57,399 nt of DNA from Desulfuromonas sp. (lineage in GTDB: Bacteria > Desulfobacterota > Desulfuromonadia > Desulfuromonadales > Geothermobacteraceae). Positions 1 through 57,399 of this stretch are shown here, piece after piece. Every line of letters starts with the position of its first letter. Positions within the stretch are counted from its first letter, which is position 1. The notes below the pieces were generated by a model that saw nothing but the letters and a program-made list of their open reading frames with translations, was not told where the DNA came from and ran no database searches. Location: the NCBI GenBank assembly GCA_002868905.1, contig PKUA01000049.1, forward strand, positions 1 to 57,399, given 5' to 3'. A program made the position numbers and the translations under genes.

Positions 1-78
1 GGCGCCCAGGCCTATATCGTCAAGGGTGCTTTTGACCAGAACGTACTGTTGGAAACAGTTGATGCCCTGATCGGTTGA
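1..78 (+). CDS. C-terminal end of a receiver-domain protein (probable CheA-type hybrid), partial
   Basis: Only the last 25 codons are present, ending in TGA at 76-78. The reading frame gives GAQAYIVKGAFDQNVLLETV and then DALIG. This matches the end of a response-regulator receiver domain: the conserved Lys of the IVK segment followed by the last helix. From memory, similar tails end CheA histidine kinases that carry a C-terminal receiver, which fits cheB starting 7 bases downstream. The kinase part lies outside the window, so the CheA assignment is inference; a stand-alone receiver is possible. Confidence 0.55.
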   Translation, partial: GAQAYIVKGAFDQNVLLETVDALIG

Positions 79-85
79 ACGACAT

Positions 86-1120
86 ATGATTCGAGTATTG
101 ATAGTTGATGACTACCTCCTGGTCCGCACGGTGTTGCGTGACCTGTTCACTCAAGACCCGGCGCTGCAGGTGGTGGCCGAGGCTCAAAATGGGCTCGAGG
201 CGGTGCAGAAGGCCCTGGAGCTGAAACCCGATATCATCGTGATGGACCTGTTGATGCCGGTGATGGACGGGCTTGACGCCGTCATCGAGATCATGAGTGA
301 ATGCCCGACGCCGATCCTGATGCTCTCGGAGAGTGTCGACAAGAGCAGCCCCGGCCCATCGGCCTTCAACGCCATCCGTTTCGGGGCTCTCGATGTCATG
401 GCGAAGCCGGCCGGACTCGCCACAACCGGTTTCGGGCCGCAGGCGAAAACTCTGGTCGATAAAATCAAGATTCTCGCAAGAATCCGGGTGATGCACCATT
501 TCCGGCGTGAACGGGCGCCTCGGGATATTGCACCTCCCCCCGCAGTCGGTCCGCGGAAAATTCTCGCCGTCGGCGCTTCCACCGGCGGACCCAAGGCTGT
601 CATGCAGGTCATGAGCGGTATCCCGGCCGGGTGCGATGCCTGGGTTGTTATCGTCCAGCACATCGCCAAGGGTTTTTCGGCCGGTTTCGCGGCCTGGCTT
701 AACAACGAGAGCGGATTCACGGTCCGCCTGGCCGAGGATGGCGACGTTCCGGAGAAGGGGGTCGCCCTGGTGGCTCCGGACCATTATCATACGGAGTTCG
801 TCGATGGCCGCATCGTTTTAAGTGACGGACCTCCGGTGAATAGCTGTCGCCCGGCTGTCGACCCCCTTTTCCTGTCGCTCGGTCGCAGCACCCTCGCGCC
901 GGAGACGGTCGCTGTGTTGCTGACCGGTATGGGGAGCGACGGTGCCAGGGGACTTGCCGCCTTGCGCGATGCCGGTGCCATGACCATTGCGGAAGACGAA
1001 GAGACCTGTGCCATCTACGGGATGCCACGTGCGGCAATCGAAAGCGGGGCCGCCCAGATGGTCGTCCCTCTCCCGGAAATCGCCCCCCTCCTCACCGGGA
1101 TCTTCAATTTCGACGATTAG
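86..1120 (+). CDS. cheB: CheB, chemotaxis protein-glutamate methylesterase/deamidase
   Basis: This 344-residue protein would demethylate or deamidate glutamyl residues of chemoreceptors in the cytoplasm. An N-terminal receiver domain (about 1-120) carries the acidic pair D8-D9 and phospho-acceptor D54 in VMDLLMP. After a linker, the methylesterase domain (about 155-340) shows the family catalytic triad: S165 in GASTGG, H192 in VQHIAKG and D285 in TGMGSDG. The length is typical for CheB. It starts 7 bases after the upstream receiver-domain gene and is probably co-transcribed with it. No cheR is seen in the window, so it presumably lies upstream. Confidence 0.95.
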   Translation: MIRVLIVDDYLLVRTVLRDLFTQDPALQVVAEAQNGLEAVQKALELKPDIIVMDLLMPVMDGLDAVIEIMSECPTPILMLSESVDKSSPGPSAFNAIRFGALDVMAKPAGLATTGFGPQAKTLVDKIKILARIRVMHHFRRERAPRDIAPPPAVGPRKILAVGASTGGPKAVMQVMSGIPAGCDAWVVIVQHIAKGFSAGFAAWLNNESGFTVRLAEDGDVPEKGVALVAPDHYHTEFVDGRIVLSDGPPVNSCRPAVDPLFLSLGRSTLAPETVAVLLTGMGSDGARGLAALRDAGAMTIAEDEETCAIYGMPRAAIESGAAQMVVPLPEIAPLLTGIFNFDD

Positions 1121-1223
1121 GTGTGATAGCCCTGACACCGTGGCCCCTTTCCAAGCCGTTCCGTTTGTGGTAAAAAGCCGAGCGGAAATGGAAGAAAAAT
1201 TCAGCGTCAGGAGTTGAAGTGAG

Positions 1224-2705
1224 ATGGATCTGCGCATTTACAATACCCTAAGTGGCGGCAAAGAGCCGTTTGTTCCCCTGGAACCCGGCAGGGTTCGCAT
1301 GTATGTCTGCGGCGTCACGGTGTACGACTACTGTCACATTGGGCACGCCCGGGCCAACATCGTGTTCGATATCGTCTTTCGCCACCTGAAATACCTCGGT
1401 TACGACGTGACCTACGTCCGTAACTACACCGATGTCGACGACAAAATCATCAACCGGGCCAACGAACGGGGGATCTCGAGCAAACAGCTCTCCGAGGAGT
1501 TCATCAAGGCGTTCGACGAAGACATGGCGACCCTCGGCCTGCTCAAACCGACCCACGAGCCGAAGGCGACCGAATATATCGGTGAGATCGTCGGGTTGAC
1601 CGAAAAGCTTGTCGACAAAGGATACGCCTACGCAGCTCAAGGGGATGTCTATTACGCGGTCGAGAAATTTGGGCCCTACCTCAAGCTCTCCAAGCGGAAC
1701 ATGGAGGAGATGCAGGCCGGCGCCCGGATCGCTCCCGGTGAGCAGAAGCGGAACCCGATGGACTTCGCCCTCTGGAAGGCGGCCAAACCGGGAGAACCGA
1801 GCTGGGACTCCCCCTGGGGTCCGGGTCGCCCCGGGTGGCACATCGAGTGTTCGGCCATGAGCTCCAGCCTGCTCGGCGACACCTTCGATATCCACGGTGG
1901 CGGGCGTGACCTGATCTTCCCGCACCACGAGAACGAGATTGCCCAGTCCGAAGGGGCGAGCGGCAAATCGTTCGTGAAATACTGGATGCACAACGGCTTC
2001 GTCAACATCAACCAGGAGAAGATGAGCAAGTCGCTCGGTAACTTCTTCACCATCCGGGAGATCCTGGAGCGTTTTGATCCCGAGGTGATCCGCTTCTTCA
2101 TCCTCAGCGCCCATTATCGGTCACCGATCGATTTCTCCGACCAGAACCTGGATGAGGCCAAGGTCGGATTGTCCCGGTTTTACGAGGCCCTCAAGGCCGC
2201 CGATGTGACACTGCGTGAACATCCGGTCGAAGAGGGTGGTACCTGTCCGCAGATCAGCGACAGCGAACGGGAGGCATTCGACTGCATCGAGGCGCTGGAA
2301 GACCGCTTCACCGAGGCGATGAACGACGACTTCAACACCGCCGCCGCCATCGGCCACCTGTTCGATGGCGTGCGCAGCCTCAACCGGCTGGTCGGCGAGG
2401 GGCGGTTCGACACCTGCTCCCTCTCCCTGCGGGTGATTCAGGACGGCGCCGCGCTGCTACGCAAGCTCGGTGGCGTCCTCGGACTGTTCGGCAGTGAGCC
2501 GGAGCAGTGGCTGGCGGGCCAGAAACAGGCTGGCCTGGCCGGGTCGGAATTGAGCGCGGAGGATATCGAAGGGTTGATCGAAGAGCGGCGTCTTGCTAGG
2601 GCGCAGCGGGATTTCGCCCGGGCCGATCAGATCCGGGATGAACTCGCCGGCAAAGGGGTGATCCTGCTCGATTCGGCCGAAGGGACGACCTGGAAGTTGA
2701 AGTAG
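1224..2705 (+). CDS. cysS: CysS, cysteinyl-tRNA synthetase
   Basis: A 493-residue class I aminoacyl-tRNA synthetase that charges tRNA-Cys in the cytoplasm. It opens with the expected zinc ligand C29 ([10 protein letters not shown]) and the HIGH signature at 38-41. It has the second zinc-ligand region (WHIECSAMS) and the KMSKS loop (EKMSKSLGN) near residue 268, and ends with the helical DALR-type anticodon region. The start ATG has an AGGAG-like site about 10 bases upstream. It sits about 100 bases after cheB with no obvious terminator between them, so read-through is possible. The length is normal and no defect is visible. Confidence 0.97.
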
Positions 2706-2827
2706 CTATTCGACGCGCTAATCAGTCATTTCCGTCCCAAGGGAAAACGTGATATGGTGCCAAATCTGTTCATCTGCTAAATGCCGCTTCAATTTGATTC
2801 TTGATGGTTGATGGGAGGATTTAATCC

Positions 2828-3196
2828 GTGGCAAAGAAGATATTGATCGTCGATGATTCACCCTCCGTCCTCGCTATCCTCGAGGATATGCTGGTCGATG
2901 CCGGATATGACGTGGTGGCGGCCGCCGACGGACAGGAGGCGCTGAACAAGGTGGACCAGGATGTCTTCGACCTGATCATCACCGATCTGACCATGCCGGT
3001 CATGGACGGTATTGAGTTCATGCAGGAAGCGAAAAGCCGCCCCAACTGCAAGTTCGTGCCGATCGTCATGCTCTCCTCCGAGGAGGACAGCGACAAGATT
3101 GCCGAGGCGAAGAAGTCGGGCGCCTCGACCTTCCTGCGCAAGCCGTTCAAGGAGAGCCAGCTGATTGCCATCCTGCGGGTGGTGCTCGGCAACTGA
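2828..3196 (+). CDS. Single-domain response regulator (CheY-like)
   Basis: A 122-residue protein consisting only of a receiver domain. It has the acidic pair D9-D10, phospho-acceptor D53 (LIITDLTMP) and the conserved K105 (FLRKPF). It has no output domain, so it must act by protein contact, as CheY proteins do on flagellar motors or in phosphorelays. The GTG start is chosen because GGGAGGA lies 8 bases upstream. It lies close to the cheB locus but is separated from it by cysS, so the partner kinase is uncertain. A strong hairpin follows the stop codon. Confidence 0.9.
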   Translation: MAKKILIVDDSPSVLAILEDMLVDAGYDVVAAADGQEALNKVDQDVFDLIITDLTMPVMDGIEFMQEAKSRPNCKFVPIVMLSSEEDSDKIAEAKKSGASTFLRKPFKESQLIAILRVVLGN

Positions 3197-3227
3197 TCTT
3201 TCAGATAATTCCCCCAGTTGTTGCGAG

Positions 3228-3260
3228 GCCGGTCGTAAACATTGCGACCGGCTTCTGCTT
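3228..3260 (+). terminator. Rho-independent terminator after the CheY-like gene
   Basis: A perfect 8-bp stem (GCCGGTCG at 3228-3235 with CGACCGGC at 3245-3252) encloses a 9-base loop and is followed by a T-rich run (TTCTGCTTTT). It lies 30 bases after the stop codon and 40 bases before uvrB, so it probably separates the two transcripts. Confidence 0.75.
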
Positions 3261-3300
3261 TTCTGCACAACTCCAGCACGATTTGTTTTAACCTAGGCGG

Positions 3301-5298
<1,998 letters not shown>

Positions 5299-5387
5299 AT
5301 CGGAAGCGACGGTGTCAAATCCGTCCCGCCTGATACAATGATGGGGAGCTTGCTCAACACCCAACAGACGAAGGAACGGTAGCGGCC

Positions 5388-6785
5388 ATGATCAGTCAGT
5401 TCGACATTGTCATCCTCGGTTCGGGGACCACAGCCATGGCCGGGGCGCAAAAGGCGGCACGCGAGGGGGCCAAGGTGCTGATGGTCGAGCAGGGGCAGGT
5501 CGGCGGCACTTGCGTCAATTGGGGCTGTGTGCCGAGCAAGACCCTGATCGACAAGGCGGCGATGTTCCACGCGGCGCGGCGGGCCGCGGCGTGGGGTCTT
5601 TCCATCCACTCCGGTGATCCGGACTGCCCGACCCTGATGCAGCTCAAGCGGACCGCCGTCGATACCATCCGGCGGCGCAATTACCAGCAGGAAATCGAAG
5701 CGTATCCGAACATCAAGATCCTCCGTGGGCATGGTACTTTCCTTTCCAACCGGGAACTCCAGGTCGGGGCCGAAACGATCCGCTCGGAGCGGTTCCTGGT
5801 TGCGGTCGGCGGTTTTCCGCGGGTCGCCAAGCTGCCCGGTCTGGAGGCGGTCGATTACCTGACCAGTTACAGCGCCTTGCATCTCCCCTGCTTTCCGAAG
5901 TCGCTGGTGATCCTCGGCGGCGGGGTGATCGCCCTGGAGATGGGGCAGATGTTCGCCCGCTTCGGGACACAGGTGACGATCCTGGAGCGGGGGGACCGAC
6001 TGCTCGGTGAGTTCGATCCGCGATTGACCGGGATTTTCCGGGAGATGCTGCATCGGGAGGGGGTCCAGGTCTTCACCGAAGTGGAGACGGAGCGGGTCGC
6101 GGGCCGCCCGCAGGGAGTTTGCGTTTATGCCCGGGTTGCCGAGGCGCCGATCGGCATCTGCGCCGAGCGCTTCATGCAGGCTGTCGGCACCGTCCCCGCC
6201 ACCGGCGGAATCGGCCTGGAACAGGCCGGCGTCGATCTCGATAACGCCGGTTTTATCCGGGTCGATGCCGGTTGTTCGACCAGCGCCGCCGGTATCTGGG
6301 CGGCGGGGGATGTCACCGGGCCTCCCTTGATCGCTCCGGCCGGGGAGCTCGATGCCGAAGTCGCAGTGGCGAACATGCTCGCCGGGCACGAAGTCCGGAC
6401 CGTCGATCACCGTCTGTCGCCGATGGCGGTGTTCGTCGATCCGGAGTTCGCCACGGTCGGCATGGACCTGGAGGCCGCCCAAAAAGAGGGGCACGATGCG
6501 GTGGAAGGGTTCCTCGATCTCGAGGATGTGCCGAAAGCCCATGTCCTCGGTGAGCGGCGCGGGGGAATCCTGCTCTGCGCCGAACGCAAGGGGGGGCGCC
6601 TGCTCGGTTGCCAGCTGTTGGCGCCGCGTGCGGCCGATATCATCCACGAGGCGATGCTCGCCATCCGCTTCGGCCTGACCGCTGCCGACCTGGCAGAGAG
6701 TGTCCACGTTTACCCGACCATCAGTGACGGGTTGCGTCTTGCCGCCCGCAGGCTGTTGGAGCAGGTCGAAACAGCAGCTGAATGA
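5388..6785 (+). CDS. MerA-like pyridine nucleotide-disulfide oxidoreductase
   Basis: A 465-residue FAD-dependent class I disulfide reductase. It shows the FAD motif GSGTTAMAGA (11-20), the redox-active pair C42/C47 in GGTCVNWGCVPSK, an NAD(P)-binding motif ILGGGVIALEMGQ near 180, a second FAD motif (AAGDVTG) and a dimerisation domain with HVYPT near the C-terminus. The sequence most resembles mercuric reductase or dihydrolipoamide dehydrogenase. It lacks an N-terminal HMA domain and the C-terminal vicinal cysteines that MerA uses to take up Hg(II), ending in ETAAE. No mer genes are nearby. The substrate is unknown, and the name mercuric reductase would over-claim. Confidence 0.85.
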   Translation: MISQFDIVILGSGTTAMAGAQKAAREGAKVLMVEQGQVGGTCVNWGCVPSKTLIDKAAMFHAARRAAAWGLSIHSGDPDCPTLMQLKRTAVDTIRRRNYQQEIEAYPNIKILRGHGTFLSNRELQVGAETIRSERFLVAVGGFPRVAKLPGLEAVDYLTSYSALHLPCFPKSLVILGGGVIALEMGQMFARFGTQVTILERGDRLLGEFDPRLTGIFREMLHREGVQVFTEVETERVAGRPQGVCVYARVAEAPIGICAERFMQAVGTVPATGGIGLEQAGVDLDNAGFIRVDAGCSTSAAGIWAAGDVTGPPLIAPAGELDAEVAVANMLAGHEVRTVDHRLSPMAVFVDPEFATVGMDLEAAQKEGHDAVEGFLDLEDVPKAHVLGERRGGILLCAERKGGRLLGCQLLAPRAADIIHEAMLAIRFGLTAADLAESVHVYPTISDGLRLAARRLLEQVETAAE

Positions 6786-6810
6786 CACCCTGAGAGCCAG
6801 GTCAATCGAG

Positions 6811-8505
6811 CTAGTGGAACAAGCCCGGGCGACCGTCCCAGGAGGAGAACTGCTCCGGCGGCATCGGGCAGGCGAGATAGAAACCCTGCAGCTGTTGGCA
6901 GTTGAGCCCTTGCAGAAAGGTGAACTGCTCTTCCGTTTCGACCCCTTCCGCTACGACGTCGTAATTGCAGTGACGGGCTGTGCCGAGGATCGCCGTGGCG
7001 ATGGTCGCGGTCAACTCGGACTGTGGGAGTGTCCCGATCATCCGACCGTCGATTTTCAATGTGCGGATCGCGGCCCGGTGCAGTTGGGTAAGGGACGAGA
7101 TCCCGGTCCCGTAATCATCGATGGCGATCTTCACCCCCCTGGTCTGCATGGCATCGAAATGTTCCGGTGCGACCTGTAACGCCTTGATCAGCGTGGTTTC
7201 CGTTATCTCCAACTGCAGCGCATCCGCAGTCAGTCCCGATCCTTCGAGAGCCCGGTCGATCACTTCGGGAAATTCGGGCTGCACGAACATCTGCGGGAAA
7301 ACGTTGATGGAGAGACAAAGATCTCCCATGGTTTTGCGCCAGAGCCTGATCTGACGGCAAGCCTGCAGGAGGATCTGGTGACTGACAGGCTCCAGCATCT
7401 CCGCCTCTTCGAGGTCACGGATAAAGGTGTCGGGGAGAAGCAGCCCGAGTTCGGGATGCTGCCAGCGGAGTAACGCTTCGACGCTCCTGACGGTCCGGGT
7501 TTTCAGGTCGATGACCGGTTGGTAGAAGAGTGTAAATTCCTGCCTGTCCAGGGCGCGTCGCAGCTCCTCTCCCCGTTTCAGCCGAGCCAGGGCGAGCACC
7601 TGCTGTTCGGCGCCGGCAAATTGAAAACCGGCCTGGTCCGATTGTCTTGCCCCTCGCAGCGCCTTGGCGGCGGCGGCGAGCAGCTCCTCGTATTGGCGGC
7701 CATTGTCCGGGTAGATAGACAGCCCGATATAGGGCTGGATCTCCTCGTGGTGCGCGATGTTGTCCATCGCTTCCCGGCAGGTTCGAAGCAGATGCTGCAG
7801 CCACCTCGCCAGCGGGTAAGTCGAATTAGCATCCTCGATGATAATGCACCATTGGTTTTGGCCGTCGTGTCCGATGGAGCAGTCCTTGCGCAAGACCAGT
7901 TCCATCCGTTCGGCGAAATTGATCAGGTTGCGTTTATCCCTGAAAATACTGCTGACCGCAGTTGCGTCCTGGTCCGGACCGAAACCGAGCAGCAGAAGCG
8001 CGGAACGGCATCGGCGATACTCGCTCCGGCGTAGCACCTGCTGAATTCGGTCCCGCATCAGGTGGGCCTGGGCCCAGCCGGTCACCCGGTGGTAGTCCAT
8101 CAGGGCGTTCAACCGTTCGACGATGACGGCGCTTCGTTGGTCGGTCAGGTCCCGAAACACCACCAGGGTGCTATGGGAAACATGGTCAGGGTTGGAGAGC
8201 AGGGTCCCCTCGAGCAGGACCTGGATGAGTCGATCATGCCCGAAGGTCAGGCAGAGTTCGTGCTTGAATTGCTTGCGGCGCCCCGTCCAGAGGGCCTTCA
8301 GCGCGTTCTCGTTGGCGAGACGGTCATAAGGATGGATCAGGCTGAGAAGCGGCAAGCCGAGGATCGCCTGCCCGGACAGGCCTAGGAATTGTTCCATGGC
8401 CGGGTTGGCCCGTTGCACGTGGCCATGCTGATCGAGCAGGATGGCCGGTTCCGACAATTGCAGGATAAACGCGGAGCTATGTGTATTCGAAAACGAATAA
8501 TCCAT
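6811..8505 (-). CDS. PAS / degenerate GGDEF / EAL-domain protein (c-di-GMP phosphodiesterase candidate)
   Basis: The ATG at 8505 (564 residues, MDYSFSNTH...) is chosen because AGGAGGG lies 10 bases upstream; a longer reading from 8715 has no such site. A PAS sensor domain (about 15-120) precedes a region that keeps GGDEF-fold landmarks (LSIYPDNG, then LLAAAAKAL). The catalytic GGDEF loop there is replaced by GHDGQNQ, so diguanylate cyclase activity is unlikely. The C-terminal EAL domain is well kept: EALLRW, LEITET, IDDYGTG, LKIDGRMIG and VAEGVET, the residues that bind metal and c-di-GMP. Likely role: cytoplasmic hydrolysis of c-di-GMP tuned by the PAS domain. It converges with the MerA-like gene, leaving 25 bases between stops. 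Confidence 0.88.
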   Translation of the reverse strand: MDYSFSNTHSSAFILQLSEPAILLDQHGHVQRANPAMEQFLGLSGQAILGLPLLSLIHPYDRLANENALKALWTGRRKQFKHELCLTFGHDRLIQVLLEGTLLSNPDHVSHSTLVVFRDLTDQRSAVIVERLNALMDYHRVTGWAQAHLMRDRIQQVLRRSEYRRCRSALLLLGFGPDQDATAVSSIFRDKRNLINFAERMELVLRKDCSIGHDGQNQWCIIIEDANSTYPLARWLQHLLRTCREAMDNIAHHEEIQPYIGLSIYPDNGRQYEELLAAAAKALRGARQSDQAGFQFAGAEQQVLALARLKRGEELRRALDRQEFTLFYQPVIDLKTRTVRSVEALLRWQHPELGLLLPDTFIRDLEEAEMLEPVSHQILLQACRQIRLWRKTMGDLCLSINVFPQMFVQPEFPEVIDRALEGSGLTADALQLEITETTLIKALQVAPEHFDAMQTRGVKIAIDDYGTGISSLTQLHRAAIRTLKIDGRMIGTLPQSELTATIATAILGTARHCNYDVVAEGVETEEQFTFLQGLNCQQLQGFYLACPMPPEQFSSWDGRPGLFH

Positions 8506-8749
8506 GCCGAGAATCCCTCCTGAAACACCCCATGTCGACATAACGATCGGGCCATCTTCCCAGTGGTCCGCTTGCCAGGAAGATCTGATGGTTTCTGCAT
8601 TAGTATGCCGTAGTATTGGTTCGGCGCAAGTCGGTATTGCGGAAAAGTAGCATAGACTACAGTGATATAGCCGGAGCGATGGGTCGAGAAGGAGGGTTGT
8701 TGACCGATTTTTCATCTGTTTCCCGGAGGCGGTGCCGGGAGGATGATTG

Positions 8750-8778
8750 TTGTTTCAAAGTGCCGCCTCGGTTATGAT
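8750..8778 (+). promoter_or_regulatory. Candidate sigma-70 promoter of the ubiD gene
   Basis: TTGTTT (8750-8755) and TATGAT (8773-8778) are separated by 17 bases, just upstream of the GGAGG ribosome site of the UbiD gene. The 293-base divergent region 8506-8798 must also hold the promoter of the EAL gene, which I could not place. Confidence 0.45.
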
Positions 8779-8798
8779 GCTCCGGCAGCGGAGGACGC

Positions 8799-10637
8799 AT
8801 GGGATATCTTAATCTTAACGAGGCGGTCGCCGACCTGGAACGGTCGGGACATCTGCGCAGAATCGAGCAGGAAATCGATCCGTTCCTTGAAGCGGGTGTC
8901 CTCCAACGCCGGGTTTACCGGGCTGGCGGGCCGGCCCTGCTGTTTAATCGTGTCAAGGGGTGCCGTTTTCCGATGCTCGGCAACCTGTTCGGGACCCTGG
9001 AGCGGACCCGTTTCCTGTTTCGGGACGCCCTTCCTGGACTCGAAACCCTGGTGCGCGCGAAAATCGATCCGCGCGAGCTTCTCCGTCATCCGCTGGCGGC
9101 TGCGAAACTCCCCCTGGTGGTCAAGAACCTGTTCCCCCGTCGATCCGGAAAAGGCCCAATCCTCGAAAACTCAACCACTCTGCCGGAGTTGCCTCAGCTG
9201 GTTTCCTGGCCCCGGGACGGCGGTGCGTTCATCACTCTGCCGCAGGTCTATACCGAGGACCCTGTCACGCCGGGGTGGCGCCACTCCAATCTCGGCATGT
9301 ACCGGGTGCAGATCAGCGGGAATGATTACCGGTCCCCGTGCGAGGCCGGGATGCATTACCAGATCCACCGCGGTATCGCCGTGCATCATCGCCAGGCTCT
9401 GCAGGCGGGCAAGCCGTTGCCGGTCAACGTCTTTGTCGGCGGTCCGCCGGCCATGACCGTGGCGGCGGTCATGCCGTTGCCGGAAGGGATGCCGGAACTC
9501 GCCTTTGCCGGCCTGCTCGGTAATCGTCGCATTCGCCTGGTGACCGCCTGCAACGGTTTGCCGATGCCGGCGGAAGCGGATTTCTGCCTGAGCGGCTGGC
9601 TCGACGGTGACACGGTGAAAAGAGAGGGGCCGTTCGGCGATCATCTCGGATATTATAGCCTCGGTCACGATTTCCCGGTGTTCCGGGTCGAGCGGGTCTA
9701 TCACCGCCCGAATGCGATCTGGCTCTTCACCACGGTCGGCCGCCCCCCTCAGGAGGACACCAGCTTCGGTACCTTCATTCACGAATTGACCGGTGAGTTG
9801 ATTCCGAGCGTGCTGCCCGGCGTGCATGCCGTGCATGCGGTCGATGCCGCCGGTGTTCATCCCCTGCTGCTGGCGGTTGGCAGCGAGCGTTACACCCCGT
9901 ATGACAAGACGGAACGTCCGCAGGAGCTGCTGACCCAGGCGAATGCCATTCTCGGCCAGGGGCAGCTCTCTCTCGCCAAGTACCTCTGGATCGCCAACCG
10001 GGGCGACCAGCCCCCCGACCTGCACCACGTGACTGATTTTCTCCGCTTCATGCTCGAGCGGGTCGACTGGCGACGCGACCTCCACTTCCAGACCCGGACC
10101 ACCATCGACACCCTCGATTACTCGGGGCGCGGGCTCAATCAGGGTTCCAAGCTGGTCATCGCCGCGGTCGGCGAGCCGAGACGGGAACTCGCGACGGTTT
10201 TGCCGGGTGATTTTCGTCTTCCGGAGGGGTTCACCAATCCGCAGATCCCGTTTCCCGGAGTTCTGGCGGTTCAGGCCCCGGCGTGGAGTTCCCCGCCTCA
10301 CGGGGATGACCCGGTCTTGAACAAGTTCTGCCGCGGCATGGAGAGGCTCGGGGCCCCGGCCGGATTCCGGATGGTGGTGCTGGTGGACGACCCGGTGTTC
10401 GTGGCACGTTCCGCAGAGGATTTCCTCTGGACGGTCTTTACCCGCTCCGATCCGGCGGTCGATATCGACGGCGTCGGAGCTGAGATCCGTGACAAACACT
10501 GGGGGTGCGAAGGTCCGCTGGTGATCGACGCCCGGCTTAAGGCGCATCACGCCCCGCCGCTCGAGGAACTTCCTGAGATCGAAGCGAAGGTTGATCAGCT
10601 CGGGGTGAAGGGCGGACCTCTGCACGGCATCATTTGA
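8799..10637 (+). CDS. UbiD-family decarboxylase (menaquinone-type, long subfamily)
   Basis: A 612-residue UbiD-type enzyme. The family uses prenylated FMN for reversible decarboxylation of aromatic or unsaturated acids. Recognisable segments are the family motif REGPFGDHLGYYS near residue 275 and the N-terminal PALLFNRVKG region. The length of about 600 residues matches the subfamily that includes the menaquinone decarboxylase of the futalosine route, rather than the roughly 490-residue E. coli UbiD. No UbiX flavin prenyltransferase or other men/mqn gene is visible here. The start has GGAGG 5 bases upstream. DoxX follows after 17 bases and may be co-transcribed. The substrate is inferred; an aromatic-acid decarboxylase is the alternative. 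Confidence 0.85.
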   Translation: MGYLNLNEAVADLERSGHLRRIEQEIDPFLEAGVLQRRVYRAGGPALLFNRVKGCRFPMLGNLFGTLERTRFLFRDALPGLETLVRAKIDPRELLRHPLAAAKLPLVVKNLFPRRSGKGPILENSTTLPELPQLVSWPRDGGAFITLPQVYTEDPVTPGWRHSNLGMYRVQISGNDYRSPCEAGMHYQIHRGIAVHHRQALQAGKPLPVNVFVGGPPAMTVAAVMPLPEGMPELAFAGLLGNRRIRLVTACNGLPMPAEADFCLSGWLDGDTVKREGPFGDHLGYYSLGHDFPVFRVERVYHRPNAIWLFTTVGRPPQEDTSFGTFIHELTGELIPSVLPGVHAVHAVDAAGVHPLLLAVGSERYTPYDKTERPQELLTQANAILGQGQLSLAKYLWIANRGDQPPDLHHVTDFLRFMLERVDWRRDLHFQTRTTIDTLDYSGRGLNQGSKLVIAAVGEPRRELATVLPGDFRLPEGFTNPQIPFPGVLAVQAPAWSSPPHGDDPVLNKFCRGMERLGAPAGFRMVVLVDDPVFVARSAEDFLWTVFTRSDPAVDIDGVGAEIRDKHWGCEGPLVIDARLKAHHAPPLEELPEIEAKVDQLGVKGGPLHGII

Positions 10638-10654
10638 TCTGAAAGGATGAAGTC

Positions 10655-11056
10655 ATGGCCTGGCGGTTTCCCGACAAGTATCGCGATGAAGGGTTGTTGC
10701 TGCTCCGGATCGGCATCGGGGTGATGTTCGTGGTTCACGGTCTGCCGAAATTGATTGGCGGTCCTGCCAGGTGGGAGCAGGTGGGCAGGGCGATGGTCTA
10801 CCTCGGGGTCGATTTTTTGCCGACGTTCTGGGGTTTTTGTGCCGCAACGACCGAGACGGTTGGTGGTCTGTTCCTGCTGCTCGGCCTGTTTTTCCGGCCG
10901 GCCTGTCTGTTGCTCGCTTTTACCATGACGGTTGCCGCCAACATGCATTTCGGCCGGGGGGACGGTCTGCTCGGGGCATCCCATGCGATCGAGAGCTGTA
11001 TCCTGTTTCTGAGCCTGTTTTTGATTGGACCCGGCAGCTACCGGTTACGTAAATAA
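10655..11056 (+). CDS. DoxX-family membrane protein
   Basis: A 133-residue protein with about four hydrophobic helices and the DoxX-type start (LLLLRIGIGVMFVVHGLPKL) followed by a GG-rich loop. DoxX-like proteins are inner-membrane proteins of varied roles, including quinone-linked oxidoreductase subunits. A specific function cannot be read from the sequence. It lies between a UbiD decarboxylase and cysM on the same strand, with an AAAGGATGAAGTC ribosome site before ATG, and is probably part of a short operon. Confidence 0.8.
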   Translation: MAWRFPDKYRDEGLLLLRIGIGVMFVVHGLPKLIGGPARWEQVGRAMVYLGVDFLPTFWGFCAATTETVGGLFLLLGLFFRPACLLLAFTMTVAANMHFGRGDGLLGASHAIESCILFLSLFLIGPGSYRLRK

Positions 11057-11087
11057 TCCGTTCAGGGAATTGTAGGAGGAATCGTTC

Positions 11088-12011
11088 ATGCCTGATATTG
11101 CGCACGGCCTGATCCGGGCCATCGGCAAAACCCCGTTGGTGGAGTTGCGCCGTCTCAACCCGAACCCCAACGTTCGCATCCTGGCCAAGCTCGAAGGGAA
11201 CAACCCCGGCGGTTCGGTCAAGGATCGCCCGGCCTGGTCGATGATCTATCGCGCCGAGCAGAGCGGGGAGTTGACCCCGGACAAGACCATTCTCGAACCG
11301 ACCTCGGGGAACACCGGCATCGCCCTGGCGATGATCGGCGCCGCGCGCGGTTACCGGGTCAAGCTGGTGATGCCTGCCTGCGTCAGCCTTGAGCGGCGTG
11401 CGGTTCTGGAGGCTTACGGGGCCGAGGTCGTTCTTTCTCCGGCCAACGAGGCGACCGATGGGGCGATCCGAATGGCCCACCGGATTCTCAGTGAACATCC
11501 GGAGGTCTATTACATGCCGAATCAGTACGACAACCCGAATAACCCGCGGGTTCATTATGAATTCACCGCTCCGGAGATCTGGGAACAGACCGGCGGGGAG
11601 ATCGACGTTTTTACCACAGGCGTCGGCACCAGCGGCACCCTGATGGGGGTGCGCCGCTTCCTCAAGGAACAGGATTCCTCGATCCGGGTGATTGGAGTCG
11701 AGCCCCGTCTCGGGCACAAGGTCCAGGGGCTCAAGAACATGCAGGAGGCGATCGTTCCCGGCATCTACCGGGAGGAGGAACTCGACGGAAAAATCGTGGT
11801 TCAGGACGAGGAGGCCTTTGAAACCGCCCGGCTTTTGGCGACCGAGGAGGGGATTTTCGCCGGCATGTCGAGCGGAGCATCGGTCGCCGGCGCCCTGCAG
11901 ATCGCTCGGGAGATGAGCCGCGGCACCATTGTTACCCTGCTGCCGGACCGGGGCGACCGGTATCTGTCGACCACCCTGTTCCGTTCGGTCTGCGCTCAGT
12001 GTCCTCCTTGA
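11088..12011 (+). CDS. cysM: CysM/CysK-type cysteine synthase
   Basis: A 307-residue fold-type II PLP enzyme that makes cysteine from O-acetylserine and sulfide (or thiosulfate for CysM proper). K45 in GGSVKDRPA is the Schiff-base lysine. The substrate loop TSGNTGIALA (near 70) and the phosphate-binding GVGTSGTLMG (near 178) are present. The PAWSMI wording after the lysine and the length resemble the B isozyme more than CysK, but the split is uncertain. A GGAGGAATC site precedes the ATG. The DUF3024 gene begins inside its last codons, suggesting translational coupling. Confidence 0.93.
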   Translation: MPDIAHGLIRAIGKTPLVELRRLNPNPNVRILAKLEGNNPGGSVKDRPAWSMIYRAEQSGELTPDKTILEPTSGNTGIALAMIGAARGYRVKLVMPACVSLERRAVLEAYGAEVVLSPANEATDGAIRMAHRILSEHPEVYYMPNQYDNPNNPRVHYEFTAPEIWEQTGGEIDVFTTGVGTSGTLMGVRRFLKEQDSSIRVIGVEPRLGHKVQGLKNMQEAIVPGIYREEELDGKIVVQDEEAFETARLLATEEGIFAGMSSGASVAGALQIAREMSRGTIVTLLPDRGDRYLSTTLFRSVCAQCPP

Positions 12012-12370
12012 GAGGGGCAGGTCTCGATCCCCCCGAGCTGCCGGAGTTGATCAGGCGGCGCGCGAAGAAAAGTCTCGACCGTTTCTGTCTTGACAGCCGT
12101 CAGATCGGCAGCCCGGGTTGTGAATCCCTGTCCTGGGCCTGGGATGAGGTAGGAGCTGTCCTGTCGTGCCGTAGCAGCGGCAGCCCGGAGCCCTCTCCGG
12201 AGCGGAGGGTGGCGCGGTTCCGTTATCACGACGCGCTGCGTCAGTGGTCGCTGGAGCAGCCCCGGGACGAGGGGTGGCGACTCTGCCTGAATATCGGCCC
12301 GGTGCTCGATTTCGATCGGTTGATCGAATTTCTCGATGCCGATCCCTTCGGTCAATTCTGGCTTTGCTGA
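11999..12370 (+). CDS. DUF3024-like hypothetical protein
   Basis: A 123-residue protein read from a GTG that overlaps the end of cysM by 13 bases. The second half (RFRYHDALRQWSLEQ..., ending DADPFGQFWLC) resembles the DUF3024 family, which typically ends in a DADPHGCFW-like tail. Function is unknown; the family is small and cytoplasmic. The first 50 residues look poorly conserved and contain several Cys. Its end overlaps the convergent lipoprotein gene by 19 bases, which is unusual but still allows both to be real. Judged real because of the family-like C-terminus. Confidence 0.6.
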   Translation: MSSLRGAGLDPPELPELIRRRAKKSLDRFCLDSRQIGSPGCESLSWAWDEVGAVLSCRSSGSPEPSPERRVARFRYHDALRQWSLEQPRDEGWRLCLNIGPVLDFDRLIEFLDADPFGQFWLC

Positions 12371-12999
12371 CCCGTTTTCCCCTTGCCGACCTGACTTGCC
12401 AGGTCGCGGGCCATGCGGAAGCTCAGCTCCTCCAGGAGGCGGCTCATGGCGTCGATCAGTGCCTGCGGTCCCCCGGTCGCAAGCTCTTTGGTCAGTTTCA
12501 ATTCCCGGGATTCCAGGATTTTTCGCTGTTCCGTATCCTGGACCGTGTAGCGGGCCGCCAATGCCGCTTCCCTGCCGGCAACCCCCTCGAAGCGCTTGAT
12601 CGTGACCCTGAGCACCGCATCGGCTTTTTTCGCCTGAGGACTATGGCTGTCCACGATCGCCTCGACCTGGCCGAGTGAAACAATATTCTCCCGCAAGACC
12701 CGTGTCATCATCTCCGGAAGTGGCTCGCCCCAGCGATCGTAATCGGCGAGATGCAGCCGGTTTCCGTCGATCCTGATCACGACCTGGGGACGGTCAAGGT
12801 ATCCCGCCAGTTCCAGTGGCGCCATGGCGATGATGGCCTGCCGCAGACCATCGACGCCGGTGTCGGTAGCCTCATGCTGACGATCGATCACCGAGTCGAG
12901 CAGGTAGTGCCGGGTCTCCGGGGTGCCGCCGCCGAGGTTGACGCAGGCGCTGAGGAAGAGGGTGGCAATCAGGACGAACAGATAACGGTAGGGTGTCAT
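12352..12999 (-). CDS. ABC-type transport auxiliary lipoprotein (PqiC/DUF330-like)
   Basis: A 215-residue lipoprotein with signal sequence MTPYRYLFVLIATLFLSAC and a lipobox (LSAC, Cys19). The mature part begins with the family-like ETRHYLLDSV. Such lipoproteins accompany MCE transporters (PqiC with PqiAB) and probably reside in the outer membrane, facing the periplasm to complete a lipid bridge. The start ATG overlaps the stop of the MCE gene (ATGA) and GGAG lies 7 bases upstream, so translation is coupled. It is the last gene of the four-gene minus-strand transporter operon. Confidence 0.87.
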   Translation of the reverse strand: MTPYRYLFVLIATLFLSACVNLGGGTPETRHYLLDSVIDRQHEATDTGVDGLRQAIIAMAPLELAGYLDRPQVVIRIDGNRLHLADYDRWGEPLPEMMTRVLRENIVSLGQVEAIVDSHSPQAKKADAVLRVTIKRFEGVAGREAALAARYTVQDTEQRKILESRELKLTKELATGGPQALIDAMSRLLEELSFRMARDLASQVGKGKTGQQSQN

Positions 13000-13991
13000 G
13001 GCTGGTCTCCCGGGTTTTTGCCACGCAGCAGGATTTCCGGGTGGCGCTCGATCTCTACGCTCAGTTGTTTGAAAGCCCTCGCCGCCTTGCGGATCTCTTC
13101 GAGCGTTTTGCGAAGTTCGAAGCCGAGCTCGGTGTTCGCCTCCAGGGTTTGCGCGAAGGTGGCGAGCGCCTGCTCGCTCTGGGCCATAGTTGCTTGAGTC
13201 GCGGCGAATGTTTGGCGGGCACTGTCAGCAAGCGGGGCGGTTTCGCCCTGCAGGGAGGTGCTGAGGTCCCGAATCGAGGTCATGGTGGCGTCAAGTTTTT
13301 CCAGGGTTCGACTTATGCCCGAGTCGAGGTTTTTCACCGTCTGGCGAAACTCGGTCATGCCGTGATTCAACTTGAAAAGGGCGTTGGCGAGGTCTGGGGA
13401 GTGAACGAGTTCTTCTACGCCGGACAGGGTGCTCATCAGTTTGTTGACCACCTCTTCGATCGGGATGTTTTCGATGGAGCGGGTCAATTCCTCGAGTTCT
13501 GAAGGGATGGTCGGAATCTCCGGGTACGGTGCGGTGACTTCGCTCATGGAGAAACTGGTTCCCGGATACATGTCGAGCTGCACGAAGAGCTGCCCCGTGA
13601 CCAGACTCTGCAGCTGCAACTGGGCACGCAACCCCTTGGCAATGAGCACCTTCATGGCGTCGGGGCGGGCCAGGCGAATGAGCGTGGCCTGGTCGCCGTT
13701 GATCTGTTCGATCGAGTTCGGATCGACCCGGATGACAACCGGGATCTTGAAGGTGTAATTGTCCGGGTTGACATGAACGGTGATATCGGCAACCTGGCCG
13801 ATTCTGACCCCCCGGAACATGACCGGTGCCCCGATCGACAGTCCCTTGACCGAGCGATCGAAGAACAGGATGTAGCTCTCCTTCTGGCTGAACAGGCCGC
13901 CCCGCCCGAAGAAAAACAGGGCGGCGACGGAGAGAATGACGGCCCCGAAGACAAAGCCGCCGATCAGTTTGGGGTTGGCCTGCCTGTTCAT
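12996..13991 (-). CDS. mlaD: MCE/MlaD-family lipid-transport substrate-binding protein
   Basis: About 331 residues from the ATG at 13991, which has AAGGAG 5 bases upstream; the GTG two codons earlier is too close to that site. One N-terminal transmembrane helix (about 8-30, KLIGGFVFGAVILSVAALFF) anchors a single MCE domain (about 40-120, with GLSIGAPVMFRGVRIGQV). A long helical, coiled-coil-prone tail follows (about 190-320), probably a periplasmic channel-forming bundle. It is longer than E. coli MlaD (about 180), like the needle-type MCE proteins. It should hexamerise on the MlaE/MlaF complex encoded upstream. Confidence 0.9.
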   Translation of the reverse strand: MNRQANPKLIGGFVFGAVILSVAALFFFGRGGLFSQKESYILFFDRSVKGLSIGAPVMFRGVRIGQVADITVHVNPDNYTFKIPVVIRVDPNSIEQINGDQATLIRLARPDAMKVLIAKGLRAQLQLQSLVTGQLFVQLDMYPGTSFSMSEVTAPYPEIPTIPSELEELTRSIENIPIEEVVNKLMSTLSGVEELVHSPDLANALFKLNHGMTEFRQTVKNLDSGISRTLEKLDATMTSIRDLSTSLQGETAPLADSARQTFAATQATMAQSEQALATFAQTLEANTELGFELRKTLEEIRKAARAFKQLSVEIERHPEILLRGKNPGDQP

Positions 13992-14001
13992 CTCCACTCC
14001 T

Positions 14002-14763
14002 TCAGCTAGGTTCCTGGCCGCGGCTCAGAAAGCGGACAACATGCTCTTCCCGAGAGGTTTCCAGTAGTTGTTGCGGGGGGCCGAGAGCGAGCTGGGTCTT
14101 GCTCTCCCTGTCGAGGAAAAGAGCCCGGTCCGCAACAGCGAAAATGCTGGCCAGCTCATGGGTGACGATGACGATGGTCGTCCCGAGTCCCCCCTTGAGT
14201 TCGAGGATCAGGTCGTCGAGTTGCCGGGCGCTGACCGGATCGAGGCCGGCGGATGGTTCGTCGAAAAACAACACGTCCGGATCGAGTGCCATGGCGCGTG
14301 CCAGCCCGGCTCTTTTCCGCATCCCGCCACTGATTTCAGCCGGATAGTATCCGGAGAACTCGGCCAATCCGACCAGGGAGAGTTTCAGATGGACCAGCTC
14401 ATCGATTTGCCCGGCCGTTAGGGACGTGAATTCCTGCAACGGCAGGGCGACGTTTTCCGCCAGGGACATGGAGCTCCAGAGAGCGCCTCCCTGGTAAAGG
14501 ATACCGCATCGGCGCAGAATCTCCTGCCTCATTTGCCGTGAGCCGTCCCAGAAGTCGACGCCTCGATACAGGATCGTTCCGGCTGCCGGGGATTGCAGGC
14601 CGATAAGATGGCGTAACAGGGTACTCTTGCCGCAGCCGCTCCCCCCCATGATGACGAAGACCTCGCCTGCTTCGATGGCGAAGTCGAGCCCTCGCTGAAT
14701 GACTGTGTCGTCATACATCATGGTCAAGTCGCGAACTTCGATCTCGAAATGTTTCGATGCCAT
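14002..14763 (-). CDS. mlaF: MlaF-like ABC transporter ATPase
   Basis: A 253-residue ATP-binding subunit. It has Walker A GGSGCGKST (about 39-47), signature ISGGMRKRAGLARA and Walker B VLFFDEPSAGLDP. The SGGMRKR signature is typical of MCE/Mla importer ATPases. The start at 14763 (MASKHFEIEV) lies 2 bases after the permease stop. The reading frame stays open further upstream through the permease gene, but that is a shadow. It powers phospholipid movement between inner and outer membranes with the neighbouring permease and MCE protein. Confidence 0.93.
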   Translation of the reverse strand: MASKHFEIEVRDLTMMYDDTVIQRGLDFAIEAGEVFVIMGGSGCGKSTLLRHLIGLQSPAAGTILYRGVDFWDGSRQMRQEILRRCGILYQGGALWSSMSLAENVALPLQEFTSLTAGQIDELVHLKLSLVGLAEFSGYYPAEISGGMRKRAGLARAMALDPDVLFFDEPSAGLDPVSARQLDDLILELKGGLGTTIVIVTHELASIFAVADRALFLDRESKTQLALGPPQQLLETSREEHVVRFLSRGQEPS

Positions 14764-14765
14764 GG

Positions 14766-15902
14766 TCAGATCCCGAAAGTCTGGCAGAGCAGGGTTATGA
14801 TGGCATCGCAGACCACGATCCAGACAATGGCGCTGACCACGGCCGCGGTGGTCGCCTGACCGACGGCCTGGGCGCTTCGCCCGCACTGCATGCCGCGCAT
14901 GCAGCCGGCCATGGCAACCACGACGCCGAAGACGGCCGCTTTGGCGACCCCGATCAGGAAATGGTCGAGACCGACCGATTCCTGGATACGAAGGAAGTAG
15001 GCCTGGAGACCGATGCCGAGCATCAGGGCCGAGACGATACCACCGCCAAGGACGCCGAGAAAAGCGCTGTAGATGGTGAGCAGCGGCATCATCACGATCA
15101 ACGCCAGCATTCGCGGCAACACCAGGAATTCCATCGGGGAGATGCCGAATGTGCGCAGGGCGTCGATCTCTTCGTTGACCTGCATGGTGCCGAGTTGGGC
15201 GGCAAAGGCGGCGCCGGTCCTGCCGGCGATAATGACGGCGGTCATCATCGCCGCCATCTCCCGGGCCATGCCGAGACCGACCAGATCGGCGACGAACAGA
15301 CCGGCCCCGAACTGTCGCAGTTGCACCGCGCCGACGAAGGCGAGGATCATGCCGACCAGTACGCTGATCAGGGTGACGATCGGCAACGCCTGGGCGCCCG
15401 CTCCTTCGAGCAGCAACAGGAAATCCTTGCGCCGAAAGTGGACTTTTCCACGAACGAGCTTGAGCAGTGAGCTGCTCAGTTCGCCAGCAAATTCGAGACC
15501 GTTCAGCCAGTTGCGGTGGATATTGATGGTGATCGTGCCGAGTCGTACCAACAAATGGTCTGATTCCGTTTTGGTTGGAGCTGAACTTGTCTGGGGAGGG
15601 GTTTGCGTCAGCTTCAGCAGTCGCTCTACGCCGTCGGGGAAATCTCGAAAATCGAGGGAGAGCCCCGCCTGGTGGCACGTCTCGGCGGCTTTGACCAGAA
15701 AGGCGAGCAGGGTCGAATCCCAGGCTGAGATGCCCTTCCCCCGGAAGACGACTCTTTTCACCGCCCCGGTCTGCAGACGCTGTGAAAGCTCATTCAGGCC
15801 GGGGAGGGACGACTCGAGGCGCCAGCATCCGCCGAGGTCCGCAACCAGGGCGTTCTCGTTGTCGTGGGAAAGAGTGAGTTGCGCTGTGTCTGTCCTGCTC
15901 AT
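14766..15902 (-). CDS. mlaE: MlaE-type ABC permease with N-terminal STAS domain
   Basis: A 378-residue protein. Residues 1-115 look like a STAS/anti-sigma-antagonist fold (VFRGKGISAWDSTLLAFLVKA), which in E. coli is a separate protein, MlaB. Residues 130-378 form the MlaE permease with five or six membrane helices and the family segment GRTGAAFAAQLGTMQVNEEIDAL. The fusion explains why no mlaB gene is present. No mlaC (periplasmic shuttle) is seen either, so the PqiC-like lipoprotein may replace it. It is the first gene of the minus-strand operon; the ribosome site is weak. Confidence 0.92.
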   Translation of the reverse strand: MSRTDTAQLTLSHDNENALVADLGGCWRLESSLPGLNELSQRLQTGAVKRVVFRGKGISAWDSTLLAFLVKAAETCHQAGLSLDFRDFPDGVERLLKLTQTPPQTSSAPTKTESDHLLVRLGTITINIHRNWLNGLEFAGELSSSLLKLVRGKVHFRRKDFLLLLEGAGAQALPIVTLISVLVGMILAFVGAVQLRQFGAGLFVADLVGLGMAREMAAMMTAVIIAGRTGAAFAAQLGTMQVNEEIDALRTFGISPMEFLVLPRMLALIVMMPLLTIYSAFLGVLGGGIVSALMLGIGLQAYFLRIQESVGLDHFLIGVAKAAVFGVVVAMAGCMRGMQCGRSAQAVGQATTAAVVSAIVWIVVCDAIITLLCQTFGI

Positions 15903-15977
15903 GACATCTGCATCGCCTGTTCATCCGCTAGCGTCAGCGGGGGGGGAGATTTGAGCTGAAACAGTTCATGTCCAAAT

Positions 15978-16006
15978 AGCATAGCGGTCTTTTGCCGGCT
16001 TTTCCA
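15978..16006 (-). promoter_or_regulatory. Candidate sigma-70 promoter of the mlaE operon
   Basis: On the minus strand, TGGAAA (16006-16001) and TATGCT (15983-15978) are 17 bases apart, each four of six to consensus. They lie 75 bases before the mlaE start and back to back with the promoter of the plus-strand lipoprotein gene. Confidence 0.4.
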
Positions 16007-16054
16007 GAATCAATCCGCTTATTTGAAACCTTGGCATGGAAACCTCGAATGGTT

Positions 16055-16063
16055 TGCTATACT
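16055..16063 (+). promoter_or_regulatory. Extended -10 promoter of the DUF4136-like lipoprotein gene
   Basis: TGCTATACT contains an extended -10 (TGn plus TATACT, five of six). No good -35 box is at the usual distance, as is common for extended -10 promoters. It lies about 33 bases before the ATG. Confidence 0.5.
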
Positions 16064-16095
16064 TTGACCATATCCCATGCAAGGAGGGTCTTCCC

Positions 16096-16632
16096 ATGTT
16101 GAAACGCCTATTGCTGGCCGGCATCGCCATTATCTTGGTTGCCGGTTGTGCCTCTCCGCCGAAAAAGAACGTGAGTTATGACTGGACGGCAATATTTGCC
16201 AACTACCAGACCTGGCAATGGCTGGACGGAAAACCGATTGTGACCGATGCCTTGATCGGTGCCGATCTCACCGACAGTTTCGTGCGCCGTGCCGTGACCA
16301 AGGAGCTCGAGCGGAAGGGGATGCGGTTGGCGATGAAGAGCCCCGACCTGCTGGTTAACTACCGCGGGAATTTCGAGCAGGCGGTTTCGTCCGAACCCGG
16401 GAAAAGTGGTTACAGTTATGCCTGGCGTTGGAGCCAGGATGACAGCGGAGAGTGGACAGGTCGTTCCCTGGCACGTGGTACGCTGTTGATAGAAATGATC
16501 GACGCCCGGACCAAAAACCTGGTCTGGCGCGGTTCCATATCGGACGCGGTTACTGATGCGTCGCAGCTGCAGTCGCAGATTCCCGCCGCTGTCCGAGCCA
16601 TTCTCGACGCTTATCCGCCGAAGGTGAAATAA
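16096..16632 (+). CDS. DUF4136-like lipoprotein
   Basis: The ATG at 16096 is chosen because AAGGAGG lies 8 bases upstream; it gives 178 residues. The signal sequence MLKRLLLAGIAIILVAGC ends in a lipobox (VAGC, Cys18). The mature protein (YDWTAIFANYQTWQWL..., later LVWRGSISDAV) resembles the DUF4136 family. These are small cell-envelope lipoproteins of unknown function. The residue after Cys is Ala, so outer-membrane sorting is expected. It stands alone between its own promoter and a strong terminator. Confidence 0.82.
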   Translation: MLKRLLLAGIAIILVAGCASPPKKNVSYDWTAIFANYQTWQWLDGKPIVTDALIGADLTDSFVRRAVTKELERKGMRLAMKSPDLLVNYRGNFEQAVSSEPGKSGYSYAWRWSQDDSGEWTGRSLARGTLLIEMIDARTKNLVWRGSISDAVTDASQLQSQIPAAVRAILDAYPPKVK

Positions 16633-16647
16633 TTCGTTTACAAAGAA

Positions 16648-16681
16648 AAACGGGCTGACACCTTATGGTGTCGGCCCGTTT
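16648..16681. terminator. Bidirectional terminator between two convergent genes
   Basis: A long stem (ACGGGCTGACACC, loop TTAT, then GGTGTCGGCCCGT, with one T-G pair) is flanked by an A-run on the left and TTTCATTT on the right. It can therefore stop transcription from both the lipoprotein gene and the convergent small gene. Confidence 0.85.
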
Positions 16682-16705
16682 CATTTGGAAGGTTATAGAG
16701 TGGAT

Positions 16706-16903
16706 TCAGGCGGCGCGCCGATTCGGCCCATGGTAATAGCGGGAGTTCCCAGTGCCGCGAATCGGGTCGAGGCCGACCGTGACCCAGCCGTTGGAGCGTC
16801 TGAAACGGGCGACCCTGTTTTTGGACAGAAACAGGTCGAGAGCTCGCGGTGCCATGCGGCAGATGCGACCGTCTGTGGTCTCCACTTGAATCAGTCGGTT
16901 CAT
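16706..16903 (-). CDS. Small conserved basic protein of unknown function
   Basis: A 65-residue protein from the ATG at 16903, with GGAG 7 bases upstream. It reads MNRLIQVETTDGRICRMAPR and continues with a basic stretch (SKNRVARFRRSNGWVTVG). I recall similar short proteins in Geobacter relatives but no function. The compact beta-rich start and basic patch could suit nucleic-acid binding, which is speculation. It ends against a shared bidirectional terminator, supporting a real transcription unit. Confidence 0.6.
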   Translation of the reverse strand: MNRLIQVETTDGRICRMAPRALDLFLSKNRVARFRRSNGWVTVGLDPIRGTGNSRYYHGPNRRAA

Positions 16904-17011
16904 GTTGGGCTCCAAAACGGGCAGTCAAATCTAGGCATTAAATCAGGTTAGAGCTTATACACCTTCTGCAAGTGAATGGCAAGGGTTTTAATCTTAACGG
17001 CCCGGCTTCGG

Positions 17012-18448
17012 TCAAGGAATTGTCTGCCGGTGGCTGGTCGGGCTGCCGTCGATTTCGTCCCATCCGCCTCCCAGGGCCTTGACCAGGTAAATCGTCGATT
17101 CGAGTTGTTGTCCAAGCGTGCTGACGGACTGACGTTCCGCGGAGAGCAGGGTGCGTTCCGTGTCGACGACCTCAAAGTAACTGACCAGCCCGGCGCGGTA
17201 ACGTTTGCGGCTTAGTTCTGCGGCGCTGCGGGAGGATGCAACCGCTGCGTTGAGAAAGGCGGCCTGGCGTTCGAGGTAGTGCAGGCTGGAGAGGCCGATC
17301 TCGACTTCGCCGATGGCGAGCAGGACTTTCTGGCGATAGGCGGCAGCCATCTCGTTCCAGGCGGCCTCGGCTCGCTGCAGGTTCGACCGGTTACGTCCGC
17401 CGTCGAAAATCGGCAGGGAGACCGAAGGCCCGAGCCCCCATGTCCGGTTGTCCCACTCGAACAGGTCGCCGATGGTCGCACTCTGGAAACCGATGTTGCC
17501 GAACAGTCGAATCTCCGGGTAGAAGGCGGCGTGGGCGAGGCCGATACCGGCATTGGCTGCTGCCATCCGCCGTTCGGCGGCGGCGATGTCGGGACGTCGT
17601 TCCAGCAGGCTTGAGGGGATGTCCGGTGCGACCGCGGGGACATCGAGATCGAGAGGCTTTTCCGCTACGTCGAAACCGGTTGCCTGCTCTCCTATCAGGA
17701 CGGCGAGGGTATGGACAAGTTCGTCCCGGTGGCGGGCGACGGCTTCGGTCTCGGCCTGGGCGATGGAAAGCTCTGTCCTGGCCCGTTCAAGGTCGAGTTT
17801 GCTGGTTTCCCCTGCGTCGTAGCGACTCTGAATCAACTCCAGGTTTTTTTGACGAAGCTCGATGGTTTTTGCCAGCAGGGCTGCATCACTGTCGAGGGTT
17901 CGGAGAGAAAACCAGGCCCGGGCGACTTCGGCTTGCAGGCTGAGCAGGGCACCCTGGTAGTCGGCCATCCCCGCTTCGAGATTCGCTTCGGCCGCCTCGA
18001 TCGTGTGCCGGACCCTGCCCCAGAGATCGATTTCATAACCGAGGTCGAGGGGGAGGTCGAAAAACGAGGAGACGGTGCCGTGGTCGCTGCCGGAAAAGTC
18101 TCTGGCGGTGCGACTGCGGCTTGCCAGCGGGTTCAGGTCGAGACGTGGGTATCGTCCGGCTTCGCTGGTTGAGACACCTGCACGGGCCCGTGCAACCCGC
18201 GCCAGAATGATCTGCAGCTCGGGGTTGTCAGCCATGGCTCGTATTTCCAGGCGGTCCAGTTCGGGATCATTGAACACCCGCCACCAGCCGTCCCGTGGGA
18301 GGTGGGCTTTCGGTACGGCCACCCGCCAGGGTCCTGTCGGCTGAAACGATGCCGGCATCTCCGGTTGCGGCGGTTGGTAGGTCGGGCCGACCATACACCC
18401 GGACAATACAAAAACGGTCAGCAGCAGATAAAAGGGAAATCGAAACAT
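17012..18448 (-). CDS. Outer-membrane efflux lipoprotein (TolC/NodT family)
   Basis: About 478 residues from the ATG at 18448, which has AAGGTG 6 bases upstream; a GTG three codons earlier overlaps that site. The signal peptide FYLLLTVFVLSGC ends in a lipobox, and the mature protein starts with MVGPTYQPP, as in NodT-type channels (OprM, CmeC). Two long helical repeats follow. The family sequences WWRVFNDPELDRL, then LERRPDIAAAERR, then GPSVSLPIFDGGR are clear. It forms the outer-membrane exit duct for the RND pump encoded upstream. It is the last gene of the efflux operon, after the cyclic-nucleotide-binding gene. Confidence 0.93.
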   Translation of the reverse strand: MFRFPFYLLLTVFVLSGCMVGPTYQPPQPEMPASFQPTGPWRVAVPKAHLPRDGWWRVFNDPELDRLEIRAMADNPELQIILARVARARAGVSTSEAGRYPRLDLNPLASRSRTARDFSGSDHGTVSSFFDLPLDLGYEIDLWGRVRHTIEAAEANLEAGMADYQGALLSLQAEVARAWFSLRTLDSDAALLAKTIELRQKNLELIQSRYDAGETSKLDLERARTELSIAQAETEAVARHRDELVHTLAVLIGEQATGFDVAEKPLDLDVPAVAPDIPSSLLERRPDIAAAERRMAAANAGIGLAHAAFYPEIRLFGNIGFQSATIGDLFEWDNRTWGLGPSVSLPIFDGGRNRSNLQRAEAAWNEMAAAYRQKVLLAIGEVEIGLSSLHYLERQAAFLNAAVASSRSAAELSRKRYRAGLVSYFEVVDTERTLLSAERQSVSTLGQQLESTIYLVKALGGGWDEIDGSPTSHRQTIP

Positions 18449-18508
18449 ACATGTCACCTTGCACGGATGCCGGGCTGCTCACTTGCGGAGACAGTCTCCG
18501 GACTCGGT

Positions 18509-18985
18509 TCAGAAAATGGCGGTCAGTCTTTCGTAGGCATGGCGCAGTTGCTCGGCCATTCTGCTCAGTAGTTCATTGAGGATATGGTTCGCCAGGGTCG
18601 GGTGCTCGATTGCGAGGGAATCGAAGTTTTCGCGGCGAAGTATGACCAGGGTCATGTCTTCGACGGCCCGGGCCGAGGTCATGCTGCCGCTTTCATTGGA
18701 GAAAGAGAGGTCCCCGACCAGGGAGCCGGGTCCGAACAGCCCGATGACCAACGGGTGGCCCGGGATGTTCATCTCCTTGGTGATTTTGGCCCGGCCTTGA
18801 ATGATCAGAGCGACACGACCGTCAGTCTCCCCCTGTTGCCAGAGAATCCCCCCCTTGGGGATTTGTTGCCAGTTGACATATCCCTTGAGAATCTCCAACT
18901 CCTGCCTTTGGAGAAATCCGGCCAACGGGAACTTCACAGCCCCCGGCTCGGCTGGTGGCGACAGGCTCTGCTCCCCGGTCATCAT
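18509..18985 (-). CDS. Cyclic-nucleotide-binding-domain protein inside the efflux operon
   Basis: A 158-residue protein that is almost entirely one cNMP-binding (CRP-like) beta-barrel, with PKGGILWQQGE, IIQGRAKI and the FGPGSLVGDLSF phosphate-binding cassette region. No helix-turn-helix follows, so it is not a stand-alone DNA-binding CRP. It begins directly after the RND stop codon with GGAGG 5 bases upstream, so it is translated with the pump. Its likely role is to sense a nucleotide and act by protein contact, which is inference. A cNMP protein between the pump and its outer-membrane channel is unusual. Confidence 0.85.
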   Translation of the reverse strand: MMTGEQSLSPPAEPGAVKFPLAGFLQRQELEILKGYVNWQQIPKGGILWQQGETDGRVALIIQGRAKITKEMNIPGHPLVIGLFGPGSLVGDLSFSNESGSMTSARAVEDMTLVILRRENFDSLAIEHPTLANHILNELLSRMAEQLRHAYERLTAIF

Positions 18986-21900
18986 TCAGGCCTCCAGGGA
19001 ATCGGAGTCATAAGTCGATGAATCACTCTCTTCGTGGCCGGTCCGCCGACGGGCGAGCAACAGGTAAACCGTCGGGATGACGAACAGGGTCAGGATGGTC
19101 CCGAGGGACATGCCGCCGACGATGACCCAGCCGATCGCCTGACGGCTTTCGGCTCCGGCACCCTCTGCAAAGGCGAGCGGAACCGCCCCGAGCACCATTG
19201 CCCCGGTCGTCATCAGGATCGGGCGGAGCCGGAGGGCGGCCGATTCGATCACGGCGTCGAACTTGGACTTCCCCTGCTCTTGCAGCTGGTTGGCAAACTC
19301 GACAATCAGGATGCCGTGTTTGGTAATCAGCCCGACCAGGGTCACCAGGCCGATCTGGCTGTAGACGTTGAGGGTGTTGCCGGTCAGGTAGAGGGCGCCT
19401 AGAGCCCCGGCGATGCTGAGGGGGACCGAGAGCATGATGATGAACGGGTCTCTGAAGCTTTCGAACTGCGCAGCCAGCACCAGGTAAATGAATCCGAGAG
19501 CGAGCAGGAAGGTGACGTAAAGGCTCGCGCTCGATTCCCGGAATTCCCGGGACGGACCATCGTAGTCGGTCACGGCGTTGCCGGGGAGGACCCGCGCGGC
19601 AATCTCTTCCAACCGTTTCAGCCCGTCGGAGAGGACATAGCCGGGGGCAAGGCTGGCGGTGATCTTGACGGCGCGGAGCTGGTTGAAGTGATTGAGCTCT
19701 TTCGGCGCGACGGTTTCCTCGACCTTGACCAGGTTGGAGAGTTGTACCATCTCCCCCTGGTTGCCCCGAACGTAGATGGATGAAAGATCGGATGGGGTGC
19801 TCCGTTCCGACTCTTCGATCTGGACGATGACGTCGTACTGTTTCCCTTCCCGCTTGAAGCGGGTCACCTGGCGGCCACCGAGCATGGTCTCCAGGGTACG
19901 ACCGACCCTCTCGACGTTGACGCCGACGTCGACGGTTTTCTCCCGGTCGACCCGGACCGAAAGCTGTGGCTTGTTCAGCTTCAGGTCGGAGTCGAGGTTG
20001 ATGAAGCCTGGCCACTGGCGCGCTTCGTCCATGACCGCATCGGTCATTTTCTGCAGTTCGTCGTAGGAGGCGTTGGTCTGGATAACGAACTGGACCGGTT
20101 TGGCCAGGGCGCTCTGTCCGAGGGGCGGGCGGTTGAGAGGGAACGCCATGACGCCGGGGATGCCGCCGTAGAGCTTCGGCTGCAGCTCCTTGACGATCTC
20201 CTGCTGGGTCCGTTCCCGTTCCTCCCAGGGCTTGAGACCGGAGAAGGAGATAATCTGCGAGACGACCGGGAACCCGGTCACCACGAAGTAGCGCTCGATG
20301 TCCTCAGTGCTTGCGTAGACCTTCTCCATCATCCGGGCGTACCTGTCGGTGTAGTCAACGGTCGACCCTTCCGGTGCGATGCCGACGCCGATGACCGTTC
20401 CCTGGTCTTCGGTCGGCGACAGCTCCGACTTGAGGGTGCCGAACAGGAACCAGGCCGAAGCGGCGACGCCGATAGCAAGCAGGAGGACCACCACGCTCCC
20501 CCGCAAGGAAGCGCGCAACAATCGGCGGTACCCCTCGGTCATGCCGTTGATCAGCTTTTCGATGAGGTTGTAAAGGGCTGAATGTTGCTCCTTGTGCTGC
20601 AGCAGCCTGGAGCACATCATCGGTGAGAGGGTCAGGGCGACGAAACCGGAGACCAGCACCGCTCCGGCCAGGGTCAGGGCGAATTCGGTGAAGAGTCGCC
20701 CGGTACGTCCTCCCATGAAGCCGATCGGTGCGTAGACTGCGGCTAAAGTCAGGGTCATGGCGATGACCGCGAAGGCGATCTCCCGGCTGCCGAGGAAGGC
20801 CGCTTTCATTTTCGGCACCCCAGCCTCGATGTGGCGGTGGATATTCTCCAGCATGACGATGGCGTCATCGACCACCATGCCGATGGCGAGCACCATCGCC
20901 AGCAGGGTCAGGTTGTTAACCGAGAAACCGAGGGCGAACATGATGGCGAACGAGCCGATCAGTGAGACCGGGATGGTGACCAACGGAATCAGGGTCGAAC
21001 GGAGGGATCGCAGGAAAAAGTAGATGACCAGGATGACCAGGATGACCGCCTCGCCGATCGTTTTGTAGACGTTCTTGATCGATCGGTCGATGAAGACCGA
21101 GCGGTCGTAGGCGATCCGCACCTCCATGCCGTCCGGCAGGTCGGTCGCGATTTTCGGTAGCATCGCCCGAACGTCGGTCGATATATCGAGCGGGTTGGCT
21201 GTGCCCTGCTTGACCACCCCGAGAGCGACGGCCGGTTCCCCCTTGAAGCGGACCACGCGCCGCTCGTCCTTGGCGCCGAGTTCGGCCCGACCTACATCCC
21301 GCAACCGGACCATGTACCCGTCGCTGTTCCGCAGGATCATCCCTTCAAACTCGTCCGGGGTGCGCAGGTCGGTTTCCGAGAGGACGGTGAATTCCCGTTC
21401 GGTCGACTCGATCCGTCCGGAGGGGATCTCGACGTTCTGTCGCCGCAGGGCATCCTCGACATCCTGCGGCGTCATGTTGAAGGCGGCCAGTCGAGCCGGG
21501 TCGAGCCAGAGCCGCATGGCGTAACGGCGCTCGCCGAGGATCATGACGTTGGAGACGCCGTTGATGTTCTGCAGGCGGTCTTTGACATAGCGGTCGGCGT
21601 AATCGGTGATTTCCAGGGGGGTGTGCTGGCTCGAAGAGAAGGCAAGGTAGATGGTCGGCTGGGCGTCGGCCTCAACCTTGCTGATGACCGGTTCGGTAAT
21701 CTCATCCGGCAGCTGTCCCCGCACCCTGGATACGCGGTCACGCACATCGTTGGCCGCTTCATCCGGGTTGCGGCTGAGTCGGAACTTGACGGTGATCTGG
21801 CTCCTCTCCGGGCGGGAGATGGAAGTCAGCAGTTCGATCCCGTCGATTCCGGCGAGGCTTTCCTCGAGTGGTTGGGTGATCTGGGATTCGATAATTTCGG

Positions 21901-22066
21901 CCGAAGCCCCCGGGTAGCTGGTCTCGACGTTGACCACCGGCTCGTCGATATTGGGGTATTCGCGCACCGAGATCCGCTGATAGCAGATGATCCCGAGCAG
22001 GACGATGACCAGACTCATGACCGTCGCGAGAACGGGACGTTTAATGGAGAGATCGGAAAGTACCAT
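18986..22066 (-). CDS. RND multidrug efflux transporter (HAE1/AcrB-type)
   Basis: A 1026-residue inner-membrane proton antiporter. It has the family N-terminus (LSIKRPVLATVMSLVIVLLG), two blocks of membrane helices, and the TM4 proton-relay pair in GMVVDDAIVMLENI. It also has two large periplasmic loops and the second-half segments (LVLAAQFESFRDPF, then GLITKHGILIVEFAN). The length is typical of hydrophobe/amphiphile exporters and shorter than CusA-type metal exporters. It starts 6 bases after the adaptor stop. With the adaptor and the NodT channel it forms a complete tripartite pump. Confidence 0.95.
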   Translation of the reverse strand: MVLSDLSIKRPVLATVMSLVIVLLGIICYQRISVREYPNIDEPVVNVETSYPGASAEIIESQITQPLEESLAGIDGIELLTSISRPERSQITVKFRLSRNPDEAANDVRDRVSRVRGQLPDEITEPVISKVEADAQPTIYLAFSSSQHTPLEITDYADRYVKDRLQNINGVSNVMILGERRYAMRLWLDPARLAAFNMTPQDVEDALRRQNVEIPSGRIESTEREFTVLSETDLRTPDEFEGMILRNSDGYMVRLRDVGRAELGAKDERRVVRFKGEPAVALGVVKQGTANPLDISTDVRAMLPKIATDLPDGMEVRIAYDRSVFIDRSIKNVYKTIGEAVILVILVIYFFLRSLRSTLIPLVTIPVSLIGSFAIMFALGFSVNNLTLLAMVLAIGMVVDDAIVMLENIHRHIEAGVPKMKAAFLGSREIAFAVIAMTLTLAAVYAPIGFMGGRTGRLFTEFALTLAGAVLVSGFVALTLSPMMCSRLLQHKEQHSALYNLIEKLINGMTEGYRRLLRASLRGSVVVLLLAIGVAASAWFLFGTLKSELSPTEDQGTVIGVGIAPEGSTVDYTDRYARMMEKVYASTEDIERYFVVTGFPVVSQIISFSGLKPWEERERTQQEIVKELQPKLYGGIPGVMAFPLNRPPLGQSALAKPVQFVIQTNASYDELQKMTDAVMDEARQWPGFINLDSDLKLNKPQLSVRVDREKTVDVGVNVERVGRTLETMLGGRQVTRFKREGKQYDVIVQIEESERSTPSDLSSIYVRGNQGEMVQLSNLVKVEETVAPKELNHFNQLRAVKITASLAPGYVLSDGLKRLEEIAARVLPGNAVTDYDGPSREFRESSASLYVTFLLALGFIYLVLAAQFESFRDPFIIMLSVPLSIAGALGALYLTGNTLNVYSQIGLVTLVGLITKHGILIVEFANQLQEQGKSKFDAVIESAALRLRPILMTTGAMVLGAVPLAFAEGAGAESRQAIGWVIVGGMSLGTILTLFVIPTVYLLLARRRTGHEESDSSTYDSDSLEA

Positions 22067-22072
22067 GATCTG

Positions 22073-23224
22073 TCAGCCCTCTCCCTTCCCTGGTTTTTCA
22101 GTCGAGTCCTTTTGCGGCAGGACCATGACCGGCATGCCCGGTCGAACCTTGAGGTGGCCGGCGGTGATGACCGTTTCCCCCGCGGAGAGGCCGGAGAGAA
22201 TTTCGACCTGCCCCTTACGGCGCAACCCGATCTCGACCGGGGATACCTCGACTTTCCCTTCGACCACCTTGTAGACGAGCTGCTGTGCCCCCTTGGCCAT
22301 TAAAGCCTCCTCCGGGATCATCAATGCTGCCTGCTTCTGTTCCAGGATCAGCGCGACCCGGGCAAACATCCCGGGGCTGAGAATCTGGTCGTCGTTGGCC
22401 ACCCGTGCCCGGAGCAGCAGGCTGCGTCCCCTGGTGTCGAGTTGGGGAGCAATCGCGACCACCTTGCCCGGGAACTTTGTCCCCGGCACGGCATCGACGA
22501 TCAGGTCAAGCGTCTGGCCGACCCTGACCTGCCCGGCGAAACTCTCCGGCACCCGGAAGTCGACCTTGATCGGGTCGGTCGCGACCAGATTGACGATCTC
22601 ATCGCCCGGCTTGAGGTAGCCGCCGGGGCTGACGTTGCGCAGACCGAGTCTTCCGGAAAACGGAGCGCGGATGACCGTCTTGGCCAGGTTCGCCTCGGCA
22701 AGACGTACCGTCGCTTCGTCCAGCTGCCACTTGGCGTACGCTTCGTCCCGCTCCCGCTTGGAGATGGCATGATCTTTCAACAGGGTTTCGGCCCGTTTGT
22801 AATTAGCCTGACTGAGCCCGAGGCTGGCCTTGGCCCGGTCGAGTTCCGCTTTCAGAACCGAGTCGTCGAGGCGGAGCAGGACCTGCCCCTTCTTGGCCGG
22901 TTCCCCGTCATTGAAAGCGACCATGGAGATCCGCCCGGCGATCTCTGCGCCGAGGACGACTGCTTCATCCGCCTGCAGCGTGCCGACGGCTGTCAACTCC
23001 CGGGTGAGGGGGGAGGTGGCTACCTGGACCGCTTCGACCGGCATCCCGTTTGGTTTGCCGCCGGCCGCCGGCTTACCTTTCTCTTCGGCCGCCCCGTTCG
23101 GGGGGAGCGAGAGGATGATGACGCTCGCCAGAAACAGGCCGAAAAAACCCCCCTGCCAGAGAAGCCTGCGCCAGGCGGAGGTCGTGACTTTCGAACGATT
23201 CAACGTACGTTGTTGCTTCAACAT
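22073..23224 (-). CDS. RND efflux periplasmic adaptor (membrane fusion protein)
   Basis: A 383-residue HlyD/AcrA-like adaptor. An N-terminal membrane anchor (about 20-44) precedes a lipoyl half-motif (VVLGAEIAGRISMVAFNDGEP), a helical hairpin (about 105-170), the second lipoyl half (VIRAPFSGRLGLRNVSPGGY) and beta-barrel and membrane-proximal domains. No lipobox Cys is present, so it is anchored by the helix rather than by lipid. It is the first structural gene of the pump operon, 109 bases after tetR on the same strand, with a TetR-like operator in between. Confidence 0.93.
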   Translation of the reverse strand: MLKQQRTLNRSKVTTSAWRRLLWQGGFFGLFLASVIILSLPPNGAAEEKGKPAAGGKPNGMPVEAVQVATSPLTRELTAVGTLQADEAVVLGAEIAGRISMVAFNDGEPAKKGQVLLRLDDSVLKAELDRAKASLGLSQANYKRAETLLKDHAISKRERDEAYAKWQLDEATVRLAEANLAKTVIRAPFSGRLGLRNVSPGGYLKPGDEIVNLVATDPIKVDFRVPESFAGQVRVGQTLDLIVDAVPGTKFPGKVVAIAPQLDTRGRSLLLRARVANDDQILSPGMFARVALILEQKQAALMIPEEALMAKGAQQLVYKVVEGKVEVSPVEIGLRRKGQVEILSGLSAGETVITAGHLKVRPGMPVMVLPQKDSTEKPGKGEG

Positions 23225-23240
23225 TAGAAAATCCCTTTTC

Positions 23241-23258
23241 GGAGTGAATAGTCAGTCC
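23241..23258. promoter_or_regulatory. Second TetR-like operator, before the efflux adaptor gene
   Basis: GGAGTGAATAGTCAGTCC matches the palindrome in front of tetR (arms GGAGTGA and TCACTCC) with one arm mismatch and the same 4-base spacer. It lies 17 bases upstream of the adaptor start, so a bound repressor would block the pump transcript. Confidence 0.65.
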
Positions 23259-23333
23259 GATTTGGCGTGTCGGCGACGGGGTGTGACTGACTGACAATGA
23301 TTGGCATATTGAATGATGTCTGCTGTCTGCGGG

Positions 23334-23897
23334 TTAGCGTTTCAATCCGTCCCAGGACGCCTGCACCACCTGGCGAATCATATCCTCGTCAACTTTCAGG
23401 TTTCGGTAGATACTCTCCCGGGCCAGTGAGCTGAGCGGTCCGAATGTCAGGGCCAGCAGTACTTCCATCGGTGCATCCTTGATGATCTGTTCGGTTTGTC
23501 CCTTCAGGAGGAGCTGTTGCAGCGTTTCGTACTCTTCCGGTGCTTCACATGCGTCTTCGCTGTAATACGGGGAGAAATAATACTGCTCCAGGAAACGGAA
23601 TTCCGCCGGATTCTCCAGGAAAAACCGGAGCAGGCGACTCGACATGCGGAGGTAGCGTTCGGGGATCGGCAGGCCGGACGTTGATTCGGTGAAAACCTTC
23701 GTCTTGGCGTCGTCGTGCAACTCACGATAGAGTTCACGAATCAATTGGTCCTTGTCCTTGAAATAACGGTAGATGGTGCCGACCCCGACTCCGGCCTTTT
23801 CGGCCAGCAGTGATGTTGGCGCGCCATGGAATCCGTTTTCTGCGAACAATTCCAGGGCGGCCTTGAGAATCGCCGTTCGTTTGTCAGTCGCTTCCAT
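23334..23897 (-). CDS. TetR-family repressor of the efflux operon
   Basis: A 187-residue regulator from the ATG at 23897, chosen because GGAGG lies 5 bases upstream. The N-terminal helix-turn-helix (about 10-50) reads AALELFAENGFHGAPTSLLA, then VGTIYRYFKDKDQLI, typical of the family. The C-terminal ligand domain is rich in aromatic residues (FRFLEQYYFSPYY). It lies directly upstream of the pump genes on the same strand and has the same palindrome in front of itself and in front of the adaptor, so autorepression and pump repression are likely. The inducer is unknown. Confidence 0.92.
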   Translation of the reverse strand: MEATDKRTAILKAALELFAENGFHGAPTSLLAEKAGVGVGTIYRYFKDKDQLIRELYRELHDDAKTKVFTESTSGLPIPERYLRMSSRLLRFFLENPAEFRFLEQYYFSPYYSEDACEAPEEYETLQQLLLKGQTEQIIKDAPMEVLLALTFGPLSSLARESIYRNLKVDEDMIRQVVQASWDGLKR

Positions 23898-23906
23898 ACA
23901 GCCTCC

Positions 23907-23924
23907 GGAGTGAGCGTTCACTCC
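23907..23924. promoter_or_regulatory. TetR operator at the tetR promoter
   Basis: GGAGTGAGCGTTCACTCC has perfect 7-bp arms around a 4-base centre. It abuts the -10 box of the tetR promoter and covers the expected start site, which is the classical position for autorepression. Confidence 0.75.
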
Positions 23925-23953
23925 GTTTTACGGTATGCGGTTTTCAATGTCAA
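23925..23953 (-). promoter_or_regulatory. tetR promoter
   Basis: On the minus strand there is a perfect TTGACA (23953-23948), a 17-base spacer and TAAAAC (23930-23925), directly followed by the operator and the tetR ribosome site. Confidence 0.75.
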
Positions 23954-24056
23954 GCGGTTTGCTCCGAACGGGAAATTTTTCGTTTGTCGCGGGAACATGG
24001 ACTTTCCGTCGCTCTCGGACGATAATGCATTACCTGAATCAAGAAAGAAGAGCGGA

Positions 24057-25319
24057 ATGGATACGTTTGACCTGATTGTCATAGGCGGAGGACCCGCCGG
24101 AATGTTTGCCGCCGGGCATGCCTCCCTGGCCGGGGCCCGGGTGCTGCTGCTGGAGAAGAACCGGCGCTGCGGCGCCAAGATTCTCATTACCGGCAAGGGG
24201 CGCTGCAATGTCACCAACAACGAACCGGATGTCAGGAAGTTCTCTGGCCACTTCGGTTCGGGCGGCAAGGCGTTGTTGACCGCCCTATATGCCCACGGGG
24301 TGCAGGACATCATCGATTTTTTCACCCGGCGGGGATTGCCTCTGACCGTGGAACGGGGCGAGCGGGTCTTCCCGACCCGCGGCGATGCCCGTGACGTGCA
24401 GAAACTGTTGGAGAGTTTTCTTGTCGAAGCCGGGGTGGCGGTACGCTGCAGTTGCGAAGTGAGGCGTCTGGTGAGGGATGGCTCAAGCATTGCCGCCGTG
24501 GAAACACCCTCGGGCATCTTCCGTGGGAGGTGCGTCCTGGTAACGACCGGCGGGCTCTCTTATCGTGAAACAGGCTGTACCGGTGACGGCTATCGCTGGG
24601 CCCGGGAGCTCGGCCACGAGGTCGTCGAACCGGAACCGGCGCTGACTGCCATTCGCCTCGCTGAAACCTGGACCGGCGAGGTGTCCGACCTCAATCTGAG
24701 GAACGTCGAGCTTCGCCTGATGCAGGAGGGGAAACTCCTCGAGCAGCGTTTCGGCGAGGTGTTCTTCACCCGCAACGGGATCGGCGGACCGATTGTCCTC
24801 GATTTGAGTAACCGCACCCGGCTGGCTTTGAAGGACGGCGGGGTGTCACTCGTTCTCGATCTCAAGCCGGCGGTCGATCCGTCGCTGTTCGACAAGCGAT
24901 TGCAGCGGGAATTGACGGCACATGCCAACAAGGATTTTCGCAACGCCCTCGGTGGCCTGCTGCCGAAAGCGCTGATCCCTCTTTTCATCAAGCTCTCAGA
25001 AATCGATCCGGAAAAGAAGTGCCACTCCGTGACCCGTGAGGAACGGCTCCGTCTGCTCAAGCTGTTCAAGGAACTGCGGCTGCAGGTCACCGGTTGCGAC
25101 GGTTTCGGCAAAGCGATTATTACCCGTGGTGGCATCGACCTGAAGCAGATTGATATGAGGACGATGCGCTCGAAGCTGGTTGATAACCTCTATTTTGCCG
25201 GAGAAGTGCTCGACCTGGACGGTCCGACCGGGGGATTCAACCTGCAGGTCTGTTGGTCGACCGGTTACCTGGCCGGAGTGAGTGCGGCGGCGCGAGTTCA
25301 GGACGGAACCGAAAAATGA
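24057..25319 (+). CDS. HI0933/YhiN-type flavoprotein (NAD(P)/FAD-dependent oxidoreductase)
   Basis: About 420 residues from the ATG at 24057 (MDTFDLIVIGGGPAGM), which begins right at the FAD-binding strand; an in-frame ATG at 23997 is possible. The family hallmarks are clear: the N-terminal dinucleotide motif GGGPAGMFAA, the KNRRCGAKILITGKGRCNVT segment, TTGGLSYRETGCTGDGY and the C-terminal FAEVLD-like FAGEVLDLDGPTGGFNLQ. The physiological reaction of this widespread family is not established. The gene is divergent from tetR and has no co-directional neighbour within 300 bases. Confidence 0.9.
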   Translation: MDTFDLIVIGGGPAGMFAAGHASLAGARVLLLEKNRRCGAKILITGKGRCNVTNNEPDVRKFSGHFGSGGKALLTALYAHGVQDIIDFFTRRGLPLTVERGERVFPTRGDARDVQKLLESFLVEAGVAVRCSCEVRRLVRDGSSIAAVETPSGIFRGRCVLVTTGGLSYRETGCTGDGYRWARELGHEVVEPEPALTAIRLAETWTGEVSDLNLRNVELRLMQEGKLLEQRFGEVFFTRNGIGGPIVLDLSNRTRLALKDGGVSLVLDLKPAVDPSLFDKRLQRELTAHANKDFRNALGGLLPKALIPLFIKLSEIDPEKKCHSVTREERLRLLKLFKELRLQVTGCDGFGKAIITRGGIDLKQIDMRTMRSKLVDNLYFAGEVLDLDGPTGGFNLQVCWSTGYLAGVSAAARVQDGTEK

Positions 25320-25627
25320 AGCCAGGCAATGTGAAGCGGAAATAATTGGTTAGAAACTGCTATGGGCCAAGGCTGACGTCCGAGTCTTTGCCCGGTCTGA
25401 TTAGGGCATCTCTTTAGCTGATTTTTTGAATCTTTCCTCCCCCCCTCCCTCAGTGTGTAATCCTACAACTTGGCGCCTTTTTTTTGAGCATGTTCCGGCG
25501 TGAAAGTCTCCTAAAAGACCAAGGTAATAAGTAAAATCAAGCACTTCCCCTTTTCTAATGTTTTGGCAGGCCGTTTGCAGTATCTGGCGGCACCACTTCA
25601 ATCCCACGTAAAAGGAGTTCACCCAAT
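25320..25627 (+). other. Intergenic region holding a sigma-54 promoter
   Basis: This 308-base gap has no convincing reading frame. It is A+T-richer than its neighbours and has a C-run near 25440 and a T-run near 25480. Its last 65 bases carry a sigma-54 promoter and the AAGGAG ribosome site of the next gene. An activator site upstream would be expected within 25420-25550, but I could not identify one. Confidence 0.6.
25564..25578 (+). promoter_or_regulatory. Sigma-54 (RpoN) promoter
   Basis: TGGCAGGCCGTTTGC matches the -24/-12 consensus TGGCACGN4TTGC at every defined base except one (G for C at the sixth position), with exact spacing of the GG and GC elements. It lies 50 bases upstream of the ACT-like gene's ATG. 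Confidence 0.8.
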
Positions 25628-26215
25628 ATGTCCCTGGCAGTCACAGCAACATCCTTTCAGACCTCCGCCGAGGAACTTCCGCAAGCCCCCGGTTTTTCCA
25701 TCCTGCAACTCGCACCCGGTCTTTACCGCCTCGGTGTCACCGGACAGTTCACCCCCGGCTGGCTGGCGCGTCTTTCCGCAGGTCTCTCCGGTCAGCAGGT
25801 CAGTATCGTCAGGGGGCATGCCCGCAGGGTTCGGGCCGCCCAATGGGAGGCCGACTTCGAGATCGAGATGGATCCGCGGGCCGGTGATCCGAGGGACCTC
25901 GATTACCTGTCGTTTCTCCGTGAAACGCAAGCGATCCCGGAGTCTGACGACCTGAAGTTGTCCGACTGTCAGTTTCGGCCTGCCGAAAGCGGGGGGAGCG
26001 GTGTCTGGGTCGAAGTCCAGGGGGCCGACAAAATCGGATTTTTAAAGAAGGTTCTCAAGTGTTTCGCCCTTTTCTCTCTGTTCCCCTGTGAACTTGAAAT
26101 CGACACTGTCGGCAGCGACGCTCGGGACCGCTTCCTGTTGCGCGGTATTGCCGGAGCCGCCCCTTCAGGGGATGCGATCAATGGTCTGCGGGAGGTGCTG
26201 AGCGCTTACCGGTGA
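25628..26215 (+). CDS. ACT-like domain protein of unknown function under sigma-54 control
   Basis: A 195-residue protein that I do not recognise as a named family. The N-terminal half (about 20-105) is a beta-rich segment. The C-terminal half (about 120-192, GVWVEVQGADKIGFLKKVLK..., then ELEIDTVGSDARDRFLLRG) has the pattern of an ACT domain like those in GlnD or GlnE regulators: strand, a short GFL helix start, then a strand with a D-rich turn. AAGGAG lies 10 bases upstream of ATG. RpoN control together with an ACT fold would suit nitrogen or amino-acid sensing, but this is inference. Confidence 0.7.
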   Translation: MSLAVTATSFQTSAEELPQAPGFSILQLAPGLYRLGVTGQFTPGWLARLSAGLSGQQVSIVRGHARRVRAAQWEADFEIEMDPRAGDPRDLDYLSFLRETQAIPESDDLKLSDCQFRPAESGGSGVWVEVQGADKIGFLKKVLKCFALFSLFPCELEIDTVGSDARDRFLLRGIAGAAPSGDAINGLREVLSAYR

Positions 26216-26555
26216 GAGGATGGTTTGAAACGAGACAAATAGCTGAAAGGCCTTGATTTTGGGCTGACATTAGTGCTAAATCGGGGCTAGGTGTCTATCG
26301 GGCGACCCATGAGCCGGCTGTAAATTCGATTGTTTGGCCTGAATCAAAGCTCCTTTTTGGTCCATAGCTTCAACTAATGGCCCTGCAAACGAGCCGTGCT
26401 GTCTCAGAAACCCGAATTTTCGCTTCGACCCGTATAGTCCGACAGACCCATGGAGAAAACGTAACGGCGGAGGTTGCCAGGGGACCATTGACGGCGAACC
26501 CCTGAAGCCTTCCAACGAAGGACGGCCCGGTCGTCGCTTCAGTCCCGGACAAGAC
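26216..26555 (+). other. Intergenic region with a structured leader before plsY
   Basis: No supported gene lies in this 340-base gap. Its last 80 bases hold several inverted repeats. CAGGGG (26478-26483) pairs with CCCCTG (26499-26504). Alternatively CTGAAGC (26502-26508) pairs with GCTTCAG (26536-26542), enclosing CCTTC/GAAGG and ACG/CGT hairpins as a three-way junction. The two foldings share CTG and exclude each other. It does not match any riboswitch consensus I know. The ribosome site of plsY is weak and lies just after the junction. Confidence 0.35.
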
Positions 26556-27143
26556 ATGACCACGACCCTGATCGCCATTATCATCGCTTACCTGGTCGGA
26601 GCTATTCCGACCGGCGTTATTCTGACCCGTCTGGTCGGCGGCGAGGATATCCGTAAGGTGGGCAGCGGCAATATCGGTGCGACCAACGTCTATCGCGTGG
26701 CGGGGCGTAAGCTCGGGGTCATCACCCTGATCGGAGATGCGCTCAAAGGGCTGCTCCCGGTCCTGACAGTGCATTGGCTCGGGATGGGGATGGCGACGGT
26801 CGGCATGGTCGCCGTTGCCGCTTTTCTCGGACACTGTTACCCGGTTTACCTTGGGTTCAAGGGGGGCAAAGGGGTCGCAACCGCCCTCGGTATTTTCCTG
26901 GTTCTCTCCCCCTTGACTGTTTTTTGTGCGGTCATCATTTTTGTCGCCCTGGTCTGGAAGTGGCGTTATGTCTCCCTCGGCTCCGTTTCGGCAGCGGGAG
27001 CCGCTCCGTTGCTGGTCCTGCTGCTGGAGAAGGACATGGCCCTGTTTCTCGCCACCCTGGTTATCGCCGGGCTGGTGATCTTCCGCCACCGGGAAAATAT
27101 TCGACGTCTGCGCGCCGGAACCGAGAACAAGTTTCGCGCATGA
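26556..27143 (+). CDS. plsY: PlsY, acyl-phosphate:glycerol-3-phosphate acyltransferase
   Basis: A 195-residue inner-membrane enzyme that makes lysophosphatidic acid from acyl phosphate and glycerol-3-phosphate, the first acylation in phospholipid synthesis. The three family motifs are visible: GSGNIGATNVYR near residue 38, GFKGGKGVATALG near 106 and the third, membrane-facing motif near 145. About five hydrophobic helices give the expected topology. It is followed after 88 bases by mltG. The ATG is preceded only by a weak ribosome site and a possible structured leader. Confidence 0.95.
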   Translation: MTTTLIAIIIAYLVGAIPTGVILTRLVGGEDIRKVGSGNIGATNVYRVAGRKLGVITLIGDALKGLLPVLTVHWLGMGMATVGMVAVAAFLGHCYPVYLGFKGGKGVATALGIFLVLSPLTVFCAVIIFVALVWKWRYVSLGSVSAAGAAPLLVLLLEKDMALFLATLVIAGLVIFRHRENIRRLRAGTENKFRA

Positions 27144-27231
27144 CCCGTACCGGGTTGCGACTCCCCTGCTTGACACCCCCCTGCGAATCCCATAAAATCT
27201 CAAAATATTTAACCTTTTCCCTTTTTTCCCG

Positions 27232-28224
27232 ATGCGTATTCGATTCCTATTCATTCTCTGTTGTCTCCTGCTGGTTATCGGAATTCCAGGGGCTCGATTT
27301 GCCATGTTCCTGTCCGATTCGGTTGCCCCGGATGGTGAGTTGGTGGTAACGGTCAAGCCGGGGAGTTCGTTGGGTATGGTGTCCGAACGGCTGCATAAGG
27401 ATGGCATCATCAGCGACCCTTTGCAGTTTCGCTTGCTCGCCCGCTGGAAGGGAGTGGCGACCAGGATTCACAGTGGAGACTACCTGTTCTCCGAAGCGGC
27501 CACCCCCGTTGCCGTGTTGCAGCGCCTTGTCGAGGGTGACGTGCGACGCATTCGCTTGACGATTCCGGAGGGTTTCACCTTGCGGGAGATTGCGACCCGG
27601 GTCGAGAGACGGGGCCTTGGTGACGCGGAGCGTTTCCTGCGGGCGTGTAGCGACCCGCGATTCCTGAACGCTCTGGAGGTGACGGCTGCCAGCTTGGAAG
27701 GGCACCTCTTCCCGGAGACTTACCTGTTCGAGGCCGGCCGGCCGGAGACCGACCTGATCCGGGCCATGGTCGCCGAACTCGATCGAAACCTGTCCCCGGA
27801 GTTGCTCGCCAAGGCTGAGAAACAGAACCTGAACCGGTATCAGCTGCTGACCCTCGCCTCCATCGTGCAGAAAGAGGCCGGCAACGTCGCCGAGATGCCG
27901 CGGATCGCCGCCGTCTTTCACAACCGGCTCAAACGGGGCATTCCGTTGCAGGCCGATCCGACGGTAATTTACGGCATCGCCGATTTCGACGGGAACCTGA
28001 CCCGGGCTCATCTGAAGGACCCCGGTCCATACAATACCTATGTCAATCGCGGGTTGCCGCCCGGGCCGATCTGCAACCCCGGCCTCGATGCCTTGAGGGC
28101 AACCGCTGCTCCTGCCGATACGCGGGATCTCTATTTCGTGGCACGTGGCGATGGCACCCACAAGTTTTCCACAACGCTAAAAGAACACAACCGGGCGGTT
28201 CGCCGTTACCAGCTGCGGCGATGA
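27232..28224 (+). CDS. mltG: MltG, endolytic murein transglycosylase
   Basis: A 330-residue inner-membrane-anchored enzyme that cleaves nascent glycan strands and so terminates peptidoglycan chain growth. An N-terminal membrane helix (about 4-27) is followed by a LysM-like segment and the YceG domain with EGHLFPETY (156-164) and the catalytic-glutamate motif ASIVQKEAG (E215). Later LQADPTVIYG and YNTYVNRGLPPGPICNPG match the family. The receiver/J-domain gene starts 10 bases after its stop, so the two are probably one transcript. Confidence 0.95.
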   Translation: MRIRFLFILCCLLLVIGIPGARFAMFLSDSVAPDGELVVTVKPGSSLGMVSERLHKDGIISDPLQFRLLARWKGVATRIHSGDYLFSEAATPVAVLQRLVEGDVRRIRLTIPEGFTLREIATRVERRGLGDAERFLRACSDPRFLNALEVTAASLEGHLFPETYLFEAGRPETDLIRAMVAELDRNLSPELLAKAEKQNLNRYQLLTLASIVQKEAGNVAEMPRIAAVFHNRLKRGIPLQADPTVIYGIADFDGNLTRAHLKDPGPYNTYVNRGLPPGPICNPGLDALRATAAPADTRDLYFVARGDGTHKFSTTLKEHNRAVRRYQLRR

Positions 28225-28234
28225 GGGAGCAAGG

Positions 28235-30208
28235 ATGAGCCAGGGACTCGGTCAGACCGGCCATATCCTGATCGCGGAGGACAACAAATCGATCGCCGAA
28301 CCGTTGGCGCGGGTCCTGCGTCGTTCCCGCTTTCAGGTCGATGTCGCCCCGGACGGCCTGGTGGCCTTGCAGAAACTGGCCGCCCATACCCCGGACCTGC
28401 TGCTGCTCGACCTGCAATTGCCGAAACTGCACGGCATCGATCTGCTGAAAAAACTCCGCCAGAGCCCGAAGACCCGTCACCTGCCGGTCGTCGTCATCAC
28501 CGGGGTCTATCGCGGTGAGAAGCATGCCCTCGCGGCGCGCAAGCTCGGTGTCCAGAACTACCTCGAAAAACCGTTCCGGATCGGTGACCTGGTCGAGGCG
28601 ATCCAGGTCGCCCTCCAGCAGGCGGAGCTGAAAAACGCCAAGACCCTCGACCAGCACCTCGCGGCCCTTTTCCTCGAAGACTACAGCGGTCGCTTCGTGG
28701 TGGAGCACGACGGCAGATCTCACCAGATTGACTTTCATCACGGTCGTCCGGTCAGCCTGGCACCTGGTTTCGTTTCTAGGGACCTGGGGGATTTCCTGCT
28801 CCGACAGAAGATCATCTCTGCCGAGGCGAATGATTATTTCCATCAGCAGGGCGGGATGCGGGCAGAGTCCCTGGTCGAACTCGGGGAATTGCGGCACACC
28901 GACCTGCAGGCCGAGAAACTCTCGTTTCTCGGCGACGAATTGCTGACCGGCATGAGCCTCGGCACCATGGTCGGGGAGCGGAGCGAAGGGGGGTTGCCTG
29001 ACACCTGGAACCCGCCGCTGCTCAATCTCCCCCGGTTGCTCCACGCCTGTTATCGTCGTCAACGCCAACCGGAGCTGCGCAAGCGACTTTTGGAACAGCA
29101 CGGCCGTCGATATGCGGGGCTCGGGAAAAATTATTTCCGTTTTATCAACTATCTCGACCTGAACGAGGATGAAAGACGGTTGTTGACCCGGCTCGACGGT
29201 CAATCGTTGTTGATGGATGTCCTGCACGGCATGAACGAGGCCGACGGCCTGTTCCGCACCCTGATCACGCTCCACATCCTCCGCCTGAAAAACGAACCGT
29301 TTTCCATGCCTGAATCCCACTTCGGGTTGCAACCACGCTTGTTCAATGAACCTTGGGTCGAGGAGGACGAGGAGGTTGTGGAGAGTTTTGTCAACTTCGC
29401 CGATGTGGTCGGGGATGCCGACGATGAAGGCGAAGATTTTGCCGGTTCACCGGCCGCCACCTCCAGGGAGACCGGCGCGCCGGTCGATCTCAATACCCGG
29501 GTTCGCGAAACTCACGCCGCGTTGCAGAAGAAGGATTATTATCAGGTTTTCAACCTCGATCGTGGTTCCTTCTCCATCATCCTGCTGAAAGAGCGATATT
29601 TCGAGTATACCCACCAGTTCGGGCCGGAGGCCCTGATGCAGCTCGGCGGAGAGGAGGCCGAGCTGGCCCAGGAGATCCTCTCCCTCGTATCCAACGCCTA
29701 CAACACCTTGTCAAACGTGGTGAAAAAAGAGCGCTACGACGAACTGCTCGGTGCAGAGAAAATCGGTCTCGACCAGGAGGGGGACGATGTTTTCCAGGCC
29801 CAGGTCCAGTTCCAGTCAGGGATGGTCTTCCTGGAGATGGAAGAGTGGGACAATGCCGAGCATGCCCTGCAGGATGCGAGCAACATAGAGCCGAACAACG
29901 GACTCTATCTCGCCCACCTCGCCTGGTCGATCTACAAGAATCCGAAGTACTTGGACAGCCAGGCGATGCAGAACAAGGCGAAGCAGATGCTGGCCAAGGC
30001 GATCTCTCTGGAGCGGACCGCCGAGGCGTTCGCTTTCAAGGGGTGGATGTTACTCGATTCCGGTCAGGAGACCCTGGCCCAGTCCGAGTTCAGCAAGGCC
30101 CTGAAACTCAACGCCCGTCAGGCGCTCGCCCGCAAAGGGCTGCGGTTATTGGAGGAGAAGAGGGAGCAAGACAAGAAAGGACTCTTCAGCCGCATGTTTC
30201 GGGGGTAG
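28235..30208 (+). CDS. Receiver / PATAN-like / J-domain-like / TPR protein
   Basis: A 657-residue multi-domain regulator. Residues 8-125 are a receiver with phospho-acceptor D59 (LLLLDLQLP) and K in YLEKPF. Residues about 130-250 resemble the DUF4388/PATAN region often attached to receivers in delta-proteobacteria. Residues about 430-505 look like a J-domain (KDYYQVFNLDRGS), but the HPD tripeptide is replaced by HQF, so stimulation of DnaK is unlikely. Residues about 520-645 form TPR-like helices. It lacks DNA-binding and enzymatic domains, so it probably acts as a phosphorylation-controlled scaffold. The stop codon lies at the edge of a repeat element. Confidence 0.85.
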   Translation: MSQGLGQTGHILIAEDNKSIAEPLARVLRRSRFQVDVAPDGLVALQKLAAHTPDLLLLDLQLPKLHGIDLLKKLRQSPKTRHLPVVVITGVYRGEKHALAARKLGVQNYLEKPFRIGDLVEAIQVALQQAELKNAKTLDQHLAALFLEDYSGRFVVEHDGRSHQIDFHHGRPVSLAPGFVSRDLGDFLLRQKIISAEANDYFHQQGGMRAESLVELGELRHTDLQAEKLSFLGDELLTGMSLGTMVGERSEGGLPDTWNPPLLNLPRLLHACYRRQRQPELRKRLLEQHGRRYAGLGKNYFRFINYLDLNEDERRLLTRLDGQSLLMDVLHGMNEADGLFRTLITLHILRLKNEPFSMPESHFGLQPRLFNEPWVEEDEEVVESFVNFADVVGDADDEGEDFAGSPAATSRETGAPVDLNTRVRETHAALQKKDYYQVFNLDRGSFSIILLKERYFEYTHQFGPEALMQLGGEEAELAQEILSLVSNAYNTLSNVVKKERYDELLGAEKIGLDQEGDDVFQAQVQFQSGMVFLEMEEWDNAEHALQDASNIEPNNGLYLAHLAWSIYKNPKYLDSQAMQNKAKQMLAKAISLERTAEAFAFKGWMLLDSGQETLAQSEFSKALKLNARQALARKGLRLLEEKREQDKKGLFSRMFRG

Positions 30209-30540
30209 GGCGGCTGAAAAGACCTCATCTGCTGCGTTCCCTTTGAGTTCATCGTTGCGACGTAGCTGCCGCTACGCCTCACTCTTTACTCTGCAGGCGT
30301 CTTGCATCTAAGGGCTTTTGAGCCGCCTAGGTCGGTTCGGCAGGAATTGAGGATGCTGCTTCGGGTGAAGTGGGGTAAGGCGGCTGAAAAGATCCAATCT
30401 GCGGCGTTCCCCTTGGATTCGTCGCTGCGACGTAGCTGTCGCTACGCCTCACTCCTTATCTTGCGGGCGCCTTGCATCTTGAGCCTTTTGAGCCGCCTAG
30501 CTACGTTGGACCGTTTTTGAGAATGGTGCCTCGACAGGTT
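30203..30540 (+). repeat. Two tandem, diverged copies of a 170-bp repeat with inverted ends
   Basis: The cores 30209-30327 and 30379-30497 are both 119 bases and about 84% alike by eye. Each begins GGCGGCTGAAAAG and ends CTTTTGAGCCGCC, an inverted repeat with one mismatch, and each contains a central CGTAGC/GCTACG hairpin. The 50 bases after each core are also related (TTGAGGATGCTGCTTCG versus TTGAGAATGGTGCCTCG), so the true period is 170 bases. Both cores are preceded by GGGTA, and in the first copy this supplies the stop codon of the upstream gene. No gene is seen in 30209-30614. Confidence 0.8.
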
Positions 30541-30554
30541 GCGTTGGCAAATAA

Positions 30555-30595
30555 AGAACGGCCACCCGATTCGTCGGGTGGCCGTTCTGGGTTTT
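30555..30595 (-). terminator. Terminator of livK
   Basis: A perfect 15-bp stem (30555-30569 with 30574-30588) with a TTCG loop. On the minus strand it is followed by TTTATTTG, 20 bases after the livK stop. On the plus strand it is followed by GGGTTTT, so it may also stop read-through from the other side. Confidence 0.85.
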
Positions 30596-30614
30596 CAGGT
30601 TTTGATGCGAAGGG

Positions 30615-31766
30615 TTACTTCGCCATCACGAACTTGCCGTCCTTGACTTCGACGATGACCATCGAATCGACGCTGAGGCCGTTGTGGTCTTCCGGGGTAA
30701 TGTTGTAGGTGCCGGAGATGCCGACGTACCCCTTGGTGCTCTCGATCGCTTTGCGCAACGCCTCGGGCTCGGTGCCGACCTCCTTGATGGCGTCGGCGAC
30801 GATCATGATGGCGTCCCAGGCGTAGCCGGAGTGGGTGTTGATCGGGAACTGCTTGTCGTACCCCTTCTCCTTGTAAAGCTTGATGAACTCCTGGATCACC
30901 TTCTTCTGCGGGTCGCTGTCCGGCAGTTCGTCGGCAACCATCAGCTTGGTGGCCGGCATCCGGTCCCCTTCGCTGGCGGCGCCGGCCAGTTCGATGTATT
31001 TCGGGTCGGGCAGGCCGTGGCACTGGAACAGCGGCAGGTCGATGCCGAGCTGGGCCTTGTTCTTGGCGACGATGGAGCCGGCCGGCCCTATGGTCCAGGC
31101 GATCAGCGCCTGCGGCTTGAGATTTTTCGCGTTGGTCAGCTGGGCGGTCATGTCGGTGTCGCGCGTACCGAACGACTCTTCACCGAGGATCTCGATGCCG
31201 TACTGCGGGGCGAGCTTCTTCATCCAGCGCGCGCCGTCTTTGCCGAAGCCGTCAGCGGCGGTGAGCAGGGCGACCTTGGTCAGCCCTTTCTCCTTCAGGT
31301 AGATGAAGAGGCGTTCGACCGCTGTACTGGAACGCTGCGGCGATTTGAACACCCACTCGAACGGGCCGAACTTCCCACCCATGATCACCGGGTCGCCGCC
31401 GACGGTCATGAAGATCGGCGTTTTCCCCTGGTCGGCGACTTTTTTCACGTTCATGCCGGTGTCGGTCAGGGTCGGGCCGATGATCGCCGCGACCTTGTCC
31501 TTGTAGATGAACTTCTTGGCGATGGAGGCCGCCTTGGCCGGGTTCGCCTGGGTGTCGCCGACTTCGAGTTCCAGCATCTTGCCATTGATGCCACCTTCGG
31601 CGTTGATCTTGTCGACGACCATCTCGGCAACCAGCTTGGTCGGGGTACCGATAAAGGCGGCCCGGCCGGAGAGGTCGAAGAAGGCGCCGAGTTTGATGGT
31701 GTCGGCCGCCAGGGCCGGGGCGGCGCTCAGCAGCAGGCAGAGCAGGGTGACGAACATCTTGCGCAT
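30615..31766 (-). CDS. livK: LivK-like periplasmic substrate-binding protein of a branched-chain-type ABC importer
   Basis: A 383-residue protein from the ATG at 31766, with AAAGGAG 8 bases upstream. The signal peptide MRKMFVTLLCLLLSAAPALA is cut before ADTIKLG. The mature part is a type I periplasmic binding protein (IKLGAFFDLSGRAAFIGTPT) with family segments such as AIIGPTLTDTGM. It should deliver an amino acid or aromatic acid to the LivHMGF transporter. Those genes lie on the same strand but 3.2 kb upstream, beyond a histidine kinase and toxin-antitoxin genes, so livK now has its own transcript. The ligand is inferred from the neighbouring ior and paaK genes. Confidence 0.88.
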   Translation of the reverse strand: MRKMFVTLLCLLLSAAPALAADTIKLGAFFDLSGRAAFIGTPTKLVAEMVVDKINAEGGINGKMLELEVGDTQANPAKAASIAKKFIYKDKVAAIIGPTLTDTGMNVKKVADQGKTPIFMTVGGDPVIMGGKFGPFEWVFKSPQRSSTAVERLFIYLKEKGLTKVALLTAADGFGKDGARWMKKLAPQYGIEILGEESFGTRDTDMTAQLTNAKNLKPQALIAWTIGPAGSIVAKNKAQLGIDLPLFQCHGLPDPKYIELAGAASEGDRMPATKLMVADELPDSDPQKKVIQEFIKLYKEKGYDKQFPINTHSGYAWDAIMIVADAIKEVGTEPEALRKAIESTKGYVGISGTYNITPEDHNGLSVDSMVIVEVKDGKFVMAK

Positions 31767-32128
31767 GGTTGGTCTCCTTTGCATGGAATGGACATGGGGT
31801 GTGCTTCCCAGAAAACGTCAATTCGCAAAGTCTAAGGTATTGCAGGTTTTTTTTAAAGGAGAATCGGAATCGTCCACGATGTGGTGACGGGAAAGGTAAG
31901 CTGAATTCGAGGAATCAGATCGAATCAGGGCCCCCAATAATTTCTCAGATGATCTGAGAGCTCCCCTGAAAACAATTTTTGGGACACTTCCGGGGTAAAT
32001 GGGAAGTGGGCACCTGATTCTAGTAAAAATCGGTGCAAATTCGGCCATTTGATTTTCGCTTGACTTTCCCATGCCCGGCGAACAAAGTTAGACATAACTA
32101 ATCTTGTGGGTGTATTGAAAGGGCTCTG
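31767..32128. other. A+T-rich intergenic region with an inverted repeat
   Basis: This 362-base gap separates divergent livK and the histidine kinase gene and shows no supported gene. It contains an 8-bp perfect inverted repeat, TCTCAGAT (31943-31950) and ATCTGAGA (31952-31959). This sits inside an outer pair, TCAGGG (31925-31930) with CCCTGA (31964-31969). It could be an operator or a weak hairpin. Base composition shifts here from the G+C-rich neighbours to clearly A+T-richer DNA. Confidence 0.5.
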
Positions 32129-33607
32129 ATGATCCGAAAAACAAAATTGTTTCTAAATCTTCTAAGCCAAGAAACACTTTTGAGTACTATGCCGAGCGGT
32201 CTTTTTCTGGTCGACACAGAGCGTCATATAGTCTACTGGAACCCGGAGGCGGAAAAGATCACCGGTTATTCAGCAGCAGAAGCCATAGGTCGGCACTGTT
32301 CTTTTCTTGAAGGGATTGAATGCGGTAATGCCTGCAGTCTCTTTGACTCGGAGTCCCCTGATAAACCAGTTATTGGTGCCGAGTGCAATATTCGGACAAA
32401 ATCAGGTGAGAAGGTTACCATCTCCAAGAATGTCGATTTTCTTTGGCAGGACGGCCAAATTATCGGCGGCATTGAATCGTTCGTCGATATGACTCAACAG
32501 AAGAATCAGGAAGATCTCCTGCGACGGAACAGTGAGGTTCTCGAAAAGACAGTCCAAAGACGAACGCTCGCGTATCAGGAAGAAAGGAACCGGCTGCGCG
32601 AAGTTCTCGACAGCATGCCTGATCTTGCTTACATCGTAACGGCTGACTATAGAATCGATTTTCTGAATATCGCCATGGCGCAGATCGTCGGCGAAAGCAG
32701 GGGAGAGGTTTGCCATGAGGTTCTCCACAAATTACCCTCCCCCTGCCAAGACTGCCCCATGTCCAAAATCAGGCGGGGGCAAACGGTACATGAAGAGCGT
32801 TCCTTCGACGCAAAGAAGGGAACCTACGAAATCATTCACACACCTGTTTACAACCACGACGGGATAATACAGAAACTGGCAGTATGCCGGGACATAACCC
32901 AGCGCAAACGTGCGGCTGAAAAACTGCTGGAGGCAAACCGACATCTTGATGCGTTCGCCCACACAGTATCTCACGACCTCAGGTCACCTCTCACAGGTGT
33001 TTTAGGTTACACCGAACTTCTGATTGAAAAAATTCGGGCAAATTCCATGGAGGACTCTTTGCCTTTGTTGCATACAGTTAGGGATCAAAGCAAACGAATG
33101 GTTAATCTAATCGACGACCTGCTACGTTTCTCCACAGCCGGCTATCTGGATTCCGATGACCTGTCCGTCAACACGAATACCATCATCGAAGATATTCTCA
33201 AAGACAACCAGTTTGAAATTTTGGAGAAAAAAATTCGGATAACCGCCGAAAAATTGCCGTCGATTCGGGTGCCTGAGTCATTGATTTATGAGCTTTTCAG
33301 CAACCTGATCTTGAATGCAGTCCGCTATGGGTATGCGCCAGGGGGCGAGATAACTGTCACCGGCTACAGCGATGATAACAGCCAGGTCATAATTGTTCGA
33401 GACAACGGCCCCGGTATCCCGAAAAATGAGAGAGGCAGAATATTCGATGCCTTTTACCGTGGATCGACGTCCAACGACACAGAGGGGACAGGGATTGGTC
33501 TGGCAACAGTTTCGCGGATCGTCGACCGTTTTGAGGGCCAAGTCAAACTCCAGGAGACCCCTGGTGGCGGATGTACCTTCATCGTCCAATTCCCTTTATA
33601 CGGATAG
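32129..33607 (+). CDS. PAS-PAS sensor histidine kinase, orphan
   Basis: A 492-residue soluble kinase with no membrane helix. PAS1 spans about 12-122 and carries a Cys cluster (C57, C65, C69). PAS2 spans about 155-258 and carries CQDC (206-209). A HisKA domain has phospho-acceptor H282 in VSHDLRSPL. The ATPase domain has an N box (NLILNAVRYG), G1 box (DNGPGIP), F box (IFDAFYRG) and G2 box (GTGIGLATV). No response regulator is next to it. The cysteines hint at redox or metal sensing, which is inference. Codon use is A+T-richer than in the flanking genes, consistent with acquisition by transfer. Confidence 0.9.
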   Translation: MIRKTKLFLNLLSQETLLSTMPSGLFLVDTERHIVYWNPEAEKITGYSAAEAIGRHCSFLEGIECGNACSLFDSESPDKPVIGAECNIRTKSGEKVTISKNVDFLWQDGQIIGGIESFVDMTQQKNQEDLLRRNSEVLEKTVQRRTLAYQEERNRLREVLDSMPDLAYIVTADYRIDFLNIAMAQIVGESRGEVCHEVLHKLPSPCQDCPMSKIRRGQTVHEERSFDAKKGTYEIIHTPVYNHDGIIQKLAVCRDITQRKRAAEKLLEANRHLDAFAHTVSHDLRSPLTGVLGYTELLIEKIRANSMEDSLPLLHTVRDQSKRMVNLIDDLLRFSTAGYLDSDDLSVNTNTIIEDILKDNQFEILEKKIRITAEKLPSIRVPESLIYELFSNLILNAVRYGYAPGGEITVTGYSDDNSQVIIVRDNGPGIPKNERGRIFDAFYRGSTSNDTEGTGIGLATVSRIVDRFEGQVKLQETPGGGCTFIVQFPLYG

Positions 33608-33820
33608 GGGAAATACCGTCCCGGTTCACATTGACTACTATGTAATCTCCAGCCACCCCCGGCCGGGTTTTTCTTGTATGTCCGTAAGCTTCCCCATTTA
33701 TCGACAGTTTAAAAATAGAAAAACCACCCACTTTTGACAGCAGATGGCTTGTAGCCCGACACTGGCACGATACGTTAACGGGCCGAGATCGTCTAAATTC
33801 AGGCTGTCCCAAATGTTGTA

Positions 33821-33973
33821 TCACCAGATTTCAGTGGTCTCAAAACAGTCTCTGTGGACAATTCTCGCAACCCCTGGTGTTGACACACTCAGCGAATCAA
33901 ATATGTCTGTCAAAATCCATTTTCTGATGCAATATTCAGCCTTTGCTTTGGGGGAAAATATGATTTTGCTCAT
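33821..33973 (-). pseudogene. Remnant of a ParE toxin gene
   Basis: The ATG at 33973 overlaps the parD stop codon (ATGA), as in intact parDE operons. Translation begins MSKIIFSPKAKAEY, the typical start of ParE toxins. After about 13 residues the similarity ends, and the frame runs through a dispersed repeat to a TGA at 33821 (50 codons) with no ParE core. I read this as a toxin deleted or replaced after its N-terminus, leaving the antitoxin alone. The 213 bases from 33608 to 33820 hold no supported gene. Confidence 0.7.
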
Positions 33974-34203
33974 AAGGACAGAGACTGTTTCTTGCCTGAA
34001 ATGAAAGCTTCAATATCCAACCCTGTCGAAGGCCCAGACTTTTCTCCCTCAATTAAGGCTTGGCGTAGTTCCTCCAACTTCATGTGGTCTTTTCTGATCA
34101 GATCCCGGATGTAATCAGAGTAGTTTGCGTATCTTCCAGAATGTACACATTCTTCTACCCAAGCTTTCATTTGCTCTGGTAAAGATATATTCATAGTCGC
34201 CAT
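33970..34203 (-). CDS. parD: ParD-like antitoxin (ribbon-helix-helix), orphaned
   Basis: A 77-residue protein from the ATG at 34203, with GAAGGAG 7 bases upstream. The N-terminus (MATMNISLPEQMKAWVEE) and the SGRYANYSDYIRDLIR segment are typical of ParD/CC2985-type antitoxins: an RHH DNA-binding fold followed by a toxin-binding tail. ParD normally binds ParE and represses its own promoter. Here the overlapping parE is only a fragment, so the protein may serve as a lone repressor or as an anti-toxin against related toxins elsewhere in the genome. Confidence 0.85.
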   Translation of the reverse strand: MATMNISLPEQMKAWVEECVHSGRYANYSDYIRDLIRKDHMKLEELRQALIEGEKSGPSTGLDIEAFISGKKQSLSL

Positions 34204-34367
34204 AACTGTCTCCTTCAACTGGCAGGGTATACAAACATACTATGACAACCTTTGCCATCAAGGCGTGCATCTTAACCCATGACTCAAGACCTCGCTCCTG
34301 ACATATCCAATTTCGTGTTCCAGGGGTGTGTAATTCCTGTAAACCCTGGTCTTGACACACTGGCAAT

Positions 34368-34643
34368 TTAACGACGCCTGAGATAAATCTCTCTACGATG
34401 CCCAACCGCTAAAGCCAGAACAACAAGTTGCTGATCTTGGATTTCACAGATGACTCTGAAATCTCCTATGCGGTATCGCCATAGGCCAGCCAACTCCCCT
34501 CGCAGGGCTTCTCCAAAGTGCCTGGGGTTCTTGCAACCTTCGATTCGATCTTCAAGCCAATCGAGAAGGCGTTTTTGTACAGGCTTATCTAACTTGCGAA
34601 GTTGTTTCTCGGCATAGTCACTGACCTCAACTGTCCAGGCCAA
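34368..34643 (-). CDS. RelE/ParE-superfamily toxin
   Basis: A 91-residue protein starting MAWTVEVSDYAEKQLRKLDK and ending with GHRREIYLRRR. The middle has LWRYRIGDFRVICEI, the core strands of RelE-type mRNA interferases. The Arg in the RYRIGDFRV region and the C-terminal GHRREIY match catalytic and substrate-binding positions of RelE proteins. It would cleave mRNA on the ribosome when free of its antitoxin. It overlaps the antitoxin gene by 17 bases and follows it, the normal order. No frameshift is seen, so the module looks intact. Confidence 0.9.
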   Translation of the reverse strand: MAWTVEVSDYAEKQLRKLDKPVQKRLLDWLEDRIEGCKNPRHFGEALRGELAGLWRYRIGDFRVICEIQDQQLVVLALAVGHRREIYLRRR

Positions 34644-34839
34644 GGTCTTTCCTCAACTCTTTAATGGATTTACTGCTGCGAGTCTCTGCGAGTGCCTGCT
34701 TTGCCAGTTCAAGGTCTTCGTTGTCTTCCAGGTAGCGCACAATCGCTTCACGCACCACCGCGCTTCGATTGCTGCCTTTGGCTTTGGCGAGCAAATCAAT
34801 TTCTTGCTCTAGGTCTTTTTCCAAACGAATAGCGAGCAT
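34627..34839 (-). CDS. RHH/RelB-like antitoxin of the RelE toxin
   Basis: A 70-residue protein from the ATG at 34839, preceded by GGAGGGG. The N-terminus MLAIRLEKDLEQEIDLLAKA and the NRSAVVREAIVRYLED segment are a ribbon-helix-helix DNA-binding fold. The charged C-terminal tail (SSKSIKELRKDLGL) would wrap the toxin. It should neutralise the overlapping RelE-type toxin and repress the operon through the palindrome just upstream. Confidence 0.87.
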   Translation of the reverse strand: MLAIRLEKDLEQEIDLLAKAKGSNRSAVVREAIVRYLEDNEDLELAKQALAETRSSKSIKELRKDLGLDS

Positions 34840-34858
34840 AAGCCCCTCCACAATAGGT

Positions 34859-34875
34859 GTATTACATTGTATAAC
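34859..34875 (-). promoter_or_regulatory. Promoter/operator of the RelE-type toxin-antitoxin pair
   Basis: GTATTACATTGTATAAC is an imperfect palindrome (outer GT/AC and inner TACA/TGTA pairs). On the minus strand it contains TACAAT or TATACA as a -10 box, with TTGAAT 16-18 bases upstream. It lies 20 bases before the antitoxin start, the expected place for autoregulation. Confidence 0.5.
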
Positions 34876-34998
34876 ATGGTCGTGCGATTATTCAACAAGA
34901 AAAGAATGGCGGGTGGCTAGCGATGTGTCAATGCCTCGTCACTGAAAACAGCCCCTGTGGAGCATTCTCGCAAACCCTGCAACTGAGACAACAACAAG

Positions 34999-35343
34999 CT
35001 AAGAAAAAAGAGTATTTGAATCGTCTGGTGCCTCTTGCCTTGAGTCCTTTGTGTAATCCCTTTTAACCTGACATACTCTGATCCGATAATTCTTGAACAG
35101 CTGATGACGACCCTTGGACTGGGCCATGCGGTGCTCTTCAAGGGTCCGCCATTTCCTGACGGAGTCCTCATCGTCCCAGAATGACAGCGACAACAGTTTC
35201 TCTGGCTCAGTCAGGCTCTGAAATCGCTCAATGGAGACGAAGCCCGGCATTTGGGTCAAATGCTCACGCAGACCAGCGGCGATGTCCAGGTATTCCTGTT
35301 TGCCCTCTTTGGTGGGAGTCACTTCGAAAATTACCGCAATCAT
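34999..35343 (-). CDS. Antibiotic-biosynthesis-monooxygenase (ABM) fold protein
   Basis: A 114-residue protein starting MIAVIFEVTPTKEGKQEYLD, with GFVSIERFQSLTEPEKLLSL and FWDDEDSVRKWR. This is the typical ABM ferredoxin-like barrel, found in quinol or heme-modifying monooxygenases and in many uncharacterised small dimers. GGGAG precedes the ATG by 8 bases. It begins 23 bases after the livF-paaK stop on the same strand and is probably the last gene of that operon. Its role there is unknown; a quinol or aromatic substrate would fit the neighbourhood. Confidence 0.82.
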   Translation of the reverse strand: MIAVIFEVTPTKEGKQEYLDIAAGLREHLTQMPGFVSIERFQSLTEPEKLLSLSFWDDEDSVRKWRTLEEHRMAQSKGRHQLFKNYRIRVCQVKRDYTKDSRQEAPDDSNTLFS

Positions 35344-35366
35344 TCCTCGTCTCCCGTCAAATCTGT

Positions 35367-37454
35367 CTAGACGATCTCATCTGTCAGGCGCGTATCGAAC
35401 ACCCGCTGGCTCTTCCGCTCCGAGCGGGGCAGCTCGCCGTATTCGACCAGCTCGAGTTCGGCGGATACCAGCAGCTGTTTCTTGATCTGGTGGACCGCTT
35501 CGTGAATCAGCTCGGCGTTGCGAGTCGCAGCGACCCCCACCGCCCGTTCGACTTTCAGCAGCATGTGGTCTTTGCCGCCGGCGTCGCGGGTCAGGTGGAT
35601 CTGGTACTCCGAACCGAGGCCGGGAACGGCCGAGAGGATGGTGTCGATGCTGCTCGGGTAGATGTTGACCCCGCGGAACTTGATGGTGTCGTCGGTCCGG
35701 CCCTTGATGCGGGAGTGGCGCGGCAGCACGCTGCCGCAGGTGCAACGGCCCGGAATGATCCGGGTGATGTCGCGGGTTCGGTAGCGGAGCAGCGGCGCAC
35801 CCTCCTTGCAAAGTGTTGTCACCACCATCTCCCCCCATTCCCCTTCCGGGACCGGCTGCAGAGTCCCCGGGTCGAGGATTTCCAGCAGATAATAGTCTCC
35901 CCAGTAGTGAATGCAGTCATGCTCGCGGCACTCGATCCCGGTCCCGGGGCCGTAGAGTTCGGTCAGGCCGGTGATGTCGAACAGCTCGGCCCCGCCGAAC
36001 AGTTCGGAGATCTTCTGGCGCATGGAGCGACTGCTCCGCTCCGAGCCGTAGATGATCTTGTTGACGGCGATTTTGTCGGCGATGCCGCGCCGGTGGATCT
36101 CCTCGGCCATCAGCAGCGCCATGGAGGCGGTGGAGCAGAAGACGGTCGACTGGAAGTCGAGCAGAAACTGGATCTGCATGTCAAGGTTGCCCGGTCCGGC
36201 CGGCACTGACATGGCCCCGATCTTCTCGCAGCCGAGTTGGAACCCCATGCCGGCGGTCCAGACGCCGTAGCCGACGGCGATCTGTACCCGGTCGAGCGGC
36301 GTGACGCCGGCCATCTGGTAGCAACGGGCGAAAAAGTCGGTCCAGTCGTCGATGTCTTTCTGGGTATAGCTCAGGACCTTGCGTTTGCCGGTGGTGCCGG
36401 ACGAGGCGTGCACCCGGACGATCTGCTCGAACGGAACGGCGCGCAGCGGGAAGGGGTAGTCGTCGCGCAGGTCGTCGGCTGTGGTGAACGGGAGTTTCCG
36501 CAGGTCGTCCAGGGACTGGATCGCGTCAGGGGTGAGCCCGGCCTGTTCGAGGCGATTCCGGTAGAAAGAGGAGCCTTCGAAGGCGTGGCGGACGGTCCAC
36601 TGCAGGCCTGAAAGCTGATGCTGCTTGAGTTCGTCGTCGGTTTCAAACGTCGGCATGAAGTCGAGTTGGTGCATGTCCGGTTTCTCCAGGCGGATGTTGG
36701 TCAGGCCGGCGGCGCCGAGGCGGCTGGCGGCCGGGTTTTCATGGCTGGCGGCGCCGAGGAAGGCGGCGCGCAGGCGCGGATCGTTGAGCAGGGCCGCGCT
36801 CTCCCCCTGTTCGACGATCCGGCCGTTGGCGAGCAGGTAGGCCCGGTCCGAGGCGGAGAGGGCGCGGGCGGCGTTCTGTTCCACCAGCAGGATGGTGGTC
36901 CCTCCCCGGGCGAGTTGATGGATGATGGCGAAAATCTCGTCGGTGATCAACGGCGCCAGGCCGAGGCTCGGCTCGTCAAGCAGCAACAGGCGTGGATTGG
37001 CCATCAGGGCGCGCCCCATGGCGAGCATCTGCTGTTCTCCCCCGGAGAGGGTGCCGGCGAGCTGTTGGTGCCGCTCCTTGAGCTTCGGGAAGCGCGCGAA
37101 GACTTCCTCCAGGCGCAGTTTCTCCTCATTGCGACCGAGCTTGAGCGGGAGGGCCCCGAGTTGCAGGTTCTCGAACACCGAGAGATGGCCGAACACTTCG
37201 CGACCCTCGGGGGAGAGGGCCAGGCCGCGCCTGACCATCTGCGCCGGGCTCGTCCCGGTCACCTCCCGGCCGTCCAGGGTAATGGCCCCACCGCTCGGCT
37301 TGACCAGTCCCATCAGGCACTTGAGCAGGGTGCTTTTGCCGGCGCCGTTGGCTCCGACCAGGGCGACGGTCTGCCCGGCCGCTACATCAAGGTCAACACC
37401 GAACAGGGCCTGAGCGGCACCGTAGTGGGCTGTGAGATCACGGATCGTCAGCAT
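35367..37454 (-). CDS. Fusion of LivF (ABC ATPase) and phenylacetate-CoA ligase (PaaK)
   Basis: A single 695-residue open frame. Residues 1-235 are a complete LivF ATPase: Walker A GANGAGKST (34-42), signature LSGGE (136-140), Walker B LLLLDEP (156-162) and the usual LivF end near NDPRLRAAFLG. A linker of about 25 residues follows. Residues 261-695 are a full arylacetate-CoA ligase: P-loop SSGTTGKRK, FDITGLTELYGPG, RYRTRDIT and GRTDDTIKFRG. An internal ATG (36674, residue 261) has GGAG 9 bases upstream and could yield a separate ligase. The fusion ties import of a substrate to its CoA activation. A sequencing or assembly loss of a stop codon must be excluded. Confidence 0.85.
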   Translation of the reverse strand: MLTIRDLTAHYGAAQALFGVDLDVAAGQTVALVGANGAGKSTLLKCLMGLVKPSGGAITLDGREVTGTSPAQMVRRGLALSPEGREVFGHLSVFENLQLGALPLKLGRNEEKLRLEEVFARFPKLKERHQQLAGTLSGGEQQMLAMGRALMANPRLLLLDEPSLGLAPLITDEIFAIIHQLARGGTTILLVEQNAARALSASDRAYLLANGRIVEQGESAALLNDPRLRAAFLGAASHENPAASRLGAAGLTNIRLEKPDMHQLDFMPTFETDDELKQHQLSGLQWTVRHAFEGSSFYRNRLEQAGLTPDAIQSLDDLRKLPFTTADDLRDDYPFPLRAVPFEQIVRVHASSGTTGKRKVLSYTQKDIDDWTDFFARCYQMAGVTPLDRVQIAVGYGVWTAGMGFQLGCEKIGAMSVPAGPGNLDMQIQFLLDFQSTVFCSTASMALLMAEEIHRRGIADKIAVNKIIYGSERSSRSMRQKISELFGGAELFDITGLTELYGPGTGIECREHDCIHYWGDYYLLEILDPGTLQPVPEGEWGEMVVTTLCKEGAPLLRYRTRDITRIIPGRCTCGSVLPRHSRIKGRTDDTIKFRGVNIYPSSIDTILSAVPGLGSEYQIHLTRDAGGKDHMLLKVERAVGVAATRNAELIHEAVHQIKKQLLVSAELELVEYGELPRSERKSQRVFDTRLTDEIV

Positions 37455-38218
37455 CAGGCGACGGCCTCCGTTCGTCCCAGGTAGGCTTCAAGCACCAGCG
37501 GATTCCGTCTGACCTCCTCCGGGGAGCCCATGGCGATGCAGCGTCCGCTGTCAAGCACCACCACCCGGTCGGCAATGGTCATGACCAGTTCCATGTCGTG
37601 CTCCACCAGCAGCATGGTATGTCCGGCGCGACGCAACAGGTTCAGCTGTTCCCCGACGGCGGCGGTCTCCTCGGCGTTGAGCCCGGCGACCGGTTCGTCG
37701 AGCAGGATCAGTTCCGGTTTGCCGACCGTGGCGCGGGCGAGTTCGACCCGTTTCTTGTCGCCGTAGGCGAGGACACCGGCCGGCCAGTTCGCCTTGTCGG
37801 CCAGACCGAAACGGTCGAGGGCTTCGAGGGCTCTGAGCTTGAGGCTCCTCTCCCTGTGGCGCAGGTAGGGGAGTCTGAACATCGCCATCACCAGCGATTT
37901 TCCCCCTTCGCAGGTCAACCCGGTCAGCACGTTGTCGAGGACCGTCAGGCGGGGGAACAGTTTCAGGTTTTGAAAGGTGCGGGCGATGCCGAGTCGGGCA
38001 ATTTGATGCGGGGGGAGAGTTTCAATCTGAATGTCTCGGAAGCGGATGCGGCCGGACGTCGTCTGCAGGACGCCGGTCATGCAGTTGATCAGGGTCGATT
38101 TGCCGGCGCCGTTCGGTCCGATCAGGGCGGTCAGCTTACCTTGTGGGATGTCGAACGAGACATCGCTCAGAGCCGGCAGCCCGCCGAAGTTCTTGGAGAC
38201 GTTCTCAAGCCGCAGCAT
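37454..38218 (-). CDS. livG: LivG-type ABC transporter ATPase
   Basis: A 254-residue ATPase from the ATG at 38218, with GGAGAGG upstream; a TTG seven codons earlier is less likely. It has Walker A GPNGAGKST, the long LivG insertion (TRTFQNLKLFPRLTVLDNV), a degenerate LivG-type signature region (AYGDKKRVELARA) and Walker B LILLDEPVAGLN. It works with LivH, LivM and LivF. Its stop overlaps the livF start (TGATG) and its start overlaps the livM end by 14 bases, so the set is translationally coupled. Confidence 0.93.
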   Translation of the reverse strand: MLRLENVSKNFGGLPALSDVSFDIPQGKLTALIGPNGAGKSTLINCMTGVLQTTSGRIRFRDIQIETLPPHQIARLGIARTFQNLKLFPRLTVLDNVLTGLTCEGGKSLVMAMFRLPYLRHRERSLKLRALEALDRFGLADKANWPAGVLAYGDKKRVELARATVGKPELILLDEPVAGLNAEETAAVGEQLNLLRRAGHTMLLVEHDMELVMTIADRVVVLDSGRCIAMGSPEEVRRNPLVLEAYLGRTEAVA

Positions 38219-39203
38219 CTTGACCTCTCCGCAGGGCAAGACGGGTTCGGACCAGGTCGAACAGCCCGGTCACCAGCCCCTGGGGCAGAAACATCAGCAC
38301 CAGCACCAGAATGCCGCCATGGACAAAATCCTTGTAAGTTTCGAACAGGTCCATCCACTCAGGCAGCATGGTGATCAAAGCGGCCCCGAGCAGGGAGCCC
38401 CAGATCGAGCCCATCCCCCCGATCACCACCATGATGACCATGTCGGTCGAAACGAAGATGTTGAACGAGTCGGGGCTGACGAACGAATAGGTGTGGGCGA
38501 ACAGGCTTCCGGCCAGGGAGGCGAGGACGGCGGAAAGGACGAAGACCTTGATCTTGGCGTTGCGGGTGTTGACGCCGAGGGCGGCGGCCGCTGTCTCGTC
38601 TCCGGCCAGGGCCGCAAGGCCACGACCGACCCCGCTCCTGACCAGGTTGAGACAGAGCAGCAGGGAGAGCAGGGCGAAGCCCCAGAGCAGGTAATGCAGG
38701 CGGAACTCGTCGTAAAACTCGAAATCGCCGATGGCGAGATAGGGGATGCCGTAAAAGCCACTGGGGCCGCCGGTCACCTCGTCCCACTGCAGCAGGATGG
38801 TATGCAGAACGAAGTTGAGGCCGAGGGTCGCCATGGCGAGGTAGTGGCCTGCGAGGCGCAGGACCGGGATACCGATCACCAGGGCGACCAGGGCGACCAG
38901 GAAGGCGACCAGCAGCATGGCCAGCCAGGGGTTGATCCCGAAATTGACGGTGGCGATGGCCGACCCATAGGCGCCGAGGCCGTAGAAGGCGGCATGACCG
39001 AGGGAGATCTGACCGGCGTAGCCGATGAACAGGTTGAGCCCGAGCACCACCACCACATGCAGGGCGATCAGGTTGGTTAACCCGAGGGTGTACGGGTTGG
39101 AGGTGACCAGTGGCCAACAGAAAATCGCCGTCGACAATAGCGTCACGGTCAGCCCTGTCCGGTGCAGGTAGAGGAAATAGAGGATTTTCTGTTTAGCGGT
39201 CAT
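38205..39203 (-). CDS. livM: LivM-type ABC permease
   Basis: A 332-residue inner-membrane permease with about nine hydrophobic helices. The family segments GLNLFIGYAGQISLGHAAFYGLGAY and VVIGGMGSIWGSLLGA are clear. It pairs with LivH to form the channel for amino acids or related acids. The ribosome site before its ATG is poor, and a pair of palindromic elements lies just upstream between iorB and livM. Expression of livM may therefore differ from that of the upstream ior genes. Confidence 0.93.
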   Translation of the reverse strand: MTAKQKILYFLYLHRTGLTVTLLSTAIFCWPLVTSNPYTLGLTNLIALHVVVVLGLNLFIGYAGQISLGHAAFYGLGAYGSAIATVNFGINPWLAMLLVAFLVALVALVIGIPVLRLAGHYLAMATLGLNFVLHTILLQWDEVTGGPSGFYGIPYLAIGDFEFYDEFRLHYLLWGFALLSLLLCLNLVRSGVGRGLAALAGDETAAAALGVNTRNAKIKVFVLSAVLASLAGSLFAHTYSFVSPDSFNIFVSTDMVIMVVIGGMGSIWGSLLGAALITMLPEWMDLFETYKDFVHGGILVLVLMFLPQGLVTGLFDLVRTRLALRRGQDAAA

Positions 39204-39231
39204 GACAAATTGTTTCGGTTATTCGGTCGTT

Positions 39232-39350
39232 GTAGAGACGCCCCAGCGGGGCGTCTTGATTGTTGTGAAACGTGATGTTTATGAGACGCCCCAGCGGGGC
39301 GTCTCTACGGGTGTGCGTCCATGCAGAGACGTAGCATGCTACGTCTCTAC
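39232..39350. repeat. Cluster of three palindromic elements between iorB and livM
   Basis: Two copies of AGACGCCCC-AGC-GGGGCGTCT (39236-39256 and 39283-39305) are nested in an outer inverted repeat GTAGAGACG...CGTCTCTAC. A third element, AGAGACGTAGCATGCTACGTCTCT without a loop (39325-39348), is a 24-base perfect palindrome that reaches the iorB stop codon. They are mobile-looking intergenic repeats of the REP type. As RNA they would form stable hairpins between two halves of the operon. Confidence 0.85.
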
Positions 39351-39856
39351 GCCTGCTGTGACAATCCCCGTTGAAACGCAGTTAGATTCTGCTCAACGAA
39401 TTTGGCCGGCGCGAGCTGGCGGATGGCCGTTTCGCATTCCTCGGCTGAGCAGAACAGAATCCCCTGTTTGACGGCTAGCCCGAGCAGAACCAGGTTGGCG
39501 AGGACGGCGCTGCCGAGGTCCCGGGCGATGCCGGAGGCGTCAATCCGCTCTCCAGGGCCCGGTGCCGTCGCGTTGACGGCGAGTCGACCGTTGGTTTTCA
39601 GCAGCCCCTGGTGAACCTCCAGGTTGGCCTCCCAGAGCAGCAGCCCCGTATCGGCCTGGCCGGTCCGAATCAGCGGGCTGGCGAAGTCACCGACCTTGAT
39701 GGTGGAGAGCACGGTTCCGCCCCGCTGGGCCATACCGTGAGTTTCGGCCGTCAGCACCGGCAGTTGCCGGTTGACCGCCACCTGGGCGATGACCCGGGTG
39801 AGAAACAGCACTCCCTGGCCGCCGATGCCGCTGACGATGATCTGCTGCTTCATCAT
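39347..39856 (-). CDS. iorB: IorB, indolepyruvate ferredoxin oxidoreductase beta subunit
   Basis: A 169-residue subunit with the gamma-domain signature of 2-oxoacid oxidoreductases (IIVSGIGGQGVLFLTRVIAQ, then ETHGMAQRGGTVLS). With IorA it oxidatively decarboxylates arylpyruvates to aryl-acetyl-CoA and reduces ferredoxin, during aromatic amino-acid breakdown. The start overlaps the iorA stop, and GGAGG lies 5 bases upstream. Its end touches a palindromic repeat. Confidence 0.94.
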   Translation of the reverse strand: MMKQQIIVSGIGGQGVLFLTRVIAQVAVNRQLPVLTAETHGMAQRGGTVLSTIKVGDFASPLIRTGQADTGLLLWEANLEVHQGLLKTNGRLAVNATAPGPGERIDASGIARDLGSAVLANLVLLGLAVKQGILFCSAEECETAIRQLAPAKFVEQNLTAFQRGLSQQA

Positions 39857-41676
39857 GAATCCTCCTTGACGATGGCATCAACCGGGCAGACCGGGATGCA
39901 GACGCCGCAGCCGATGCAGCGGTCCCGGTTGGCCACCGCCTTGCCGGTTTCCGCATCCATTTGCAGCGCCGGGCACTCGAAAGCATCGACACACTTGCGG
40001 CAGCCGATACAGCGTTCGTCGATCGTGACCCGGTAGGCCGGTTGGGAGGCCCGGACCTCCCGGTCCATGATGCAGCCGTGGCGTGATATCAACACCGCGA
40101 CCCCGCCATCGTCGCTACGGATAAAGTCATCGGCTCGTTTCAGCAAGGCTTCAAACGGCTCGGTGTCGTACGGATCGCAGACTTCGAGGAAATCGACACC
40201 GCACGATTTGACCAGCGGTTCGATCGGGATCGCCTTGGTTTTCCCACCGCCTGCCGCGATACCGAGGTGAGGCACCGGCTGCCCACCGGTCATCGCCGTG
40301 GTGGCGTTGTCGAGGATGACGACGATGATGCGGGCCTGCTGGATGACCGCGTTGATCAGGGCCGGGATGCCGGCGTGGAAGAAGGTCGAGTCGCCGATGG
40401 TGACGACGATTGTCGGCACCTCTCCATCATCCTGGGCGTAGGCCTGGTAGAAGCCGGCTCCCTGGCTGATACAGGCCCCCATGCAGTGCACGGTGTTGAC
40501 CGCGCCGAGGTTCATGCCGAGGGTGTAGCAGCCGATGTCGGAGGGGAAGATGCCGTGCGGGAAGCACTTCTTGATGCTGTAGAACGCGGCACGGTGAGGA
40601 CAGCCGGGGCAAAGCGAGGGGCGTTGTCCCCGCCGTTCGGCAGGCGCGGCCTCCGGCATCTTCAATTCCAGGAACTCGGCGAGGGCGGTATGGATGACGT
40701 CCGGGGTCAGCTCTCCTTCCCGCGGCACGTCGCCGGTCTGTTTGCCGACCGCGCCCGGGTGGGCGAGCTGCAGCTCGATCACCGGGTAGGTCTCCTCCAG
40801 CAGAAGGATACGGTCGTAATCGTCGTGGAGTCGACGGCAAAATTCCGGGTTGAGCGGATAGGGCATGAGCACTTTGAACAGGTCACAGCAGCCGGTCAGG
40901 TCGAGTTCATCGAGCAGGTCGACCAGGTGTCCGTAGACGATCCCCGAGGCAACCAGAGCAGTCCTCGGCCGGGTTCCGTCCCCAGCCGTCTTCTCTGGCT
41001 GGAACGGCTCTTCGGTCGCGATCTGCTCCAGGTTGGCGTTCAGCTTGCGGTGCAGGGCAGGGAGGAAGGCCGGCGTGGCGGCCCAGCGGGTCGGGTCCTT
41101 GCGGAAGTCGGCCGATCGCTTCAGGGTGACTGGCGGCTGCAGTTCGACGTTCTGGCGCGAATGGCAGATGCGGGTGGTCGGTCGCAGCACGACATTGACC
41201 TCGTATTTCTCCGACAGCTCGAAGGCGAGAGGCACCAGCCGTTTCGCTTCGGCCGGGCTGGTCGGATCGAGGACGGGAACCCGGGCCTGCAGGCAGAACA
41301 GGCGGGTGTCCTGCTCGTTCTGGGAGCTGTGGGGGCCGGGATCGTCGGCGACGATGGTCAGCATCCCTCCCTTGATCCCGAGATAGGCGGTCCGCATGAA
41401 CGGGTCGGCGGCGACATTCAGGCCGACCTGTTTCATCACGGCGACCGAACGCTTGCCGGTGTAGCTGGCGGCGAGGGCAACCTCGAAGGCGATCTTCTCG
41501 TTGACCGACCACTCGATGTGGAGCGGCTCGGCCGCCTGGTCCCGGCGGTCGATGACCGCCTGGAGAATTTCGGTGGAGGGGGTGCCGGGGTAGGCGGCGG
41601 CGATCTGGCATCCCGCCTCGATCAGCCCCTGGCCGATCGCTTCGTTTCCCATTAAAAGCTGGATCGTTTCACTCAT
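39853..41676 (-). CDS. iorA: IorA, indolepyruvate ferredoxin oxidoreductase alpha subunit
   Basis: About 607 residues from the ATG at 41676, with AAGGA 5 bases upstream; an ATG two codons earlier is possible. It contains the pyrimidine-binding and transketolase-like domains at the start (MGNEAIGQGLIEAGCQIAAA, PGTPSTE). The TPP/Mg motif GDSTFFHAG is near residue 426. A C-terminal ferredoxin domain has two 4Fe-4S clusters (CIGCRKCVDAFECP, then CIGCGVCIPVCP). It is the catalytic subunit converting indolepyruvate or phenylpyruvate to the acyl-CoA. It is embedded in the liv operon between livH and iorB. Confidence 0.95.
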   Translation of the reverse strand: MSETIQLLMGNEAIGQGLIEAGCQIAAAYPGTPSTEILQAVIDRRDQAAEPLHIEWSVNEKIAFEVALAASYTGKRSVAVMKQVGLNVAADPFMRTAYLGIKGGMLTIVADDPGPHSSQNEQDTRLFCLQARVPVLDPTSPAEAKRLVPLAFELSEKYEVNVVLRPTTRICHSRQNVELQPPVTLKRSADFRKDPTRWAATPAFLPALHRKLNANLEQIATEEPFQPEKTAGDGTRPRTALVASGIVYGHLVDLLDELDLTGCCDLFKVLMPYPLNPEFCRRLHDDYDRILLLEETYPVIELQLAHPGAVGKQTGDVPREGELTPDVIHTALAEFLELKMPEAAPAERRGQRPSLCPGCPHRAAFYSIKKCFPHGIFPSDIGCYTLGMNLGAVNTVHCMGACISQGAGFYQAYAQDDGEVPTIVVTIGDSTFFHAGIPALINAVIQQARIIVVILDNATTAMTGGQPVPHLGIAAGGGKTKAIPIEPLVKSCGVDFLEVCDPYDTEPFEALLKRADDFIRSDDGGVAVLISRHGCIMDREVRASQPAYRVTIDERCIGCRKCVDAFECPALQMDAETGKAVANRDRCIGCGVCIPVCPVDAIVKEDS

Positions 41677-41696
41677 ATGCATCCTTTTAAATCAAA

Positions 41697-41748
41697 TGTA
41701 GGGGCGAGGCAATGCCTCGCCCGGGCGATCCAACGAATCGCCCCTACA
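41697..41748. repeat. Palindromic element between livH and iorA
   Basis: An outer inverted repeat TGTAGGGGCGA...TCGCCCCTACA (41697-41707 and 41738-41748) encloses GGGCGAGGC-AAT-GCCTCGCCC and GGGCGAT-N7-ATCGCCC hairpins. This is a REP-like intergenic element of a different sequence class from those at 39232-39350, but it sits in the same kind of place. Confidence 0.85.
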
Positions 41749-41753
41749 TAGTG

Positions 41754-42620
41754 TTATTTCCCCAACAACCCCTTCGGGCGGATAAACAGCACCAGCAGCA
41801 GGACGACGAAGGCGACGACGTCCTTATAGGCGCTGGAGAGGTAGCCGGCCGACAACGACTCGAGCAGACCAAGCCCGAGCCCGCCGAGGATCGCCCCCGG
41901 AAAGGAGCCGAAGCCACCGAGAATCGCGGCGGCGAAGCCCTTCAAGCCGAGCAGGACGCCGACATCGTAGTTCAGGGTGGTGATCGGCGTCACCAGAACC
42001 CCGGCCAGGCCGCCGAGAGAACCGGCAATGGCGTAGCTGGTCAGCCTGACTCTGCCGGCCGGGATGCCGACGACGGCGGCGGCCGTCGGGTTCGAGGCGA
42101 CGGCCCGCATCGCGAGGCCGAGGGGGGTCCGGTAAAAAAACCAGGTCAGCAGGGCGATGGCGATGACTGTCAGTAGCAGAATCCACAACGCCTGCGGCAG
42201 GACCGACGCGCCCAACAAATTGACAGGGGTATCGGAGGTCAGCGGCGGTAGGGCCATCCGATTCTTCCCCCACACGAGCTTGATAATGCCCCGCAGGATA
42301 ATCGACAGGCCGACGGTCAGGAAGATCAGCACCAGGTGATGATTGGAACGGGCCGGGCGCAGCCCGACTCTCTCCACCAGCATCGCAATCAGGGCGACTC
42401 CGGCTACGGCGAGCAACAGGCCGGGAACCGTCGGCAGGCCGATGGCAAACAGGGCCGAGAACATCAGCATTCCACCCAGGGTGACAAAATCGACCTGAAC
42501 GAAGTTGACGATTCCCATGGTGTTGTTTACCACGCAGAAACCGAGAGCGATCAGTGCGTAAATCGCTCCTCCGGTCAGGCCGGAAAAGGTGAATTGCAGA
42601 AAATCCTGGAAGGGGTTCAA
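41754..42620 (-). CDS. livH: LivH-type ABC permease
   Basis: A 288-residue permease with about eight hydrophobic helices. It has the family start (TFSGLTGGAIYALIALGFCV), GLAMRAVASNPTAAAVVGI and GGFGSFPGAILGGLGLGLLE. The start is a TTG at 42620 with GGGAG 8 bases upstream; no ATG fits. It is the first gene of the minus-strand liv-ior-paaK operon. LivH normally pairs with LivM, which here lies after iorAB, so the transporter genes flank the oxidoreductase genes. Confidence 0.92.
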   Translation of the reverse strand: MNPFQDFLQFTFSGLTGGAIYALIALGFCVVNNTMGIVNFVQVDFVTLGGMLMFSALFAIGLPTVPGLLLAVAGVALIAMLVERVGLRPARSNHHLVLIFLTVGLSIILRGIIKLVWGKNRMALPPLTSDTPVNLLGASVLPQALWILLLTVIAIALLTWFFYRTPLGLAMRAVASNPTAAAVVGIPAGRVRLTSYAIAGSLGGLAGVLVTPITTLNYDVGVLLGLKGFAAAILGGFGSFPGAILGGLGLGLLESLSAGYLSSAYKDVVAFVVLLLVLFIRPKGLLGK

Positions 42621-42652
42621 GGTTACGGCTCCCGGTCAATTGGTAAGCCGTC

Positions 42653-42689
42653 AGGGTAGTCAAGAAAACCCTTCTGGTCAAGAAATCCC
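42653..42689 (-). promoter_or_regulatory. Candidate promoter and direct repeat before livH
   Basis: On the minus strand TTGACC (42681-42676), a 17-base spacer and TACCCT (42658-42653) suggest a weak promoter. Two 15-base direct repeats (42657-42671 and 42675-42689, 13 of 15 identical, 18 bases apart, shared core GTCAAGAAA) overlap it and may bind a regulator. Confidence 0.35.
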
Positions 42690-42742
42690 GACTGTTCGCT
42701 TAAACAGCCTGGATTGTCGATGGCCGATGGCTGAAAAAGAGG

Positions 42743-43054
42743 TTATTCGGGTTGTGGTACAGGGTTGGACGGCTCAGACCTGCCGTTTTTGCTGGGGAGC
42801 AATCGTGAGATCAGGTAGATGCTGATGCAGGCGATGGTGCCGTGAACCAGGCCGGTCGACATGCCCCATTCAGGGGACGTCAGCATGGCGACCCGGTCCG
42901 GGTCGATGAAGGTGATCAGTTCGATACGAAAAAGGTCGGCCAGCCAGAACATGATAACGCCGAGTAAAAATCCGCCACCCTGCAATAAAAGGATCGGCGC
43001 GGCGGCGCAGATCGTTCCGATGGTCAAGATCCCGAGGTCAAGATATTCAAGCAT
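42743..43054 (-). CDS. Small membrane protein of unknown function
   Basis: A 103-residue protein with three hydrophobic stretches (about 7-22, 26-40 and 66-88), joined by a loop with FIDPDRVAMLTSPEWG. A polar Pro-rich tail (EPSNPVPQPE) follows. GGAG lies 7 bases before the ATG. I do not recognise a family. It stands alone between the livH promoter region and the lemA terminator, so it is probably a separate transcript. Confidence 0.6.
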   Translation of the reverse strand: MLEYLDLGILTIGTICAAAPILLLQGGGFLLGVIMFWLADLFRIELITFIDPDRVAMLTSPEWGMSTGLVHGTIACISIYLISRLLPSKNGRSEPSNPVPQPE

Positions 43055-43189
43055 TGCCCGTCTCCAATTCGGCTTGCATCCCCCTCCCGATGAAACAACA
43101 TAAAATCAGTAGTATTAAAAAAAACTAAAGAAGATGGAATTTGTCTTCTTGGCGATTATAAGATGAGAAGTTTTTTAGTCAAGAACTCT

Positions 43190-43217
43190 AATATTAATTC
43201 GAAAACGAATTAATATT
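43190..43217. repeat. Perfect 12-bp A+T-rich inverted repeat
   Basis: AATATTAATTCG and CGAATTAATATT flank AAAA in a 240-base A+T-rich gap (43055-43296) that otherwise holds only the lemA terminator. It could be an operator for the small membrane-protein gene or a hairpin; it lacks a T-run for termination. Confidence 0.7.
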
Positions 43218-43237
43218 GATGGTTCGCAATGGAAAAG

Positions 43238-43281
43238 CGAGGCCCTTGCCATCATCCTGAGAGGTGACGGAAAGGGCCTTC
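43238..43281 (-). terminator. Terminator of lemA
   Basis: On the minus strand GAAGGCCCTT pairs with AAGGGCCTC around a loop of about 24 bases and is followed by GCTTTTCC, 16 bases after the lemA stop. The loop is longer than usual. Confidence 0.6.
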
Positions 43282-43296
43282 GGGGTGCTGGCGGGA

Positions 43297-43869
43297 TCAG
43301 AGAGCGTTCTGAAAGCTGACTTCGACATCGGCCCGATGTGCCGGGTCAATTTGCCAGAGTTCGCGACTGGTGAAGTTAAACGGCCGTGCGATCAGTACGT
43401 CGGGGAACTGCTCGAGGCGGATGTTATAGATATTGACCGACTCGTTATAGAGCTCGCGCCGGTCGGCGATCTGGTCCTCCAACTCGCTGATGCGGGCGCC
43501 GAGCTGACGAAACGCCTTGTCCGCCTTGAGGTCGGGGTACCTTTCCACCACCATGAACAGTGATTTGAGGGTGTCGGTCAGCATGTTCTGCGCCTGCATC
43601 TTGTCATGCTCGCTCCGGGCAGTGCCGACCATGGATCGGGCCTTGATGACTGCCTCCAGGGTCTTCTGCTCATGCTGCATGTAGCCTTCGCAGACCTTGA
43701 TAAGCTTCGGCAACTCGTCGAACCGTTGCTTGAGGAGCACATCAATGTTGCTCCATGCCTTGTCGATGTTGTTTTTCATCGAGACGAAGCCGTTGTAGAT
43801 GACGATGGCGTACAGAACGACGACCACGAGAATGAACAGGATGACGGCGAGGATGATCGTTGCAATCAT
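43297..43869 (-). CDS. lemA: LemA-family membrane protein
   Basis: A 190-residue protein from the ATG at 43869, with GGAGG 8 bases upstream. One N-terminal membrane helix (about 3-26) is followed by the LemA helical bundle: YNGFVSMKNNIDKAWSNIDV, LLKQRFDELPKLI, YNESVNIYN and the C-terminal FPDVLIARPFNF. LemA proteins face the cytoplasm or periplasm depending on family and have no agreed biochemical role. They often sit next to TPM-domain or GIDE-domain membrane proteins, as here. It lies 115 bases after the GIDE-domain gene, with a palindromic repeat in the gap. Confidence 0.93.
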   Translation of the reverse strand: MIATIILAVILFILVVVVLYAIVIYNGFVSMKNNIDKAWSNIDVLLKQRFDELPKLIKVCEGYMQHEQKTLEAVIKARSMVGTARSEHDKMQAQNMLTDTLKSLFMVVERYPDLKADKAFRQLGARISELEDQIADRRELYNESVNIYNIRLEQFPDVLIARPFNFTSRELWQIDPAHRADVEVSFQNAL

Positions 43870-43923
43870 GGAAAACCTCCGTTTTTGGATTGCAGATTCA
43901 ACGGTGAGTGATTGAATCAACAT

Positions 43924-43951
43924 GTAGAGACGTAGCATGCTACGTCCCTGC
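43924..43951. repeat. Palindromic element between lemA and the GIDE gene
   Basis: GTAGAGACGTAGCATGCTACG followed by TCCCTGC is a near-copy of the palindrome at 39325-39348 (one base changed in an arm), here in another operon junction. Confidence 0.8.
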
Positions 43952-43984
43952 CCCAGTATGGGCAATATAGTAGCAGAAACCTTT

Positions 43985-46015
43985 CTAGAAGGCGAAAAGA
44001 ACCAGGGCCCTCCATACGGCAAAGAGCGCGCAGAGCAGCGAAGCGATCAACAACGGCCAGGCGAACCAGCGGTAGCGGCCGATCAGGTCTTCTTCCGAGG
44101 TCGTCTGGGCGATGATGAACGGCAGGGAGCGGTGCGGGCCGCGCCCGATCACCACGCGTGTGGCGGCATCGGCCGGCTTCTCGTCAGTCGCGAGTTGCTC
44201 GCGCAGGGCCTCATCCTGCATCGCATCCTGCGCGGTCTGCCATTCGGTCTCGTCGATCTGCCCGTCACCATCGGCATCGTATTGTTGCATTCGGGACTTG
44301 TCCCGTTTCAGGTCGCGTAGCTTTTCCACCGTTCGTTCACGCAGCGACGGTCTTTCCATCCTGACCGGTTCGGCGGTGCCGAGGACGTAGAGGGGGCGCC
44401 CTTCCGGAATCGAGTGCTCGACCCACTTCTCCGAGGCGGAACCGCCGTAGCCGCTGCCGAACAGGATACTCCCCGACTCGCCCGGATACCCCTCCTGACG
44501 GTGGGTGGCCCTGACCCTCGCTTCGAGAGGGTCAACGGTGACCCGCCCGGTGGTATCTTCGAGGAAAAAGGGCACATGGCCGCTGTCGGTGTCGCTGGTC
44601 AGGCGCCATTGCCTTCGATTGTTGCGGTTTTCCAGTCGGTACTTGCGCAACCGGTAATAGACGCACGGCATCTGGCTCAGGGGAGAGACCAGGGCGTAAC
44701 GCCGCCGTGCGATGCCGTGCAATTCGACCAAGCCCATGGCGAGCGAACGGATCTTGCTGGTCGGGGTGTTGGCGATGCGGCGTTGCAGACGGAGGTAATG
44801 GAATCCGGCCCAGAACAAACCTATGGAGGCAAGCCCGGGGAACAAACCATTTTGCAGGCCATGTTGAAATACCCAACGGGCCAGGCGGGTGTCACCGAAT
44901 TCAAAGGAGACGAAGAGTGCCAGGATCCCTGCTCCGGCCAGAACAGAGATGATGGTCTTCCTGTGAAGGCGTGAGTTAGCCCGGTGGGGAGGCGGAGCGG
45001 GGAGGGCACTGGTTGACGCTTCAACGTCCTGGTGCGTCGGCTGCTCCGCCATGGCGTCATTGATCTCCTGCGCCACCTCACCCACGCCGGGCAGGTTCTC
45101 GATCCCTGCCGTGGCCAGTTCCGGCCGGCCGAGCAAGGTGGCTGTCACGACACCGCCTACGGAGGCCTCCGGGCCGCCTTCCGGTCGGGTTCTCTCCTGT
45201 TCCAGCGCGAGGTCGGTCATCAGCCAGCCGAAACGGGTCAGGCGTCGCAGGTTCTCTTCCTGCCAGTCATTCGTCTCTCTGGGCCTGCAGAGACCGAGTT
45301 TTGGAATTTGGGAGACACCGAAGCTGGTGTCAAAAAGAAGGATGTTGGCATTTTCCCTGATCAGGCGGAGGACCGTTTCGAAATTTTGTCGGGCGCTGAT
45401 GGTTTTCAGGTCATCGAGGCCGGCCGGGTTGAACTTGCCGGGGAGGACCCTGAGGGCGCTGCGGATACGATCCTTGTCATCGAGCAGGTAAAGGTCGAGA
45501 ACCGGCACCCCCTGCAGAATGGTGGATATGCTCTCTTCCGGGGACAGCCCTTGCTGTGGCGTTGTCCCGAGGTAGATGTTGTGTGCAACCAGCCTTTTAA
45601 GTTGCTTGTCGGCCAGCTTGCCGGAGATGTCGGCCAGGACGGCGACCGCGCGGGTGTCACGATCGAGGTGGATCTCCTCCTGTTTGGAGACGAGCGTCAG
45701 CGAGTTCGCCTCTCGCTGCAGGCTGCGAACCCGGGTGGGGGCAAAGCGGGGGCGGGACGGTTGTACGATCCAGGCATCGACTTTTGCCTCGCGCAGGATG
45801 GCAACGATTTTGTCCAGGGTCTTTCTCGCACCCCGGCAGAGCAGGGCGAGACTGCCTCCCAAAAGGCGTTGTCGCGTCGTGGCGACATCGAGTTTGTGTC
45901 GGGCGGCGATAACCTTCAGCGCATCCTGCTGTTCGTCATTCAAGGTCGCTTGCTGGCTGACGAGCAGCAGGTGAGGTGTCGGTTTCTCCGGGTCTGGTTT
46001 GGCAGAAGAGTCCAT
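43985..46015 (-). CDS. GIDE-domain membrane protein with an EF-hand
   Basis: A 676-residue protein. Residues 1-330 are a soluble region of unknown fold. Two membrane helices follow (about 350-372 and 388-407), then a GIDE-like domain (about 420-560, RSLAMGLVELHGIARR, then CVYYRLRKYRLE and FFLEDTTGRVTVDP). This domain is known from the mitochondrial MULAN/MAPL E3 ligases. An EF-hand loop (DADGDGQIDETEW, near 580) precedes a final hydrophobic segment (about 650-674). No RING domain follows, so no ligase activity is implied. It shares a strand and probably a transcript with lemA, and begins 12 bases after gabD. Confidence 0.8.
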   Translation of the reverse strand: MDSSAKPDPEKPTPHLLLVSQQATLNDEQQDALKVIAARHKLDVATTRQRLLGGSLALLCRGARKTLDKIVAILREAKVDAWIVQPSRPRFAPTRVRSLQREANSLTLVSKQEEIHLDRDTRAVAVLADISGKLADKQLKRLVAHNIYLGTTPQQGLSPEESISTILQGVPVLDLYLLDDKDRIRSALRVLPGKFNPAGLDDLKTISARQNFETVLRLIRENANILLFDTSFGVSQIPKLGLCRPRETNDWQEENLRRLTRFGWLMTDLALEQERTRPEGGPEASVGGVVTATLLGRPELATAGIENLPGVGEVAQEINDAMAEQPTHQDVEASTSALPAPPPHRANSRLHRKTIISVLAGAGILALFVSFEFGDTRLARWVFQHGLQNGLFPGLASIGLFWAGFHYLRLQRRIANTPTSKIRSLAMGLVELHGIARRRYALVSPLSQMPCVYYRLRKYRLENRNNRRQWRLTSDTDSGHVPFFLEDTTGRVTVDPLEARVRATHRQEGYPGESGSILFGSGYGGSASEKWVEHSIPEGRPLYVLGTAEPVRMERPSLRERTVEKLRDLKRDKSRMQQYDADGDGQIDETEWQTAQDAMQDEALREQLATDEKPADAATRVVIGRGPHRSLPFIIAQTTSEEDLIGRYRWFAWPLLIASLLCALFAVWRALVLFAF

Positions 46016-46027
46016 CAGATACGATGT

Positions 46028-47485
46028 CTAGTCAATCCCACCCATGCAGAGATACTTGATCTCGAGGTAATCATCGACACCGTATTTGGAGCCTTCGCGG
46101 CCGAGTCCCGACTCCTTGACCCCGCCGAACGGGGCGACGGTGGTGGAGATGAGCCCGGTATTGAGACCGACCATGCCGTATTCCAGCGCTTCACCGACCC
46201 GCCAGGAGCGGGCCAGGTCGCGGGTGTAGAAATAAGCGGCGAGGCCGTATTCGGTGTCATTGGCCAGGCGGATCGCCTCGGCTTCCGTGTCAAAGCGATA
46301 GAGCGGCGCCAGCGGTCCGAAGGTCTCTTCCCCCATCACCAGCATTTCCGCCGAGACCCCGGTCAGCACCGTCGGTTCGAAGAAGCTTCCGCCGAGGGCA
46401 TGGCGTTGTCCTCCGCAGACGACTTTGGCCCCTTTGGCGACGGCGTCACCGATGTGTTCCTCGACCTTGGCGACCGCAGCCAGGTCGATCAGCGGCCCCT
46501 GGTCGGTCTCCCCCTGCAGGCCGTCACCGATTCGCAGCTTACCGACCCGCTCGGCCAGTTTCTCGGCGAAGGCATCGTAGATGCCGGCCTGCACCAGGAA
46601 ACGGTTGGTGCAGACGCAGGTCTGGCCTGTATTGCGGTACTTGGAGATCATCGCTCCATCGATGGCGGCGTCGAGGTCGGCGTCGTCGAAGACGATGAAC
46701 GGCGCGTTGCCGCCGAGCTCCATGGAGATTTTCTTCATGGTGCCGGCGCATTGCTCCATCAGGGACTTGCCGATTTCGGTGGAGCCGGTAAAGGTCAGCT
46801 TGCGAACCAGCGGGTTGCCGGTCATCTCCCCGCCGATGGCCGAGGATGCGCCGGTGACGACGCTGAAGACCCCGGCCGGGATGCCGGCCCGCTCGCCGAG
46901 TTCCGCCAGGGCGAGGGCCGAGAACGGCGTGGCGGTGGCCGGCTTGACCACCATGGTGCAACCGGCCGCCAGGGCAGCGCCAGCTTTGCGGGTGATCATC
47001 GCCGCCGGGAAATTCCAGGGGGTAATGGCTGCGCAGACACCGACCGGTTGTTTCAGCACCACGATCCTTTTATCTCCCTGGTGGGGGGGGATGATGTCAC
47101 CGTAAATCCGTTTTGCTTCTTCGGCGAACCATTCAAGAAACGATGCGGCGTAGGCGATCTCCCCCTTCGATTCCGCCAGCGGTTTACCCTGCTCAGCCGT
47201 CATCAGTCGGGCCAGGTCATCCTGGTTGGCGAGCATCAGTTCCGACCAGCGGCGCAGGATGGCAGATCTTTCGCCGGCCGTTTTGGTGCGCCAGCCGGGC
47301 CATGCGAGATTGGCGGAAGAAATTGCGCGCCGGGTTTCCCGAACTCCCATTTTGGGGATGTTGCCGATGATGCTGCCGTTGGCTGGATTGGTCACGTCAA
47401 TAGTTTCACTGTTGTCGGCACCCGTCCAGGCTCCGTTCAGATAGCATTGCTGGCGAAATAGGTTGGTGTCCTGCAGGTTCAACAT
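46028..47485 (-). CDS. gabD: NAD(P)-dependent succinate-semialdehyde dehydrogenase (GabD-like)
   Basis: A 485-residue aldehyde dehydrogenase. The catalytic Cys lies in NTGQTCVCTNRF (about residue 288), the general base in MELGGNAPF (about 254), and the cofactor motif in FTGSTEIGKSLM. The neighbouring wording (CVCTNRF, VGLNTGLIS, PFGGVKESGLGREG) is typical of GabD rather than of betaine or acetaldehyde dehydrogenases. It oxidises succinate semialdehyde to succinate. No gabT is nearby. The lemA-linked genes follow at once on the same strand. Confidence 0.9.
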   Translation of the reverse strand: MLNLQDTNLFRQQCYLNGAWTGADNSETIDVTNPANGSIIGNIPKMGVRETRRAISSANLAWPGWRTKTAGERSAILRRWSELMLANQDDLARLMTAEQGKPLAESKGEIAYAASFLEWFAEEAKRIYGDIIPPHQGDKRIVVLKQPVGVCAAITPWNFPAAMITRKAGAALAAGCTMVVKPATATPFSALALAELGERAGIPAGVFSVVTGASSAIGGEMTGNPLVRKLTFTGSTEIGKSLMEQCAGTMKKISMELGGNAPFIVFDDADLDAAIDGAMISKYRNTGQTCVCTNRFLVQAGIYDAFAEKLAERVGKLRIGDGLQGETDQGPLIDLAAVAKVEEHIGDAVAKGAKVVCGGQRHALGGSFFEPTVLTGVSAEMLVMGEETFGPLAPLYRFDTEAEAIRLANDTEYGLAAYFYTRDLARSWRVGEALEYGMVGLNTGLISTTVAPFGGVKESGLGREGSKYGVDDYLEIKYLCMGGID

Positions 47486-47676
47486 GGTCTCCTCCTGTCA
47501 CATTGAATTGTCATATGTCGCCGGCAATTTTAGCACAGGCCTGGCGCATATGGGACCTCCTCAGCTTAACCGATGATGAATATTCGCTGTTGCGTCTTGA
47601 TGTCAAACTGATAAGCTATTGTAACTATTGGATGAATTAACGATATAGCGCCAAAATGGACTTTAAGGAGCCTCAG

Positions 47677-48435
47677 ATGAACGCGGATTGGTTGCAGGGG
47701 AATATCGAAGCGGTGTTGTTCGACCTTGACGGGGTGCTGACGGCGACGGCGAAAATCCATGCCATCTGCTGGAAGCGGATGTTCGACGCCTATCTCAAAC
47801 GACGAGCCGCCCTGCACAATGAATCATTCTCACCCTTCGACACCGAGACCGATTACAAGGCCTATGTTGATGGCAAGCTCCGCTATGACGGGGTGGCCAG
47901 TTTTCTCCAATCGCGCGGTATCGAATTGCCGCACGGGACGCCTGACGATGACCCGGATCAGGAGACCGTCTGCGGGCTCGGCAATCGTAAAGATCGCATG
48001 GTCGGTGAAATTCTGGCGAGTGAGACGGTCGAGGTTTTTGAAGGATCGATCCGTCTGGTGCATTGGTTGAAGCGACGTTCGATGCGCATGGCGGTCGTGT
48101 CGGCCAGCAAGAACTGCGGGGCGGTCCTCGCCGCCGCCGGGATCACCGACCTGTTCGAAGTCCGGGTCGACGGCGTGGTGGCCGAGCGTATGAACCTGCC
48201 GGGAAAACCGGCCCCCGATACCTTTCTCCACGCCGCCGGGATGCTCAAGGTTGCACCGGAACGGGCGGTCGTGGTCGAGGATGCCATGGCGGGGGTTGAA
48301 GCGGGCCGATCCGGTGGTTTCGGCCTGGTTGTCGGGGTCGCCCGGCACGGCAACGCGGACGCCTTGCGGGCCAGCGGAGCCGATCTGGTGGTCAGCGACC
48401 TGGGAGAACTGTTGCCTGAGTCCGAACAGTTTTAA
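47677..48435 (+). CDS. Beta-phosphoglucomutase-like HAD phosphatase/mutase
   Basis: A 252-residue protein from the ATG at 47677, with AAGGAG 7 bases upstream. It has the HAD nucleophile motif FDLDGVLT (D16, D18), a helical cap with the extra length of beta-PGM-like proteins (ETDYKAYVDGKLRYDGVASF), a motif II Ser or Thr in AVVSASKN, a conserved Lys in GKPAPDTF and motif IV VEDAMAGVEAG. With a GH65 phosphorylase 56 bases downstream, the expected job is conversion of beta-glucose-1-phosphate to glucose-6-phosphate. Confidence 0.9.
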   Translation: MNADWLQGNIEAVLFDLDGVLTATAKIHAICWKRMFDAYLKRRAALHNESFSPFDTETDYKAYVDGKLRYDGVASFLQSRGIELPHGTPDDDPDQETVCGLGNRKDRMVGEILASETVEVFEGSIRLVHWLKRRSMRMAVVSASKNCGAVLAAAGITDLFEVRVDGVVAERMNLPGKPAPDTFLHAAGMLKVAPERAVVVEDAMAGVEAGRSGGFGLVVGVARHGNADALRASGADLVVSDLGELLPESEQF

Positions 48436-48491
48436 ATTCGGAATCCGGACAGGCCTCAAAAAAAATGTGCGAAGCAAAGGACTGAAAGACC

Positions 48492-50855
48492 ATGATTCGT
48501 CATGAAACCCTGAACCCGCCACTCCACATCTATCCGGTCAACGAGTGGCAGATCATCGAAACCAGTTTCTACCCCAGGTTTCTGGCCCAGACCGAGACGG
48601 TTTTCGCCGTTGGTAACGGGTATTTCGGTATGCGCGGTAACCATGACGAAGGTTCGCCGGTGCTGCAAAACGGGACTTTCATCAACGGCTTCCACGAGAC
48701 CTGGCCGATCGTTTACGGCGAGGAAGCGTTCGGATTTGCCAAGACCGGGCAGACCATGCTCAACGTCACCGATGCCAGGGTGATCAAGCTCTACGTTGAT
48801 GACGAACCGTTCTACCTGCCGACCGCCAACCTGATGCTCTACGAGCGGGTGCTCGATATGCGGTCGGGGGTGCTCGACCGGAAGGTGTTATGGGAGACGG
48901 CGGCCGGCAAGCAGGTTCTGATCGAATCGCGGCGCCTCGTCTCGTTCGAACATCGGCACGTCGCTGCCATCTCCTACCAGGTCACCGTGTTGAACGCCAA
49001 GGCTCCGGTGGTGATCTCGTCCAAGCTGGTCGGCGACCAGCCGAACCAGGCGACGGAAGGGGATCCACGCCAGGCGCGCGGTTTTGACCGCAAGGTCCTG
49101 GAGCAGGAGATCCATTACGAGGTCGACCAGCGCCTGGTCATGGCGCATCGTGCCGTATCGAGTCGGATGGGGGTGGCATGCGCGGTGGACCACCAGCTCG
49201 AGACCGAATGCCCCTACCAATATCGAAGCGTGCATCTTGACGAAGAGAGTAAGACGGTTTACTCCATCGAGGCCCAGCCGGGGCACCCGATCCAGTTGAC
49301 AAAGTTTATCAGCTACCAGTCGTCTCGCCGCGCACCCGGAAAGGAGCTCTGCGGGAGGGCGGAGCGGACCCTTGACCGGGTCATGGAACACGGGTTCGAC
49401 AGCCTGGTACAGCAACAGCGGGAATATATGGACGACTTCTGGGCTCGCTCCGACGTCCTGGTCGAAGTTGAGGCAGACGGGGCGAAACGTCCTCCCGGCG
49501 AACTGCAACAGGCGTTACGCTGGAACCTGTTCCAGATCCTGCAGGCGTGTGGACGAGCCGAAGGGGTCGGGGTCCCGGCCAAGGGACTTTCCGGCCAGAC
49601 TTACGAAGGGCATTACTTCTGGGACACCGAGATCTACCTGTTGCCATTTTTGACCTATACCGCCCCGCGTATTGCACGCAACCTGCTCAAGTTCAGGCAC
49701 TCCATGCTCGACAAGGCACGCTTGCGTGCCACCGAGGTTAACCAGAAGGGAGCCCTGTTCCCGTGGCGGACCATCAACGGTGATGAGGCGTCGGCCTACT
49801 ATGCGGCCGGGACGGCTCAATATCATATCAATGCCGACATCGTGTTCGCCCTGAAGAAGTACGTCGAGGTGACCGACGACAAGTCGTTGCTGTTCAACGA
49901 GGGGGCGGAGATCCTGGTGGAAACGGCGCGTCTCTGGCTTGATCTCGGATTCTACGCCCCGCGTCGGGACGGAAAATTCTGTATCCACGGGGTGACCGGC
50001 CCGGATGAATACACCACCGTGGTCGACAACAACACCTTTACCAACCTGATCGCCCGGGCGAACCTGCGCTACGCCGCCGATACCATTGCCGAAATGCGGC
50101 AGCAGTTCCCCGAACACTACCAGACCCTGGTGCACAAGACCCGGCTCGAGGAAGGGGAGGATGGCGAGTGGCGGGAGGCGGCCGACAGCATGTACATCCC
50201 ATATGACGAAAGCCTCGGCATCCATCCCCAGGATGACAGCTTCCTCAACCGGGAAGTCTGGGATCTCAAGAACACGCCGCGTGAGAAATTCCCCCTGCTA
50301 CTGTTTCATCATCCGTTGGTTATCTATCGGCACCAGGTGCTCAAGCAGGCCGACGTGGTCCTCGCCATGTTCCTGTTCGGCCGGGAATTCAGCACCGAGC
50401 AGAAAAAACGCAATTTCGATTACTACGATCCGTTGACCACCGGGGATTCTTCTCTCTCCGCCTGTATCCAGAGCATCGTGGCGGCCGAAATCGGCAGCAT
50501 GAAAAAAGCGGTGGAATATGGGCGCTACGCCATCCTGATGGACCTCGCCGACATCGGCGGAAATATGAAGGACGGCTGTCATATCGCCTCTATGGGAGGG
50601 ACCTGGATGGTCATGGTCTATGGTTTCGCCGGCATGCGGGACGAGGGGGGTGAGGTCAGTTTCAACCCGCATCTCCCGGAGTTGTTCCGTCGATTGCGGT
50701 TTCACATGACGGTCCGGGGGCAGGGCCTGGAGATCGACCTTTCCCGGGACGAGGCGACCTACACCCTGACCCACGGGAACGAATTGGCCTTTGCGCATCA
50801 GGGGAAACCGGTCAGCGTGAAGGTCGGTCAGCCAGCAACTCTCCCAGTTGTTTGA
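48492..50855 (+). CDS. Glycoside hydrolase family 65 disaccharide phosphorylase
   Basis: A 787-residue GH65 enzyme. It has an N-terminal beta-sandwich (about 10-270), a linker, an (alpha/alpha)6 barrel (about 330-700) and a small C-terminal domain. The conserved segments GHYFWDTEIYLLPF, then GVTGPDEYTTVVDNN are present; E506 is the general acid. GH65 enzymes split maltose, trehalose, kojibiose or nigerose with phosphate to beta-glucose-1-phosphate. The preceding beta-PGM-like gene fits this. Which disaccharide is used cannot be decided by eye. No sugar transporter is nearby, so an internal store such as trehalose is plausible. Confidence 0.92.
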   Translation: MIRHETLNPPLHIYPVNEWQIIETSFYPRFLAQTETVFAVGNGYFGMRGNHDEGSPVLQNGTFINGFHETWPIVYGEEAFGFAKTGQTMLNVTDARVIKLYVDDEPFYLPTANLMLYERVLDMRSGVLDRKVLWETAAGKQVLIESRRLVSFEHRHVAAISYQVTVLNAKAPVVISSKLVGDQPNQATEGDPRQARGFDRKVLEQEIHYEVDQRLVMAHRAVSSRMGVACAVDHQLETECPYQYRSVHLDEESKTVYSIEAQPGHPIQLTKFISYQSSRRAPGKELCGRAERTLDRVMEHGFDSLVQQQREYMDDFWARSDVLVEVEADGAKRPPGELQQALRWNLFQILQACGRAEGVGVPAKGLSGQTYEGHYFWDTEIYLLPFLTYTAPRIARNLLKFRHSMLDKARLRATEVNQKGALFPWRTINGDEASAYYAAGTAQYHINADIVFALKKYVEVTDDKSLLFNEGAEILVETARLWLDLGFYAPRRDGKFCIHGVTGPDEYTTVVDNNTFTNLIARANLRYAADTIAEMRQQFPEHYQTLVHKTRLEEGEDGEWREAADSMYIPYDESLGIHPQDDSFLNREVWDLKNTPREKFPLLLFHHPLVIYRHQVLKQADVVLAMFLFGREFSTEQKKRNFDYYDPLTTGDSSLSACIQSIVAAEIGSMKKAVEYGRYAILMDLADIGGNMKDGCHIASMGGTWMVMVYGFAGMRDEGGEVSFNPHLPELFRRLRFHMTVRGQGLEIDLSRDEATYTLTHGNELAFAHQGKPVSVKVGQPATLPVV

Positions 50856-50942
50856 CGATTCCAGTCGGCAAAATTGTTGTAATTGCAGTAATATTAAAGA
50901 AGGTAGACCGGAATTTTCCGAGTTCTGATGGGAGGTGAAGCC

Positions 50943-51413
50943 ATGCTGACAACGATGACCAGGAGCCTGAGCTGGGTTTGCGGCTTGTTGTTTGTCTCGC
51001 TGCTGGCGTCCTGTGCCCCAAGCACCTCCGGAAATGTCTATTCCCGGGATCAGGCGCAGCGCTCTATGAACGTCTATTACGGTACGATCCTGCGGGTGGC
51101 GGATGTGACCATCGAGGGTGAGCAGACCGGCAAGGGGACCCTGGCGGGCGGCGCCATGGGCGGCGCACTCGGCAGCGGTGTCGGTTCCGGCAGTGGTCGG
51201 ACCATCGCCGTGGTTGGTGGCGCAATCGCCGGCGCAATCGCCGGCTCACAGATCGAAAAGGGGGTCACCACCGAAGCCGGCGTCGAACTTGAAATCGAGC
51301 TCGACAACGGCGAGCTGATTGTTGTTGTTCAGGGGAAGGATGACGTCTATCGGGTCGGGGACCGGGTCCGGGTGGTCCGGGATGCGCGCGGCACGACCCG
51401 GGTACGGCAGTGA
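50943..51413 (+). CDS. Glycine-zipper lipoprotein (SlyB/17-kDa-antigen type)
   Basis: A 156-residue protein from the ATG at 50943, with GGGAGG 8 bases upstream. The signal sequence ends in a lipobox LASC (Cys about 23) followed by APSTSG. The centre is a glycine-zipper double helix (about 60-105, GALGSGVGSGSGRTIAVVGG, then AIAGAIAGSQIEKG), as in SlyB-type outer-membrane proteins. A short beta-rich tail (LEIELDNGELIVVVQ) ends the protein. Its stop codon is directly followed by the C39-peptidase start, so it may be the first gene of the ligase cluster and link it to the cell envelope. Confidence 0.82.
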   Translation: MLTTMTRSLSWVCGLLFVSLLASCAPSTSGNVYSRDQAQRSMNVYYGTILRVADVTIEGEQTGKGTLAGGAMGGALGSGVGSGSGRTIAVVGGAIAGAIAGSQIEKGVTTEAGVELEIELDNGELIVVVQGKDDVYRVGDRVRVVRDARGTTRVRQ

Positions 51414-52193
51414 ATGTCCGGGCTGTCAAAAGATGGTCAGATTTCGGGTTCACAGGTGCCGGGTGTCCTGATGGACAACCTTGACCTGCCGATTTCACCT
51501 CAGCCGGATGAAACAACCTGCGGTCCGACCTGCCTGCATGCTGTCTATGGCTACTTTGGGGACGAGCGGGATCTCGCTGACGTAATTGCCGAGGTCCCCT
51601 CGCTGAGCGGCGGCGGGACCCTCGGTGTCCTGCTCGGATGTCATGCTCTGCGGAGTGGATATCGGGCCACCATTTATTCCTACAAGCTGCAGATCTTCGA
51701 TCCGACCTGGGCGGGATTGTCGCGCCGTAAGCTGGCCGATAAGCTGCGTCGTCAACTCGAATTCAAGACCGATGAAAAAATCCGCATCACCTCGGAGGGC
51801 TATCTCGACTTTCTCGCCATGGGAGGTGACGTGCGGTTCGCCGATCTGACAGGTACGCTGCTGCGGCGCTATCTCAGGAGAGGGCCTCCCGTGATAGCGG
51901 GGCTGAGTGCTACCTATCTCTATGGCAGCGCCCGCGAGTTCGGGCCGAAATCCGAGTATGACGACCTGCGCGGAGAGCCGGCGGGTCACTTCGTCGTTCT
52001 TTCCGGGTATGACATGGAAGAACGCGAAGTCGCCATTGCCGACCCATTGGTGAACAACCCGCTCGGTTCCCACCATTACTACCGGGTTCGCGTGCAGCGC
52101 CTGATCAATGCCATTTTACTTGGTGTCCTGACCTATGACGCCAACCTGTTAATCATCCAACCGAAACGATCCTCCCATGGAACCCGTCCCTGA
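51414..52193 (+). CDS. C39-like cysteine peptidase
   Basis: A 259-residue papain-like protein of the C39 peptidase group. The apparent triad is C36 in DETTCGPTCLH, H192 in GHFVVLSGYD and D210 in VAIADPL. No membrane segment, signal peptide or ABC exporter domain is attached, so it should be cytosolic, unlike bacteriocin-processing C39 domains. The ATG at 51414 has no good ribosome site and may be reached by coupling from the lipoprotein gene; the Met at residue 20 is an alternative. It overlaps the RimK-like gene by 17 bases. It may mature or cleave peptides made by the ligases next door, which is inference. Confidence 0.85.
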   Translation: MSGLSKDGQISGSQVPGVLMDNLDLPISPQPDETTCGPTCLHAVYGYFGDERDLADVIAEVPSLSGGGTLGVLLGCHALRSGYRATIYSYKLQIFDPTWAGLSRRKLADKLRRQLEFKTDEKIRITSEGYLDFLAMGGDVRFADLTGTLLRRYLRRGPPVIAGLSATYLYGSAREFGPKSEYDDLRGEPAGHFVVLSGYDMEEREVAIADPLVNNPLGSHHYYRVRVQRLINAILLGVLTYDANLLIIQPKRSSHGTRP

Positions 52194-53676
52194 TCCTCGT
52201 GTTTTGCTGGTGGTTGACCGGACCACCGATTGGCTGTTGAATCTGGAGGGGGTCGAGGTGGTCACCGCCCGTGATTACCTCACGCAAAGCACCTACCAAA
52301 GCTCCGGTTCCGTGAGGCGATTGTTCAACCTCTGCCGCTCTTACCGTTACCAGAGCCTCGGTTATTATGTCTCGTTGCTCGCTGCGGCACGCGGGCACAA
52401 ACCGCAACCGGATATCGGCGTCTTGCAGGACTTTCGCAGCCGCTCCACCTTCCGCCTGGTCTCCGAAGAGCTTGACCAAATCATCCAGCGTAGCCTGGCT
52501 CCGCTGCAGGGGAAAGAGTTCCTGCTGAGCGTTTACTTTGGGCGCAACCTGGCCAAACGTTACGATCGCCTCTCGGCTCATCTTTTCCGCCTGCTCCCGG
52601 CACCTTTTCTCCAGGCCCAGTTCATTTACAATGACCGTTCCGGCAAATGGTTGCTGCAGACGGCCGGGCCGATTCCGACCGGCGAGGTTCCGGACAGCCA
52701 CCGGGAGTTCGCCCTCGATGCGGCCAGGGAGTTTTTTCGCTCCGCCCGTTTGCGACGTCAGCGCCGATTCGCCGGGCGCTACGACCTCGCCATTCTGGTC
52801 GACCCTGACGATACTGAGCCCCCATCAAACCCCAGAGCCCTGCAGAGATTCATTCGTGCGGCCAAAGATGTCGGGTTTAACTGCGAGTTTCTACGGCGGA
52901 GCGATATCGGCCGATTAGCTGAGTTCGATGCCCTGTTTATTCGGGCGACCACCAACGTAAACCATTTCACCTTTCGCTTCTCCCGCCGGGCGGTAGCCGA
53001 AGGGCTGGTGGTGATCGACGACCCGGAATCGATCCTGCGTTGCACCAACAAGGTCTACCTCGCCGAGCGGATGGAGCGCCACGGGATCCCGACCCCCCGC
53101 ACCTGCATAATCCATCGCGGAAACCGCGATCAGGTCCTTGGGCAGCTTGGTCTCCCCTGCATTCTGAAACAACCTGACAGCGCTTTTTCCCAGGGGGTGA
53201 ACAAGGTCGAATCGACCGAAGAATTGAGCCGTCAACTCGACGAGTTGTTGCGAAACTCCGACCTGATCATCGGACAGGAATTTCTCCCGACCCCCTTCGA
53301 TTGGCGAATCGGCGTTCTCGACCGCAAGCCGATCTATGCGTGCCGTTATTACATGGCGCGCGGGCACTGGCAGATTCTGCGCCGGGACGACGGCGGGAGC
53401 AAGTGCGAGGAGGGGGATTCGGATACGGTCCCGCTGGATAACGTCCCGCGCAATGTCTTACGAACGGCAGTGAAGGCAGCTGGATTGATCGGTGATTCGC
53501 TCTATGGGGTCGATCTGAAGCAGGTCGGTAACCGGGTGCTGGTTATCGAAGTGAACGACAATCCGAATATCGATGCGGGAATCGAGGATCTCCTGCAGCC
53601 GCGAGAGTTGTACCGAACCATTGTCTCCTCTTTGATGCGCCGGGTCGAAGAACGGCGACAGGGGAGGTCGCGATGA
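52177..53676 (+). CDS. RimK-like ATP-grasp ligase with RLAN N-terminal domain
   Basis: A 499-residue protein. Residues about 1-165 match the RLAN domain (RimK-like ATP-grasp N-terminal domain; YQSLGYYVSLLAAARGHK). Residues about 200-490 are an ATP-grasp fold: pre-ATP-grasp region, CILKQPDSAFSQGVNKV (nucleotide loop), IIGQEFLPTPFDWRIGV and the metal-binding end LVIEVNDNPNIDAG. Such enzymes join a carboxylate to an amine through an acyl phosphate. The substrate is unknown. It overlaps both neighbours (17 bases with the peptidase, 4 with the GCS2-like gene), so the three are translated together. Confidence 0.9.
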   Translation: MEPVPDPRVLLVVDRTTDWLLNLEGVEVVTARDYLTQSTYQSSGSVRRLFNLCRSYRYQSLGYYVSLLAAARGHKPQPDIGVLQDFRSRSTFRLVSEELDQIIQRSLAPLQGKEFLLSVYFGRNLAKRYDRLSAHLFRLLPAPFLQAQFIYNDRSGKWLLQTAGPIPTGEVPDSHREFALDAAREFFRSARLRRQRRFAGRYDLAILVDPDDTEPPSNPRALQRFIRAAKDVGFNCEFLRRSDIGRLAEFDALFIRATTNVNHFTFRFSRRAVAEGLVVIDDPESILRCTNKVYLAERMERHGIPTPRTCIIHRGNRDQVLGQLGLPCILKQPDSAFSQGVNKVESTEELSRQLDELLRNSDLIIGQEFLPTPFDWRIGVLDRKPIYACRYYMARGHWQILRRDDGGSKCEEGDSDTVPLDNVPRNVLRTAVKAAGLIGDSLYGVDLKQVGNRVLVIEVNDNPNIDAGIEDLLQPRELYRTIVSSLMRRVEERRQGRSR

Positions 53677-54905
53677 AGGGTCCTCTCCATCTGTTTCAGG
53701 GGTACGGCGTCGAACTCGAGTACATGATTGTCGATCGGACAACCCTGGATGTTCGTTCATTGGCTGATCATCTCCTTCGTTCCTCCGTCGGTGAACCTCA
53801 ACTGGAACTGCAGCGGGGTGACTTCGCCTGGTCCAACGAGCTCGCCCTGCATGTCCTCGAAATGAAGACGGCCGGTCCGTCTCCGACCCTGAAAGGACTC
53901 GCCGACGGGTTCCAGCGCGAGATCAGCGCCGCCAGTCAATATCTCGCCGAAGTTGGCGCCCGCCTGCTGCCGACCGCCATGCACCCATGGATGGATCCCG
54001 TGCGCGAGAGCCGGCTCTGGCCCCACGAGCAGGGACCGATTTACCAGGCGTATGATCGGATCTTCGATTGTCGCGGTCACGGCTGGACCAACGTGCAGAG
54101 CGTCCACCTGAATCTACCGTTTGCCGGCGACATAGAGTTTGGTCGGTTGCATGCGGCAATCCGCGCCGTTCTCCCCCTGCTTCCGGCTCTGGCCGCTTCC
54201 TCCCCATATGTTGAGGGACGGGCCGGCGAGGCGCTCGATGCGCGCCTCGATTATTACTGTCGGAACCAGAAGCGTGTCCCCGCGATTGCCGGACTGGTAA
54301 TTCCAGAAAGGGTTTGGACCAGGAGCGGTTATCGCCGCAAGGTGCTGTGGCCGATGTACCAGGAGATCGCTCCGCTTGACCCAGCGGGAGTGCTACAGGA
54401 GGAATGGCTCAATTCCCGCGGCGCCATCGCCCGGTTCGAGCGAAGCGCCATCGAGATCCGCCTGCTCGACATTCAGGAGACCCCTCGGGCCGATTGTGCC
54501 ATCCTTCGGTTGGTCGATGCCGTCATCAGGGCTTTGCTGGGAGAAAAATGGGTCGAGCAAGAGGCTTTGCGACAGTTGGACGAGGCGGTTTTGGGGGGGG
54601 TGCTGCAGGACTGTATCCGAACCGCCGACCAGGCCTGGGTTGCAGACCCCGGTCTGCTGCGGGTGTTCGGGTTCACTGGAGCTTTGAGGGCCGGGGAGCT
54701 CTGGTCACGGTTAACTGAAAGTCTGCTCGATGGCGCGGTCGAGCCGGATGTGGTGGGGCCGTTGCAGATGATTGCGAATCGAGGACCGTTGGCCCGGAGA
54801 ATCCTGAAGGTTTGCGGGCGGGAACCTGACCGGAGCAGTCTGCGCGACACATATCTCGAACTGGCCGATTGCCTGGAGCGAGGAGAGTTGTTTGATCGGG
54901 GCTGA
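53673..54905 (+). CDS. GCS2-like carboxylate-amine ligase
   Basis: A 410-residue member of the glutamate-cysteine ligase family 2 group (glutamine-synthetase-like fold). Features seen are GVELEYMIVDRTTLDV near the start with the metal-binding ELE, an ELQRGDFAWSNELALHVLEM segment, ARLLPTAMHPWMDP, and AIARFERSAIEIRLLDIQET, the catalytic-core region. It lacks gshB next door, so glutathione synthesis is not implied. Its start overlaps the RLAN/ATP-grasp stop (ATGA). Together the two ligases could build a short peptide or modify a protein. Confidence 0.88.
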   Translation: MKGPLHLFQGYGVELEYMIVDRTTLDVRSLADHLLRSSVGEPQLELQRGDFAWSNELALHVLEMKTAGPSPTLKGLADGFQREISAASQYLAEVGARLLPTAMHPWMDPVRESRLWPHEQGPIYQAYDRIFDCRGHGWTNVQSVHLNLPFAGDIEFGRLHAAIRAVLPLLPALAASSPYVEGRAGEALDARLDYYCRNQKRVPAIAGLVIPERVWTRSGYRRKVLWPMYQEIAPLDPAGVLQEEWLNSRGAIARFERSAIEIRLLDIQETPRADCAILRLVDAVIRALLGEKWVEQEALRQLDEAVLGGVLQDCIRTADQAWVADPGLLRVFGFTGALRAGELWSRLTESLLDGAVEPDVVGPLQMIANRGPLARRILKVCGREPDRSSLRDTYLELADCLERGELFDRG

Positions 54906-55614
54906 ATGGCAGCTGATCCTGAGTTGCGAACACGCCAGCAACAAGGTGCCGGATCGTTATGGAGGTTTGTTTGAAGCGGTATCGGACCTGCTTTCATCTC
55001 ATCGCGCATTTGATATCGGCGCAGCAGAGCTTGCGCGCCGCTGGTCAAATATTTCGGAAGCGCCTCTGGTCCAGGGGCGGGTGAGTCGTTTGCTGATCGA
55101 TCTGAATCGTTCATCGCACCACCCCGCGCTCTTCTCTGAATTTTCCCGGCCACTTCCCAAAACAGAACGTCAGAAGCTTTTAAAAACCTGGCACGAACCA
55201 TATCGGCAGCAACTATGCGGCATCGTTCAGGACCACCTTGCGGCAGGCAGACGGGTGCTCCACCTCTCACTCCATTCCTTTGCCCCGGTGCTGAATGGAG
55301 TGGTGAGGATGGCCGACATCGGTTTGCTTTATGACCCCCGCCGTTCCATGGAGAGATCATTTTGCCTTGGCTGGCAGAGATTGTTGCGTGACAACGGTTT
55401 GCGGGTGCGGCGTAATTATCCGTACCGGGGTGTCGCGATTGGTATGGTAACATTGTTGAGACGGCGGTTTTCGCCATCGGATTATATCGGCATTGAGCTG
55501 GAAATAAATCAGTCCTTTCCCGAGGGCAAGACGAGCGACTGGCGCAAACTGCAACACCAGCTGATCGAGTCATTCGAGCGGATGCAAACGGGTTGCGGCC
55601 ACGGGAGCAGGTGA
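54892..55614 (+). CDS. N-formylglutamate amidohydrolase-like protein
   Basis: A 240-residue protein with the family start LILSCEHASNKVP, then the RGVSRLLIDLNRSSHHP-like segment and HLSLHSFAPVL. These carry the zinc or metal-binding His and Glu residues of the FGase family. The start is TTG at 54892 with AGGAG 6 bases upstream, inside the end of the GCS2-like gene (14-base overlap). No hut genes are present, so a role in histidine breakdown is unlikely. It may hydrolyse an amide made by the ligases. Confidence 0.87.
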   Translation: MIGAEWQLILSCEHASNKVPDRYGGLFEAVSDLLSSHRAFDIGAAELARRWSNISEAPLVQGRVSRLLIDLNRSSHHPALFSEFSRPLPKTERQKLLKTWHEPYRQQLCGIVQDHLAAGRRVLHLSLHSFAPVLNGVVRMADIGLLYDPRRSMERSFCLGWQRLLRDNGLRVRRNYPYRGVAIGMVTLLRRRFSPSDYIGIELEINQSFPEGKTSDWRKLQHQLIESFERMQTGCGHGSR

Positions 55615-55615
55615 C

Positions 55616-56443
55616 ATGAAGCAGAAAATGATTGATTTCATCGTCGACCGGGTCGAATTTGACCCTGACAACCGGATATTTGACGACGAGCCGTACTTTA
55701 CCCGCCCCCTGGTTGCCATAGCTGATGCCGCCGATCCACTTTTTTCGCAGTATAAAACCATTATCGGCAAGTTCCACCGTCATCCGTTTGACTGGCTGGC
55801 CGACCTGCGGCCGGACAACCCGCCACGGAGCGGCAGCGTCATTTGTTGGGTATTGCCGATCAGCGAGGCGGTCCGCAAAAGCAACCGTGCCGAGTCGACC
55901 TGGCCGTCACGTTCATGGGCACTGACCCGGCAGCACGGCGAGGCATTCAATGTCGGGCTGCGGCAGAAGGTTGTCGCTTTTCTTCAGGAGCGCGGGGGGT
56001 TGGCCGTCGCACCGCAGCTTGCTCCCGGCTGGCAGGAGGTCGCATCGCCACAGTCGGGAGCCGCTTCCGCCTGGTCCGAGCGCCATGCCGCCTATGCGGC
56101 CGGTCTCGGCACCTTCAGCCTGAATGACGGGTTGATCACCCGGTGCGGTATCGCTCACCGCCTCGGCAGTGTCGTGACCGATTTGAAGATGGAAGCCGAT
56201 GTCCGGCCCTGGCCGAATCATCTGCATAACTGCGTTTATCACCGTAACGGCAGCTGCGGAGTCTGTATCAAGCGTTGCCCGGTGAAGGCGATTTCCAAGG
56301 ACGGGCATGACAAGATTCGTTGCATGGAGTACGTCTACGGAACGGTGGTGCGTTGCAAAGGGGAAGAGTACGGAGTGCATATGACCGGTTGCGGCCTTTG
56401 TCAGACTGGCGTACCCTGTGAAAAAGGGATCCCCCCGGGATAG
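55616..56443 (+). CDS. QueG-like 4Fe-4S protein
   Basis: A 275-residue protein whose second half resembles the ferredoxin part of epoxyqueuosine reductase. It has C-x5 to 8 clusters CGVCIKRCPVKAIS and CGLCQTGVPC, plus CVYHRNGSC, giving room for two 4Fe-4S clusters. The first half (about 1-200) has the AAYAAGLGTFSLNDGLIT segment typical of these reductases. Since QueG is usually about 350-380 residues with a cobalamin site, this shorter form may have another role. It starts directly after the FGase-like stop and is likely in the same transcript. Confidence 0.82.
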   Translation: MKQKMIDFIVDRVEFDPDNRIFDDEPYFTRPLVAIADAADPLFSQYKTIIGKFHRHPFDWLADLRPDNPPRSGSVICWVLPISEAVRKSNRAESTWPSRSWALTRQHGEAFNVGLRQKVVAFLQERGGLAVAPQLAPGWQEVASPQSGAASAWSERHAAYAAGLGTFSLNDGLITRCGIAHRLGSVVTDLKMEADVRPWPNHLHNCVYHRNGSCGVCIKRCPVKAISKDGHDKIRCMEYVYGTVVRCKGEEYGVHMTGCGLCQTGVPCEKGIPPG

Positions 56444-56551
56444 TCGATGGAGGGCTGTTTTTGATTGAGTTGCAGGTAGATTTATGCAAGTCTGCGCTGT
56501 TTTTCTCAGGAACCAGACCTTGAAAGCGGCCACCGGCCCGGCAGGAAGACG

Positions 56552-57013
56552 ATGCTGAAATCGCAAAACACCCCACAGATCCTTGGCTGGCGGGAATGGC
56601 TGGCCCTGCCCGAGTTGGGTATTCCGGGGATCAAGGCGAAGGTTGATACCGGAGCACGGACGTCGGCTCTGCATGCGTTCTTTGTCGAACCGTTCTGCGA
56701 CGGCGAGCGGCAAATGGTTCGCTTCGGGGTGCATCCCCTGCCGCGCAAGGCGACGCTTGAAATCATCTGTGAAGCCCGGGTCAAGGAACTGCGCATGGTC
56801 ACCGATTCCGGCGGCCATCGCGAAAAGCGCTACGTGATCGAGACCCGGGTCGCCCTCGGGGATAGAAGCTGGCCGATCGAGGTGACGCTGACCAATCGGG
56901 ATACCATGAAGTTCCGCATGCTGCTCGGCCGGACCGCCCTGCAGCCGGACCTGCTGGTCGATCCCCGTCGCTCCTACCTCGGGGGACCGTCCCTGCGCCA
57001 CAGTTACCGTTGA
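56552..57013 (+). CDS. RimB/ATP-dependent zinc protease-like (retropepsin-fold) protein
   Basis: A 153-residue protein of the RimB/LysX-linked protease family (PF05618). The catalytic aspartate lies in [14 protein letters not shown] (D32, T33, G34) and the flap-like region in [17 protein letters not shown]. The core [20 protein letters not shown] matches the second half of the fold. Family members are encoded beside rimK and cleave or trim the glutamate tail of ribosomal protein S6. It is followed after 35 bases by rimK, matching the known pairing. The gap of 108 bases upstream holds no gene. Confidence 0.9.
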
Positions 57014-57048
57014 TTTTTTCATTATAGAATTTAAGATGGGAGGTTGGA

Positions 57049-57399
57049 ATGAAACTGCTGATTCTATCGAGAAACCAGAACCTGTACTCCACGCGCCGAT
57101 TGGTCGAAGCTGCCAGTCAACGTGACCACGAGGTGCGGGTGGTTGATCCGCTGCTCTGCTACATGACCATCGCTTCCCAGCGACCGACGATTCACTACAA
57201 AGGGGAGGAGTTGGTTGGCTTCGACGCGGTCATTCCCCGGATCGGGGCCTCCATTACGTTTTACGGCACCGCGGTACTGCGTCAACTCGAGATGATGGGA
57301 GTCTACAGTGTCAATGAGTCGGTCGCCATCAGCCGTTCGCGTGACAAGTTGCGCAGCCTGCAGCTGCTCGCCCGCAAAGGGGTCGGCCTGCCGGTGACC
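57049..57399 (+). CDS. rimK: RimK, ribosomal protein S6-glutamate ligase, N-terminal part
   Basis: The first 117 residues of an ATP-grasp protein, cut by the window end. It starts [20 protein letters not shown] and continues with [20 protein letters not shown] and [19 protein letters not shown], typical of RimK proteins, which add glutamates to the C-terminus of ribosomal protein S6. GGGAGG lies 5 bases before the ATG. It is a second ATP-grasp ligase in the cluster, in addition to the RLAN-containing one, and follows the RimB-like protease as in known rim operons. Confidence 0.9.

Follow-up and report, generated by a model that had tools for sequence, protein, structure and literature searches.

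In FadD-type vectorial acylation, an imported acid is trapped inside the cell as its CoA ester by a ligase that is not known to be linked covalently to an ABC motor, and CoA trapping of imported acids has usually been inferred from separate proteins. CoA ligases of the PaaK type work as dimers, and the solved PaaK-type entries contain two or more chains. On the uptake side, Liv-type substrate-binding proteins (SBPs) of Rhodopseudomonas palustris are described as binding aromatic acids (PMC3223731). In Bacteroides, a biosynthetic role has been proposed for an indolepyruvate oxidoreductase (IOR) found beside an AMP-forming arylacetate-CoA ligase, ligases that are described as favoring CoA-ester synthesis (PMC13285125). 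Here, the same kinds of components are found in a window of 57,399 nucleotides, the whole stretch of DNA analyzed (contig PKUA01000049.1 of a Desulfuromonas sp. assembly), where an ABC importer ATPase and a CoA ligase are encoded as one protein.

The LivF-PaaK fusion gene lies on the minus strand at positions 35367 to 37454 and comprises 695 codons plus a stop; its translation gave 695 residues, a terminal stop, and zero internal stops. Its ATG (37452-37454) shares one base with the stop codon of livG. Residues 1 to 234 (36753-37454, minus) make up a LivF-type ABC ATPase with an ABC_tran domain (PF00005) at residues 19 to 163 (110.6 bits against a Pfam cut-off of 25), and the core residues of Walker A, the signature, and Walker B were invariant across 43 aligned fusions. 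The PaaK-type AMP-forming CoA ligase runs from Met261 (35367-36674, minus; 435 residues if started there), with AMP-binding (PF00501) at residues 340 to 546 (38.3 bits; cut-off, 29.9) and AMP-binding_C_2 (PF14535) at residues 595 to 689 (87.8 bits; cut-off, 25). The preliminary description had named the two halves LivF and arylacetate-CoA ligase. These labels hold at the family level, but both halves fall below the curated NCBIfam cut-offs, with 245.9 of 441 bits for the LivF equivalog (NF008626) and 391.2 of 646.3 bits for the phenylacetate-CoA ligase equivalog (TIGR02155). The source genome (84 contigs, 3.3 Mb) holds a single copy of the fusion, its nearest paralogues being ligases at 42% and 38% identity and an ATPase at 50%. 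Just 3' of the fusion gene, a 114-amino-acid ABM-domain protein is encoded at 34999-35343 (minus).

The fusion belongs to an operon on the minus strand with the order LivH-IorA-IorB-LivM-LivG-LivF/PaaK. Its other members are the permease genes livH (41754-42620; NF008011, 151.9 of 379 bits) and livM (38205-39203; NF008450, 182.8 of 366 bits), the gene for the second ABC ATPase, livG (37454-38239; NF008449, 255.9 of 362 bits), and the indolepyruvate oxidoreductase genes iorA (indolepyruvate:ferredoxin oxidoreductase alpha-like; 39853-41682; TIGR03336, 631.3 of 650.9 bits) and iorB (beta-like; 39347-39856; NF004916, 190 of 227 bits), all of them scoring below the NCBIfam curated cut-offs for the named equivalogs. 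A Liv-type SBP (30615-31784, minus; PF13458) is encoded about 3.6 kb downstream of the fusion. Between the two lie a ParD-like antitoxin as well as a ParE-like toxin and its RHH partner (33970-34218 and 34368-34851, minus) and, in the same block but on the opposite strand, a PAS histidine kinase (32129-33607). This toxin-antitoxin/kinase block was probably inserted, since the SBP directly follows the fusion in the close relative L038; the two also adjoin directly at other loci. For the count of operon context, 65 rows were used, with 1 of the 66 fused loci excluded because it had no LivF match. Upstream sequence of 5 kb or more was available for 14 fused loci, of which 12 had LivG, LivM, and LivH and 10 had IorA and IorB. 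For 28 fused loci the downstream sequence reached 2.5 kb or more, and in 19 of these the fusion was followed by an SBP with 45% identity or higher. The fused gene stands apart from livGHM in L192 and L214; in L192 (6607-7917 and 4337-6595), it is transcribed divergently from the gene for a regulator that has HTH_3 and Cupin_2 domains and whose N-terminal half is unassigned.

Across the order, 56 of 136 genomes matched the fusion protein at an E value of 1e-180 or better. The match was full length and without stops in 45 of them, the source genome included, partial in 7, and restricted to the ligase in 4 (G014, G055, G053, and G007). Six of the seven partial matches reach a contig end (G097, G101, G061, G094, G048, and G062); in the seventh, G115, a contig end cuts the ligase and the first 54 LivF residues lie in another frame. 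At this last locus (L218; G115:C268, 2139-3768) the junction is open, and the change of frame is a LivF-internal frameshift or an assembly error. A wider sample, drawn evenly as 395 genomes of the phylum and searched at a threshold of 1e-170, gave 146 matching genomes: 17 fused, 2 in which the match spans separate genes with a stop between them (G188 and G208), and 127 in which only the ligase matched, starting at residue 233 or later. The 17 fused genomes include 4 of the order, 11 of family f30 (G368 partial), 1 of f65, and 1 of f108, the 13 outside the order thus being spread over three families. Loci assigned to other families by lineage or by record name include L055/L139 (G467, f65), L056 (in a record named Desulfomicrobiaceae), and L150 (G416, f108); transfer or a binning error may account for L055 and L056, both at 78% identity.

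Junctions were read in 66 distinct fused loci, L066 and L104 having been dropped as contig-edge false positives. Seven of the 66 were left out of the codon analysis as not full-length, which gave 59 full-length fusions with the window's own included; L059, among the 59, is cut by a contig end at residue 689. All 59 distinct genes are open through the junction, and the other 58 share 66 to 87% identity with the fusion in the window. They come from isolates (Malonomonas rubra DSM 5091, L040; Desulfuromusa kysingii DSM 7343, L052) and MAGs, and the fusion also occurs in genomes assembled into one to six contigs (G023, G043, G052, G041, G082, G022, and G125). That LivF continues into the ligase without a stop, as the preliminary description had reported from the window, is therefore borne out by the open frame and by the same fusion in many relatives. 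Neither a stop or frameshift at the junction nor a set of relatives with separate genes only was found.

The ATPase and the ligase are joined by a linker whose residues 243 to 258 (A-S-R-L-G-A-A-G-L-T-N-I-R-L-E-K; 36681-36728, minus) are the most conserved of any 16-residue window of the protein. The mean top-residue frequency over the 59 proteins was 97% here, compared to 80% for residues 1 to 234 and 86% for residues 276 to 689; no other of the 680 windows matched it, and variable stretches flank it on both sides. Third codon positions vary across most of the stretch, and the constraint therefore acts mainly at the protein level. A degenerate DNA pattern for L-T-N-I-R-L-E-K was found in 12 of the 395 phylum genomes, once in each and all 12 times inside the fused gene, whereas the same pattern reversed matched 1 of the 395. 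The exact linker motif is absent from 5 of the 17 fused phylum genomes (G179, G273, G389, G465, and G416), and L150, at 66 to 67% identity, still has SRLG..G.TN..LE. The 26-residue linker peptide had no match in the PDB at an E value of 10. An AlphaFold monomer model, for which we selected 43 rows from the 59 full-length fusions, had a mean pLDDT of 72.9 and a poor overall pTM (0.43), with a linker pLDDT of <50 and no docking visible. The low values at residues 229 to 264 decide nothing, because conserved active-site loops such as 338 to 362 also fall below 50.

The preliminary description had further taken an internal ATG with a GGAG site as a sign that free ligase may be made alongside the fusion. 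The Shine-Dalgarno-like GGAG (36684-36687, minus) lies 9 bases 5' of the ATG of Met261 (36672-36674, minus) and was found in 50 of the 59 full-length fusions. The other nine have GGAA (L141 and L146), GGTG (L143, L144, and L148), GGAC (L060), or CGAG (L150, L179, and L180). In L143, L144, and L148, Val replaces Glu257 and is always encoded by GTG, turning GGAG into GGTGA, which presumably may still pair with a longer anti-Shine-Dalgarno tail. Column 261 holds ATG in 54 fusions and TTG in 3, the latter being close relatives that may represent one event, and holds neither in 2, with an ATG one codon further upstream in L146 and no start codon at all in L150; residues 260 and 262 are variable.

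Codon usage around this site was compared with like codons elsewhere in the gene by counting synonymous changes on a tree built without the linker. At column 257, 53 of the 55 Glu codons are GAG, with 2 synonymous changes, compared to 10 to 19 at 27 other conserved Glu columns, and Lys258 showed 5, compared to 11 to 21 at 11 other Lys columns. At Leu256, xTG is kept, 56 of the 59 codons end in G, and the 2 changes are the fewest of 56 Leu columns (median, 11), with Leu columns 32 and 447 nearly as constrained (3 and 4 changes). In a scan of synonymous variation over 57 of the 59 rows, two near-copies having been removed, codons 252 to 258 were the least variable among 259 stretches scored. Because the Glu and Lys codons here change synonymously far less than like codons elsewhere in the gene, the codon record indicates that the internal GGAG...ATG is under RNA-level selection. 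Strong pairing to the anti-Shine-Dalgarno sequence failed as proof of the internal start, since pairing at Met261 is ordinary (rank 33 of 685 columns, with Met143 and Met543 stronger); the codon constraint serves instead. Unfused ligases of the same clade start at the equivalent residue or within about four codons of it, and the internal start would therefore yield a normal free enzyme. It is thus very probable that a free ligase is made as well as the fusion; of the earlier suggestion, the internal start has held up as a selected site, and support for its product is evolutionary.

On a quick tree of 138 ligases (SH-aLRT support, no bootstrap), all 62 fused ligases fell within one clade of 73 (SH-aLRT, 100) that also contains 11 nested unfused ligases. 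Fused and unfused states require at least 7 changes on this tree, 3 of them forced by well-supported branches. The unfused outgroups L087, L107, and L151/L194 have the order LivH-LivM-LivG-LivF-PaaK-SBP with livF immediately 5' of paaK, the livF match ending 23 to 53 bases 5' of paaK, and have a separate stop and Shine-Dalgarno-like site. As these outgroups keep livF beside paaK and unfused rows nest within the clade, one fusion of neighboring genes followed by several losses is the likely history, the tree by itself being no proof of a single origin. The 11 unfused ligases inside the clade further imply that the fusion is dispensable in some lineages. Two of the losses have left traces. In unfused G014 (L027/L197), what remains of the junction is out of frame by one inserted base but agrees in 30 of 38 columns and has GGAG and ATG intact; this remnant scored 21, whereas the best of 1000 shuffles scored 12 and five other unfused junctions scored -1 to 6. 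No liv or ior match was found in the 17 kb of sequence covered at the G014 ligase locus. L063 has lost the livF end and the frame and kept the last linker residues and the ATG. In L195, paaK comes directly after livG, with no livF match in the 18 kb of sequence covered at this locus; this is possibly a one-ATPase importer, or its LivF may be located elsewhere.

We propose that translation from the first ATG would yield a LivF ATPase carrying the CoA ligase at its C terminus, which would pair with LivG beneath the LivH/LivM permease and so set the ligase at the importer's cytoplasmic mouth. Translation from the internal Shine-Dalgarno site and Met261 would yield free ligase, possibly pairing with the tethered copy. 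Arylacetate captured by the SBP would be imported and then converted to arylacetyl-CoA with ATP, and IorAB would most likely carboxylate arylacetyl-CoA to arylpyruvate for aromatic amino acid synthesis. We infer that both proteins are made, that the ligase is tethered and pairs, and which substrate and direction apply, and we consider a two-product gene for transporter-tethered and free ligase, with a role in arylacetate-type uptake, to be somewhat favored overall. The preliminary description had also put forward vectorial capture, in which import is physically coupled to CoA activation; such coupling is plausible and fits both the operon and the conserved linker. More tentatively, we speculate that the linker could be a docking element holding the ligase at the permease mouth, with the ligase from the nested start completing tethered dimers, so that import and CoA trapping would form one step.

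An assembly or sequencing artefact at the junction is vanishingly improbable: no support for one was found, and it is ruled out by the fused relatives, with 59 distinct open full-length fusions from many assemblies. The fusion is almost certainly real and selected, and these comparisons indicate that the gene is old and has been retained by selection. It could be argued that only the fusion is made and that GGAG and ATG reflect the protein's need for Leu-Glu-Lys and Met, which would agree with the ordinary pairing strength, the nine fusions that lack GGAG, and the missing start in L150. However, synonymous variation at Glu257 and Lys258 is much more restricted than at like codons elsewhere, Met261 is held between variable neighbors, the TTG that replaces it in three loci is also a start codon, and G014 retains the site after loss of the fusion, all of which makes a fusion-only gene quite improbable. 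Less improbable, but still unlikely, is that the fusion is the by-product of a stop lost between adjacent genes, with the free ligase doing most of the work and the tether at most fixing stoichiometry. The position of livF directly 5' of paaK in unfused outgroups, the conserved internal start, the loss of the fusion in some descendants, and the fact that unfused ligases are common in related bacteria would all be expected from such a history. Yet an idle joint would hardly be the most conserved stretch of the protein, the fusion persists down to 66% identity, also at loci where the gene no longer lies in the liv operon, and L150 remains fused without an internal start. We lean toward a tether that matters for coupling, alongside the free enzyme.

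As for the substrate, the solved relatives nearest to the window SBP by sequence (best 5 of 27 matched) are 3sg0, 7ylt, 4dqd, 3uk0, and 3tx6; amino-acid SBPs also match it, more weakly. One member of the 3tx6 group, 4fb4, is a caffeic-acid SBP, and its class is described as usually tied to aromatic-acid uptake (PMC10374108). The nearest solved relative of the ligase by sequence is 4r1l (BT_0428 of Bacteroides thetaiotaomicron; E = 9.5e-106). Benzoyl-CoA degradation was considered as the purpose of the system and rejected: TIGR03200, a marker of benzoyl-CoA ring opening, was not associated with the fusion. Within the order it matched 8 of the 52 genomes with the fusion and 13 of the remaining 84; many of these genomes are incomplete, and among the 8 matches that in G071 is partial and does not reach the cut-off. 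The marker had no match in the source genome or in 43 other fused genomes of the 52, some of them incomplete. Taken together, the operon, the SBP relatives, the ligase relatives, and the lack of a TIGR03200 match in the source genome favor a system that takes up arylacetates and captures them as CoA esters for assimilation, with an arylacetate-type substrate being probable and a biosynthetic direction carrying a modest preference. Were the pathway to run the other way, aromatic amino acids or arylpyruvates would be imported, IorAB would oxidize arylpyruvate to arylacetyl-CoA, and the ligase would work in reverse or recycle arylacetate. Desulfococcus multivorans is described as forming IorAB on phenylpyruvate (PMC5109826), and IOR has been tied to phenylalanine breakdown in B. 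thetaiotaomicron (cited in PMC13285125), both in line with this reverse direction. It sits poorly, however, with the preference of AMP-forming ligases for CoA-ester synthesis (PMC13285125), and a fusion of importer and ligase would be most sensible if the ligase acts on the imported compound; we regard the reverse direction as rather doubtful. The importer-ligase, whose carriers are a group of sediment bacteria, would also have a bearing on the reuse by anaerobes of arylacetates that fermenters leave behind.

No paper on the fusion or its operon was found in the open-licence literature. In Bacteroides, as here, an AMP-forming arylacetate-CoA ligase adjoins IOR, but an importer fusion is not part of what the relevant portion of that paper describes (PMC13285125). 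Cas11b corresponds to part of a larger protein and is additionally translated from an internal in-frame start (PMC11899642), and the free ligase would likewise be encoded within a longer gene; the proteins are unrelated, and it is codon constraint that points to the internal start here. The N-terminal half resembles the Liv/HAAT-type ATPase LivF in domain, motifs, and operon place after livG (best fold match, 1ji0, at 50% identity), but the fusion protein carries a second enzyme and stays below the NCBIfam LivF cut-off. Similarly, the ligase has the same domain set as PaaK enzymes (BT_0428, 4r1l; PaaK1, 2y27/2y4n; PaaK2, 2y4o) at about 40% identity over some 413 columns, but it is joined to an ABC ATPase and lies below the TIGR02155 cut-off. 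With FadD-type vectorial acylation, the fusion shares the idea of trapping, a likeness of concept, and a conserved covalent importer-ligase would be a naturally occurring and testable example of physical coupling between transport and activation, one that includes its own route to the free enzyme.
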